Source: Actinomycetota bacterium (GTDB lineage: Bacteria; Actinomycetota; Actinomycetes; S36-B12; UBA5976). Taken from it: a DNA stretch of 64,000 nucleotides. The stretch covers positions 142,869 to 206,868 of the forward strand of contig JAPLBY010000022.1 in the NCBI GenBank assembly GCA_026392515.1, given 5' to 3'. Every line of letters starts with the position of its first letter. The stretch's first letter is position 1. The notes beneath the pieces are model-generated. The model saw only the letters and a program-made list of their open reading frames with translations. It did not search any database and was not told the DNA's origin. A program made the translations under genes and the position numbers. Of the stretch, positions 1-64,000 are shown piece by piece.

Positions 1-494
1 CCACCATCAGCCACATTGATGTCGATGTTTCCGGCGTAAGTGGCTGCGCCAATATGATCAACGATTACCACCGCACTGGCAAACTTCTCAACATTAATGT
101 CTAGCTGCCCAAAAGCGACATCACCAGACCCAACAATCGAAACAACTACAGATTCTGAAAGATTCTGATTCGCCTCGATCGTCAGCGTCGACACCGCTTC
201 TAACTGTGACCATGCTCCGGCTGCAATCTTGTCAGTGAAGCCAATTCGATCTGTCGACTTAGCTCCAGCGATCTCGAAACTTGAGCCAGCAACTTTGTTT
301 ACAGCAAGTGCCATACTTCCAGTTGCAGTTACGTTTCCTTGATGCAAGTTATGAAGTCTGGACATCGGAGTAAACCGAAACTCTTCATCACGACTTGTTG
401 GTGTTGGGAAGTCAGACGGATCCAAAGATCGAACTACTGGAGTGTGATCCTTTGGTGGAACTATCGCAACTTCGCGCTCTTTAACTTCTGTCAT
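1..494 (-). CDS. sufD: Fe-S cluster assembly protein SufD (N-terminal part, runs off window edge)
   Basis: Reverse translation from the CAT at 492-494 gives MTEVKEREVAIVPPKDHTPVVRSLDPSDFPTPTSRDEEFRFTPMSRLHN; it sits directly downstream of sufB. Confidence 0.8.
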   Translation of the reverse strand, partial: MTEVKEREVAIVPPKDHTPVVRSLDPSDFPTPTSRDEEFRFTPMSRLHNLHQGNVTATGSMALAVNKVAGSSFEIAGAKSTDRIGFTDKIAAGAWSQLEAVSTLTIEANQNLSESVVVSIVGSGDVAFGQLDINVEKFASAVVIVDHIGAATYAGNIDINVADG

Positions 495-496
495 AA

Positions 497-1906
497 CTAA
501 CCGACAGCACCTTCCATTTGGAGTTCAATTAGACGGTTTAGCTCAAGTGCGTATTCCATCGGCAATTCGCGGGCGATTGGTTCAACGAAGCCACGAACGA
601 TCATCGCCATTGCCTCGTCTTCTTCAAGACCGCGAGACATTAAGTAGAACAACTGATCCTCAGAAACTTTAGATACCGACGCTTCGTGACCTAACGAAAC
701 ATCATCATCACGAACATCAACATACGGATATGTGTCGGAACGTGAAATGTCATCCACCAGCAAGGCATCACACTTAACGGTGCTCTTACTGCCATGGCAA
801 CCTTCAAGGACCTGGACTAAGCCACGGTATGAAGTTCTGCCGCCGCCACGGGCTACAGACTTGCTGATGATTGATGAGGAGGTAAATGGCGCAGCGTGAA
901 CCATCTTCGCTCCAGCATCTTGATGCTGACCTTCACCGGCAAATGCGATGGAAAGTGTTTCGCCCTTTGCATGTGGACCTTGTAGCCAGATTGCTGGGTA
1001 CTTCATGGTCACCTTTGAGCCAATGTTTCCATCGACCCATTCCATGGTTGCACCTTCATGAGCAACGGCGCGCTTGGTTACCAAGTTGTAAACGTTGTTC
1101 GACCAGTTTTGAATCGTGGTGTAACGGCAGCGAGCACCCTTTTTAACGATGATTTCTACGACAGCTGAGTGCAGTGAATCACTTGAATAGATAGGCGCAG
1201 TGCAGCCTTCTACGTAGTGAACATAAGCATCTTCGTCAACGATAATCAGGGTTCGTTCGAATTGACCCATGTTCTCTGTGTTGATTCGGAAGTAAGCCTG
1301 CAAAGGAATGTCCACATGCACACCCTTTGGGATGTAAATGAACGATCCACCTGACCATACTGAAGTGTTTAGAGCAGCAAACTTGTTATCGCCAACTGGA
1401 ATAACAGTTCCGAAGTACTCCTTGAAAAGTTCTTCGTGCTCGCGCAGACCTGTGTCAGTGTCTACGAAAATTACACCCAGCTCTTCCAGGTCTTCGCGGA
1501 TCTTGTGATAAACAACTTCTGATTCATACTGCGCAGCAACACCGGAAACTAGACGCTGCTTTTCTGCCTCAGGAATACCTAGACGGTCGTAGGTGTTCTT
1601 GATGTCATCCGGAAGGTCGTCCCAACTAGTGGCTTGCTTTTCAGTTGATCGCACAAAGTACTTGATGTTGTCGAAATCGATACCAGACAAGTCACTACCC
1701 CAGTTTGGCATTGGCTTCTTGCCAAACAGATTTAAACCTTTAAGGCGAAGATCTAGCATCCACTGTGGCTCACTCTTTAAGCCTGAGATGTTGCGAACGA
1801 CTGATTCGTCAATGCCGCGTCGCGCGTTGATTCCAGCTAGGTCATTATCGTGCCATCCAAACTCGTAATTTCCGAGTGCGTCAAGATGTTCCTGTTGGGT
1901 TGTCAT
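497..1906 (-). CDS. sufB: Fe-S cluster assembly protein SufB
   Basis: Strong SufB-like protein ([38 protein letters not shown]). Start revised to MTTQQEHL at 1906, overlapping the sufR stop as ATGA. Confidence 0.95.
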
Positions 1907-2643
1907 GCGTTTTCCCTTCGTGTGTGTGGAACTAGTGTCGTGCAAACTGCATTACCTTTTGCGATTGTTGCCAAGCGTGTCACATGCACTCCAGTCAATT
2001 CTGAGAATGCCTTGGTTTCTTCTTCGCAAAGTGTTGGGAACTCAACGGCAACGTCGCCCATTGGACAGTTGTGTTGGCAAATCTGTGTGGATCCATAAAG
2101 TCCAGGAGTTTCGGTAGCAGCAAACCCATCTTGATTCAGCGCATCAATGAGAGCAACAGCTCGCTCTTCGATCGTTGGAAGCTTGGTGATTTCCTTGTGT
2201 CGACTAACAAAATCTTTTGCGATTGAATTAGCAAACTCAGTAACGGCCCCGGAGCCCGCTGTTGAATTCAAATACTTCACGGCGCTTAGTCCCAAACTTT
2301 CTTGGTGTTGACCAAATCGCGCCCGACCAGCGGCAGTAAGCATAAATACTCGCGAAGGCCGTCCTCGCCCACGCTTTGAATCTAAAGCAGCTGGGCCGTA
2401 AGGAGCACGCTCACTTGATTCAACCAATCCAGTTTCGAGTAACAGATCTAACTGTTTACGAACCGCAGCTCCCGATAGACCCAAGGTCCGCGCTACGTCT
2501 GTGGCTGTTGAAGGACCGGCCTGCAAAAGCGTGCGCGCAACCGTGGCGGCGGCAGATCCCTCGAATTTCACAACTTCATTGTTGCGTATATCGTCTAATT
2601 CCGCATCTTTGGGGTTCCACTTCCAGAAGTACCCAATAAGCAC
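1903..2643 (-). CDS. sufR: SufR-type Fe-S-sensing transcriptional repressor (start may lie further downstream)
   Basis: N-terminal winged HTH plus Cys-rich C-terminus ([21 protein letters not shown]...GNAVCTT); adjacent to sufBD. Confidence 0.88.
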
Positions 2644-2672
2644 TAGTTAGATAAGGCCTTTAGGCTGTAAGA

Positions 2673-3587
2673 GTGATTCCCCCAAAACTGCGCACCTGGC
2701 AACATCGAACCCTTATCGCTAACTTGACAGCTCAAACCGGCATCGTGCTTACGGGGGCAACGGTCCGCCTGACCGCATCGGGGCTGGGTTGCCCAACTTG
2801 GCCAGAATGTGTTGCCGGTTCAATTGCCCCAACTTCAGAGCAAACTGAGGCTTTCCATAAATACATTGAGTTTGGAAATCGTCTGCTCACCTTTGTTTTG
2901 TTGATCGTCGCCATTGCATCCTTGTTTGCAGTCTTTAAGCACAATCAAGAACGTCGACTAGCGGGCCTAGCTAAGCGCAGATCGTTAACTGTTTTACCAC
3001 TTGGAATTCTGGCCGGAATTTTCGCACAGGCAATTTTGGGCGGCATTACGGTTCTTACCGGATTAAATCCTTTAATTGTTGCCGCACACTTCATGGTGTC
3101 AGTTGGGCTAATTACAGTGGCAGTGATTTTGTTAGTTAAAGCTCAAGAAGCAGATGACCGTCCGGTTTCACTTCAAGTTGCCAGACCAATTGATCTTGGA
3201 ATGCGAATTCACATCTGGCTGGCTTTAGTTGTCATCGCAGTTGGAACTTTGGTTACTGGCTCTGGCCCTCATGCCGGTGATACAAACGACATAGTTCGGC
3301 TTGGTTTTGAGTTTCGTAACATCACAACTATTCACGCCGCACTCGTCTGGCTTTATCTGGGGCTAACGGCTGGACTTCTAGTTGCGCTACTTGCCACAGC
3401 CGCTCCAAAGCATGTAACTAAACAGGCTTGGATAGTGGTTGGCGTTTGTATCGCGCAGGGTTTCGTTGGCTACACGCAGTTCTTTACGGGACTGCCCTGG
3501 GGATTGGTGGCAGTGCATGTACTTGGTGCTTGCCTACTTTGGATATTCACCGTGAGGTTTTATTTAGCTCGTAATACCCGAGGCTGA
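2673..3587 (+). CDS. ctaA: Heme A synthase (COX15/CtaA family)
   Basis: Multi-TM protein with ATVRLTASGLGCPTWPEC motif; GTG start. Confidence 0.92.
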   Translation: MIPPKLRTWQHRTLIANLTAQTGIVLTGATVRLTASGLGCPTWPECVAGSIAPTSEQTEAFHKYIEFGNRLLTFVLLIVAIASLFAVFKHNQERRLAGLAKRRSLTVLPLGILAGIFAQAILGGITVLTGLNPLIVAAHFMVSVGLITVAVILLVKAQEADDRPVSLQVARPIDLGMRIHIWLALVVIAVGTLVTGSGPHAGDTNDIVRLGFEFRNITTIHAALVWLYLGLTAGLLVALLATAAPKHVTKQAWIVVGVCIAQGFVGYTQFFTGLPWGLVAVHVLGACLLWIFTVRFYLARNTRG

Positions 3588-3588
3588 C

Positions 3589-4512
3589 TTACAGGAACGG
3601 ATCAATACCAATTGCGAGGAAAATTAGCGAAAGGTATGAGATAGACCAGTGAAACAGTCGCATTGGGTTTAGGTCATCTAGATTCTTTCGAACTCTGGAA
3701 CGCAGAGCGTATGCTTCATATATAAACAGCGCACCACTTGCTACGGCTATTGCTGAATAGAGCCGATTCATTCCGGCAATCGGAATCAGAGCCAAAGTAG
3801 TTGCGACCATAACCCATGAGTAAATGATGATCTGTTTTGCAACTACATGCGGAGTATCTGTAACCGGCAACATAGGTACGCCGGCTGCGGCATAGTCGTC
3901 TTTGTAGCGAAGTGAAAGTGGCCAATAGTGCGGCGGCGTCCAAAAGAAAACAATCAGGAAGAGAGCCACTGGTGTCCAAGAAAGCGAACCAGTTACTGCG
4001 CTCCAGCCAATTAGAACTGGCATGCAGCCGGCAGCTCCTCCCCACACGATGTTTTGTGAAGTGCGACGCTTAAGCAACATGGTGTAGCCGATTACATAAA
4101 ACGCAATCGCAAAGGCTGCCAGAGCCGCTGACAATAAGTTGACCGTTAATGCCAAAACTGAAACCGAAAGTACGGACAGGATTAATCCGAATGTCACAGT
4201 TCGAGAGCCTGAGATTTGTCCGGTAGCTGATGGTCGATGTGCAGTTCGGTGCATCATCGCGTCGATGTCGCGATCGAGGTAGCAATTGAGAACGTTGGCA
4301 CCGCCTGCCGCTAGCGTTCCGCCCAGCAGAGTCCAACAAACCAAGGCCCAAGCTGGAAAGCCACCAGCTGCCAGGAACATAGTTGGAATTGTGGTGACCA
4401 GCAGTAATTCAATAATTCGGGGCTTTGTTAGGGCTAGATAAGCCCGCCAGGTTGGTGTAATCCAAACAACATCTGACTTGGCGTTACTCAGATCGTTTAG
4501 TTGCGCTGACAC
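3589..4512 (-). CDS. ctaB: Protoheme IX farnesyltransferase (heme O synthase)
   Basis: UbiA-family motifs [22 protein letters not shown] and [25 protein letters not shown]. Confidence 0.94.
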
Positions 4513-4571
4513 ATAATGAGCCTACCTGCGCCTAACGCAAGTCGCGAACGCCCAGTAGATAACCTTGGTTC

Positions 4572-6620
4572 GTGAGCAAATTCATCTGGACCGAACTCGA
4601 CGACCAAGCCGTTACCGCAGCCCGCGCCCTAGCAATGGACAGTGTGCAAAAAGTTGGCAATGGTCACCCTGGCACCGCAATGAGTCTGGCCCCAATGGCT
4701 TATCTGCTTTTCCAGAAATGGATGAGACATGACCCATCTGATCCAAAGTGGCATGGCCGAGATCGGTTTGTACTTTCCAATGGCCACAGCAGTATCACGC
4801 TTTACACCCAACTTTTTCTTAGTGGTTACGGTCTTGAGCTAGAAGATCTGCAGTCGTTTAGAGCTTGGGATAGCAAGACTCCAGGTCACCCTGAATTTGG
4901 CCACACTGCTGGCGTAGAGGCCACAACGGGACCGCTTGGAACTGGTTTAGCAACCGCAGTAGGTATGGCAATGGATGCTCGCTACGTGCGCAATCTCTTA
5001 GATCCAACTGCTGCTGCCGGTCAGAGTGTTTTCGATCACAAAATCTGGGTTATTGCCGGTGATGGTTGCCTTCAAGAAGGTGTTACTTCCGAAGCATCAT
5101 CCTTAGCCGGTCATCAAGAGCTAAGCAACCTCGTCGTACTTTATGACGACAACCACATCAGTATTGAGGGTGACACTGCAGTTTCATTCACTGAGGACGT
5201 GCTTGCTCGATACGCATCGTACGGCTGGAACGTAAGCCATGTAGAAATGCTGAGCAATGGTGAGATTGACGTCACGTCATTGGATCTTGCAATTGCTAGC
5301 GCTGTGGCGCAATCCGAAAAACCAACTTTGATTCGAGTTAGAAACGTTATTGGTTGGCCAGCACCAAACTTGAAGAACACTGGCAAGATACACGGCGCGG
5401 CTCTTGGCGACGCTGAAGTTGCGGCGACAAAAGATTTACTAGGTCTTGATCCAGCTAAAACTTTTGAGATCTCAAATGAAGTCCTAGCGCACGCTCGACA
5501 AGTTGCAATAAGAGGTCGCGAAAGTCATGAGCTCTGGTCAGCCGAGTTCTCGACTTGGGCTAGCAAGAACCCGGATTCAGCAAAGTTGTATCAGCGACTT
5601 GCGGCACGCGAACTGCCAACAAATTGGCACGAAACCCTGCCGAGATTTGAACTTGGAACTTCAGTTGCAACTCGTAAAGCATCAGGTGACACCATCAACG
5701 CTATGGCGCAAGTACTTCCAGAATTTTGGGGTGGCTCGGCCGATTTGGGCGATAGCAATCTAACAACCATTGAGCACGGCGGATCTTTCCTTCCGAAATC
5801 AAGTGCGATGTCGGGTGCTGCTGAAGGCGGCCGAATCATCCACTACGGCATTCGCGAGTTTGCGATGGCTTGTGCAATGAATGGCATGGCACTTGGTGGC
5901 TTGACTCGACCGTTTGCTGGCACATTCCTAGTCTTCAGCGACTTCATGCGCGGCGCAGTGCGGCTTTCAGCCTTGATGGATCTACCTGCTACTTACGTCT
6001 GGACTCACGATTCAATTGGCTTAGGTGAAGATGGACCTACTCATCAACCCGTTGAGCATCTTTGGTCGTTGCGAGCAATCCCAAACCTTCAAGTAATTCG
6101 ACCTGCTGATGCAAACGAAACTGCTACAGCTTGGCGCATTGTCATGGAATCAAATAAACCAGCTGGATTATGTCTATCCCGACAAAACCTTCCAGTCATT
6201 GATTCCGCAACTACAACTGATGTTTCACTCGTTGGTCGCGGTGCTTACGTGATCTCAGAGAGTTCAAAAGCTCCAGAAGTAATCTTGATTGCAACTGGCT
6301 CTGAAGTATCGATCGCTCTCTCGGCTCAACAAACATTGGAATCTAGTGGTGTTTCAACACGCGTTGTTTCCGCACCGTGCTTGGAGTGGTTTGACTCCCA
6401 GGACGCCCAATATCGTGAATCAGTTTTGCCACATGCGGTAACCGCTCGAGTTTCTATCGAAGCCGGCATAGCTCAAGGTTGGTGGAAGTACGTTGGCTCA
6501 GCCGGACGCTGCATTAGCTTGGAGCATTTTGGCGCATCAGCTGGCGCTGACAAACTTTATTCAGAATTTGGAATTACAGCGGAAGCCGTAGTTGCTGCCG
6601 CTCAAGAAATTTTTAACTAA
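4572..6620 (+). CDS. tkt: Transketolase
   Basis: [55 protein letters not shown] start. Confidence 0.96.
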
Positions 6621-6953
6621 TTATTTTCCGCGAAGTTTAGCTAGGGCTTCGTCAAGAATTCCCTTGCCATCTTTATCGTTGCGACGTTCTTTCACGTAAG
6701 CCAAGTGAGTTTTGTAAGGTTCGGTCTTAGCTAAAACTGGTGGGTTATCTTTATCGGTGCCAGCTGGCATGCCACACTTTGGGCAATCCCACTCTTCTGG
6801 AAGTTCCGCGTCATGAGCAAAGCTCGGTGTGGTCTCGTGTCCTGAAGCACAGTAAAACGGTAAGTAGATACGTGGTGCGGCTTCGCCTCGCTCAGCTTCA
6901 CCCATCGGCCCTGCTCCAACGCGACTTCCTCGGATTGCACTACCACTAGCCAT
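6621..6953 (-). CDS. rbpA: RNA polymerase-binding protein RbpA
   Basis: MASGSAIRGSRVGAGPMGEAERGEAAPR plus CASGHE...WDCPKCGMPAG zinc-binding core; actinobacterial signature protein. Confidence 0.93.
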   Translation of the reverse strand: MASGSAIRGSRVGAGPMGEAERGEAAPRIYLPFYCASGHETTPSFAHDAELPEEWDCPKCGMPAGTDKDNPPVLAKTEPYKTHLAYVKERRNDKDGKGILDEALAKLRGK

Positions 6954-6970
6954 GATTTACTCCTGATTGC

Positions 6971-7204
6971 TTACGCGGATTTTGTTAACAAGCCAAGACC
7001 CACGATTGCTGCGGTCCAAACTAAAGCTAAAGCGATCGTAATTCGATCGAGGTTACGTTCGGCAACGGAAGATCCACCAAGTGAAGAACTCATGCCACCA
7101 CCGAATAGATCGGAAAGACCGCCACCCTTACCTTTGTGTAGCAATACCAAAGCGATCAGCAACAGGCTAGTAATAGCCAGAAGGATTTGAAACGCTGCGA
7201 TCAT
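6971..7204 (-). CDS. secG: Preprotein translocase subunit SecG
   Basis: 77 aa, two TM segments, LLHKGKGGGLSDLFGGG motif, next to tpiA. Confidence 0.92.
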   Translation of the reverse strand: MIAAFQILLAITSLLLIALVLLHKGKGGGLSDLFGGGMSSSLGGSSVAERNLDRITIALALVWTAAIVGLGLLTKSA

Positions 7205-7249
7205 TGGTCACCTGCTAAATCGTGGAACATGGAAACGAACATTCCTATT

Positions 7250-8023
7250 CTACGCGTGCAATCGGTAGCGACAAACCGAGACGAATTCATCAGGATCCAG
7301 CGAGGCGCCGCCCACTAATCCGCCGTCAATATCCGCTTCAAGCATCAAAGCGGCCACGTTATCGGCCTTCATTGAACCGCCGTAAAGGATTCGAGTTTGG
7401 TCTGCGGCCGAGCCGTGAACTTCACGAATTCGAGCCCGAATTGCGCCACAGACTTCTTGGGCATTCGCTGGCGTCGCCACTTCCCCAGTTCCAATTGCCC
7501 AAACCGGTTCATAAGCAATCACCAAATTAGCTACATCGTTTGCCGCAATTCCTTGCAGTGCGGCATCGAGTTGCTCGATTGTGAAAGCCACGTGATCACC
7601 AGCCTTACGAACCTCAAGGCCCTCACCAACACAAACAATTGGAATCAAGTTGTTCCGCAGAGCCGCTTGAGTTTTTAGGTTGACTATCTGATTATCTTCC
7701 GCGTGGTACTCGCGTCGTTCAGAATGTCCCACGATTACAAAAGTACAACCAAGTTTGGCCAACATGGGTCCTGAAATCTCACCTGTAAAAGCACCTTTGT
7801 CTGATTTGGCTATGTCCTGTGCTCCGTACTTCAAAAACAGTTTGTCACCATCCACCAAAGTCTGAACTGATCTGATGTCAGTGAACGGTGGAATCACGGC
7901 AACATCTAAAACGGCGAAGTCATCGGCTTTAAATGTGTAAGCGAGCTTCTGGACTAGTGCAATTGCCTCAATGTGATTGAGATTCATTTTCCAGTTGCCG
8001 GCCATTAACGGGGTGCGTGCCAT
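7250..8023 (-). CDS. tpiA: Triosephosphate isomerase
   Basis: [34 protein letters not shown]. Confidence 0.97.
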
Positions 8024-9214
8024 TTAGTTGTCCTCCAGGACTGATAAGCCAGGCAATTTTTTGCCCTCTAGATATTCCAAACTTGCGCCCCCGCCAGTTG
8101 AGATGTGAGAAAACGCAGCTTCATCAATTCCTAGCAAGCGAATTGCAGCTGCTGAGTCGCCGCCACCGACTACGGTCATGCCGGAGTTCTTTGTCATGGC
8201 TACTGCTACGGCTTTAGTCCCAGCAGCAAAAGCCGACATTTCAAATACTCCCATTGGCCCGTTCCACATGATTGTCTTAGCGTCAGCAAGCCGCGTCTGA
8301 AAGTTTGCGATCGAATCTGGACCAATGTCCAGTCCCATCCAGCAATCGGGAATGTTCTCTGCCGAAACAATTTGAGTCTTGGCATCTGCAGCAAAGGTGT
8401 CAGCCACCACAATGTCCGTTGGCAGAACTATATCGACATTCAATTTCTTAGCTCGATCCAGAATCTCTTTTACATTCTCAATCTGATCGATCTCCAGAAG
8501 TGATGCCCCTACTGAATAACCTTTTGCCGCCAAGAACGTAAAACACATGCCGCCACCAATTAGCAGTCGATCAACATTAGAAATCAGGTTATCGATCACT
8601 TTGAGCTTGTCGCTGACTTTTGATCCGCCAAGAACTACGGCGTAAGGGCGTTCCGGGTTACTTAAAATTTTTGCGAATACATCTGCTTCAGCTTTAACTA
8701 GCAGACCAGCTGCATGTGGCAACTCATTTGCCAGATCTGTCACAGATGCCTGTTCGCGATGAACAACGCCAAACCCATCACTGACATAAAGGTCACCAAG
8801 TTCGGCCCAGGCTTTGGCTAATTCTTGCCGAGCGCTTGCGTCACCTGTTTCGCGTGCGTCAAATCTGACATTTTCTAACATTGCAATCTGACCATTAGCA
8901 AGTGCAGAGATTGTTTCCTGTGCACTTGTCCCGCAAACATCACTAGCCAGTCGTACCTGACTACCTAAAAGTTCACCTAGTCGAAGTGCAGCGGGAGCCA
9001 ACGAATACTTAGCCTCTGGCGATCCCTTAGGGCGACCAAGATGAGCCAGAACAACTACCCGTGCGCCACGATCTGCAAGATTCTTGAGTGTTGGCAAACT
9101 GGCACGAATTCGACCGTCATCAGTTATAGCGCCAGCTTCGAGAGGCACATTTAGATCGCACCTTACGTAAACTACTTTCCCTGAAACCTCTAGGTCGTCT
9201 ATGCCACGAATCAT
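8024..9214 (-). CDS. pgk: Phosphoglycerate kinase
   Basis: [32 protein letters not shown]; start revised to [10 protein letters not shown] at 9214. Confidence 0.96.
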
Positions 9215-9218
9215 GAAT

Positions 9219-11246
<2,028 letters not shown>

Positions 11247-11256
<10 letters not shown>

Positions 11257-12230
11257 GGGCTTATCCTGCCATGAGTGAATATTGAGCTGAACGCCGAGGC
11301 TAACAGTGTCGGATCGTGCTGGTCGGAAGGTCCATTGACCTTGGCTAGCGGGGCCAAAACCAATCTGGCACCAGATTCGCCGGCAAGCTCCTGGAGTGAT
11401 TCAGCGTTCTTAGACGAATCTTGCCCAACGTGATTCACATCGGCCAACACAACATCAACTTTGAAGTCGGGATAACTCTTTGCCAGGACTTTAAGGTAGC
11501 TGGCAGCGGAATAGCCTTCGGTCTCTCCCGATTGCGGGCGCAGGTTAATCACGAGCACTCGCGCCGCCGTCGTTTCATGTAACGCTTGAGCCATTTGTGG
11601 CACCTGGAAGTGAGTCAGCACACTTGTGTACCAAGAGCCGGGGCCCAACACAACAAAGTCAGCATTTCGAACTGCCGCGACGGCTTGCTCGCAAACTTGC
11701 GGATTCTTTGGCTCTAGGCCAATCGCTTGAATGGCGTGTGGAGTCGTGGCAACTTGAACCTGCCCGCGCACTTGATCCGTTTGTCCTGCTGCCGTTAGGA
11801 CGTCGGCATAGATTTCCAGTGGTTCAATACAGAGCGGCAAAACTTTACCCTTGGCGTCCAGCAACCTGGCAACCCAATCCAAACCTTCAACCAAGTTGTC
11901 GGTTTCTTCCCAAAGTGCAGTAATCAAAAGATTTCCGAGTGAGTGACCATCTAAGTCACCCTTGGATGAGAAACGATGTTGTAAAACTCTGGCCCAAGTC
12001 GAGCCCCACGTATCATCACCACAGAGAGCCGCCAAAGCCATACGCAAATCACCAGGCGGAACAATGCCAAATTCTTCGCGGAGTCTGCCGCTGCTGCCAC
12101 CATCGTCACTAACGCCAACAACCGCAGTTAAGTGTGGTGTTACTCTGCGTAACGCTTGCAGACTTGCAGCTAAGCCGTGACCGCCACCCAGCGCAACAAC
12201 ATCGACTGAGCGCATTGGAGCACCTGGCAT
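11247..12230 (-). CDS. yvcK: Gluconeogenesis factor YvcK / CofD-like protein
   Basis: [52 protein letters not shown]. Confidence 0.92.
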
Positions 12231-13097
12231 CTATTCACGTCCCAAGTCGCGATGAACCACTCTGACTTCTACTCCGGATTTAACTAACCGAGCTGAGAGA
12301 TTCTCAGCCATGGCGACGCTTCGATGCTTGCCACCAGTGCAACCCATAGCGATCGTGACAAAACGCTTACCTTCGCGCAGATATCCGTCTTCAACTAAGT
12401 CAATAAGTTCGGCGTACTTTGTCAGGAACTCTTGAGCCTGGTCTGACGCAACCACGTAGTCGTTAACTGCTGCATCTAATCCAGTTAGATCCTTAAGCTT
12501 TGGATCCCAGTAAGGATTTGGCAAGAACCTTAAGTCGGCAACTAAATCGGCATCCACTGGAATCCCGTACTTAAATCCAAATGACATGACTGTTGCACGC
12601 AAAGCAACGTGGTCGTCATCTCCAAATGAAGCTTCAATACTTCTGCGTAATTCGTGCACGTTCAAATTACTTGTATCAATAACTATGTCTGAATCGGCAC
12701 GTAAATCACTCAATAGACTTCGTTCCCGCTGCACTGCGCCCAAGAGGCTGTCATCGCGCTGTAGCGGATGAGGTCTACGGGACGATTCATACCTGCGGAC
12801 TAGCGCTTCGTCACCAGCCTCAAGAAACAGCACACGCAAGTCATGCCCTGCAGTTTTGATGGCTGCTAGCGACTCGCGTAGTTCCTCAAATAGTTGGCCA
12901 CCACGAACATCTGCAACGACGGCAACTTTTCGCGAACCAGTTCGCTGGGCTACATAATCAACCACATTGGTCATCAAAGTTGGTGGCAAGTTATCAACGA
13001 CGAACCAACCGATGTCTTCGAGTGCTCTGGTCGCCGTAGATCGTCCGGCTCCGGACATGCCAGTTACCAGGATTACGTCAATCTGAGATTCACTCAC
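12231..13097 (-). CDS. rapZ: RNase adapter RapZ (P-loop nucleotide-binding)
   Basis: VTGMSGAGRSTATRALEDIGWFVVDNLPP and FVTIAMGCTGGKHRSVAMAE. Confidence 0.94.
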   Translation of the reverse strand: MSESQIDVILVTGMSGAGRSTATRALEDIGWFVVDNLPPTLMTNVVDYVAQRTGSRKVAVVADVRGGQLFEELRESLAAIKTAGHDLRVLFLEAGDEALVRRYESSRRPHPLQRDDSLLGAVQRERSLLSDLRADSDIVIDTSNLNVHELRRSIEASFGDDDHVALRATVMSFGFKYGIPVDADLVADLRFLPNPYWDPKLKDLTGLDAAVNDYVVASDQAQEFLTKYAELIDLVEDGYLREGKRFVTIAMGCTGGKHRSVAMAENLSARLVKSGVEVRVVHRDLGRE

Positions 13098-14956
13098 GAT
13101 TCAATTATCTCGCCTGTGGCGGTGTTGATGGCAACATCACCAGGATTATCTTGATTCAGGAATTGCCAGATTTGTTCAGCTTGAATTGGACCAATGCCTG
13201 AGACTTCGGAAAGTTCAGATACTGAAGCCGCAGCCACCTTCTTAAGCGACCCAAAGTGTGCCAAAACTGCTTTCTTCTTTACTGGCCCAAGACCTGGCAC
13301 ATCATCAAGGACACTATCGACCATTCCTTTAGACCTTCGATTTCGGTGCAGTGTGATGGCAAACCTATGAGCCTCGTCCCGCACTCGTTGCAGCATGAAA
13401 AGCGCTTCACTGCTTCTGGGCAGAATCACTGGGTAAGTGGCTCCTGGTTTCCAGATCTCTTCCATCCGCTTGGCTAGCCCAACCACATGCATATTGCTAA
13501 CTCCCGCTGCTTCTAAAGCTTTAGCTGCAGAGTTCACTTGCGGTAATCCACCGTCTATAACCAAAAGGTTTGGTCGATACGGACGCTTCTCGTCATGGTC
13601 CTTGAATCTACGAGCTACTACTTGAGCAATGGATGCAGTATCGTCGCGCGGATCTTCAATGATGAATTGTCGATAATCCTTCTTCTTAGGAATTCCATCC
13701 TCGAATACAACAAGGGATGCCACAACGTTAGTGCCTGAAATGTGGGAAACGTCGATACATTCAATGCGCAGTGGTGCATCCGGCAGTCCTATTGCTTCCT
13801 GGATTTCAGCTAGCGCTTTACTTCGAGTAACAAGGTCTGTTGAGCGTTTAGTTTTGTGCAGTCCAAGGGCTTGACCCGCATTGATCACCACAGTGTCCAT
13901 CAGCATCTTTTTGTCGCCCCGAGACGGAACTCTGACACTGATTTGCGCCTCTCGAATTGTGCCCAACAATTCAGCCAAACTAGTTGCACTCTCTGGCTCG
14001 TGACTTACCAAAACTTCAGTTGGAATTTCTTCTTTAGTTGCAGCAGCATAGATATGCATCAAAGCATCAGTCATGAGAGATTCACTTGTTGCATCTACTG
14101 AGTTCTCCATGATGAAACCGCGTTGCCCCACAATGCGTCCACTACGAACCGAGAAAACTTGCACTGCAGACTGCAAGTCGTCGTGATGAAGGCCAACTAT
14201 GTCTGCGAATGTGTCATCAGGAAGTACGACAACGCTTTTTTCTAAGACTCGCTCAAGTGCAGCTAATTCGTCTCGGAGCACACTGGCTTGTTCATAATCT
14301 TGAGCTACCGACGCTTCGTTCATTCGACGGGAAATGTCAGCGATTATCTCCTTTGAGTTACCTGACATAAATGACATGAATTGCTTAACCAAGTCACGAT
14401 GTCCAGCCTCATCAATTTTTCCCACACAAGGTGCGCTGCAGCGGTCGATGTGTGCCAACAGACATGGGCGGCCAGCGGCTTTAGCGTTGCGGAAAACACC
14501 TGACGTACAGCTGCGTACTGGAAACACTCTTAGTAGGTGATCTAGCGAGTCCCGGATAGCCCAAGCCTGAACATAGGGACCAAAGTAAGTTACGCCTTTG
14601 CGTTTATCTCCTCGATAGACAAATGCCCTTGGGAATTCCTCTTGAGTGGATAGTGCCAAGTATGGGTAACTCTTGTCATCGCGATATCTAACATTGAAAT
14701 TTGGGTCGAACTCTTTGATCCACGCGTATTCAAGTTGCAGAGCTTCGGTTTCAGTGCGCACTGTAACCCAATCCAAGCTTCGAGCAGTTGAAACCATGGT
14801 TTGAGTTCTTGGATGTAAATCGTTGGTGAAGTAGGAATTGATTCGATTCTTTAAATTCTTCGCCTTGCCAACATAGATCACTCGATCCGAAGCGTCCCGC
14901 CACCGATAAACCCCAGGGCTAGTCGGTATGTCTGTAGGTTTGTCCGTAATCTGCAC
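13094..14956 (-). CDS. uvrC: Excinuclease ABC subunit C
   Basis: GIY-YIG N-terminus (SPGVYRWRDASDRVIYVGKAKNLKNRI), LLVIDGGLPQVN, HhH C-terminus. Confidence 0.96.
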   Translation of the reverse strand: MQITDKPTDIPTSPGVYRWRDASDRVIYVGKAKNLKNRINSYFTNDLHPRTQTMVSTARSLDWVTVRTETEALQLEYAWIKEFDPNFNVRYRDDKSYPYLALSTQEEFPRAFVYRGDKRKGVTYFGPYVQAWAIRDSLDHLLRVFPVRSCTSGVFRNAKAAGRPCLLAHIDRCSAPCVGKIDEAGHRDLVKQFMSFMSGNSKEIIADISRRMNEASVAQDYEQASVLRDELAALERVLEKSVVVLPDDTFADIVGLHHDDLQSAVQVFSVRSGRIVGQRGFIMENSVDATSESLMTDALMHIYAAATKEEIPTEVLVSHEPESATSLAELLGTIREAQISVRVPSRGDKKMLMDTVVINAGQALGLHKTKRSTDLVTRSKALAEIQEAIGLPDAPLRIECIDVSHISGTNVVASLVVFEDGIPKKKDYRQFIIEDPRDDTASIAQVVARRFKDHDEKRPYRPNLLVIDGGLPQVNSAAKALEAAGVSNMHVVGLAKRMEEIWKPGATYPVILPRSSEALFMLQRVRDEAHRFAITLHRNRRSKGMVDSVLDDVPGLGPVKKKAVLAHFGSLKKVAAASVSELSEVSGIGPIQAEQIWQFLNQDNPGDVAINTATGEIIES

Positions 14957-14961
14957 GAGGG

Positions 14962-17901
14962 CTACTTAGTAACGGTTTTTCCAGCTGCAGACTTCTTTGT
15001 TGCAGAATTCTTGGCTGGCGCCTTCTTTGCGACCTGCTTTGGTTGGGCAGACTTAACCGAACTCGTTGCTAGCAGCGGCTTCAAGAATCTAGCGGTGTGG
15101 CTGGTGACATGGCTTGCTACTTGCTCAGGCGTTCCGGTCACTACGACTTTGCCGCCGCCGGAACCGCCTTCTGGACCCATGTCAATGACCCAGTCTGCAG
15201 TCTTGATTACATCCAGGTTGTGTTCGATCACCATTACGGTATTGCCCTTTTCAACCAACGAGTGAAGAACAATTAGCAATTTTCTGACGTCTTCAAAATG
15301 TAAGCCTGTGGTTGGTTCATCCAAAACATAAACAGTTCTGCCAGTTGAGCGTTTCTGTAATTCTGAGGAAAGCTTTACGCGTTGCGCTTCGCCGCCACTC
15401 AAAGTTGTTGCAGGCTGACCGAGACGAACGTAACCGAGTCCAACATCAACCAGAGTTTTCAGATGCCTGGCGATTGCTGGAATGCTTGCGAAGAATTCCA
15501 GCGCTTCTTCAACCGGCATGTTTAGGACATCACTAATCGATTTGTTCTTGTAGTGAACTTCCAGAGTCTCTCGGTTATATCTAGCACCATGACAAACTTC
15601 ACACGGTACATATACGTCTGGCAGGAAGTTCATTTCGATCTTTAGCGTGCCATCACCAGAGCACGACTCACAGCGTCCGCCCTTCACGTTAAATGAGAAG
15701 CGACCTTGTTGATATCCCCGCATTTTGGCTTCTGGAGTTTCTGCGAATAGTTTTCTGACGTGATCAAACACACCGGTGTAAGTTGCTGGGTTCGATCTAG
15801 GAGTTCTACCAATAGGACTCTGGTCAACATGCACAACTTTGTCGAGTTGATCAATGCCATCAATCTTCTTATGACGACCAGGAACAGTGCGAGCGCCATT
15901 TAGATCGCGTGCCAAAACGTTGTACAAGATGTCATTTATCAGGGTTGACTTACCGGATCCAGATACACCGGTGACAGCAGCAAAAACGCCAAGTGGAATG
16001 TCGACTTTAACGTCAGCTAAGTTATGTTCCTTGGCGCCATGAATCGTTAACATTCGAGAAGAATCAACCGGACGTCTTATTGCGGGCACTTCAATTGCAC
16101 GTTTACCTGATAGGTACTGTCCAGTGATTGATTCCTTGGTGTTGATCAATTGCTCATAAGAACCACTAGAAACAACGTGTCCGCCATGTTCACCGGCGCC
16201 AGGACCAATGTCCACAATCCAGTCAGCGGTGCGGATTGTGTCTTCGTCATGCTCAACCACAATGAGGGTATTTCCAAGATCGCGAAGTCGAATTAAGGTC
16301 TCAATAAGTCTGTGGTTGTCGCGCTGATGAAGACCGATGCTTGGTTCATCCAAAACGTAAAGTACTCCGGTTAAGCCGCTGCCGATCTGGGTGGCCAAAC
16401 GAATACGTTGCGCTTCCCCACCAGCCAGCGAACCTGCAGATCTCTCGAGTGATAAGTAATCCAGGCCGACATCAATTAAGAATGCCAATCTCTCATTAAC
16501 TTCCTTTAGAACTCGATCCGCAATTGCTCGCTCTCTCGGGGAAAGTTCGAGCTTCTTTAAGAATTCGGCACAATCACCTATTGGAAGTTGCGCAATCTGG
16601 GCAATGCTCTTGTCGTTAAGTGTTACGGCAAGTGACAGTGGCTTTAATCTGGCACCAACACAAGCAGGACACGGAACTTCTCGCATGTAGCCTTCGAGTT
16701 TTTCGCGACTCGAGTCACTCTCAGATTCTTGATGCTTGCGTTCGATGTATTGAATAACACCTTCAAACCCAGTTGAATAAGTGCGCTGTCTGCCATAGCG
16801 GTTCTTGTACTTAACTTGAACTTCATGATCGTTTCCGTGCAGCAAGGCATTTCGAGCCTTAAGTGGCAACTTCTTCCAAGGCACATTTAGTGCGAAATCC
16901 AACTCATTAGAAAGTGCCTTAGTCAATCGGAAGAAGTAATCAAAGATGTGACCAGAAGCCCATGGATCAATCGCACCTTCTTCCAGTGATAAATCTGGGT
17001 TAGGAATAACTAGGTCAACGTCGACTTCCATCTTGTTTCCAAGGCCAGTGCACTCTGGACAAGCACCGAACGGTGAGTTAAACGAAAACGATCTTGGCTC
17101 TAACTCTTCGAATTGGTTTCCGTCATACAAGCAAACTAAATGTTCACTGAACATCCGTTCACGATCTGGATCATCCTCAGGCAGGTCAACAAATTCAAGC
17201 GTCACTAATCCACTGGATAGCCGTAATGCAGTTTCGACGCTGTCGGTTAGTCGTCGAACGGCATCTGACTTAACTGCCAAGCGATCTACGACAACTTCAA
17301 TGGTGTGTTTTTCTTGCTTCTTCAACTTCGGTGGTTCCTCGAGAGGGTAAACCACGCCATCTATTCGAGCCCGGGCAAATCCCTGGGACTGAAGGCTGCG
17401 AAACAGTTCTGCGTATTCACCTTTGCGCTCCCGAATAACTGGAGCTAGCAGTTGGAATCTAGTGCCTTCTTTAATCTCCAGAATTCTGTCAACGATTTGT
17501 TGTGGCGATTGCCGAGCAATTGGTCTGCCGCAGTCTGGGCAGTGCGGTCGTCCGGCTCGCGCGAAAAGCAATCTTAAGTAGTCGTAAACCTCAGTAATAG
17601 TCCCCACAGTAGAACGCGGATTGCGATTAGTAGATTTTTGATCAATTGAAACAGCAGGTGAGAGTCCTTCAATGAAGTCAACATCTGGTTTATCCATCTG
17701 ACCAAGGAATTGGCGCGCATAGGCAGATAGGGATTCGACATACCGACGTTGACCTTCAGCAAAGATCGTGTCAAAAGCCAGCGAAGACTTCCCAGACCCT
17801 GAAAGGCCGGTGAAAACAATCAGAGAATCACGAGGTAAATCAATGTTTACGTCTTTGAGGTTGTGCTCGCGAGCGCCTCGAACAATTAACTGATCAACCA
17901 C
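14962..17901 (-). CDS. uvrA: Excinuclease ABC subunit A
   Basis: [14 protein letters not shown], two ABC ATPase domains and zinc fingers; Lys/Ala-rich C-terminal tail. Confidence 0.97.
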
Positions 17902-17910
17902 ACCCCTATG

Positions 17911-18903
17911 TTAGTTGTCGGTGTCCTTTGGTGCATCAGTGATGCGTCCTGCGTGCGCACGGGCCGTCGGATCCTTACGAACCTTGATGAAGCTGGCCAC
18001 AGCGGCAATGGTCAAGATGCTGGCGATGACGATCAATGAGATCGATGTCGGAATCTTTGGGATCGCTTCATTCTGCTCGTGGCCATAAAGCAGAATCAAC
18101 TTCATGCCGATAAATACCAAGATTGCAGATAGGCCAAGTGATAAGTAGACAAGTTTGTCCAAAAGTCCCTTTAGAAGGAAGTACAGCGCGCGAAGGCCAA
18201 GCAGCGCAAACGCATTAGCTGAGAACACTAAGAACGGTTCTTGCGTCACACCAAAAGTGGCAGGAATTGAATCAAGCGCGAACAGCAAGTCAGTTGCACC
18301 AATAGCGATCATAACTAACAGCATTGGAGTGCCGTATCGCTTCCCAGCCTCTTTAATCGTCAACTTTGTGCCATGGTAATCGTCAGTGAATGGAATGACT
18401 TTACGAATGTTTCGAACCATGACATTTTCACTTGGATCAGGGTCTTCGTCCCAATGTTTAAACAACCCATAACCGGTGTAGATCAAAATTGCACCGAAGA
18501 TTACAAAAGTGAAAGCAAAAGCTTCTAGTGCTGCTGCGCCGAGAGCGATGAAGATTGCTCGGAAAATCAGGGCTAGTAACACACCGAACAACAAGACTCT
18601 TTGATGATAAATACTTGGTACTGCGAACTGCGTGAGAATAATTATGAATACGAACAGGTTGTCTACGGACAGTGATTTTTCAACCAGATATGCCGCGAAG
18701 TATTCCGTTCCGAATGTGGATCCATAACTAGTCCAAACCCAAACACCGAAGGCAATTGCAATACCTATGTAGAAGAGCGACCATAAGGCAGCTTCTTTGA
18801 ACATTACGTCGTGAGGTTTGCGACTTACTGTCACAAAGTCCAGAACAATAAGTCCAAGAATTCCAACAATCAGTGCGGCCCATAACCCTTGACTTACGTC
18901 CAT
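17911..18903 (-). CDS. TerC/Alx-family integral membrane protein (paralog 1)
   Basis: Multi-TM; FGTEYFAAYLVEKSLSVDNLFVFIIILTQFAVP and ATDLLFALDSIPATFGVTQEPFLVFSANAFALLGLRALYFLL. Confidence 0.9.
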   Translation of the reverse strand: MDVSQGLWAALIVGILGLIVLDFVTVSRKPHDVMFKEAALWSLFYIGIAIAFGVWVWTSYGSTFGTEYFAAYLVEKSLSVDNLFVFIIILTQFAVPSIYHQRVLLFGVLLALIFRAIFIALGAAALEAFAFTFVIFGAILIYTGYGLFKHWDEDPDPSENVMVRNIRKVIPFTDDYHGTKLTIKEAGKRYGTPMLLVMIAIGATDLLFALDSIPATFGVTQEPFLVFSANAFALLGLRALYFLLKGLLDKLVYLSLGLSAILVFIGMKLILLYGHEQNEAIPKIPTSISLIVIASILTIAAVASFIKVRKDPTARAHAGRITDAPKDTDN

Positions 18904-18912
18904 TTGATTTCC

Positions 18913-19953
18913 TTAAGCTTTAGGGTCTTCGGATCCTAGATGCTCGATGGCATCTCCCCGGTGTTCCGTTGACTCTTCCAGTGCATGTGAAATCTCAGAC
19001 TGAAGGGCCAATTCTGGGGAACGACGCACTGCAATGAGACTTGTGATTACTGTTACCCCTAAAACGGTTCCAATAAACATCAAAGATTGGGCGATTGTCA
19101 CATGTGGTGGATGCAGGTCTGTAGTCCCGTCGACAGCCTCCAAAAACAGCTTTATGGCGATGAACCCAAGGATTATGGCCAAGCCACGGGCCAAGTAAAT
19201 GATCTTAGATAGTAAGCCGTCCAGCAAGAAGTACAGCTGTCGCAACCCCATCAAGGCGAAAGCATTGGCAGCAAATACTAGATAAGGCTCCTGGGTTAGG
19301 CCGAATACCGCTGGAATCGAATCAAGAGAGAACAATAGATCCGTGGTGCCCACAGCAAGAATCACCACAAATAGCGGAGTAATGAATCGCTTGCCATTAA
19401 TTTTGGTTATGTATTTCGCTCCTACGTATTCCCGTGAAGTGGGCACATACTTCTCGACCAATCGCACGAAGCCGTTACCCTCAGGATCCGGCTCTTCATC
19501 ATGCGATCGCCACACTGAAATTGCCGTGTAGAAAAGGAACGCAGCGAACACGTAGAAAGTCGCTGCAAACTTAGCGATAGCTGCTGCGCCAATCACAATT
19601 AGAATTCCTCGAAGCACGATTGCTATCGCAACACCAATCAATAGCACTCGATGCTTTAGCATTTCTGGAACTGCGAATGATGACATGAGAACTAGAAATA
19701 CAAATAAATTGTCAACGGAAAGACTGTACTCAGTAATCCAGCCTGCCAAAAACTGTTGTCCGTACTCAGCTCCGAAATAGTTCCAAATAAAAACCGCAAA
19801 ACACAGCGCCGCAATTATGTATGCTACTACCCAGCGAGCTGCTTGCTTTGGTCCAAAGACGTGTGGCCTGGCATCAACCACAACAAAGTCCAGGACAAAT
19901 GCGGCAATTAGGATTCCAATTGTGACAATCCAAATTGTGGTTGAAACGTTCAT
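18913..19953 (-). CDS. TerC/Alx-family integral membrane protein (paralog 2)
   Basis: FLAGWITEYSLSVDNLFVFLVLMSSFAVPEMLKHRVLLIGVAIA; start revised to MNVSTTIW at 19953 (longer ORF runs into uvrB). Confidence 0.9.
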   Translation of the reverse strand: MNVSTTIWIVTIGILIAAFVLDFVVVDARPHVFGPKQAARWVVAYIIAALCFAVFIWNYFGAEYGQQFLAGWITEYSLSVDNLFVFLVLMSSFAVPEMLKHRVLLIGVAIAIVLRGILIVIGAAAIAKFAATFYVFAAFLFYTAISVWRSHDEEPDPEGNGFVRLVEKYVPTSREYVGAKYITKINGKRFITPLFVVILAVGTTDLLFSLDSIPAVFGLTQEPYLVFAANAFALMGLRQLYFLLDGLLSKIIYLARGLAIILGFIAIKLFLEAVDGTTDLHPPHVTIAQSLMFIGTVLGVTVITSLIAVRRSPELALQSEISHALEESTEHRGDAIEHLGSEDPKA

Positions 19954-19981
19954 TGACCAACCATAGCGATAATCGACGTAT

Positions 19982-22057
19982 CTAGGCGTGACCCGCCTGC
20001 GCCATTTGGCGCAACTCTTTCTTAAGTTCATGGATCTCGTCACGCAATCTTGCCGCTAACTCAAATTGCAGTTCACTAGCAGCGGTGTGCATTTGTTCGG
20101 AAAGTTGATCAATCAAATCACCCAAGTCTCGAGCCGGAATGCTACGCAGGCTCTCCCTGACTGAAGTTGGAACTCTTACGCCTGACTTTTGATCAGCCAT
20201 AAACAATTCGGTGTCATCATCTTCTCTAGAAATCAAATCCGTGATGTCGGCAATCTTTTTGCGCAGGGGCTGGGGGTCTAGACCATGCTCTAAATTGTAG
20301 GCAACCTGCTTTTCACGACGGCGATTTGTTTCATCGATTGCAACCCGCATCGAATCTGTGATTTTGTCGGCATACATGTGGACTTCACCAGAAACATTTC
20401 GAGCAGCACGGCCAATGGTCTGGATCAGGCTGCGATGACTGCGCAGAAAGCCTTCTTTGTCGGCATCCAGAATTGCAACTAGTGATACCTCGGGTAAATC
20501 CAAGCCTTCACGTAGCAAGTTAATACCAATCAGAACGTCGTACTCTCCTAGCCTTAGCTCGCGAAGCAACTCCACTCGTCGCAAAGTGTCTACCTCTGAG
20601 TGCAAGTAGCGGACTCGAATTCCTTGCTCCAGTAAATAATCCGTTAAGTCTTCAGACATCTTTTTGGTCAGCGTTGTAACAAGTACGCGGGTGCCATTTT
20701 CCGCCCGGAGCCGGATTTCATGAATCAGATCATCGATCTGTCCCTTTGTTGGCTTAACGATAATTTGCGGATCTACCAGACCGGTCGGCCTGATCACTTG
20801 CTCTACGACGTCATTGTTGACTACTCCAAGCTCAAACGGTCCAGGAGTTGCCGATAGATAAACCGTTTGACCAACGCGATCAAGAAACTCAGGCCATTTA
20901 AGCGGTCGATTATCCATGGCACTAGGTAGTCGAAAGCCGTGTTCGACCAGCGTTCGCTTTCGTGAAGCATCTCCCTCATACATCGCACCAATCTGCGGCA
21001 CAGTGACGTGGCTTTCGTCAATAACTAGCAAAAAATCCTCTGGAAAATAGTCCAGCAAACAGTTAGGTGCTGAACCTGCCTCTCGACCGTCGATATGTCT
21101 TGAGTAATTCTCGATACCAGAACAGAACCCTAGATTTTGCATCATCTCAATGTCATACGAAGTTCGCATCTTTATGCGTTGGGCTTCAAGCAACTTCCCT
21201 TGACTCTCAAGCTCAGGAACTCGAATCGCAACTTCTGCTTCGATTGCCGAGATCGCCTTATTCATTCGTTCCGGTCCAGCTGTGTAGTGAGAAGCAGGAA
21301 AAATGTAGATCTCATTATCGTCAGTAAGAATCTCACCAGTAACTGGATGCAATGACATCAACCGATCTATATCATCGCCAAACATCTCGATGCGAACTGG
21401 ATGTTCTTCATAAACCGGATAGACCTCAATGGTGTCGCCACGGACCCTGAAAGTTCCACGGGTGAATGCGATGTCATTGCGGTTGTATTGGATGTCGACT
21501 AATCGGCGCAAAAGCGAATCGCGATCAATACTTTCGCCTACTTTGAGTCGTACCATCCGATCGACGTATTCCTGTGGGGTGCCTAGACCGTAAATACAAG
21601 AGACGCTGGCTACCACGATGACGTCGCGTCGAGTTAACAGACTGTTAGTTGCACTATGCCGAAGTCTTTCAACTTCCTCATTTACTGATGAATCTTTCTC
21701 AATAAAAGTGTCACTCTGGGGTATGTAGGCTTCCGGTTGGTAATAGTCGTAATAGGAAACGAAATACTCAACGGCATTGTTGGGAAGTAGTTCTCGAAAT
21801 TCATTTGCCAATTGGGCGGCTAGCGTTTTATTTGGCGCCAAAACTAAAGTAGGTCGTTGTAACCGCTCAATCAGCCAAGCTGTAGTTGCGCTCTTTCCGG
21901 TGCCAGTTGCACCAAGCAACACCACGTTCTTGTCGCCGTTGCGGATTCGTTTTTCGATTTCAGCAATAGCTGCAGGCTGATCACCTGCCGGGACGAATTC
22001 GCTGATTACTTCAAACGGTGCAACGGTTCGCTGCAAATCGGTAATCGGGCGGGTCAT
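19982..22057 (-). CDS. uvrB: Excinuclease ABC subunit B
   Basis: [33 protein letters not shown]-terminal UVR motif. Confidence 0.97.
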
Positions 22058-22066
22058 GACACCAGA

Positions 22067-22648
22067 CTACGCTGAAATTTGTTGCCACACCTTGGTGACT
22101 TGGTCTTGCAACTGTTCAGGTGAGCCGTTGTTCTCAATCACAAAGTCAGCAACAGTTCGTCGCTGGGCATCGGTTGCCTGATTCGCAATTCTGGCTTCAA
22201 TGTCAGTTATCTCTAAACCGCGTTCAATCAGGCGTGCTTTTCGGTGCCCAGAATCTGTTACGACTATCAAAACCTTGTCGAATTGCCCTTGCAGATTTTT
22301 TTCAAATAACAATGGGGTGTCATAAACGACAACAGTGGATTCTGGGAGCGAGTTACGTATTTGCGCTACCCGAGCAATGACCGCAGGGTGAACAATTGCC
22401 TCGAGCTTCGCTAACTCGTCAGAGTTTTGAAACACTAACTCAGCGAGCATTTTTCGATCAACTCTTAGGTCGCTGTCCAAAATGGATTCGCCAAACACTT
22501 CGATCGCTCTTTGATAGCCAGCCTGGTTCGGCTCCAGCACTTCCCTGGCAATGACGTCTGCGTCAATAACAACTGCACCCAAATTGGAAAGGATTTTGGC
22601 AACCGTTGATTTCCCGCTGCCAATTCCGCCAGAAAGTCCTAGGTACAC
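22067..22648 (-). CDS. coaE: Dephospho-CoA kinase
   Basis: LSGGIGSGKSTVAKIL, VIDADVIAREVLEP. Confidence 0.94.
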   Translation of the reverse strand: MYLGLSGGIGSGKSTVAKILSNLGAVVIDADVIAREVLEPNQAGYQRAIEVFGESILDSDLRVDRKMLAELVFQNSDELAKLEAIVHPAVIARVAQIRNSLPESTVVVYDTPLLFEKNLQGQFDKVLIVVTDSGHRKARLIERGLEITDIEARIANQATDAQRRTVADFVIENNGSPEQLQDQVTKVWQQISA

Positions 22649-22693
22649 GTCACTACCCTATTGGCTCATTTGAACCTGCAAGCTTTGAGAATA

Positions 22694-22731
22694 GAAAAAG
22701 CGGCTACCAAGTCAATGGCAGCCGCTTTTTC
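22694..22731 (-). terminator. Intrinsic terminator after rpsA (symmetrical, could act on both strands)
   Basis: gaaaaagcggct-N14-agccgctttttc, just downstream of the rpsA stop. Confidence 0.88.
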
Positions 22732-22740
22732 TAGTTTGAA

Positions 22741-24192
22741 TTATTCGGCTTTGTCGGCCAATTCTGTTCTTAGTGCCTGTAAGCCAGCATCATCTGAAAG
22801 TGTTCCTTCAGATGTGGTTTCGCCTGAGTAAGAAGTTGGAACTTCGGCATCTGCGTTAGCAGCTGCATCGGCCTTCTTCGACTCACCAACAGCAAGCTTG
22901 TGAGCTTCCCACTTAGCGTGAGCTGCAGCGTACTGAGCTTCCCATTCGGCTTTCTTTTCTTCGTGACCTGGCAACCATTCGTTGGTGTCTGAGTCGAAGC
23001 CTTCTGGATAGATGTAGTTTCCATTTTCGTCATACTGATTCATGCCGTATAGGCCAGCATCAAACGAATCGGTTTCATCGGAATCTACATCTTCGTTTGC
23101 TTGGCGCAATGAAAGTGAGATACGGCGACGTTCTAGATCGATGTCAATAACCTTCACGAAGGTCGAGTCACCAACCTGAACAACCTGTTCTGGAATTTCA
23201 ACGTGGCGACCAGCAAGTTCAGAAATGTGAACTAGGCCTTCAATGCCATCGCTAACGCGAACAAATGCCCCGAATGGAACTAGCTTGGTAACTTCACCTG
23301 GAACTACTTGACCCATTGTGTGGGTACGAGCAAAGTGCTGCCATGGATCTTCCTGAGTTGACTTCAAAGAAAGCGAAACGCGTTCGCGATCGAAATCTAC
23401 TTCTAGAACTTCAACAGTTACTTCCTGGCCTACTTCGACAACCTTTGATGGGTGATCTACGTGCTCCCATGAAAGTTCCGAAACGTGGACTAGACCATCT
23501 ACGCCACCAAGATCAACGAAGGCACCGAAGTTAACAATGCTGGATACAACACCCTTGCGGATCTGTCCCTTTTCAAGTTGATTCAAGAAGCCGTGACGTA
23601 CAGCGCTCTGTGACTGTTCTAGGTAAGCGCGACGAGAAAGCACAACGTTGTTGCGATTCTTGTCTAGCTCAATGATCTTGGCTTCAATTTGCTTGCCAAT
23701 GTATGGCGCAAGGTCGCGAACGCGACGCATTTCAACAAGTGAAGCTGGCAAGAAGCCGCGAAGACCGATGTCCATGATCAAGCCGCCCTTGACGACTTCA
23801 ATGACAGTGCCGGTAACGACGCCGTCTTCTTCCTTGATCTTTTCGATTGATCCCCAAGCGCGTTCGTACTGTGCGCGCTTCTTGGAAAGAATAAGTTGAC
23901 CTTCTTTATCTTCCTTCTGAAGAACTAGTGCTTCGATAACGTCTCCAACAGTTACAACCTCGTTGGGATCAATGTCGTGCTTGATGCTTAGTTCGCGAGA
24001 AGGGATAATTCCTTCGGTCTTGTAGCCGATGTCGACGAGAACTTCGTCTCGACTAACTTTTACTACGATGCCTTCGACGATGTCTCCGTCGTTAAATGGC
24101 TTAATTGTGGCGTCGACTGCGGCCATAAATTCTTCGGCTGATGCGAAATCGTCGACGGTGGAGAAATTGCTCTTGTCAGTAGTGACAGTCAT
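22741..24192 (-). CDS. rpsA: 30S ribosomal protein S1
   Basis: Four S1 repeats (e.g. KGVVSSIVNFGAFVDLGGVDGLVHVSELSW); start revised to MTVTTDKSNF at 24192. Confidence 0.96.
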   Translation of the reverse strand: MTVTTDKSNFSTVDDFASAEEFMAAVDATIKPFNDGDIVEGIVVKVSRDEVLVDIGYKTEGIIPSRELSIKHDIDPNEVVTVGDVIEALVLQKEDKEGQLILSKKRAQYERAWGSIEKIKEEDGVVTGTVIEVVKGGLIMDIGLRGFLPASLVEMRRVRDLAPYIGKQIEAKIIELDKNRNNVVLSRRAYLEQSQSAVRHGFLNQLEKGQIRKGVVSSIVNFGAFVDLGGVDGLVHVSELSWEHVDHPSKVVEVGQEVTVEVLEVDFDRERVSLSLKSTQEDPWQHFARTHTMGQVVPGEVTKLVPFGAFVRVSDGIEGLVHISELAGRHVEIPEQVVQVGDSTFVKVIDIDLERRRISLSLRQANEDVDSDETDSFDAGLYGMNQYDENGNYIYPEGFDSDTNEWLPGHEEKKAEWEAQYAAAHAKWEAHKLAVGESKKADAAANADAEVPTSYSGETTSEGTLSDDAGLQALRTELADKAE

Positions 24193-24350
24193 TAAGTTAT
24201 TGCCTCGATGCGGATAGAAATAGTGCGGATGTTGCATTCTTTCCTTGCGGATCCCGTGGAACTAGGTCTGTCCTTGGGCAAATGGCAACCTTCTAAGGAT
24301 AGGCACCTGCTAATGCTGGGTCAAAACCGATATGCCTTAATTCAATGGGT

Positions 24351-27095
24351 TTAGTGGCCGGCACTGGCCCACGAGGTGCCAATTCCAGTAGAAACCTCCA
24401 TAGGCACCGACAAATCCCCTACTGCGCCCATGTTTTGCACAACTATTGCGGTCACTTGTTCGAGCTCACCTTTTGCTACTTCAATAACCAATTCGTCATG
24501 TACCTGCAGCAACAGTCTGGACTTAACGCCAGCTGACTTCAAGGCAACATCAACCTTCAGCATGGCGACCTTTACTAAGTCAGCAGCTGAACCTTGAATC
24601 GGAGCATTCAAGGCCATGCGTTCGGCCATATCGCGCAGTTGTCGGTTGTCACTGTTTAGATCTGGCAAATAGCGACGACGCCCCATTATCGATTCGGTGT
24701 ATCCCAGCTTTCGGGCTTCAACCACGACGTTAGCTAAGTAATCGCGCACGCCACCGAATCTTTCGAAATAAGTATTCATTAACGACTTAGCTTGATCGTT
24801 GCTAATACTCAATTGCTGCGCTAGGCCATAAGCAGACAATCCGTAGGCCAATCCATAGGACATAGCTTTAATTTGTCGACGCATGTCGGCATCAACTTTC
24901 TCGGGCGGAACTCCGAACACCTGAGAGCCAACAGTGGTGTGCAAATCTTCGCCAGTCTTAAGTGCTGCAATCAAACCTGGATCGTTTGATAGGTGTGCCA
25001 TAACTCGAAGTTCAATTTGGCTGTAGTCAGCAGTAAGCAACGTTTCGAAATCTTTACCCACCACAAACGTGCCACGGATAGCAAAACCTTCGTTAGTACG
25101 AATTGGAATGTTTTGCAGATTAGGTTCAGTACTGGATAGTCGACCAGTTGCTGCAACCATTTGATTAAAGCTGGTGTGAATTCGATCATCGGATTGAACT
25201 GCAGCGAGCAATCCAGTAACAGTTTGCTTGAGTTTGATCACTTCACGATAACGAAGCAGCGCAGTGAGCAGCTCATCATCTGGAAATTTTGCTAATAGTC
25301 CAAGCAGCGATTCTGCATCTGTTGTGTAACCGGTCTTGATCTTTTTGGTCTTTGGCAGTCCACGCTCTTCAAAAAGAACTTCTTGCAGTTGTTTAGGTGA
25401 GCCTAGATTGAATTCATGGCCAACTGAATCGTGTGCCTGCTTCACGGCCTGCGCAGCATCAGCCTCAAAACTGGCTTCTAACTTCTTGAGCGCTTTAACA
25501 TCAACTGCAATTCCATAAGCTTCCATTTCAGCTAACAATGGAACTAACGGCGTTTCTACTTGATTGAAGAGGCTCTCGCCGCCACGCTTTTGCAATTCAA
25601 GTTTCAGAAATTCACTCAAGTCCAAAGTCGCACGAGCCGCCTTAGCTAAAGCCTCTCCGGAAATTTCAAGTGAAGAATCTAGTGAGAGCTGTGCGCTTGA
25701 TTCGGATGAATCAGATTCAAGTGACTTTCCCAGATAGCGCATAACTAAATCGGCTAACTCAAAGTTTCTGCCACCGGGTGACACTAGATACGAGGCGATG
25801 GCAGTGTCGAATGTAACGCCGTTAAGTGGAGTTCCCATTGCATTAAAGGCCAGCATTGGTCCCTTGGCATCGTGCAAGATCTTCTCTGACGAACTAGCCA
25901 GCCAGTTAGCCAGTGTTTCACTACCGTCAGCTGCGGCGCACCAAACTGACTCACCTGAACTATTGACAAACGCAAGCGCTTCAATGTGTCCGGAACCGCT
26001 ACCCCAGTGTCCGGTTGTCGCGACCGCTACTGGTGATCCAGCTGCCTTAAGCCACTTGCCTAATTCAGACTCCGAAACTTTCTTGGTGACAACTTCGAAT
26101 CCTTCGCTAGCAGCGTCGGCCACTTTCACATCTTTAGCAGCTTTGCCAGATTCTTTAGTCGTCTTCGAGCTATCAGAACCTGCAGCCTTGGTGCTTACCG
26201 GAGCTGTGCCAGATTTATTTCCACTTGGCCAAGCTGCAAACAACCTAGGACGCAGGGCGGAAAATTCCAGTGCGTCGAGCGTGGCATGGACCACGCTGGC
26301 GTCATATTCGCGCTTTGCATAAGTTTCAATGGCACGCTCGACCGGCGCATCCTCTACCAAGCGATTGAGTTCATAGTTCAGTTGGACTTGGTCGAGGTTC
26401 GCCCGCAGCGCCTCACCAACTTTGCCACCGATGGAATCAGCAACTGCAAGAATCTTTTCGAGTTCGCCAAATTCGGCAATCCATTTGGCGGCGGTCTTAG
26501 GGCCAACACCTGGAACGCCTGGCAGGTTGTCACTACTTTCACCCACCAGGGCTGCTAGCGATCGATATTGCTTTGGTGTGACGCCATACTTATCAAACAC
26601 AGCATCTGGTGTCATGTGCACTAAATCCGACATACCTTTGCGCGGATAAAGAATGGTTACTCGTTCATCAATGAGTTGGAATGAGTCACGATCGCCACTG
26701 ACAATCTGTACTGGGAAATCACAGCTCTTGGCTAAGGTGGCCAGAATGTCATCGGCTTCGAATCCGTCTGCCGTCACCACTGAAATGTTTAGGGATTCGA
26801 GGACCTGCTTGATCAGTTCAACTTGACCTTTGAATTCAGGTGGCGACTTCGCTCTGGTGGCTTTGTAATCCGGATATCTTTCGCTTCGGAAGGTTTGTCT
26901 AGAAACGTCAAAGGCCACTACTAGATGTGAAGGTTTTTGATCCTTGAGAACATTGACCAACATCGACACAAATCCGTAGACCGCATTGGTGTGCTGGCCT
27001 GAGCTGGTGGCAAAGTTTTCGACAGGCAGGCCATGAAACGCTCGATAGGCAAGCGAGTGACCGTCCAAAATGAGAAACTTAGATGTATCAGCCAC
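24351..27095 (-). CDS. polA: DNA polymerase I
   Basis: 5'-3' exonuclease N-terminus, polymerase motifs LLTADYSQIELRVMAHLS, RRQIKAMSYGLAYGLSAYGL, LLQVHDELVIEV. Confidence 0.96.
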   Translation of the reverse strand: MADTSKFLILDGHSLAYRAFHGLPVENFATSSGQHTNAVYGFVSMLVNVLKDQKPSHLVVAFDVSRQTFRSERYPDYKATRAKSPPEFKGQVELIKQVLESLNISVVTADGFEADDILATLAKSCDFPVQIVSGDRDSFQLIDERVTILYPRKGMSDLVHMTPDAVFDKYGVTPKQYRSLAALVGESSDNLPGVPGVGPKTAAKWIAEFGELEKILAVADSIGGKVGEALRANLDQVQLNYELNRLVEDAPVERAIETYAKREYDASVVHATLDALEFSALRPRLFAAWPSGNKSGTAPVSTKAAGSDSSKTTKESGKAAKDVKVADAASEGFEVVTKKVSESELGKWLKAAGSPVAVATTGHWGSGSGHIEALAFVNSSGESVWCAAADGSETLANWLASSSEKILHDAKGPMLAFNAMGTPLNGVTFDTAIASYLVSPGGRNFELADLVMRYLGKSLESDSSESSAQLSLDSSLEISGEALAKAARATLDLSEFLKLELQKRGGESLFNQVETPLVPLLAEMEAYGIAVDVKALKKLEASFEADAAQAVKQAHDSVGHEFNLGSPKQLQEVLFEERGLPKTKKIKTGYTTDAESLLGLLAKFPDDELLTALLRYREVIKLKQTVTGLLAAVQSDDRIHTSFNQMVAATGRLSSTEPNLQNIPIRTNEGFAIRGTFVVGKDFETLLTADYSQIELRVMAHLSNDPGLIAALKTGEDLHTTVGSQVFGVPPEKVDADMRRQIKAMSYGLAYGLSAYGLAQQLSISNDQAKSLMNTYFERFGGVRDYLANVVVEARKLGYTESIMGRRRYLPDLNSDNRQLRDMAERMALNAPIQGSAADLVKVAMLKVDVALKSAGVKSRLLLQVHDELVIEVAKGELEQVTAIVVQNMGAVGDLSVPMEVSTGIGTSWASAGH

Positions 27096-27118
27096 GTATT
27101 GATCCTAGAGGGGTATCT

Positions 27119-27526
27119 ATGAGTTCCAACCAAGAGAACCAAGCAAGCGACGTCGCAGTTGGAGCTATGGCCGAAAGAATGGGAATAACCGTCAGTTTCG
27201 CTACCGCCAACAAGGTGGTTGGGCATATGCCAGTTGAAGGAAACACTCAGCCATTTGGGCTGCTTAATGGTGGTGCTTCTATGGCGTTGGCAGAGACTCT
27301 CGGATCAGTTGGCGCTCACCTGCATGCGGGACCAACTAGAAGTGTGGTTGGAATCGACATCAATGGCACACACCATCGCAGCGCAACCAGCGGTCAAGTG
27401 ACAGGAACTGCTACCCCATTGAGTCTTGGTCGCACTATTGCAGTGTACGAAATCGTTATTACTGACGAACGAGATAAGCGGATCTGCACTGCTCGCTTAA
27501 CTTGTCTACTTCGCGATCTTGCTTAG
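27119..27526 (+). CDS. PaaI-like hotdog-fold thioesterase
   Basis: QPFGLLNGGASMALAETLGSVGA; start revised to MSSNQENQ with AGAGGGG upstream. Confidence 0.82.
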   Translation: MSSNQENQASDVAVGAMAERMGITVSFATANKVVGHMPVEGNTQPFGLLNGGASMALAETLGSVGAHLHAGPTRSVVGIDINGTHHRSATSGQVTGTATPLSLGRTIAVYEIVITDERDKRICTARLTCLLRDLA

Positions 27527-27556
27527 AACTTAGTCGCTTTATGAGAGAGTAATTCC

Positions 27557-28282
27557 ATGTTTATTGGGTCTGGCACGGTTATCAACATCATTGCAGTATT
27601 GATTGGCTCCACCTTGGGTGTCTTTATTGCGCACCGGCTAACCGAAAAGATTCGTGATGTAGTCACGGACGGACTTGGATTAGTAACCGGGATGATTGCA
27701 GTTCTGACTTGCGCTTCAATTACTGATCCGCTGCTAAGTGAAACTCTTGGCGCTGGTTGGCCAGTCTTGATAGTTCTAGCAAGCATTGTCGTTGGCGGAA
27801 TGCTGGGAACCGCAATGCAAATCGAAGAACGGCTCGAACACGCTGGGGATCGTCTTAAGGCTAGATTTTCCAATGACGGATCCTCTAAGTTCACTGAGGG
27901 TTTTGTTGCTGCATCACTATTGTTTTGCGTTGGTGCCATGTCAGTGCTCGGTCCGATCACAGATGGACTTGGTGGCGGAAACGAAATTCTAGTTCTCAAG
28001 TCAACTTTGGACTTCTTTGCATCTATTGCATTTGCATCCGTTTTTGGTTGGGGTGTTGCGGCATCAGCGCTCACGATTCTGGTGTTTCAAGGAAGCTTGA
28101 CTGCCCTTGGTTACGCACTTGGCAACTTCATGTCAGAGGTTCAAGTGTTAATGCTTACTGCGACTGGTGGATTGTTGATTCTAGGTATTTCACTTCGACT
28201 TCTTAACATCCGACAAATCCAGGTTGGAAATATGTTGCCAGCCCTTGTGATTGCTCCCCTTCTAGTGGCACTTGTTGCCTAG
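27557..28282 (+). CDS. DUF554 family membrane protein (YdfK-like)
   Basis: GSGTVINIIAVLIGSTLGVFIA, VGAMSVLGPITDGL, multi-TM. Confidence 0.8.
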   Translation: MFIGSGTVINIIAVLIGSTLGVFIAHRLTEKIRDVVTDGLGLVTGMIAVLTCASITDPLLSETLGAGWPVLIVLASIVVGGMLGTAMQIEERLEHAGDRLKARFSNDGSSKFTEGFVAASLLFCVGAMSVLGPITDGLGGGNEILVLKSTLDFFASIAFASVFGWGVAASALTILVFQGSLTALGYALGNFMSEVQVLMLTATGGLLILGISLRLLNIRQIQVGNMLPALVIAPLLVALVA

Positions 28283-28294
28283 TTAAACCTCAAC

Positions 28295-28328
28295 AAAAAA
28301 GGACCCTGCAATCTGCAGGGTCCTTTTT
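28295..28328. terminator. Bidirectional intrinsic terminator between convergent DUF554 and livF
   Basis: aaaaaaggaccctgcaatctgcagggtccttttt: GC-rich stem flanked by A-tract and T-tract. Confidence 0.92.
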
Positions 28329-28339
28329 ATGTGAACTAA

Positions 28340-29068
28340 TTAACCGCCTAGGTAAGCCTGTGCGATTGCTGGATCGTCGGCAAGCTTAGAACCGTCACCC
28401 TCAAGCTTTAGGTGACCAGACTCAAGTACGTAGGCATAATCTGCGATACGTAGCGCAGCTAGTGCGTTCTGCTCAACCAAAAGAATGGTTACGCCAGTTT
28501 TGCGAATCTCTTCGATGGTTTCAAAGATTAGATCTACCAAAACTGGAGCTAGACCCATTGAAGGTTCATCCAAGATAAGTAGCTTTGGATTGCCCATTAG
28601 AGCGCGGCCAACTGCAAGCATTTGCTGCTCACCACCGGACATAGTGCCGGCTTTTTGGGTGATGCGTTCTTGGAGACGAGGGAACAATTCCAGGACGTGA
28701 GCTCGAGTTTCCTTAACTCCTGCTGCGTCCTTACGAAGGTATGCGCCTAAGTCAAGGTTTTCATCAACAGTCATCTTTGGGAAAATGCGTCGTCCTTCTG
28801 GAGAGTGACAGATACCCTTGGCAACGATTTCGTGTCCTGGAATTCCATCGATCTTTTCGCCAAGAAATTCGATACTTCCAGTCTTCGGCTTAAGTAGACC
28901 ACTGACAGTGCGAAGTGTTGTTGACTTACCCGCACCATTGGAACCAATAAGAGAAACGATCTCACCTTCACGAACTTCAAGAGTTAGACCTTTGACTGCG
29001 GTGATCGCACCGTATCCAACTGTTAAGTCATTGATCTTGAGCATTGCAGGAGTGTTTAAACGTGCCAT
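28340..29068 (-). CDS. livF: Branched-chain amino acid ABC transporter ATP-binding protein LivF
   Basis: Walker A GSNGAGKSTTLRTVSGL, MSGGEQQMLAVGRALM; liv operon context. Confidence 0.92.
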   Translation of the reverse strand: MARLNTPAMLKINDLTVGYGAITAVKGLTLEVREGEIVSLIGSNGAGKSTTLRTVSGLLKPKTGSIEFLGEKIDGIPGHEIVAKGICHSPEGRRIFPKMTVDENLDLGAYLRKDAAGVKETRAHVLELFPRLQERITQKAGTMSGGEQQMLAVGRALMGNPKLLILDEPSMGLAPVLVDLIFETIEEIRKTGVTILLVEQNALAALRIADYAYVLESGHLKLEGDGSKLADDPAIAQAYLGG

Positions 29069-29862
29069 TACTTGCTCGCCTCCGATCCGCTCTTGCCTAA
29101 ATAGGCTTCGATAACTCTTGGGTTTGATTTGATTTCTGCAGGAGATCCTTCAGCAATCTTTTGACCTTGATCAAGAACTGTAATCCGTTCTGAAACCTGC
29201 ATAACAACGCTCATGTCATGCTCAATGAGCAGGATACTTATTCCCTTGTCTGCCTTTAACTTGCGGACGAAGTCAACAAATGCTGCAGACTCATTTGGGT
29301 TCATACCAGCTGTTGGCTCATCAAGAAGCAGAACCTTCGGGCGCAACGCAAGTGCACGTGCTACTTCGAGTCGACGCTGATCACCATAGGAAAGGTTACG
29401 TGCGTATTCGTTGGTTACGCTTCCAATTCCAACATAGTCAAGAAGCTCTTGTGCGAAGCGACGAGCTTCTGCCTCTTCAGCCTTTTGCTTCTTGGTTCGG
29501 AAAATGGTTGCAAATACTCCTGCATTCATCTTTGAGTGCATCGCTACCATGACGTTCTCTTGCGCCGTCATAAGACCAAACAAGCGGATGTTCTGGAAAG
29601 TTCTAGCAAGACCGCCGGAGGCAATGTCATGCACTGGATCTCCAGTAATCTCAACGTTGTCGAAAATTACCGCTCCACTAGTTGGCTTGTATAGGCCAGT
29701 TAAAACGTTGAAGAACGTTGTCTTTCCAGCTCCGTTAGGACCAATCAGCGAAACGATCGACCCTTCCGGAATCGTGAACGACACATCATCAACAGCAACT
29801 AGGCCGCCGAATTCCACGCGGATATCTTGAGCATCTAATACTGCTCTACCATCAAGACTCAT
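29068..29862 (-). CDS. livG: Branched-chain amino acid ABC transporter ATP-binding protein LivG
   Basis: GPNGAGKTTFFNVLTGLYKPTSG, LSYGDQRRLEVARALA, AGMNPNES. Confidence 0.92.
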   Translation of the reverse strand: MSLDGRAVLDAQDIRVEFGGLVAVDDVSFTIPEGSIVSLIGPNGAGKTTFFNVLTGLYKPTSGAVIFDNVEITGDPVHDIASGGLARTFQNIRLFGLMTAQENVMVAMHSKMNAGVFATIFRTKKQKAEEAEARRFAQELLDYVGIGSVTNEYARNLSYGDQRRLEVARALALRPKVLLLDEPTAGMNPNESAAFVDFVRKLKADKGISILLIEHDMSVVMQVSERITVLDQGQKIAEGSPAEIKSNPRVIEAYLGKSGSEASK

Positions 29863-29864
29863 AG

Positions 29865-31052
29865 TTAGTGATGCCCAATCTTTGTCTCGTCGGATACTAC
29901 TTCTTCGTCTTCGAACTTATCCTCATTCATAACCATTCGAATTCGCGCTTCTGGAATGAAGCCTTCACGACGGAACAGCATCATGAGGACCAGAAGAAGT
30001 CCGAATAACAAGAATTGGTATGACGGGAAGTTGATGTTTGTGCCGAAGGAGTTGTTAACTAGTTCACCAATCTGGATAAGCCCAATTGAGTTAATCCAAG
30101 CTAAGGTAACAGCTCCGACTACTACGCCCCAAACGTTACCCATACCACCCATAACTACCATGGCCAGGATAATGATCGAGATTACAAAGTTAAATCGATC
30201 AGCGTAAACGCCACCAACCAAGATTGCGAAGCCCACACCACCAATACCGCCACCGACTGCTCCGATTGCATAGGAGGCGAATTTAGTACGCCATAGCGGA
30301 ACACCCATCATGCTGGCAGCTAGTTCGTCTTCACGAATTGCTAACCAGGCACGACCCAAGCGGCCGTCACGAAGTCGGATAGAGAAGAAGATCATTGCGC
30401 CAGCAAGAACTGACACCATCAGGAACTTTTCTGGAAGTGCGAAGGTTCCAATGACATAACCGAATAGATTCACATCATCTAAGCCGCCGATGCCTTGCGC
30501 ACCGTTAGTTACGTTGTGTCCCGCAATGTCCGCACCATTAAGCATGAACTGAGGGATAATTTCACCGAAACCAAGTGTTACTAATGCGAGGTAATCGCTC
30601 TTTAGCCGAAGTGTTGGACCACCGATGATTACACCCCAAATTGCAGTGAACACACCTCCGAGGATTAGCACCAGGAATACATGGAAGTGGATTCCAAAAT
30701 CAAGGCCCGGGCGTGGATTGCCAAAGAAATTAATTTGAAGTGAACTGAAAAATGGTGACATTAACCAACCGGCAATGTAGCCGCCCAAAGCCCAGAACGC
30801 TACGTAACCAAGGTCAAGCAGACCGGCGTAACCCACGATGATGTTAAGGCCCAATGCCATAACGATCCAGATCATGATTTCCGCCATTGAAGTAAGCGAG
30901 AACCAAGCGTTGAAGAATTTCTGAACGCCACTTCCAGCTTCAGGAAGTATGAACTTGTTTAGGATAAAGAAGAATGCGACAGCGGACGTGAACCCGATGG
31001 CCCACTTTCGGTTGCCACTTACAGAAGTGTGTGCTGGAGCAGTGTTTGACAT
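29865..31052 (-). CDS. livM: Branched-chain amino acid ABC transporter permease LivM
   Basis: LNIIVGYAGLLDLGYVAFWALGGY; start revised to MSNTAPAHTS at 31052. Confidence 0.9.
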   Translation of the reverse strand: MSNTAPAHTSVSGNRKWAIGFTSAVAFFFILNKFILPEAGSGVQKFFNAWFSLTSMAEIMIWIVMALGLNIIVGYAGLLDLGYVAFWALGGYIAGWLMSPFFSSLQINFFGNPRPGLDFGIHFHVFLVLILGGVFTAIWGVIIGGPTLRLKSDYLALVTLGFGEIIPQFMLNGADIAGHNVTNGAQGIGGLDDVNLFGYVIGTFALPEKFLMVSVLAGAMIFFSIRLRDGRLGRAWLAIREDELAASMMGVPLWRTKFASYAIGAVGGGIGGVGFAILVGGVYADRFNFVISIIILAMVVMGGMGNVWGVVVGAVTLAWINSIGLIQIGELVNNSFGTNINFPSYQFLLFGLLLVLMMLFRREGFIPEARIRMVMNEDKFEDEEVVSDETKIGHH

Positions 31053-31053
31053 G

Positions 31054-32100
31054 TCAGACCTTCTCTTGTGCTGTCTCGCCCAACAATCCACCAGGACGGT
31101 AGACCATTAGAAGGATAAGGATTGTGAACACCATCGTCTGGGACCAGCGTTGGCCAGGTCCAATTGCTAAGCCATCGTTATAGCTCTGGATTAAACCAAT
31201 GATTAGACCACCAAGTACAGCGCCGTAGAGATTACCCACGCCACCCAGTACTGCTGCGGTGAATGCAATTAGTCCTAGTTGGAAGCCCAGGTTGTAGGCA
31301 ACCGTACCCGTGGTTTGTGCCCACATGATTCCGGCAGCTCCTGCAGCAGCACCTGCAATAGCGAATGTGAACGTAATTGTCTGATTCACATCGATACCCA
31401 TTAGGCGTGAAGCATCTTTGTCCTGTGCTGTGGCTCGCATGGCGCGACCGCGACGGGTCTTGTTAACAATGAAAGCCAAGACAACCAGTAACGGAATTGT
31501 GATAGCAAAAATAACTAGGGATTTGAAGTTGATAACAATTCCGGATAGTTCAAACGTAGTTGAAGGAAGTACTGTGTTTACGTTTACCGGATTGGAACCA
31601 ATCCACTTAAGACCAATCCACTGCAGCACGAATGACATACCAACAGCGGTAATCAATGGAGCAAGTTTCGGTGCATTACGCAATCTGCGGTAAGCGAGGC
31701 GTTCAATCGAAGTGTTTACAACTGCACCAAAAACCATGGTTAAAAGTAGTACGAGTAGAAGCAAAATATAATTTGTGCCGCTTGGGCTTTGAGCGCCCAA
31801 CAATTCAGTAAGGATAGCGAAGCTGAATACTGCGCTTAACATGAACAAGTCACCGTGAGCAAAGTTGATCAGTTCAATGATGCCGTAAACCAAGGTGTAG
31901 CCAAGTGCGATCAACGCATACAGCAATCCATTGTTGAGACCGTTTACAGTTACTTGTGCAAACTGCATTGGATCGCTGGTTAGATTTAGCCCTAGCCAAT
32001 AAACGGCAACACCAACTACGAAAATCATCGAGACTTTCATAAGTATTGCGCTAGGCGTTATTTTCTTTTTTCTAGCTACGCCGGATGCAACCGAAGTCAT
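31054..32100 (-). CDS. livH: Branched-chain amino acid ABC transporter permease LivH
   Basis: LNNGLLYALIALGYTLVYGIIELINFAHGDLFM; start revised to MTSVASGV at 32100 with GAAGGAG upstream. Confidence 0.92.
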   Translation of the reverse strand: MTSVASGVARKKKITPSAILMKVSMIFVVGVAVYWLGLNLTSDPMQFAQVTVNGLNNGLLYALIALGYTLVYGIIELINFAHGDLFMLSAVFSFAILTELLGAQSPSGTNYILLLLVLLLTMVFGAVVNTSIERLAYRRLRNAPKLAPLITAVGMSFVLQWIGLKWIGSNPVNVNTVLPSTTFELSGIVINFKSLVIFAITIPLLVVLAFIVNKTRRGRAMRATAQDKDASRLMGIDVNQTITFTFAIAGAAAGAAGIMWAQTTGTVAYNLGFQLGLIAFTAAVLGGVGNLYGAVLGGLIIGLIQSYNDGLAIGPGQRWSQTMVFTILILLMVYRPGGLLGETAQEKV

Positions 32101-32188
32101 CTGCGGTTTCTCCTTCAAATAAGACACCTACAAAGGTGCTCGGAATATTCTCTTAATTAAACACTATAGTTTCTAAAATTTATAGGAA

Positions 32189-32220
32189 TTGGGCGGGATT
32201 GGTAAACCAATCCCGCCCAA
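32189..32220 (-). other. Perfect 15-bp intercistronic hairpin between livK and livH (3'-end stabiliser or attenuator candidate)
   Basis: ttgggcgggattggt-aa-accaatcccgcccaa; no strong U-tract follows on the minus strand. Confidence 0.85.
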
Positions 32221-32253
32221 ACCTTCAATGCCCTAAATGAGCATTTTGGCTAA

Positions 32254-33495
32254 TTACTTAATATCAAGTGTCTTGATATCAGTTTCTACGCCACCGGTCA
32301 TCTGCTGCAGAGTCATTGTGACAGTATCAACGTCACCTGTCTCCTGGTTTAGACAGAAGCCCATACCAGAGATTGATTCTTCAGCTGTTAGACAGATTTG
32401 CTCTCCAGCGAATACTGCATCAAGTACGCCTTGACGGGTACCATCTGATGCTGCAATTGCCTTAAGGATTACCTGCATAGCCACGCCACCGTACATTGCG
32501 TATGAGCTGTTTGGCTCGTTACCATACTTTGCGGTGTAATCTTCTACGAACTTCGCAGGAGCGCCGCCACCCTTCTTGATGCCGTCAAGTGACTTACCAG
32601 CAAATGTCATCCATAGACCTTCAGCTTCTGGCATTTCGCGCAGAGTTGGGTATCCGGAGAAACCATCTGGTGACATTGCTAGGAATGCAGTGTTGTCGCC
32701 AAGTACTGCAGTCTTGTCCTTAACTAGCTGAACACCGTTGTTATCAAAGATTCCACCGTAGTAAACAGCTGTTGCTCCGGAGGCCTTGATCTTTTCGAAT
32801 GTATTTGTGTAACCCTGGGTCTGCTTTGCATCCCATGATCCACGGAATACAGTTCCGCCAAGCTTTTCGAACTCGATCTGTACTGCATCGGAAATACCAA
32901 TGCCGTAAGCCTGAGTATCGTCAAGAACAGCAAGGTTCTTTACACCCTGTTCGTTGAACAAGAACTGTGCAGCTGCTGTTCCCTGGAAACCGTCGTGTGC
33001 AATTACGCGAGCGTAGTTACGTGCGCCGGATGGGTAGTAAAGACCTGGTTCGCCCATATCCCATTCGATGGTTAGACCTGGGTAAGTGTTTGCATGTGAA
33101 ATCATTAGCATGCCAGCCTGGTTTAGAACTGGGATGATGATCTTTGCACAACCGGAGTTGTAGGTACCCATAACAGCTACTTCAGCTGTGTTGGCTACGT
33201 GATCCTGTGCGTTCTTTGCACAAGCTGCGTCGTCCCAAGCACCCTTAGCTGCTGTTGAGTCGTCGTATTCTTTGATTTCGACAGTGAAGTCTCCAGCTTT
33301 GCCGCCAGCTTGTTCAAGAACAAGTGCTGCGACTTCGTTGGTTGACTTGCTCGCATCAGCTGATGCGCCCTGCAATGGAAGATCGGTACCCACTACGAGT
33401 GCGTCTCCACCAGCAGAATCACTGCCACCGCTGCAAGCAGCAAGGGCAAGTGCGCCAGCAATAGCTAGAGCACCGATTTTGATCGGCTTGATCAT
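32254..33495 (-). CDS. livK: Branched-chain amino acid ABC transporter substrate-binding lipoprotein
   Basis: Lipobox IAGALALAACSGG and periplasmic-binding type I fold; start revised to MIKPIKIG at 33495. Confidence 0.9.
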   Translation of the reverse strand: MIKPIKIGALAIAGALALAACSGGSDSAGGDALVVGTDLPLQGASADASKSTNEVAALVLEQAGGKAGDFTVEIKEYDDSTAAKGAWDDAACAKNAQDHVANTAEVAVMGTYNSGCAKIIIPVLNQAGMLMISHANTYPGLTIEWDMGEPGLYYPSGARNYARVIAHDGFQGTAAAQFLFNEQGVKNLAVLDDTQAYGIGISDAVQIEFEKLGGTVFRGSWDAKQTQGYTNTFEKIKASGATAVYYGGIFDNNGVQLVKDKTAVLGDNTAFLAMSPDGFSGYPTLREMPEAEGLWMTFAGKSLDGIKKGGGAPAKFVEDYTAKYGNEPNSSYAMYGGVAMQVILKAIAASDGTRQGVLDAVFAGEQICLTAEESISGMGFCLNQETGDVDTVTMTLQQMTGGVETDIKTLDIK

Positions 33496-33582
33496 TTGTA
33501 TTTCCTCTCGTTGGCCCGACGAATTCTTTTCGGGCATCCCTAAAGTAACGGCTGAAGCCCACTAAATTCAAGGTAAATGGCT

Positions 33583-33612
33583 CGTAACGAGCAGGTGTTA
33601 CGGGTTCGTTAT
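33583..33612 (-). promoter_or_regulatory. Candidate GlnR-type operator upstream of livK
   Basis: Minus strand ATAAC-N6-GTAAC, plus interleaved inverted repeats CGTAAC/GTTACG. Confidence 0.3.
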
Positions 33613-33659
33613 CGGGAAATCCAGAAACCAGCGCAAAATCGGACATTTGCCTATGCGGA

Positions 33660-35159
33660 CTAGCGGCGTCGTTTTTCTCTAATTCGCAGGTTAATTACGA
33701 TCGGGGAACCGACGAAGCCAAATTCTTCGCGGAATCTGCGCTCCACAAATCTGCGATATCCAGCTTCCAGAAAACCTGAAGTGAAGAGTACGAATACCGG
33801 TGGTGCAACGCTGGCCTGGGTACCGAACAGAATCTTTGGCTGCTTGCCTCCACGGACTGGGTGTGGATGGCTAGCCACAATCTCTGCCAGGAATGCGTTC
33901 ATTCGTCCAGTAGGAACTCGAGTTTCCCAGCCGGCGATAGCGGAACGCAACGCAGGAACCAGGCGATCTTTATGCCAACCAGTTTTTGCGCTGAAATTAA
34001 TTCGAGGTGCCCAAGCGACTTGTACTAGGTCTCGCTCAATTTCGCGCTCTAAGTAATAGCGGCGTTCTTCATCCACTAGATCCCATTTATTAAATGCAAT
34101 TACTAACGCTCGACCAGACTCAACGACCATTGAAATGATTCGAAGATCTTGTTCTGTCAGAGGTGCGCTTGCATCTAGCAACACGACAGCAACATCGGCT
34201 TTATCAAGTGCAGACTTAGTGCGCAATGTTGCAAAGTATTCGTGTCCTGATGCGTTCTTTGATTTGCGACGAATACCAGCGGTGTCGACCAAAATCCACT
34301 CTTCATCTTCCATCACAACTAATTCATCGACTGGATCGACGGTTGTTCCAGCGACACTGTCGACAACAGCGCGCTTTTCACCTGTTAAGGCATTCAGCAG
34401 ACTTGATTTACCAACGTTTGGTTTACCAAGCAGTGCTACGCGATGTGGTCCGCGTGGGCGTGCTTGGCCAGAACCATCTTCCGGAAACGCAGCTAGCACA
34501 ACATCTAGTAAGTCCCCGCTACCGCGACCATGTAACGCCGAAACTGTGTATGGCTCCCCTAGCCCTAATGACCAAAGTCTGGTTGCCTCTAACTCGGCTC
34601 GTTCGTCATCTACTTTGTTTGCAACCAAGATGACTGGCACTTTTGCTTGGCGCAGGACTCTTACGATTTGTTCGTCAGCATCGGTGGCACCGACTGTCGC
34701 GTCAACCACGAAGATAACGACGTCGCTGGAATTGATTGCGGCTTCAGCCTGAGCTGAAACCTGCGCGCTCATTCCAATAGCATCTTGTTCCCAGCCACCA
34801 GTATCAACCACAATAAACGGAACGCCATTCCATTCGGATTCGTATCTGACACGGTCTCGGGTAACGCCAGGAGTATCCTCGACAACTGCTTCGCGTCGCC
34901 CGATGATTCGATTTACCAGAGTTGATTTACCAACATTTGGCCGCCCAACAACGGCAACAATCGGCAAATTAGATAAGTCATCTGGCTCATCCATTAGTTC
35001 ATCGGATGGAATGCCCAATTGATCAAGTAATGCGGTGTACTCAGATTCAGTTAGATCTTCCCAGCGTTCTGGAATTTCGACTGAGTCATCGAGTTCAATT
35101 GCATCACCCGCAACGTCATAAATGATGGTCTCGGCGTTTGGGTCTAATTCGTTATCCAT
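33660..35159 (-). CDS. der: Ribosome biogenesis GTPase Der
   Basis: Two GTPase domains ([36 protein letters not shown]) plus KH-like C-terminus; start MDNELDPN at 35159. Confidence 0.95.
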
Positions 35160-35817
35160 GTGCTGCCCTCGCAATGTCTACTACTTGGGCGATTACTTCG
35201 CTAAGTTCCATATATGTGGTGTCGATTACTCGAGCACCTGGCGCAATTTCAAGTGGTGAAACAGCTCTTGTGGAGTCTGCCAAATCCCGCTTTTCTAAGT
35301 CAGATTGAGTGGCGGTTACTTCGGCGCCAATTTCTTTGGCCCGACGATCCGCTCTTGCTTCCGGATCGGCCGTGATAAAAAGGCGCACGGGTGCCTCTGG
35401 CAGCACAACCGCGCAAATGTCTCTACCTTCTACAACAATTCCAGTCTTTGAATTACTGGCGATTTCTCGCTGCAAATTCACCATAAGACTGCGAACTTCA
35501 GGGACTGCGCTAACTGCACTGACTCCTTGGGTAACTTCCGGACCCCTGATTTCAAGTGATACATCGCGTCCAGCAACTCGAATGCCTGGTTCGCTTGGAT
35601 CAATACTCGGTTGAATTACCTCTGCATTTGCATACTTAGCAACCGATTGTGCGTCATTAACGTCAACGCCCAGATCCTGAATAAACCAAGTCATAGCCCG
35701 ATACATACTTCCGGTATCCAGGTAATCCAGGCCCAATTCAGTGGCAACCGCGCGGGAAACGCTGGATTTTCCAGAACCGCTCGGGCCATCTATGGCGATT
35801 ATGAGCGAATTGGGCAT
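35152..35817 (-). CDS. cmk: Cytidylate kinase
   Basis: [46 protein letters not shown]. Confidence 0.95.
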
Positions 35818-35843
35818 ATAGAACAGTCTACCCAGTCAAATAG

Positions 35844-36917
35844 TTAGGAGATAACTACGAAACCTTCAAGTTCCAGCGCTGGCTTAAGTATCGAAACTGA
35901 GTTTGGCGCGAGCGTGAGTTCAACTAACCCGGTTGGGTGGCCAAGTGAGTGATCAATTCGAACGTCCTCGAGGTTTACATTTGCCTGCGCAGCAACCGTG
36001 AATAGCCGAGCTAGCTCACCTGGTTTGTCATCAAGACGAACTGCCAAAATCGCAGTCGACTGTTGCGAAGATCCATGCTTACCCGGCAGGCGGTCCCGAC
36101 CTTGATTGCCTTTAACTAGCTTGGCCGTAACAGAGTTGCGATTTCCATCCTCAAGCGCAGAAGCAAACTCGAGTAAGTGATTGGCAACATGAGTAACTTG
36201 CTCGGCTATAAATTCTGAATTGTCACTAAGGATTTCGGTCCAAAGATCAGAATCCGATCCAGCGATTCGAATTGTGTCTCGAATTCCTTGTCCCGCGAGT
36301 TCAATGTAGGACCCTTCAGCGTCCATTAACTCGCCCGCAAGAACTGATGCCACAACTTGTGGAGTATGTGAAATCAAAGCAACTGCGCGATCGTGCTCTT
36401 CGATACTTCTAACAACTGGAAATGCTCCGAGGGATTTAACTAACTCCTCTACTACCGCAATTGACTCTGCGGAAGTTGATGCACTGCTTGCGATAACCCA
36501 AGGGCGATCCAGAAATAGATTTCCTTGCGCACCGATAGCGCCCGAAACTTCCCGTCCTGCCATGGGATGTCCTCCCACGATTCGATCCCAGCCACCTGAA
36601 ACAAGTTGCTCAAGTTCTCGGAAGATTGATCCCTTAACGCTCGCGACATCTGTGATCACAGCATTGGGGTGCTCAACTATGGCAGCTGCAATTACCTTGG
36701 CCACGTTTGCTGGCGGTGTTGCCACGAAAACCACTGCAATATTCTGATCCGAGTATTTAGTCGCGCCACTAACTTTGATTGCATCATTAAGCGCAACTGA
36801 ATTTATGTCAGACAGAAAAACCTTCAAGCCCTGAGCTGTAAGTCCAAGTGCAATGGAAGTACCAATTAAACCGGTGCCAATCACCAGTACGTTTTTTTCT
36901 TGATTCATGATCGCCAA
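35844..36917 (-). CDS. tyrA: Prephenate dehydrogenase with C-terminal ACT domain
   Basis: NAD-binding VIGTGLIGTSIALGL, GGHPMAGREVSG, ACT-like LDDKPGELARLFTVAAQANVN. Confidence 0.88.
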   Translation of the reverse strand: MAIMNQEKNVLVIGTGLIGTSIALGLTAQGLKVFLSDINSVALNDAIKVSGATKYSDQNIAVVFVATPPANVAKVIAAAIVEHPNAVITDVASVKGSIFRELEQLVSGGWDRIVGGHPMAGREVSGAIGAQGNLFLDRPWVIASSASTSAESIAVVEELVKSLGAFPVVRSIEEHDRAVALISHTPQVVASVLAGELMDAEGSYIELAGQGIRDTIRIAGSDSDLWTEILSDNSEFIAEQVTHVANHLLEFASALEDGNRNSVTAKLVKGNQGRDRLPGKHGSSQQSTAILAVRLDDKPGELARLFTVAAQANVNLEDVRIDHSLGHPTGLVELTLAPNSVSILKPALELEGFVVIS

Positions 36918-36929
36918 ATTACATTCAAC

Positions 36930-37292
36930 TTATTGCGCAATGTCTTGACGCAGAGCTTCAGCGCCTCGCAAGTAAACGTGTTTGATTTCAGATCTTGGCT
37001 TCGAGGTTTGAACTTGAACCATAACTCGCACAACTTTTTCCATTGCTCCAGCAACGTCAATTTCTTGGGCGCAAATTAGAGGTACATCGGCAAGTCCGAC
37101 TCCCCGTGCAGCTGCTGCCGGAAACGCGCTATGTAAATCTGGAGTCGAAGTGAATAAAACACTAATCAAGTCATCAGTATCGACAGCATTTCTCGACATT
37201 AGCTCGAGAAGCAATTCTGTGACAGCCTCCGCCATTTCAGTTGCATCATCGCGCTGCAGACAGGTTGCTCCCCTGATGGCTCTAATGTTCAT
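36930..37292 (-). CDS. aroH: Monofunctional chorismate mutase, AroH class
   Basis: RAIRGATCLQRDDATEM...SVLFTSTPDLHSAFPAAAAR, C-terminal HVYLRGAEALR. Confidence 0.9.
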   Translation of the reverse strand: MNIRAIRGATCLQRDDATEMAEAVTELLLELMSRNAVDTDDLISVLFTSTPDLHSAFPAAAARGVGLADVPLICAQEIDVAGAMEKVVRVMVQVQTSKPRSEIKHVYLRGAEALRQDIAQ

Positions 37293-37301
37293 GGCTATAT
37301 C

Positions 37302-38033
37302 TTAGAGCCCAACGGAACTATAGAGTTTTCCCAATTCTTTGTTTTCCAGCACGCGCAAATGGCCCGAACGCAAACTTCCAAGTGCTATTGGTCCGATTTT
37401 GGTGCGAACCAAGTCCTGGACTGGATAGCCAAGTTCATCAAAAAGTTTGCGCAGAATTCGATTCCGGCCTTCATGTATTGAGATCTGAACTACGGTTTGG
37501 TTCTTGCCACTTTCATAGATCTTGCAATCCGTAACTGCTACTGGAGTGCCCTCAATGGGAAACCCAGCGATGATTTTTGCAATATCTTTCTTGGTAACTC
37601 GTCCAGATACCCGAGCTAAATATGTCTTAACAATTCCATGTGATGGATGGCCAAGCCGTTGACTTAGTTCGCCATCGTTAGTTAGTAACAGCAAGCCTTC
37701 AGTATCTGCATCAAGTCGACCTACATGAAATAGGCGCTGCTCAAACTCGGCTACTAAGTCACCAACACACTCGCGGCCTTGATCGTCAGACATAGTGGTT
37801 ACAACGCCTCGTGGCTTGTTTAGTGCAACAACTATGTGACCACTGGTTTGGGCAATTCGCACGCCATCAACATGGATGATGTCAACATCAGGATCAACTC
37901 TGGAACCTAACTCGTCGATAACTTCACCATTAACCGTCACGCGCCCAGCAGTGATGAATTCTTCACATTTACGCCGTGACCCAAGTCCGGCACTGGCCAG
38001 AACTTTTTGTAAGCGAACTTCGTTCTCTTCCAT
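37302..38033 (-). CDS. rluB: 23S rRNA pseudouridine synthase, RluB/RsuA family
   Basis: S4 domain and HVGRLDADTEGLLLLTNDGEL. Confidence 0.87.
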   Translation of the reverse strand: MEENEVRLQKVLASAGLGSRRKCEEFITAGRVTVNGEVIDELGSRVDPDVDIIHVDGVRIAQTSGHIVVALNKPRGVVTTMSDDQGRECVGDLVAEFEQRLFHVGRLDADTEGLLLLTNDGELSQRLGHPSHGIVKTYLARVSGRVTKKDIAKIIAGFPIEGTPVAVTDCKIYESGKNQTVVQISIHEGRNRILRKLFDELGYPVQDLVRTKIGPIALGSLRSGHLRVLENKELGKLYSSVGL

Positions 38034-38039
38034 AACTGA

Positions 38040-38669
38040 CTAGTTATTCGCTAAATCTAAAACTTCTTCGACATTGTCAGGCATAGGTAAGTGAGCTGCA
38101 ATTGGCGGTAGTTCATCCAAAGACTTAAGTCCCAGACGTTCTAAGAAGTAAGTGGTTGTGCGATAAAGGTGCGCGCCAGTTTCGTGGTCATGGCCAGTTT
38201 CTTCGATTAAGCCACGAGTCACCAAGGTACGTACAACACCATCTACGTTGACACCTCTGATTGCAGAAATTCTTGATCGAGTAACCGGTTGACGGTATGC
38301 AACTACAGCTAACGTTTCTAGGCCGGCTTGGGAAAGCCTGCCGTGTTGCCCGTCGAGCACAAATCTTTCAACAACCTGCGCACAGTTATCTCTAGTCCAA
38401 AATCTCCAGCCGCCGCCTAGTTCACGCAAATCAAAGCCGCGCTCTTGAACTGCATACTCCTGAGCCAATTCATGCAAAGTTGTCACAACAACTTCTTCTG
38501 GAGTCCGAGTTAAGGTAGCAAGTGTTGATGTGCTCATAGGTTCTTCGGTGACCATTAGCAATGCTTCAAGCGCAGCGCGGAGCGATGGCGCACCTAATGA
38601 AATACCATCGTCTAACTCGGTTTCGGTAGCGGATTCGCCATCGATTAATTCAACTGTTTCGTCACTCAT
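38040..38669 (-). CDS. scpB: Segregation and condensation protein B
   Basis: LRAALEALLMVTEEPMSTSTLA, LAVVAYRQPVTRSRISAIRGVNVDGVV; start revised to MSDETVEL at 38669. Confidence 0.92.
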   Translation of the reverse strand: MSDETVELIDGESATETELDDGISLGAPSLRAALEALLMVTEEPMSTSTLATLTRTPEEVVVTTLHELAQEYAVQERGFDLRELGGGWRFWTRDNCAQVVERFVLDGQHGRLSQAGLETLAVVAYRQPVTRSRISAIRGVNVDGVVRTLVTRGLIEETGHDHETGAHLYRTTTYFLERLGLKSLDELPPIAAHLPMPDNVEEVLDLANN

Positions 38670-39585
38670 TTGGCTGGTCACCTTTCTCGTCATCGACTTG
38701 CTCGCTAGCTTCAACGTCGCCCAATTGGGTTCTAAAATCTTGCACTTCAGTGGTATCAAACTCATCAATCTCTCGCAACGAATTTGCATCAAGATCGTCA
38801 TCACCGATCCATCTCACGTAAAGCTCACCTAGCGGTGTCGGCTGGTCAAAAGTAACCAGACCATCGCGATAGATCTCAAGCAAAGCTAAGAATCTTGCAA
38901 CGACTAGCAAAGTAGTGTCACAATCTCGAGTCAGAGTTCTAAATGATGCTTGCCCAACTCTGCGTAATCTCTCGACAATGATTGCTGCTTGCTCGCGCAC
39001 CGAAACTCTTGCAGCGTGAATGTGTGCGACCGAGATGATGTCAGGCAACTTAGGCTCGAGAGCGCGGGCAGCTAAGTTGGCAAAGTCATCCGGTCCCATT
39101 CCCAATTCAACTTCCGGAAGTAACTTGGCGAACTTTTCATCAAGTCCAGCCGCCCGTGGATGTTGACGACCAGCAGTTGCAAGTCGGTGCTTAAAGTCAG
39201 CTGACATTTCCTTGAATGCTCGATACTGCAAAAGTCGAGCCAGCAACAAATCGCGCGCTTCCAAAACTGCAATGTCCTCTTCGTCTTCAACTTCCCCACC
39301 GGGAATCAAACGAGCAGCTTTTAGATCCAGCAGCGTGGCGGCAATTACTAAGAATTCGGTTGCCTCATCAAGCGTCCACTCGTCCCCGCGCGCTTTGATG
39401 TAAGCCAGAAAATCATCGGTTACTTGGTGCAGCGAAAGTGCTGTTACATCTAGTCGATGTTTAGCAATTAACGAAAGCAGTACGTCAAATGGTCCCGAGA
39501 ATTCTTCTAAGGAAACTACAAATGAGTCTGAAGTTTCTTCCGGCGCAGCGGTCTTTAGATCAGGCTCGGCAGACGCCGCAAACAT
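38662..39585 (-). CDS. scpA: Segregation and condensation protein A
   Basis: VSLEEFSGPFDVLLSLIAKHRLDVTALSLHQVTDDFLAYI. Confidence 0.92.
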   Translation of the reverse strand: MFAASAEPDLKTAAPEETSDSFVVSLEEFSGPFDVLLSLIAKHRLDVTALSLHQVTDDFLAYIKARGDEWTLDEATEFLVIAATLLDLKAARLIPGGEVEDEEDIAVLEARDLLLARLLQYRAFKEMSADFKHRLATAGRQHPRAAGLDEKFAKLLPEVELGMGPDDFANLAARALEPKLPDIISVAHIHAARVSVREQAAIIVERLRRVGQASFRTLTRDCDTTLLVVARFLALLEIYRDGLVTFDQPTPLGELYVRWIGDDDLDANSLREIDEFDTTEVQDFRTQLGDVEASEQVDDEKGDQPNE

Positions 39586-40616
39586 TACTTAGCAACCGAG
39601 CCTTGGGCCTCTAGACGAGATACAAGTTCCCAAGCCAGGTTGCGATAATTCTGAGCACCGGATGAGTTTGGTGCTTGCTCAATTATCGAAACACCAGCTT
39701 TAGTTGTTTCTGGGAACTTAACCGTGCGGCTGATTGTGGTGTGGAATACCGAATCACCAAACGCATCAAGCACAGCTTGAATTGTTTCTCTGGTGTGCAA
39801 AGTACGCGCGTCAACCATGGTTGGAAGTACGCCATCAATAGTTAAGCGATTGTTTAGGCGCTCTTGCACCTTGGTAATGGTTTCGCGAAGCATTTCAACT
39901 CCACGAAGTGCAAAGAACTCACATTCCATCGGAATTACTACGCCGTCGGCAGCAGTTAGCGCGTTAACGGTTAGCAGACCTAGTGAAGGCTGGCAGTCGA
40001 TCAAGATGTAGTCATAAAGCGGGCGCACTGATTCGAATGCTCGATCAAGTGCGTATTCACGCGCAACTTCGCCCGCAAGTCGCAATTCGGCAGCGCTTAA
40101 TTGAATGTTTGCTGGTAACAAATCCAGACCAGGTACCGAAGTCTTCATAACAACATCTGATGCAGGTACCGAACTTGAATCCATCAACATGTCGTAGACA
40201 GTTCGCTTGCCGCCAAGATCATCTGGGTTAACACCAAGACCGATTGACAGTGAACCTTGTGGATCCATATCAACCATCAAAACTTTTCGTCCAGCTTCAG
40301 CAAGTGCTGCACCAAGATTGATTGTGGTTGTTGTTTTACCAACACCACCCTTTTGATTCGTCATTGCAATGATGTACGCCGGACCATGACTCGACAATGG
40401 TTTAGGCGCACTAAATGTTGGAAGTGGTCGACCAGTTAACCCAAGGATCACGCCAGGAGTCTTTGTTTCTTCGGTAGTCACAATTGGGGTAACTGATGCT
40501 TCATGGTCAATTGGCAAAACTGGAGTTGATTCAGTTGCTATCGGAGCCGAAACTGGCATTGCTGTGGCAGCTAATGGATCGCTTAAACTCTGATCCTGAG
40601 GAATTGGAACTGTCAT
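39585..40616 (-). CDS. ParA family ATPase (scpAB-linked, Soj-like)
   Basis: Deviant Walker A TNQKGGVGKTTTTINLGAALA, DMDPQGSLSIGLG; start revised to MTVPIPQD at 40616. Confidence 0.9.
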   Translation of the reverse strand: MTVPIPQDQSLSDPLAATAMPVSAPIATESTPVLPIDHEASVTPIVTTEETKTPGVILGLTGRPLPTFSAPKPLSSHGPAYIIAMTNQKGGVGKTTTTINLGAALAEAGRKVLMVDMDPQGSLSIGLGVNPDDLGGKRTVYDMLMDSSSVPASDVVMKTSVPGLDLLPANIQLSAAELRLAGEVAREYALDRAFESVRPLYDYILIDCQPSLGLLTVNALTAADGVVIPMECEFFALRGVEMLRETITKVQERLNNRLTIDGVLPTMVDARTLHTRETIQAVLDAFGDSVFHTTISRTVKFPETTKAGVSIIEQAPNSSGAQNYRNLAWELVSRLEAQGSVAK

Positions 40617-40782
40617 AACTATCCTTCCCAGCACACACGTGACCAACAGAAATATTCCGTCGAGCCAGAATTAATCGTCGCTGAGGAAGTTACGACTACT
40701 TTAGATTAAGCCCTTTTTCCAATAAACACTGGGATGCAAGGTGGCTTTAGTGTTAGTGTCGCACGTCGATATTGGGTCCAAA

Positions 40783-41745
40783 TTATCGAGCTTGGGCTCG
40801 CGGATGGGCTGTGGCATAGACCTCGCGCAACTGGTCAACAGTCACCAAAGTGTAGATCTGGGTCGTGGTAACTGATGCATGCCCTAAGAGCTCCTGAACC
40901 ACTCGGACATCGGCGCCATTTTCCAGCAAATGTGTGGCAAACGAGTGCCTCATGGTGTGTGGTGAAACCTTGCCAGCCAAATCCGCACGTTGCGCGGCTG
41001 CCTGCAGAATTGTCCACGCGCTTTGCCGAGAGAGCTTTGAGCCCCGGGCATTCAAAAACAGCGCCGAATTAGAGGTTGATTTCCCTGACAGAACTGGCCT
41101 ACTTCGAACTAAATAACGTTCTAAAGCTAGCAGGGCGTGGGATCCCACCGGAACTAGACGCTCCTTATTTCCTTTGCCTTTGAGGCGCAGAATCGGAAGC
41201 TCCTTAGAAAGTGTCGAAACATCGTCCAAACTCAAGTCGGTTAACTCAGAAATTCGGGCTCCAGTTCCGTAAAGCAATTCTAGAAGTGCGTGATCGCGTA
41301 TCATGAGAACTGATACATCAGAATCACTTCCAGCCCCGACTGCGGCCAGTAATCTCTCAATCTCTGCAAAAGTCAAAGCCTTAGGTAGACGTTTAGATAT
41401 GCCTGGTGGCTTTACAGCTCGAGCCGAATCCGAAGTAGTAATTCCTTCTTTTGCTAAAAACGCATGCAGACCGCGAACCGCAATCAAGGTTCTGGCTGCT
41501 GATGATGGTGCTAACGCAGGATGCTGGTCGCTACCCAGTCTTAAGCTGATCAAGAATTCCGAGATTTCATTTGCTGTAACGCTTGAAAATTCCGCCATCC
41601 CACGACTTACTAGGAATTCTTGGTACCTAGCTAAATCTCGACGATACGCAGACATGGAATTCTTAGCTAAACCACGCTCGACAAGTAAATGATCTAGGTA
41701 TCCATTAATGTGCCGTTGAATTTGAGATGGATTAGCAGCGGGCAC
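40783..41745 (-). CDS. xerD: Site-specific tyrosine recombinase XerD
   Basis: LLELLYGTGARISELTDLSLDDV, HTMRHSFATHLLENGADVRVVQELLGHASVTTTQIYTLVT. Confidence 0.92.
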   Translation of the reverse strand: MPAANPSQIQRHINGYLDHLLVERGLAKNSMSAYRRDLARYQEFLVSRGMAEFSSVTANEISEFLISLRLGSDQHPALAPSSAARTLIAVRGLHAFLAKEGITTSDSARAVKPPGISKRLPKALTFAEIERLLAAVGAGSDSDVSVLMIRDHALLELLYGTGARISELTDLSLDDVSTLSKELPILRLKGKGNKERLVPVGSHALLALERYLVRSRPVLSGKSTSNSALFLNARGSKLSRQSAWTILQAAAQRADLAGKVSPHTMRHSFATHLLENGADVRVVQELLGHASVTTTQIYTLVTVDQLREVYATAHPRAQAR

Positions 41746-41846
41746 ACTTTGAACTTACCTGACATAACTAATTAAAGGTCGCTAATAAACCTAGTGAATA
41801 TTCGGTGATGAGTTTTTTGGGTGCCTAGGTCTTGCCAGCTACCGAT

Positions 41847-42245
41847 TTAGACAGTTGAGTAGCGATCAGCCATCATGGCTTCACGTCGGGCTACTTCAGT
41901 GCTGACTCCGGCTAGCAAACTTGAAAGCGGGGTGTCTAAGGCATTGCAGACAGCCGCCAAAAGCTCCGAAGATGCCTCTTTTTGGCCACGTTCTAGTTCG
42001 GACAAGTATCCCAATGAGACCTGAGCATCGCGAGAAACGTCGCGCAGGGTTCGTCCTTGTTCATTTCGGCGGCGGCGCAATTCTTCGCCAATTACCTGAC
42101 GCATAAGAATCGTCTTCTTGCCGTAGACCGGAGTGGCACTCGGATCCGCGATCTTTACGGTGTGCGTCAGGGAGATCTGATTTGGAGTCGCGCCAGATCT
42201 TGCTGAGGTATTCATAACCTGTTGCTGAGTCATTTCGCATTCCAT
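41847..42245 (-). CDS. clgR: ClgR-like XRE-family transcriptional regulator (start uncertain)
   Basis: [60 protein letters not shown]; next to cinA and pgsA. Confidence 0.8.
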
Positions 42246-42344
42246 TCCTTCATCATATCAATAATCCATTGATTACGTCTTGTTGTTAATCATGCCCAAT
42301 AAATCTGGGGATAAACCCTGACATTCGAGACATTAGAGACGGTT

Positions 42345-42854
42345 TTAAAGCATTGTCAGCAAAAGTTCAAGGGCCGCAGCTACCGTCTCTTCTCTTACTT
42401 GATCTCTTGCCTCCCTTGGGTCATCTGTCTCGGGAAACAGATGTAACTCATCGACTGCCGAATCAATCACGGTTCCTTGCTCATCACGCATCACGCAAGC
42501 AACAAAAACCGTGCCTGGCAAGTGACCATCTTGCGAAGCTGGACCGGCAACGCCAGTTACTGCTAAACCAAAATCTGCATTTAACTTGTTTGCAACTCCA
42601 GAAGCCATTTCCAGCGCAACTTGTGCTTGCACGGCTCCACCTTCAGCCAGCAACGTTTCAGATACGCCTAACAAACTGGACTTCAAGTCGGTTGCGTAAG
42701 CGATAACTCCACCACGAAAAATCTGGGAGGCTCCTGGGATTGACGTAATCGTTGAGCCAAGTTGGCCACCGGTAATCGACTCGGCTGTTGCCACAGTTCG
42801 TCCTTGCATTGCAAACACGACTGTTACAGCTAAGGAATCAATGTCAGTAGTCAT
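42345..42854 (-). CDS. CinA C-terminal domain nicotinamide-nucleotide amidohydrolase (PncC-like)
   Basis: TVATAESITGGQLGSTITSIPGAS...GLAVTGVAGPASQDGHLPGTVFVA. Confidence 0.88.
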   Translation of the reverse strand: MTTDIDSLAVTVVFAMQGRTVATAESITGGQLGSTITSIPGASQIFRGGVIAYATDLKSSLLGVSETLLAEGGAVQAQVALEMASGVANKLNADFGLAVTGVAGPASQDGHLPGTVFVACVMRDEQGTVIDSAVDELHLFPETDDPREARDQVREETVAAALELLLTML

Positions 42855-42892
42855 TATGCGGCTCGTTTCATTCGCCTAGTATGCCAAAGACT

Positions 42893-43483
42893 TTAACTAC
42901 TACGTGGAAGAACTCGCGCTTTTAACACGTAGTCGATTCCGGTAGTAATTGTTAGTGCTAAGGCAACACCTAACGACATCTGAGCAACGGCGTCAACCCA
43001 GCCATTGAGTGGAATTAGGAATGCCACAATCGCAATAATCTGACTTACGGTTTTAACTTTTCCGCCACGGCTAGCCGGGATAACTCCTTGCTTGATAACC
43101 CAGAATCGCAACAAGGTAATGGCAACTTCTCTAAAGATGATTACGCCAGTTACCCACCATGCGATTTCACCTTGGATCGATAGCGTAATCAAGGCAGTAC
43201 CAATCAATGCTTTATCTGCAATCGGGTCAGCGATCTTTCCAAAGTTTGTAACTAAGCCATAACGTCTGGCCCAAACTCCATCTACCAAATCAGTCAGTGC
43301 TGCAATCAAGAACACGGCAGCACTCGCCCACTGCGCCGAATCTGTTTGCTCAACTGCCAGAACTAAGTATCCAAAAATTGGAACCATGAACAATCGAGCC
43401 ACTGTTAGCAAATTAGGGATGTTCAAAATCGGAACTTCATTGTTTGGATCACCTAAGTGATCTGGAGTTGGCAAGTGCGTCAT
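42893..43483 (-). CDS. pgsA: CDP-diacylglycerol-glycerol-3-phosphate 3-phosphatidyltransferase
   Basis: CDP-alcohol phosphotransferase motif [28 protein letters not shown]. Confidence 0.88.
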
Positions 43484-44862
43484 GACTGAATCTGCTTAGC
43501 AACTAGATCAACGCCGATTGCATCAATTACAACCGCTCGCACGATAGTCCCAATTGGCAATTGCCCGTCTGCCTCAACCGTTGTAGCGCCATCAACCTCA
43601 GGGCCTTGATGTTCACTTCGCCCTTGATTTCCGACTTCTTCAATTAACACCGAAACTTCTTGCCCGATACGGCTGCGCGCAACATCTTCGCTAACGCGCA
43701 AAGCTACCTTGCTCACAGCTTCGTGTCTGGCTTGCACTTCGTGTTCCGGAAGATGACCATCTAGCTTTACAGCTGCCGTGCCATCTTCGTCCGAATAAGC
43801 AAATACGCCGATTGCATCAAGGCGGGCGCCTTCGATGAAGTTGATCAATTCAGTGACGTCTTCGTCAGTTTCCCCTGGGAAGCCAACAATGAAGTTAGTT
43901 CGCGCCCCAGCCAGCGGGTTATGAATTCGAATTGCACTCAAGAGATCTAGGAAGCTGTCAGTTCCACCAAATCTCTTCATGCGGCGCAACACTGCATTGC
44001 TGGCATGTTGAAATGACAGATCAAAGTAAGGAACGATGCCAGGAGTACTAGCGATCACGCTGATTAGATCGGGGCGCATTTCAGCGGGCTGTAAATATGA
44101 AACCCGAACCCATTCAATTCCTTCTGGCTGCACCAAAAGCGGCAAAAGTTTCTCGAGCAACCTCAAGTCCCCAAGATCTTTGCCATATGAAGTTGAATTC
44201 TCACTCACTAAGAGAAGTTCACGAACGCCATTCTCGCCAAGCCAAGCGGCCTCTTCAAAAATCTCACCTGGATCACGCGAAACGAACGAGCCACGAAACG
44301 CCGGGATCGCACAGAAGGTACATCTGCGGTCACAGCCAGAGGCAATCTTTAACGGCGCCCAAGGTGTGGACTCAAGACGTTTGCGATACACATGCGGCCC
44401 CATGCCTGGAGTTGAGACATCTTCGCTGGCTAACTGCCTATCAACTGGCGAAATTGGAAGTAACTTCCTTCTATCTCCAGGTGTGTGCGCAACGATACTT
44501 TCCCCAGCTAGAACTTTTCGAAGTGTAGAACCAATTTCGGCATAGTGATCAAAACTCAACACCGCATCAGCTTCGGGAAGTTCGGCAGCGAGTTCCTTGC
44601 CGTACCTTTGTGCCAAGCAACCAACAGCAACTACTTTTCCATTGCCGGCAAGAAGCTCACTAGCTTCCAAAATCGTGTCAATTGAATCTTTCTTAGCTTG
44701 CTCAATGAATCCACAAGTATTAACGAGCACTAAATCAGTTGCTTCCCCATCAGCAACTAAGTTCCAGCCATCGGCAGTTAATCGACCAGCAAGTTCTTCG
44801 GAATCAACGTCATTACGTGAGCAACCTAGAGAGACTATAGATACACGAGGATTAGCGGTCAC
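43480..44862 (-). CDS. rimO: Ribosomal protein S12 methylthiotransferase RimO
   Basis: [19 protein letters not shown], radical [22 protein letters not shown]. Confidence 0.92.
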
Positions 44863-44872
44863 GCTGTGAAGC

Positions 44873-47509
44873 CTACTCGCCGCGGATCAATGCAATTGTT
44901 CCCGCTAGATCTTCAGCAGTTACTAATACTTCGCGTGCCTTTGAGCCTTCAGATGGGCCAACAATATTTCGAGACTCCATTAGATCCATTAATCGTCCAG
45001 CTTTAGCAAAACCAATTCGAAGTTTGCGCTGCAGCATTGAAGTTGAACCGAACTGAGTAGAAACCACTAATTCAACGGCTGCTAGCAAGTCATCGAGGTC
45101 GTTACCGATATCTCCATCAATCTCTCGGGAAGCTGTAATTGGAGCCACGATGTCTTCGCGGTACTGCGGTGCCATCTGTCCCTTTGCATGCGCAACTACA
45201 GCGCGAATCTCTGCCTCAGTAACCCATGAACACTGAATTCGGATTGGCTTGGAAGTTCCCATTGGAAGGAATAAACCATCACCCTGGCCAACCAACTTCT
45301 CAGCACCAGGCTGATCCAAGATCACTCGGCTATCAGCAAGACTGGAAGTTGAGAATGCTAAGCGGCTAGGAACGTTGGCCTTGATCAAGCCAGTAACAAC
45401 GTCTACAGAGGGACGCTGGGTAGCAAGAACTAGGTGAATACCGGCAGCACGAGCCAGCTGCGTGATACGCACTACCGAATCCTCTACATCGCGTGGAGCC
45501 ACCATCATCAAATCTGCAAGCTCATCTACAACGACAAGTAAGTATGGGTAAGGGCGAAGAACTCGTTGTGAGCCTTCCGGTGGTGAAACCTTGCCACCAC
45601 GAACTGCCTTATTGAAGTCATCAACATGGCGAAAGCCGTAAGCAGAAAGATCGTCGTAACGAGCTTCCATTTCTTTAACAACCCAGGCAAGCGCTTCTGC
45701 TGCCTTCTTAGGATTTGTAATGATCGGACTAATCAAGTGAGGAATACCTTCATACGCAGTTAGTTCTACACGCTTTGGATCAATCAAAACCATACGTACT
45801 TCGTCTGGAGTTGCTCGCATCAAAATTGAGGTAATCAGCGCGTTCATACAACCGGACTTACCTGCACCGGTAGCTCCTGCTACCAAAAGGTGTGGCATTT
45901 TGGCAAGGTTTGCTACGGTGAATCCGCCTTCAACATCCTTACCTAGACCAACCAACATTGGGTGATCATCCCCTGCTGCTTCGGCGCTTCGCATTACATC
46001 GCCGAGTGAGACAACTTCACGATCAGTATTAGGGATTTCAATACCAATTGCACTCTTGCCAGGAATTGGGGAAAGAATTCTTACGTCCGCACTGGCAACT
46101 GCATAAGCAATGTTCTTGCTCAATGCCGTTACGCGTTCCACTTTCACCTTTGGACCAAGTTCAACTTCGTAACGAGTCACAGTTGGGCCGCGCTGGAATC
46201 CAGTTACCTTCGCGTCAATATCAAATTGTTCAAGAACTTGAGTTAGTGCCTCAATAACTGCATCGTTTGCAGCAGTACGTGCCTTGGGAATCGCACCTGG
46301 CTTAAGTAGCGACTCACTTGGCAACTTGTAGTTCGAAGCTGACACAAATTGAAGTTGCTCAGACTTAACTGGCTTGACTTCAAGCATCGAAGCTGGTTGC
46401 GACGACGCATTCATTGGAGCTTTAGGCGCCTCGGTAATCAAGGATACCGCTTGAGTTTCGTGCTCAACTACTGGAGCTAAAACATCCACCGCAATTGTGT
46501 TCATTTGAGTGATGTCTTCAACTACAGCTACAAGTTCAACTTCTTCTTCAATGACCGCATTGCTTACAACTGGAGTTGCAAATGGTGCATCCCCTGCTAG
46601 CTCTCCAATTGCTAAAGCCGGATCAACATCTGATGGAGTAGAACTCTTACGACGAAGGCGACTAAACAAAGTGCGATTCGGGGATACTGAAAGATCTAAA
46701 GCTAATTGCGCTTGGGCGGCCGTGATGTCATCAACGTTTGGATGTGACATTTCCGCTTCATCTACTACAGCAGTGCGTTGGAACTTGTCTACGATCGAGC
46801 GAACCTTTGTTGGAATGGTGTTTACCGGTGTGGCGGTGATAATCAAGAGTGAAAAGAATGCAACAACCAAAAGAAGTAAAACGGTGACGATAGTGCCGGC
46901 AGCACTTACGAAAGGTGCCGTGATTGCCCAGCCAACCCAACCGGATGCTTCGCGCATTGCGCCAGCTCCAGATGATGGAATTGGATTACCACGATTGATG
47001 TGAACGATACCCATCACACTTAAAGAAAGCAGTGTCCAACCAATGGTTAGTCGCCCCTTCTTTTGGGACGGTGCATCTGGATGACGCAAAGTTTGAACTG
47101 CAATAACTAGCAATGCAACTGGAGCTAGAACATCGAAGATACCGACAGCGCCGGTAACCAAGCTAGTAACAACACCTGAAACAAAACCAGCCACATCGAA
47201 CCAAACAACTGCCGCAACAACAATTGCTAAAGATAAGTAGAGAAGTCCTAAACCGTCACGGCGATGTGCAGGGTCAAGGTCTCTTGCGCTCTTGCCGATG
47301 CCACGTACAATAGCGCCGATCACATGGGCAATACCCAACCAAATTGCAGTCGCGAACTTACGCAGACCCTGGAACATGGTGGTTATCGCAGAAGGCTTTG
47401 AACTCTTTCGTGGCTTAACTGGAGCGCGCCCAGATGAGGAATTTCTTCCTTGTGGACGGGATGCTGATGAGCTGCGCGGACGAGTCTTTGCTGCTGACGG
47501 GGAAGCCAT
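44873..47509 (-). CDS. ftsK: DNA translocase FtsK/SpoIIIE
   Basis: N-terminal TM segments, [21 protein letters not shown]-terminal gamma-like wHTH; start revised to MASPSAAK. Confidence 0.94.
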
Positions 47510-47592
47510 ATAACAAATATATCCGAAACACTCCAGTAACACTGGCACCAAGAGTTACGGCGTGTCGGAATTCTTGGGCTAAAGCACTTGAG

Positions 47593-49278
47593 TTAATTGG
47601 AAATTATCAATGGCACGATCATTGGGCGACGGCGATGTTTCTCGCCTACCCACTTTCCAGCTACCCTGCGAACCATTTGTCCTAATTGATGGGTATCGGT
47701 AACGCCATCAGCAAGCGCTGCTTCAAGTGTTGATTTAATCTTTGGCAAGATCTCTTCAAAGACACTTTCTTCTTTACTAAACCCTCGGGCATGAATCTGC
47801 GGTCCGGCAATAACTTTACGTTCGGCAAAATCTATTGCCGCAACAATAGATAAGAATCCATCTTCACCAAGTACCCGGCGATCGTTCAGTAGCGATTCCG
47901 AAACTTCGCCAACAGTAGATCCTTCAACATAGACATAGCCACAAGGGACTGCACCAACAATGTTGGCTTTACCATTTACTAGATCGACGACAATTCCGTC
48001 ACCCGCAAGCATCACTCTTGACTCAGGTACTCCGGTTTTGATTGCCAAGTCTGCATTAGCTCTCAAGTGTCGCCACTCACCATGGATTGGCATTACATTT
48101 TTTGGTTTAACTATGTTGTAGCAGTACAAAAGTTCGCCAGCTGCAGCGTGACCAGAAACGTGGACCAAGGCATTCCCCTTGTGCACAACGTGTGCCCCAA
48201 GTCGCGTCAGGTCGTTAATGATTCGATAAACCGCATTTTCATTTCCAGGAATCAACGACGAAGCAAGGATTACGGTATCGCCGGGTCCTACCGAGATTGC
48301 GTGATCTTGATTAGCAATTCGCGCCAATGCAGCCATCGGTTCGCCTTGGGATCCAGTGCAGATTAAAACTGCTTGATCGTCAGGTAGGTCTGCCATTTCA
48401 TCACTAGAAATCAACGCCCCACCAGGAATGGTTAGATAACCAAGATCACTGGCGAGTGCCATATTGCGAACCATAGAGCGACCTACAAATGCAATCTTGC
48501 GATTGTTTCTTACTGCCACGTCAATGATTTGCTGGACTCTGTGCACGTGTGATGCAAATGATGCAACTATGACTCGGCCCGATGCGCCACCAATGACTTG
48601 CTGAAGCGTTGGGATGATGTCTTTTTCACTCGTAACAAATCCGGGTACTTCAGCGTTAGTTGAATCAACAAGAAATAGATCTACACCTTGGTCACCCAAG
48701 CGCGCGAATGCATTTAAGTCAGTAACTCGGCCATCAAGTGGAAGTTGATCCATCTTGAAATCACCGGTGATCAAAATGGTTCCGGCATCCGTAGTAACAG
48801 CTACGGCCAAGGCATCTGGGATGGAGTGATTTACTGCGATGAACTCAACAGAAAAGTCTCCAAACTTTTCCGTCATGCCTTCTTTAACGGCATGTGTGTA
48901 AGCCGTTATGCGATGTTCCTTTAACTTGCTTTCAATAAATGCCAAAGTCAATTGTGAACCGACGATCGGTATGTCTTGCTTATGTCGCAGTAGATACGGG
49001 ACTGCCCCAATGTGATCTTCATGTCCGTGCGTCAGAATTACCGCCGCAACATCATCTAGTCGATCTTGGATGTAGGCGAAATCAGGCAAGATTAAATCAA
49101 CACCGGGTTGAGTCTCTTCTGGAAATAAGACTCCACAGTCGACAATGAGCAGTTTTCCTCGGTATTCAAGCACGGTCATATTGCGACCGATGTCGCCTAA
49201 TCCACCAAGTGCAACTACGCGAAAAGTGTCATCAGTTAGCGGAGGTGGAGTTGGTAACTCAATTTGTGAAAATGTCAC
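47593..49278 (-). CDS. rnj: Ribonuclease J
   Basis: Metallo-beta-lactamase LTHGHEDHIGAVPYLL, GDFKMD, VHVSGHAAAGELL. Confidence 0.93.
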   Translation of the reverse strand: MTFSQIELPTPPPLTDDTFRVVALGGLGDIGRNMTVLEYRGKLLIVDCGVLFPEETQPGVDLILPDFAYIQDRLDDVAAVILTHGHEDHIGAVPYLLRHKQDIPIVGSQLTLAFIESKLKEHRITAYTHAVKEGMTEKFGDFSVEFIAVNHSIPDALAVAVTTDAGTILITGDFKMDQLPLDGRVTDLNAFARLGDQGVDLFLVDSTNAEVPGFVTSEKDIIPTLQQVIGGASGRVIVASFASHVHRVQQIIDVAVRNNRKIAFVGRSMVRNMALASDLGYLTIPGGALISSDEMADLPDDQAVLICTGSQGEPMAALARIANQDHAISVGPGDTVILASSLIPGNENAVYRIINDLTRLGAHVVHKGNALVHVSGHAAAGELLYCYNIVKPKNVMPIHGEWRHLRANADLAIKTGVPESRVMLAGDGIVVDLVNGKANIVGAVPCGYVYVEGSTVGEVSESLLNDRRVLGEDGFLSIVAAIDFAERKVIAGPQIHARGFSKEESVFEEILPKIKSTLEAALADGVTDTHQLGQMVRRVAGKWVGEKHRRRPMIVPLIISN

Positions 49279-50177
49279 AGACTGAAGCCACCCTTAATCA
49301 AGTCTTCTTTAAGAACACGTCTCTGGTCATCAGTTGCTGGAACTAGTGGCAATCGAAGTGACCCACCGCCTGTCCTACCCAGTTGGTCAAGCGCCGCTTT
49401 CACCATGATTGCCCCACCAGCTCTGGTCATAATGCCCTCGGTGATTGGAACTAGCGACCGATTAATCTCTCGAGCCGTTTTAACGTCATTGTTTTGCATC
49501 GCTTCAACCATCAACTTGTGGCGATCAGCCACGATGTGTCCGGTGACGCTCACGACACCAACAGCTCCTATTGCCAGAAGTGCAAGGTTTAACGGATCAT
49601 CACCTGAATAGTAAGCAAGATCCGATTGCGCCATGATTTGTGATGCTGCCCAAGGATCCCCTTTTGCATCTTTATTGGCGATGATTTTTGGATGTTGTGC
49701 CAGCTGCAGCATGGTGTCGTTGTTGATTGGCACACCTGAGCGACCTGGGATGTCATAAATCATTACCGGCAGATCGGTTGAATCAGCTACTGCAACCATG
49801 TGCGCATAAATACCGGCTTGTGGTGGCTTGTTGTAATAAGGAGTGACGACAAGCAGTCCATGTGCTCCAGCTTTTTGCGCGTCTTTAGCTAGCAAAATCG
49901 AATGAGCGGTGTCATTGGAGCCAGCACCTGCAACAACTTTGGCCCGACTTCCCACTGCGTCAATTACAGCTTTAAGTAGTTCAAGTTTTTCGTGTTCGTC
50001 TGTTGTTGGAGATTCACCAGTTGTGCCATTAACTACTAGACCGTTGTTGCCCAAATCAACTAAGTCATTTGCAAGCTTTGCAGCAGCATCGTAATCAATC
50101 TTGGTTCCATCAGAAGTAAACGGTGTAACCATTGCGGTCAGTACCGTTCCAAAAACCTCTTGAGCTTTCACAACCAC
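49275..50177 (-). CDS. dapA: 4-hydroxy-tetrahydrodipicolinate synthase
   Basis: LVVNGTTGESPTTDEHEKLEL, LLVVTPYYNKPPQAG. Confidence 0.94.
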   Translation of the reverse strand: MVVKAQEVFGTVLTAMVTPFTSDGTKIDYDAAAKLANDLVDLGNNGLVVNGTTGESPTTDEHEKLELLKAVIDAVGSRAKVVAGAGSNDTAHSILLAKDAQKAGAHGLLVVTPYYNKPPQAGIYAHMVAVADSTDLPVMIYDIPGRSGVPINNDTMLQLAQHPKIIANKDAKGDPWAASQIMAQSDLAYYSGDDPLNLALLAIGAVGVVSVTGHIVADRHKLMVEAMQNNDVKTAREINRSLVPITEGIMTRAGGAIMVKAALDQLGRTGGGSLRLPLVPATDDQRRVLKEDLIKGGFSL

Positions 50178-50186
50178 ACCTATTTC

Positions 50187-50963
50187 CTAGGGAGCGACTC
50201 GGCCATTAGCCACGAATGATGCGTGGGTAAGTGGCATGATTCGCTCGAATTCTAACTCGTACTTTTCTGCAACCATTTCAATTTCGCGCTGTGGGAAGGA
50301 TGGGAAGTGAGAACCCTCTGCTTTACGTCGCAGACTCAGAAAGTTCATCAGCGCGCGGGCGTTCATTGTTACGTAGGCAGAACTATAAATAGTCACTGGC
50401 AAAACAATTCGAGCAACCTCGCGCGCTACACCCGCTTCCAGCATTGCTTCATAAGATGCATAGGCAACGTCGCAAGCCTTCTTGGTCTCTGCAGTGACAA
50501 TTTCGAATTGCTCTGGTGTGCCATCAACAAATTCGTATGCGCCGGCTTTACCAACTTGGATCAGCTTGCGCTCCGGACCAGGCGTGTAGAAAATCGGTTC
50601 CAAAACTTTGTAACGTCCAGATTCTTCGTTGTAACTTGCCATGCGGTGCCGAAAATGTTCACGCCACATAAAAATTGGTGCTTGCACAAAGAAAGTAAAT
50701 ACCGAATGCTCGAATGGGCTCCCGTGACGATCCCGCATCAAATAGTTGATTAAACCAGCAGAGGCAGCGGAATCAGCATTAACGTCCACTGCAGATTGAT
50801 CGCCTTTGGTGGAAACCCGGGCTGCCCAAAGCACATCTGCGTCTCCTGCCGAATGCTTTACTAACTCGACAGTTACATCACTTCTAAAGGAAATCTCTTG
50901 GGCCACGTTGATAAGGCTATCGGGGCGCCCAATTAACCCTGACTTTGCCACCACTTTCTCCAT
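50187..50963 (-). CDS. thyX: Flavin-dependent thymidylate synthase ThyX
   Basis: FREHFRHRMASYNEESGRY-type ThyX motif (WREHFRHRMASYNEESGRYKVL) and SLRRKAEGSHFPSFPQREI. Confidence 0.94.
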   Translation of the reverse strand: MEKVVAKSGLIGRPDSLINVAQEISFRSDVTVELVKHSAGDADVLWAARVSTKGDQSAVDVNADSAASAGLINYLMRDRHGSPFEHSVFTFFVQAPIFMWREHFRHRMASYNEESGRYKVLEPIFYTPGPERKLIQVGKAGAYEFVDGTPEQFEIVTAETKKACDVAYASYEAMLEAGVAREVARIVLPVTIYSSAYVTMNARALMNFLSLRRKAEGSHFPSFPQREIEMVAEKYELEFERIMPLTHASFVANGRVAP

Positions 50964-51006
50964 TTGACCGACTAATTGATTTTCGCTACCTTTTAGTTAC
51001 AAAATT

Positions 51007-51034
51007 ATTTATGCAACCAGTTAGTTGCATAAAT
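51007..51034 (+). promoter_or_regulatory. Palindromic operator candidate upstream of fbpA-like gene
   Basis: ATTTATGCAAC-CAGTTA-GTTGCATAAAT: 11-bp perfect arms, 6-bp centre, in the thyX/fbpA divergent spacer. Confidence 0.65.
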
Positions 51035-51052
51035 ACCTTAATTAGGAGTCAA

Positions 51053-52081
51053 ATGCTTTCTCGTCGCTTACTTGCTGCTTCAGCACTAAGTCTTTCTGTC
51101 CTTGTTTCCGGTTGTGCCAGTGAAACAACTTCTGAGCCAAACGCATCCAGTACTGCGGATAGTAATGCCGGATCGATCACGCTTTATTCGGGTCGTTCTG
51201 AGGAACTGATCGCACCGCTTCTTGAGTTGTTTACATCAGAAACTGGGATCGCAGTAAACGTTCGTTACGGTGAATCTTCAGAGATGGCAGCGACCATTCT
51301 TGAGGAAGGCAACAACACAAAGGCTGATGTATTTTTCTCACAGGACGCTGGCGCATTGGGCGCAGTAAGCCAAGAAGCTACTACATATCCTTTGCCCGAA
51401 GAGGTACTGAATTTAGTCCCTGCCAAATTCCGCGCAAAAGATGGTTCTTGGGTTGGCGTATCCGGACGATCACGCGTCCTTGCATACAACCCTGAACTTG
51501 TGACAGATCTACCGAAGTCAGTATTTGATCTTGCCGATCCAGGCTGGAAAGGTCGAATCGCTATTGCTCCGACAAATGCATCCTTTCAGTCATTTGTTAC
51601 TGGGATGCGTGTAACCGAGGGTGACGAAAAGACTTTGGAATTTCTTTCAGCAATGAAGGAAAATGCGATCCTCTATGAAAAGAACAGCCAGATTCTGGAT
51701 GCAGTCGAGAACGGCGAAGTTGCTGCCGGACTTCTAAACCATTACTACTGGTTTGAAAAAGCTGCTGAAATCGGTGCCGAGAACATGAATTCGAAGATCA
51801 CTTGGTTCGCCGATGGTGATGCTGGCAATCTTGTTAATGTCGCTGGAGTTTCGCTAATTTCAGACAATCCAAACGCTTTGGTATTCGCAAAGTGGCTATT
51901 GGGTGATACTGCGCAAAAGTATTTCCTGGAAACCACCTTTGAGTATTCGCTCACTTCAGATGTTTCGCCAGATCCAGCTTTGCCAAAGTTAAGCGAGATC
52001 AACGGACCAGAAATTGATTTATCCAATCTGTCTTCACTAGAGCAGACTCTGCAATTGTTAACTGAAGCGGGTCTAATCTGA
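51053..52081 (+). CDS. Iron(III) ABC transporter substrate-binding lipoprotein (FbpA/FutA-like)
   Basis: Lipobox LSVLVSGCAS, LYSGRSEELIAPLLELFTSETGIAVNVRYG; AGGAG upstream of ATG at 51053. Confidence 0.87.
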   Translation: MLSRRLLAASALSLSVLVSGCASETTSEPNASSTADSNAGSITLYSGRSEELIAPLLELFTSETGIAVNVRYGESSEMAATILEEGNNTKADVFFSQDAGALGAVSQEATTYPLPEEVLNLVPAKFRAKDGSWVGVSGRSRVLAYNPELVTDLPKSVFDLADPGWKGRIAIAPTNASFQSFVTGMRVTEGDEKTLEFLSAMKENAILYEKNSQILDAVENGEVAAGLLNHYYWFEKAAEIGAENMNSKITWFADGDAGNLVNVAGVSLISDNPNALVFAKWLLGDTAQKYFLETTFEYSLTSDVSPDPALPKLSEINGPEIDLSNLSSLEQTLQLLTEAGLI

Positions 52082-52100
52082 CGACCAGATCAAACCAAAG

Positions 52101-52130
52101 GCCACCACTACAAATCTCTGTAGTGGTGGC
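52101..52130 (+). other. Perfect 12-bp hairpin at the fbpA-fbpB junction
   Basis: GCCACCACTACA-AATCTC-TGTAGTGGTGGC, overlapping the called GTG start (52123) of the permease. Confidence 0.85.
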
Positions 52131-53652
52131 ATTTGGCGTTTTTGTTTCGGTTTTACCGCTGGTCTACATTCTGTTGCGTACTGCGCAAATTGGAATCAGC
52201 GAATTGGTTGATAGCTTGTTTCGGGCAAGGACTCTTGAGCTGATTTACAACTCGCTCTCCCTCACCCTTGTGGTTTGTGTAACTGCAATGACCATAGGAA
52301 CTGCGCAAGCTTGGTTGAGTTTTCGATCAGATCTAGCTTTCCGCAGATTCTTTCAAGTTGTTGCAGTTCTTCCGCTAGCAATGCCTTCTTATGTGTTGGC
52401 TTACGCGTGGCTCTCAGTGTCGTCGGGGATCAATGGATTCCTTGGTTCATGGTTGGTTCTAAGCATCAGCACTACTCCATACGTATTCATTGCTGTTTCA
52501 GCTGCATTTAACCGACATAGTGGCGCGGGTGAAGAAGTAGCTCGAACCCTCGGACGTAGTCAGATGAGTGTTGCCAGGACCATCACATGGCCGGCGATTC
52601 GAACTTCAGTGTTCGGATCTGGATTACTTGTTGCTCTCTATACCCTTAGTGATTTCGGTGCGGTTTCATTGATGCGATACGACACCTTTACTCGCGCTAT
52701 TTACAACGCCTACCGAGCAAGTTTCGATAGAAATTCAGCAGCTGCTTTGTCACTAGTTCTAGTTGTTCTTACCCTGTTTCTAATTCGAATTGAAGGTAGA
52801 TCCAGTTCTCTAACGACTGCCAAGTCATCAGGTCAATATCGTGCAATGCAAACCAAACTTGGCAAATGGCAAATTGGAGCGCAGGCTTTGTTGTTGTCAT
52901 GGTTTGTATTGGGAGTTCTGATTCCAGTTATGAGCATTATTTACTGGGCGGTGATTGGTCAGTCGCAATCAAATTTAGGCGAAATTTCTCGTGCCTTTGT
53001 TAACACAGTTGGGTACGGACTTGCTGGTGGATTAGCTGTTGCTTTTGTTGGCTTGGCGGTTGCCATCTTGGTGGTTAGGTACAAAAGCAAGTATTCAGTC
53101 AATGTCGAAAAAACTATTTTGATTACCCATGCACTTCCTGGCGTAGTTGTTGCGCTTTCTTTCGTATTCCTAGTGAATCAGTCAGTGCCAAGTCTTTATC
53201 AAACCAGTGCTTTAGTACTTCTCGCATATCTCGCATTATTTCTACCCAATGCAGTTGCTGTTCTAAAGGTGCCAATTTCGCAAGTACCAACCGGAATTGA
53301 AGAAGTCTCTAGAACGCTAGGAAGCTCTCAATTTCAAACACTAAGAAGAGTTGTGATTCCGGCAGCGGCTCCTGGAATTCTAAGTGCCACCGCATTTGTC
53401 GGGCTTACCGTAATTAAAGAGTTGCCAGCGACCTTGATTCTTCGCCCGACTGGAATTGAAACACTTGCCACCCGATTATGGTCTGCAACTTCAGTAAGTG
53501 CATTCAGTGCCGCGGCTCCATATGCATTGCTATTGATACTCGTAGCAGGTATTCCTGCGCTGTTCGTTAATCTTGAAATTCGGGCAACTCAAAATCGAAG
53601 TAGCCTAGAAGTAGCAGTTCCGAACGAAGTTAGCGTTAGCGAGGTGAGATAG
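52123..53652 (+). CDS. Iron(III) ABC transporter permease (FbpB-like, fused double permease); start codon uncertain
   Basis: Two binding-protein-dependent permease halves (EEVARTLGRSQMSVARTITWPAI; EEVSRTLGSSQFQTLRRVVIPAAAPG). The frame stays open upstream to the fbpA stop. Confidence 0.87.
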   Translation: MVAFGVFVSVLPLVYILLRTAQIGISELVDSLFRARTLELIYNSLSLTLVVCVTAMTIGTAQAWLSFRSDLAFRRFFQVVAVLPLAMPSYVLAYAWLSVSSGINGFLGSWLVLSISTTPYVFIAVSAAFNRHSGAGEEVARTLGRSQMSVARTITWPAIRTSVFGSGLLVALYTLSDFGAVSLMRYDTFTRAIYNAYRASFDRNSAAALSLVLVVLTLFLIRIEGRSSSLTTAKSSGQYRAMQTKLGKWQIGAQALLLSWFVLGVLIPVMSIIYWAVIGQSQSNLGEISRAFVNTVGYGLAGGLAVAFVGLAVAILVVRYKSKYSVNVEKTILITHALPGVVVALSFVFLVNQSVPSLYQTSALVLLAYLALFLPNAVAVLKVPISQVPTGIEEVSRTLGSSQFQTLRRVVIPAAAPGILSATAFVGLTVIKELPATLILRPTGIETLATRLWSATSVSAFSAAAPYALLLILVAGIPALFVNLEIRATQNRSSLEVAVPNEVSVSEVR

Positions 53653-54684
53653 ATGTCAGAAAAAGTGCAAATAGAAAATGTCTCCAAATCTTTTGGCAAT
53701 GTATCTGTACTCAAAGATGTTTCATTTACTGTCAAAGACGGTTCGCTTCTAACAGTTCTGGGTGCCTCAGGCGGCGGTAAAACCACACTACTGCGGTTGA
53801 TTGCAGGCTTTGATTCAGTGGACTCGGGATCTATCACTATGAATGGCCGAGTAGTTTCTTCGGAGTCATTGTCACTACCTCCTGAAAAGCGAAACGTTGG
53901 TTTTGTGCCACAGGATTCTGCGCTGTTTCCTCATTTATCAGTTTCAAAGAACATTGCGTACGGACTTTCCCACTTGAAGACTGCCGCGAAAGATACAAAA
54001 GTTTCAGAGTTGTTGGATCTAATTGGGATGGGTGACCAGAGAGACTCTCTACCTGACACGCTTTCTGGTGGGCAACGTCAACGTGTTGCAATTGCCCGCG
54101 CCCTTGCACCTAATCCTGACGTGATTCTTCTTGATGAACCATTCGCTGCGCTAGATGCCCAATTGCGTTCAAAGCTTCGCGAAGATGTCCGAGCAATCCT
54201 TCGAGCAGCCAGTGCAACTGCAATTCTGGTAACTCACGATCAAGAAGAGGCGCTATCTATAGCTGATCAAGTGGCAATCCTTCGCGACGGAACCGTTGCC
54301 CAGATTGGTAGCCCGCGATCGATTTACTCGCAGCCAGTTGACGTTTCACTTGCTAAGTTCCTGGGCGATGCCGTTGTTATTCCTGGCGTAGTAACTGCCG
54401 GGAAAGTCAGCACGCAATTGGGCGACCTGATCCCGAGCGTGGCGCAACCTGAAGGAACTAAGGGTCAAGTTGCTATTCGTCCGGAGAATCTATATCTACA
54501 ACCTGATCCGAAAGGTTTAGCCGTAGTTACCGGACGTCAATTCTTTGGACACGATGCATTAGTTGAAGTTAAGACTGCCGCTGGAACTGTGAAGGCTCGC
54601 ACTTCTGGACCGATCTCGCCAGAAGTTGGCATGCCAGTAACCGTTTGGGTCAGAGGCTCAGTTAACTTCTACCCTGCTGACTAA
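53653..54684 (+). CDS. Iron(III) ABC transporter ATP-binding protein (FbpC-like)
   Basis: Walker A GASGGGKTTLLRLIAGFD, LSGGQRQRVAIARALAPNPDVILLDEPFAALD, C-terminal TOBE-like region. Confidence 0.9.
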   Translation: MSEKVQIENVSKSFGNVSVLKDVSFTVKDGSLLTVLGASGGGKTTLLRLIAGFDSVDSGSITMNGRVVSSESLSLPPEKRNVGFVPQDSALFPHLSVSKNIAYGLSHLKTAAKDTKVSELLDLIGMGDQRDSLPDTLSGGQRQRVAIARALAPNPDVILLDEPFAALDAQLRSKLREDVRAILRAASATAILVTHDQEEALSIADQVAILRDGTVAQIGSPRSIYSQPVDVSLAKFLGDAVVIPGVVTAGKVSTQLGDLIPSVAQPEGTKGQVAIRPENLYLQPDPKGLAVVTGRQFFGHDALVEVKTAAGTVKARTSGPISPEVGMPVTVWVRGSVNFYPAD

Positions 54685-55554
54685 CCTCACCTTTTGGGTG
54701 ATCGCAACACAAACCACAACTACGCTGGCAGCCACAAGAGTCTTACCCGTTACTATTTCGCCGAGCAGTAAAGCTGACCAAAGCAACGTTAAGAGTGACT
54801 GAACCAGCTGAACTTGCGAACCTCGCGCAACACCTAACTCTGACAAACCTCGGTACCAGGCAAAGAAGCCAAAGTACATGGAACCAAATGCCGTGAACAA
54901 AAATGCCAGTAACGATACCGAGGTAATGCTGTGAGTTTCTCTACCCAACCAAAGCGAAATCAAGAAGTACGGCATTGTGAGTGGCAAAGTCAAAACTACG
55001 CACCACGAGACAACCTGCCAGCCCGGCATTACCTTGCTAAGGATTGCTCCTTCGGCATATCCAATCGCAGCCGCAACGACAGCTCCAACCAAAAACAGAT
55101 CGGCTTTAAGCGAGCTACCTTCCTGGCCGCCGTGTAGCCAGGCATAAATTACTAAAGTGAACGTGCCGACTAAGGCAGCAGCCCAAAAAGCTTTTGGTAC
55201 TTTCTCGTGCAATCTGAATACTGCTAAAACAGCAGTTGCCAGTGGTAGTCCTGCAGTAATCACAGCCGCATGTGCGCTTGTTGTTTCAGTTAAAGCCAAC
55301 GTGGTCAGAATTGGCCAGCCGATCACAATTCCACCTGCTGTGATTAACAACGGACCAATCAGTTTTTTCTCCGGAAACTTAACACGTGCTCGCTTCAGCA
55401 GAATTGCAGCTAGCAATCCAGCCAGAGCAGCTCTACCAAAAGTCAAAGTCCAAGGGGAAAAACCAGGAAGCGCAAGTTTCACCATTGGCAAAGTAAATGA
55501 AAAAATCAAAACTCCTAGGAACGCATAACCTATTCCTCGGATGTTTTTGGGCAT
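54658..55554 (-). CDS. EamA/DMT-family transporter
   Basis: Ten-TM-like DMT protein (FGRAALAGLLAAILLKRARV..., C-terminal repeat WSALLLGEIVTGKTLVAASVVVVCVA). Confidence 0.85.
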   Translation of the reverse strand: MPKNIRGIGYAFLGVLIFSFTLPMVKLALPGFSPWTLTFGRAALAGLLAAILLKRARVKFPEKKLIGPLLITAGGIVIGWPILTTLALTETTSAHAAVITAGLPLATAVLAVFRLHEKVPKAFWAAALVGTFTLVIYAWLHGGQEGSSLKADLFLVGAVVAAAIGYAEGAILSKVMPGWQVVSWCVVLTLPLTMPYFLISLWLGRETHSITSVSLLAFLFTAFGSMYFGFFAWYRGLSELGVARGSQVQLVQSLLTLLWSALLLGEIVTGKTLVAASVVVVCVAITQKVRLVSRVEVN

Positions 55555-55587
55555 GGCCTCAGACTAGTGCGGTAGGTTTAACGGACT

Positions 55588-56288
55588 ATGAATACCACCC
55601 AAACCGAATGGAACGATGCACGCCGACAAATTGTTGGAAATGCAGCCAGCATTGGTTTTGCTGTGGCAATGTATGGCGTTTCGTTCGGTGCCTTAGGCAC
55701 TACAACTGGGCTTTCTATCCCCCAAACCATGGCTTTATCCCTTTTGATGTTTACTGGCGCAAGCCAATTCACGTTGGTTAGCACGCTGGCTTCAGGTGGA
55801 ACTGCGCTCACTGCAGTAATTGCGTCCTGGTTGATGGGAACCAGAAACGCTGCTTACTCGATGCGCATGACTCCAATTCTTAAAACTTCCGGACCCGGAC
55901 GTTTAGTAGCGGTACAGCTAACTATCGATGAATCAACTGCAATGGGATTAGCGCAAGATGAAGAGGCCTTCGAAGGACGTGCGTCTCGCCTAGCTTTTTG
56001 GGCAACTGGACTTTCGGTTTACCTGTTATGGAACTTAGCCACTTTCATTGGCGCCGTAAGCGTTTCGGCAATCGGCGATCCAAAGTCATTTGGCCTTGAT
56101 GCTGCAATTGCCGCTGGACTTTTCGCATTGGTCTGGCCACAGATTAAGTCACGAACTGATTTATCCGTGGCTTTCGGTGGTGCTTTAATCGCGCTGGCGT
56201 TAACGCCAGTCGTGCCACCGGGTGTTCCAGTGTTAGCGGCAGCCATAGTTGCGGTAATTGTTGGTTGGGTTACCGGCAGGAAACTGTC

Positions 56289-56292
<4 letters not shown>
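55588..56292 (+). CDS. azlC: AzlC family branched-chain amino acid exporter, large subunit
   Basis: VAMYGVSFGALGTTTGLSIPQTMALSLLMFTGASQFTLV, GTRNAAYSMRM. Confidence 0.88.
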
Positions 56293-57338
<1,046 letters not shown>

Positions 57339-58694
57339 CTACTCCGGTCCAACAACTGCAGTAAGTCGATCTTGTGACCATAGTTGATGCGCAAGTGAAT
57401 GAACTTCGTCCAATGTCACAGCGGACACCCGGTCAAGTACTTCGGATACAGAAGGCACATATCCATTGTTCATCTCGGATCTAGCAATTCTGCTCATTCG
57501 GGAAGAAGTGTCTTCCAGACCCAGAACCATGCCACCACTTACTTGGCCCTTGGCTTTACTCAACTCCGCAGCGGTGATCCCGTTTTTAGCCACATCATCA
57601 AGCACATTTGTAATAACTTCTCGAACTTGATCCAAGTTCTTGGGACTGCATCCTGCATACACGCCTGCCATACCAGCATCTTGAAACTGTTGGCCGAAGG
57701 AATAGACGGTATAAACAAGTCCACGCTTTTCGCGAACTTCTTGGAACAAACGGCTAGACATGCCCCCGCCTAGTGCAGCGTTGAAGACTGACTGAATGTA
57801 GCGACGCTCATCGGCTCGGTCTAGGCCTGGTACCCCAATAACAAGGTTTGCTTGTTCAGTTGTCTTGTCTTGCTTAACGTAGCCACCAGTTTGTAGAACT
57901 TTAGTTTTATGCTTCATCGAAACATATGGGCTTTGGTCCCCATCAAGGGCAAAGCCACCTTGATTGAACGCTTTCCGAACTAACTTAACTACGGTTGCGT
58001 GATCGATATTTCCCGCCACCGCAACTATCAAGCGATCCGGTGTGTAGTACTTCTTGTAAAAGCCATTTATTGATCGACGCGATAGTGATGAAATATTCTC
58101 AACAGTTCCAAGAATGGATCGGCCCAATGGAGCGTCGCCAAACATAGCTTTGGAGAATTGTTCATGCACTAAATCAGCTGGATCATCATCGCGCATAGCT
58201 ATTTCTTCCAAAACAACTTGGCGCTCTTGATCCACATCAACTGAAGTAATTGTGGCGGAAGTAATCATGTCAACTAGAACATCAATTGCTTGCGGGACGC
58301 TGGTATCTAAAACTCGGGTGTAGAAACAAGTTACTTCTTTGGAAGTAAAGGCATTCATTTCACCACCGACTGCATCAATAGTTGATGAGATGTCTAGGGC
58401 GCTGCGTGACTTAGTCCCCTTGAACAACAAGTGCTCTAAGTAGTGTGCAGAGCCAGTCTGCGAGGCAACTTCATCGCGAGAGCCAATGTTTACCCAAATG
58501 CCAATCGCTGCCGATCTAACAGATGGCATTTGCTCAGTGATAATTCGAAGTCCGCCAGTCAATACTGTGCGCTTTACCAAACCGCCTTGCTCGGCGGTCA
58601 GTAACGTGCGAGTGGTCCCTGGGCGTTGTTCATGCCCAAGGACCACTGCGGAGTTTCGTGATGTCACGGTTTTAGTCTTCGTCTCCAGCGTCAT
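57339..58694 (-). CDS. M16-family zinc metallopeptidase (PepR-like)
   Basis: [11 protein letters not shown] (HxxEH) motif; conserved pnp-M16-dapB context. Confidence 0.92.
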
Positions 58695-60888
58695 CTGCGC
58701 TTTCGTCTGAACCTTCTACTACAGGTACTAGGGACAGCTTTCCACGTGGATCGATTTCGGCGATCTCAACGTGGACCTTGTCACCAACCTTGAGAACATC
58801 TTCAACATTCTCTACGCGCTTGCCACCGGAAAGCTTGCGTAGCTGACTGATGTGAAGCAAGCCATCCTTACCAGGTGAAAGTGAAACGAAGGCACCGAAG
58901 TTAGTTGTCTTAACAACTGTTCCCATGTAGCGCTCGCCTACTTCTGGCATGGTTGGGTTTGCAATAGCGTTTACCTGGGCGCGAGCAGCATCTGCTGCTT
59001 CACCATTAGTTGCACCGATGTAAACCGTACCGTCATCACCAATGGAAATGTCAGCACCAGTTTCTTCTTGAATCTGGTTGATGATCTTGCCCTTTGGACC
59101 AATAACTTCACCAATCTTGTCGATTGGAATCATTACTGTGATGATGCGCGGTGCGTACTGCGACATTTCATCTGGAGCATCAATTGCTTCTAGCATTACA
59201 TCCAAGATCGCAAGACGAGCTTCGCGAGCCTGTGTTAGCGCACCAGCCAATACTGAAGCTGGGATACCGTCAAGCTTGGTATCTAGTTGTAGCGCTGTGA
59301 TGAAATCCTTTGTACCTGCAACCTTGAAGTCCATGTCGCCAAAGGCATCTTCAGCGCCAAGGATGTCGGTAAGTGCAACATACTCAGTCTTGCCGTCAAT
59401 TTCATCGGAGATCAAACCCATTGCAATTCCAGCAACAGGTGCCTGAAGTGGCACACCTGCATTAAGAAGCGAAAGCGTTGAAGCACATACAGAGCCCATT
59501 GAAGTGGAACCGTTTGAGCCTAAAGCTTCCGAAACCTGACGGATTGCGTATGGGAAGTCCTGCTTTGTAGGCAGAACTGGAACCAAAGCACGCTCAGCCA
59601 ACGCGCCGTGACCAATTTCGCGACGCTTCGGGCTACCTACACGACCAGTCTCACCAGTTGAGTAAGGCGGGAAGTTGTAATTGTGCATGTAGTGCTTGCG
59701 AGTTACTGGAGACAAAGTATCTAGTTGCTGTTCCATTTTCATCATGTTCAAGGTTGTTACGCCAAGAATCTGAGTCTCGCCACGTTCGAACAATGCCGAA
59801 CCGTGAACGCGAGGAATTACATCTACTTCAGCACTCAAGGAACGGATGTCGCGAAGGCCACGGCCATCAATACGAATCTTGTCCTTGATGACGCGCTTGC
59901 GAACTAGCTTCTTGGTTAGTGAGCGAAGTGCTGCACTAACTTCCTTTTCGCGACCTGCAAAGTTGCCAGCTACCTTTTCGATAGTCAGTTCTTTAACGCG
60001 GTCTAGTTCAGTTTCGCGCTCTTGCTTGCCAGCGATAGTTAATGCCTTGGCTAAATCATCAGAAACTGCGGCTTCAACGGCTGCGAAGACATCAGCTTCG
60101 TAATCCAAGAAGACTGGGAATTCTGCGGTTTCTTTAGCTGCAACATCAGCAAGTGCTGACTGAGCACGACACAATTCAGCGATGAATGGCTTTGCAGCTT
60201 CAAGGCCTTCTGAAACAACTTCTTCAGATGGAGCCTTAGCGCCACCCTTGATCAATGCAATTGTGTTTTCAGTGGCTTCAGCCTCAACCATCATGATTGC
60301 AACGTCATCGCCAACAACTCGACCAGCAACAACCATGTCAAAGACTGCATCTTCAAGCTGACTATGTGTTGGGAATGCAACCCACTGACCGTTAATTAGT
60401 GCAACGCGAACGCCACCAATTGGTCCGGAGAATGGCAAACCTGCAAGCTGTGTAGACATAGATGCAGCGTTGATTGCAATTACGTCGTAAAGCACATCTG
60501 GATTTAGTGCCATTACGGTTACAACAACCTGAACTTCATTGCGAAGTCCCTTAACGAATGATGGACGCAATGGACGGTCAATTAGACGGCAAGTCAGAAT
60601 TGCGTCTTCGGTTGGACGACCTTCACGTCGGAAGAATGATCCTGGAATACGTCCAGCAGCGTACATACGCTCTTCGACGTCCACGGTTAGTGGGAAGAAA
60701 TCAAACTGATCTTTAGGTGATTTTCCTGCAGTAGTAGCGGATAGCAACATTGTGTCGTCATCCATGTAAACAACTGCGGTTCCGTTTGCCTGACGTGCAA
60801 GACGTCCGGTTTCGAACTTAACTGTGCGCTTTCCGAATGACCCATTGTCAATCACAGCAACGCTGGTCTGTACTTCGTTACCCTCCAT
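58672..60888 (-). CDS. pnp: Polyribonucleotide nucleotidyltransferase
   Basis: RNase PH repeats, KH ([21 protein letters not shown]) and S1 domains. Confidence 0.97.
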
Positions 60889-61133
60889 GGGTAACCTCCC
60901 TCTTCATAAAGGGATAACACTGCACTTCTAACGAGTGAAATGCATTCAAATCACATGTCGATCTTCGATCGAGAAGCGCGGCTCATTGAGCCGAACTTCA
61001 CTACCGAGGACCGACCAAACTGCTCGAATGTGCGTGCTATCCGCGGTTATCGCAAAACTGCGAGTCTTGATTTTGTGCTTGCTGTGCCAACACGAAATCG
61101 GCACAGCTCACTTCCTAAGAAGCGCACGAAAAG
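60889..61133 (-). other. Structured rpsO-pnp intergenic spacer / pnp leader
   Basis: Contains GCTGTGCC-N11-GGCACAGC (61081-61107) and CGGCTC-ATT-GAGCCG (60979-60993); no convincing ORF. Confidence 0.6.
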
Positions 61134-61403
61134 TTATCTGCGGATACCGAGTTTTTCGATGATCGCGCGGTATCGGTTGATGTCTGTCTTGGTTAAGTAA
61201 TCAAGTAGACGACGACGTTGACCAACAAGCAGTAGCAAACCGCGACGGCTGTGGTGATCGTGCTTATGAGTTTTTAGGTGTCCGGTTAGATCGTTGATGC
61301 GCTGTGTCATCAAGGCAATCTGGACTTCTGGGCTTCCGGTATCGCCAGGCTTTGTGCCGTGTTCAGCAATGATGGCCTGCTTTACTGCAGATTCCAATGG
61401 CAT
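61134..61403 (-). CDS. rpsO: 30S ribosomal protein S15
   Basis: [51 protein letters not shown]. Confidence 0.97.
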
Positions 61404-61462
61404 AGATTTTTTCCTCTCGGGCGCGAACAGATCCGTAGATCTTTAGATGTGACACGAGATGT

Positions 61463-61476
61463 GGGGCGCCCGCCCC
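61463..61476 (-). promoter_or_regulatory. GC-rich hairpin in the presumed rpsO leader
   Basis: ggggcg-cc-cgcccc about 60-70 nt upstream of the rpsO ATG. Confidence 0.4.
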
Positions 61477-61513
61477 TCATTCGTCTGTGTTGTAAGGCTA
61501 ACAGTTAGGGGTG

Positions 61514-61591
61514 GGTACCGCGAAATCCATGGATTTCGTGCAATAGGTACCGCGAAATCGTCAGAATGAGCCCGATCGGTGCAGCGAAATC
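61514..61591. repeat. Three 14-bp direct repeats at exact 32-bp period, upstream of rpsO
   Basis: GGTACCGCGAAATC at 61514-61527 and 61546-61559, GGTGCAGCGAAATC at 61578-61591. Confidence 0.85.
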
Positions 61592-61604
61592 GTGAGATTG
61601 CGCC

Positions 61605-62525
61605 CTAATTCAGGTACTTTTCCAGGTCAGCTTTGGCAGTTTCCACGTCGCGATCCATAGCTTCTAGTAATTCTGGGATGCCAGCAAAGCTCTCCATGTC
61701 CCGAATGTGCGAGACGAAGTCCAAATCCACGACTTTGCCATATAGGTTCAGGCCAGATTCACCAATTACATAAGCCTCGACTCGGCGATTAACTACATCG
61801 TCAAATGTTGGATTAGTGCCCACGCTGATTGCAGAACTATGGGCTACTCCATCAATCCATAGCAATCCTGAATAGACGCCATCTGCTGGAATCAGCAGGC
61901 CGCCCTGTACATCAATGTTGGCGGTTGGATAGCCGATTTCTCTTCCTCGATGGTCACCATGAACTACTTCACCTGAAACTCGGTGCGCTCGACCCAATAA
62001 GCCGTTTGCCCCTTCAACGTGTCCCTTCAAGATCGCAGTGCGAATTCGAGTTGATGACCATGCTGTTGAGTCACCGACTAGGTCAACAATGCGAACTTCG
62101 AATCCAAACTTCTTTGCCAGTTCTTGAAGTGTTTCAACTGTGCCACTGGCACCATGTCCAAATCTAAAGTTTCGGCCGACAATAACAACTTGCGCATTCA
62201 AGGCACCTATCAATATGTCTTCTACAAACTCATCGCTGGACATGTGTGCCATTGCATCTGTGAATTTCAAAGTCTCAACGTGATCCACGCCGTTTTCCAG
62301 AAGAAGTTTTGCGCGTCGCTGCGGAAGGGTAAGTAATCCGGCAAATGAATCTGGTCGCAGAAATGCCTTGGGCGGCGGATCAAATGTCGCAGCAGTTAAA
62401 GTGCCATTGATGCTGTTCGCAATACTTTTTGCGATACCAAGCACCTGACGGTGGCCAGCATGGACTCCATCAAAGACACCAATGGTGACAACTACTGGTA
62501 CATTTGGACTACTCATTAGTTGCAA
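61605..62525 (-). CDS. ribF: Bifunctional riboflavin kinase / FAD synthetase
   Basis: IGVFDGVHAGHRQVL, VVGRNFRFGHGASG, GREIGYPTANI. Confidence 0.94.
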   Translation of the reverse strand: MQLMSSPNVPVVVTIGVFDGVHAGHRQVLGIAKSIANSINGTLTAATFDPPPKAFLRPDSFAGLLTLPQRRAKLLLENGVDHVETLKFTDAMAHMSSDEFVEDILIGALNAQVVIVGRNFRFGHGASGTVETLQELAKKFGFEVRIVDLVGDSTAWSSTRIRTAILKGHVEGANGLLGRAHRVSGEVVHGDHRGREIGYPTANIDVQGGLLIPADGVYSGLLWIDGVAHSSAISVGTNPTFDDVVNRRVEAYVIGESGLNLYGKVVDLDFVSHIRDMESFAGIPELLEAMDRDVETAKADLEKYLN

Positions 62526-63390
62526 ACACTACCAATGGATGAAGCACTGAGTCGGAATTATCAAATAATCCAATTGCCCTGCCATCCGGTGAAATAAGAC
62601 CAACATGGCCTGAAGCTAGATCTGCTGGCGCCGAGAGTCTTACTCCGTTAACAGCCTTGCTTGCTTGCTCTTCAGTTAACACAATATGTTGGAAGCCGGC
62701 CTTGACCGCCGTTGCCAAGTCCATGATTTCTGGTTTTTCTTGCAGCATTTCTAGTGAGGTCATGGAATCAAAAACTCCGGAGCGAGTTCGCCTTAATTCT
62801 GTTAAGTGTCCCCCGACTTCAAGTTGCTTACCAATGTCTCGAGCTAAAGCTCTGATGTAAGTTCCAGCGCTGCATAAGACTCGAACTTTGACATCTATGA
62901 CATCTAATTCAGGCAACTTGTCGATAGAAACTATCTCTAGATCGTTAATCATTACGCTTCGCGGCGGAATGCTGATCTCTTCACCATTTCTAACTCTTGT
63001 ATAGGCGCGTTCGCCATCAATCTTTATGGCACTAACAGCACTTGGCTGCTGCATTATCGGACCACGGAAGTCACGAACTGTTTCAATAATTTGAGACTCG
63101 GTAATGTGACTGGCTGAAACTTTAGTGACAAGTTCACCTTGAGCATCATCAGTTGTTGTTGAGATACCCAGCCGGATCGTTCCAAAATATTCTTTATCGT
63201 GCGCAGTGAAATATCCAAGTAATCTAGTGGCTCGCCCAATTCCGATTACCAACATGCCAGTTGCCATTGGGTCTAATGTGCCAGCATGTCCAACTTTGCG
63301 AGTGTTGAACAACTTACGCATCTTGGCAACTACGTCGTGGGATGTTGGGCCTGCTGGTTTATCGACCAGCACAATACCTTCTATGTTCAC
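62509..63390 (-). CDS. truB: tRNA pseudouridine(55) synthase TruB
   Basis: LVDKPAGPTSHDVV, RKVGHAGTLDPMATGMLVIGIGRATRL. Confidence 0.95.
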   Translation of the reverse strand: MNIEGIVLVDKPAGPTSHDVVAKMRKLFNTRKVGHAGTLDPMATGMLVIGIGRATRLLGYFTAHDKEYFGTIRLGISTTTDDAQGELVTKVSASHITESQIIETVRDFRGPIMQQPSAVSAIKIDGERAYTRVRNGEEISIPPRSVMINDLEIVSIDKLPELDVIDVKVRVLCSAGTYIRALARDIGKQLEVGGHLTELRRTRSGVFDSMTSLEMLQEKPEIMDLATAVKAGFQHIVLTEEQASKAVNGVRLSAPADLASGHVGLISPDGRAIGLFDNSDSVLHPLVVFATNE

Positions 63391-63407
63391 AGCAAACTCA
63401 ACTGAAT

Positions 63408-64000
63408 CTAGTTAACGCTAATTGCGTCAAGTGCAGTGATTAACTGAGCGATGGTCGAATCAAGATCATGTGTTGAGCTATATCCTGATGCATATTTATG
63501 GCCACCGCCGCCTAATTCGTTTGCAAGTGCACCAACATCAACTGAGGTCTTACTTCGCAACGAAACTTTCCAATGTCCATCATCGGCTTGTTTCAAAACT
63601 GCAGCTACTTCTGCTTCTGAAGTTTTCCGTAGAGCTTCAATTACTCGTTCAACCGCCATTTCATTTAAACCTGGTCTCTGTTCTATTGAAACTGAGGTGT
63701 AGACAAGGCCTTGACCGGAAACGGCCGCGGAGAGCAGTGTCGCTCGGCTAACTGCATCACCCATCATTACCAGCGCTGCTAGTGGTTCGTCGTCAAAAAG
63801 CAATCGCGACAACTTCGCGCTATCAATTCCAATATCGAGTAATCGAGCTGCGGTGCGCAGGGTGTGCGAAGTAGTTGATTGATATTTGAATGAACCAGTA
63901 TCAGTTGTGAGACCGGAGTAAATTGCACTAGCAATATCTTTAGTGATCGGTAATTCAAGTCGATCTATTAGTTCAAGAATTATCTCGGCTGTTGCTGCTG
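63408..64000 (-). CDS. DHH/DHHA1 phosphoesterase, NrnA-like (C-terminal part; gene continues beyond window)
   Basis: The frame stays open to the window edge: ...ITKDIASAIYSGLTTDTGSFKYQSTTSHTLRTAARLLDIGID..., then GGGGHKYASGYS. The listed ORF starts at an internal Met. Confidence 0.87.
   Translation of the reverse strand, partial: AATAEIILELIDRLELPITKDIASAIYSGLTTDTGSFKYQSTTSHTLRTAARLLDIGIDSAKLSRLLFDDEPLAALVMMGDAVSRATLLSAAVSGQGLVYTSVSIEQRPGLNEMAVERVIEALRKTSEAEVAAVLKQADDGHWKVSLRSKTSVDVGALANELGGGGHKYASGYSSTHDLDSTIAQLITALDAISVN

Follow-up and report, generated by a model that had tools for sequence, protein, structure and literature searches.

Near one end of a 64-kb stretch of an Actinomycetota genome (hereafter the window), a short motif recurs at even spacing in the 201-bp gap between ribF and rpsO. 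What is this array, and what relation does it bear to the expression of rpsO? The initial annotation took it for a phased operator array built from an unrecognised motif. We followed up this proposal by comparing the locus with its counterparts within the genus and across the class; the features of the locus are collected in Table 1.

Table 1. Features of the truB-ribF-rpsO-pnp locus, in window coordinates.
Feature	Position	Strand	Basis
truB, ribF, rpsO, pnp	last kilobases of the 64-kb window	minus	sequence and position (names of truB and ribF)
ribF ORF, 306 aa from TTG, upstream neighbour of rpsO	61605..62525	minus	ORF listing; relatives
rpsO, ribosomal protein S15, 89 aa	61134..61403	minus	ORF listing; relatives
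pnp	58672-60888	minus	
Unit 1, promoter-proximal, with GATTTC inside (plus strand GAAATC, 61522-61527)	61509..61540	minus	
Unit 2, motif copy 61546-61559, without a -10 box at matching distance	61541..61572	minus	
Unit 3, motif copy 61578-61591, adjoining the ribF stop codon	61573..61604	minus	
Extended -10 box TGTTAGCCT of the predicted rpsO promoter	61495..61503	minus	sequence; form conserved in relatives
Predicted rpsO leader with conserved GACGAATG..GGGGCGGGCGCCCC..GCGCCCGAGAGGA element	61404..61488	minus	alignment by eye

Copies of the motif GGTRCMGCGAAATC lie at 61514-61527, 61546-61559 and 61578-61591, with a spacing of exactly 32 bp. When the window was searched for equally spaced triples (two identical 14-mers and a further copy with at most two mismatches), one occurrence was found, and none in 200 shuffled versions made by splitting the window into 3-base pieces and permuting their order; the three copies with a 32-bp period originally reported for this gap are therefore real. 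The motif is also rare. At up to one mismatch, the whole 1.69-Mb genome holds five sites, three of them the array copies and two of them singletons, which places the motif above background in the genome-wide check that had been suggested. As a genome-wide operator the full 14-mer was rejected, since elsewhere it is represented by only the two singletons, each with one mismatch.

The best parsing of the array is into three 32-bp units, which together span 61509-61604 and run up to the ribF stop codon. Its self-identity at lag 32 is 45/68 (0.66), compared with 0.41 at the next best lag tested, and by eye the 18 bp following copy 2 agree with the 18 bp following copy 3 at 12 of 18 positions. The spacers had been described as unrelated; given the lag-32 identity this is only partly right, because it applies to the spacer adjoining the promoter, the only one that has diverged, but not to those after copies 2 and 3. 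The copies are thus head-to-tail repeats of one unit, as are the whole-unit repeats of two relatives (G014 and G015, below). Neither a general repeat search nor Tandem Repeats Finder flagged the array. CRISPR arrays have repeats of ~23-50 bp, unique spacers of similar size and cas genes nearby; a CRISPR array was rejected here on unit structure, the shared motif being 14 bp inside a 32-bp unit and the spacers being related.

On the rpsO strand the core of the motif reads GATTTC, and its proximal copy lies 21 nt from TAGCCT, which is itself preceded by TG and so forms an extended -10 box (TGTTAGCCT). In every readable promoter of the genus, the single-copy ones included, 20 or 21 nt separate GATTTC from the downstream -10 box, and this distance is kept whether the core is non-coding or falls within the last codons of ribF. 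The extended form TGnTAnnnT has a conserved position ahead of the leader, whose GACGAATG..GGGGCGGGCGCCCC..GCGCCCGAGAGGA element is present in all genus members (alignment by eye) and, judged by its position, appears to match the S15-binding leader of Actinobacteria (PMC4137082). The rpsO transcript is predicted, by distance only, to start near 61488 and to carry an 85-nt leader. Such a start is consistent with the one reported for Mycobacterium tuberculosis, where the S15-binding leader begins ~10 nt before its first helix (PMC4137082). Neither the rpsO leader stretch nor the array matched an Rfam family. At 61521-61538 the proximal core and an inverted copy of it form an 18-bp perfect palindrome, CGAAATCCATGGATTTCG.

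While the position of the core is constant, the number of copies is not. There are three copies in the window genome (G000) and in G015, two in G032 and G017, four in G014 and one in the other members of the genus, among them G004, G010, TE-Jun18, G018, G006 and G007. The 3/2/2 copies of G000, G032 and G017 are found despite ribF end branches of only 0.016-0.031 changes per site. The period is 32 bp in most members and 31 bp throughout G014, where two adjacent units are nearly identical, and in both G014 and G015 the repetition spans the whole unit. Copy number that shifts between one and four among close relatives, together with the period of 32 or 31 bp and the nearly identical G014 units, therefore constitutes minisatellite-like behaviour. 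The proposed check of sister genomes accordingly gave a divided answer, with multiple copies in G032, G017, G015 and G014 but a single one in G004 and G010, and the array as such is not conserved across relatives, many of which have one copy. Only one clade and one promoter carry it, and outside the genus no second GATT[TC]C at a spacing of 29-34 bp was found, in a survey that included the M. smegmatis upstream region, and we know of no tandem copies of the element at M. smegmatis rpsO. These counts come from sequence comparison, as does our evidence throughout, among genomes of one genus that are not independent and many of which are fragmentary MAGs; in G001 and G013 a contig breaks off within or next to the gap, which makes array length unreadable there. 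G001 has two rpsO genes (L013, L035) on two contigs with differing upstream regions, probably representing two populations in one bin; the G013 locus is L008.

Taken together, we think it likely that the array is an unstable minisatellite, derived by duplication of a 32-bp stretch that contains the -35-region element of the rpsO promoter, with the proximal GATTTC as the working copy. The distal copies would have arisen by slippage or unequal recombination. As in bacterial promoter VNTRs and minisatellites, short head-to-tail units of variable number lie beside a promoter; unlike them, the unit here, about three helical turns in length, includes the -35-region element of the promoter itself.

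The core itself extends well beyond the genus. Among 118 rpsO upstream stretches from outside it we located 91 extended -10 sites. At 32 of these, the end of GATT falls 22-23 nt before the -10 box, whereas all other offsets combined gave 6 matches, and a profile of 88 outside-genus promoters has its sole upstream information peak at about -42 to -32. Approximately two-thirds of the outside-genus promoters are without GATT at this position, several carrying TTTGGG-like forms instead. The rpsO promoter of M. smegmatis has an extended -10 box and no definable -35 (PMC8470358), and a published primer starting at -47 (TCCTGCGCGATTCTG; PMC8470358) has its GATT at the corresponding position, -39 to -36. 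The promoters of the genus thus resemble the mycobacterial rpsO extended -10 class in having TGnTAnnnT, no canonical TTGACA and GATT at -39 to -36 (PMC8470358). The papers that we read describe neither a conserved GATT(T)C(G) between -39 and -33 nor its sharing with tRNA promoters, and a search with the motif letters returned nothing relevant.

Such sharing was seen in 18 class- and order-level genomes, where CGATTN{19,20}TGNTANNNT gave 51 matches and its reversed control 12 (table sums; raw counts, kinship ignored). We examined 38 non-rpsO matches to CGATT-N19/20-TGnTAnnnT, five of them from genus members: 24 sit 10-47 nt upstream of a same-strand tRNA gene, for which a rough count puts the chance per match at <0.001, and one match to the CGATT pattern lies ~230 nt upstream of a 16S rRNA gene. 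Because the patterns were designed after the rpsO promoters had been seen, the rpsO counts are descriptive and do not amount to a test; the association with tRNA genes does not depend on that design. In diverse Actinomycetes the pattern precedes tRNA-Leu, -Lys, -Ala, -Asn and -Arg as well as a 16S rRNA (L304 (G249:C35), L286-L309, L353-L370). The window's own genome has CGATTTC-20-TAAGGT 14 nt before tRNA-Val, and by eye several of its other tRNA genes have sequence resembling ATTTC or GATTG at about that distance. As a general promoter element of this genome the core was rejected: CGATTTC N18-20 TANNNT gave 7 matches versus 14 in the reversed control, over a gap range too short to include the 21-nt gap of the window itself, and GATT N18-19 CTGNTANNNT matched at rpsO alone. 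Judged by this distribution, the GATTTC core is older than the array, a promoter feature that rpsO shares with tRNA genes across actinobacteria.

Because the core holds a fixed position at rpsO within and outside the genus and is shared with tRNA promoters, we read it as a -35-region element of translation-gene promoters and not as an unknown operator. The idea of a free-standing, unrecognised operator was consequently abandoned: most of the genus has the element in single copy, and much of the class has it at the same position. The proximal GATTTC (approximately -39 to -34) and the extended -10 TGnTAnnnT would together make up a promoter type used by rpsO, many tRNA genes and at least one rRNA operon in Actinomycetes. 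The likeliest contact of the proximal core would be with housekeeping sigma factor region 4, or with a protein bound beside sigma. In Streptomyces avermitilis the -35 consensus is BTGACN and spacer lengths peak at 19 nt (PMC8780764). A -35 hexamer (TTnnnn) starting at the TT of GATT would have a spacer of 18-19 nt, about the same as in the S. avermitilis sigma-type promoters; this fit makes sigma region 4 the simplest reader, although the sequence here is GATT-n-(C)GG and there TTGAC (PMC8780764). A separate activator reading the proximal core is possible. Signals of the -35 region in Actinomycetes are said to be poorly defined, and if the element lets RNA polymerase favour translation genes, it would offer a concrete handle on growth-linked transcription. 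On its own the array is little more than an evolutionary curiosity, but it leads to a promoter element that accompanies rpsO and tRNA genes across the class.

What, then, do the distal copies do? They have no TAnnnT at the right distance and are therefore not extra promoters, and duplicate promoters were rejected as an explanation. Their effect may be small, or they may offer RNA polymerase or a helper protein weak additional contacts upstream. The GATTTC core is invariant in 9/9 distal units, whereas the remaining columns show 0.30 differences per column pair (column permutation p = 0.004), in a test whose units share descent, whose columns were picked post hoc and in which the 5' half of the unit is also conserved; this invariance hints at selection on the distal copies. 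That the minisatellite is instead wholly neutral, with distal copies that have no effect and a core kept identical by recent duplication and homogenisation, has only slightly less than an even chance in our estimation: the rapid change of copy number among close relatives and the two nearly identical adjacent units of G014 favour it, but the core is better conserved than the remainder of the unit and the array is limited to one clade and one promoter. Upstream sequence does affect the strength of a mycobacterial rpsO promoter, as shown in M. smegmatis, where lengthening the core promoter from -47 to -117 and -231 raises its strength and the authors suggest unknown upstream activator sites (PMC8470358). 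Since full strength there requires sequence upstream of -47, upstream contacts at rpsO promoters are plausible in general. The one-to-four copy series in sister species is a natural test of how upstream copies influence promoter strength.

If each copy bound a regulator, a period of 31-32 bp would keep the proteins on one face of the DNA, from which they could activate or repress rpsO-pnp. Three helical turns span 31.5 bp at 10.5 bp per turn, and the core-to-core distances are 31 or 32 bp or multiples of these; all copies therefore lie near one helix face, as the initial annotation held. The same even period is, however, expected without selection for phasing, because the whole 32-bp unit was duplicated, and although helical phasing appears compatible with the data, the difference between 31 and 32 bp is too little variation to show selection. 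The invariant distal cores, the maintained spacings and the M. smegmatis upstream effect (PMC8470358) argue for a phased operator; against it, one copy suffices in close relatives, a second core is lacking outside the genus and no candidate protein was found. We consider this reading unlikely. What survives of it is that a rare motif forms an array directly upstream of the rpsO promoter, and that sister species carry the array too, but not as a free-standing operator. The P1 promoters of E. coli rrn operons have Fis sites upstream, in phase. If the distal copies bind anything, rrnB P1 with its several in-phase Fis sites at a translation-machinery promoter would be a parallel, except that here single-copy relatives exist. 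To our knowledge, no Fis occurs in Actinobacteria.

Less probable still is a functional stand-in for Fis in Actinomycetes, a dedicated activator or RNA polymerase helper that would read CGATT(T)CG(G) near -36 at rpsO, tRNA and rRNA promoters, its sites multiplied in helical phase in this freshwater lineage and their copy number tuning S15 output between species. As the binder, mIHF was rejected; its authors report no common binding motif (PMC6155035). We give very little credence to an RNA element, in which the array would be transcribed by read-through from ribF and act as hairpins (e.g. CGAAATC with GATTTCG): the 18-bp palindrome and possible pairing between units would allow this, but the gap taken as a whole has an ordinary folding energy (z = -1.35), the palindrome occurs in G000 and G032 only, and the conserved core follows the -10 box rather than any RNA feature.

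Two RNA features were noted downstream of the promoter. A hairpin 3' of rpsO (61079-61105, minus strand; GCTGTGCC-GATTTCGTGTT-GGCACAGC, by eye) has GATTTCG in its loop. The rpsO-pnp gap contains an Actino-pnp RNA (60957-61015, minus strand; Rfam RF01688), a known cis-regulatory element, which scored 63.5 bits, above the gathering score.
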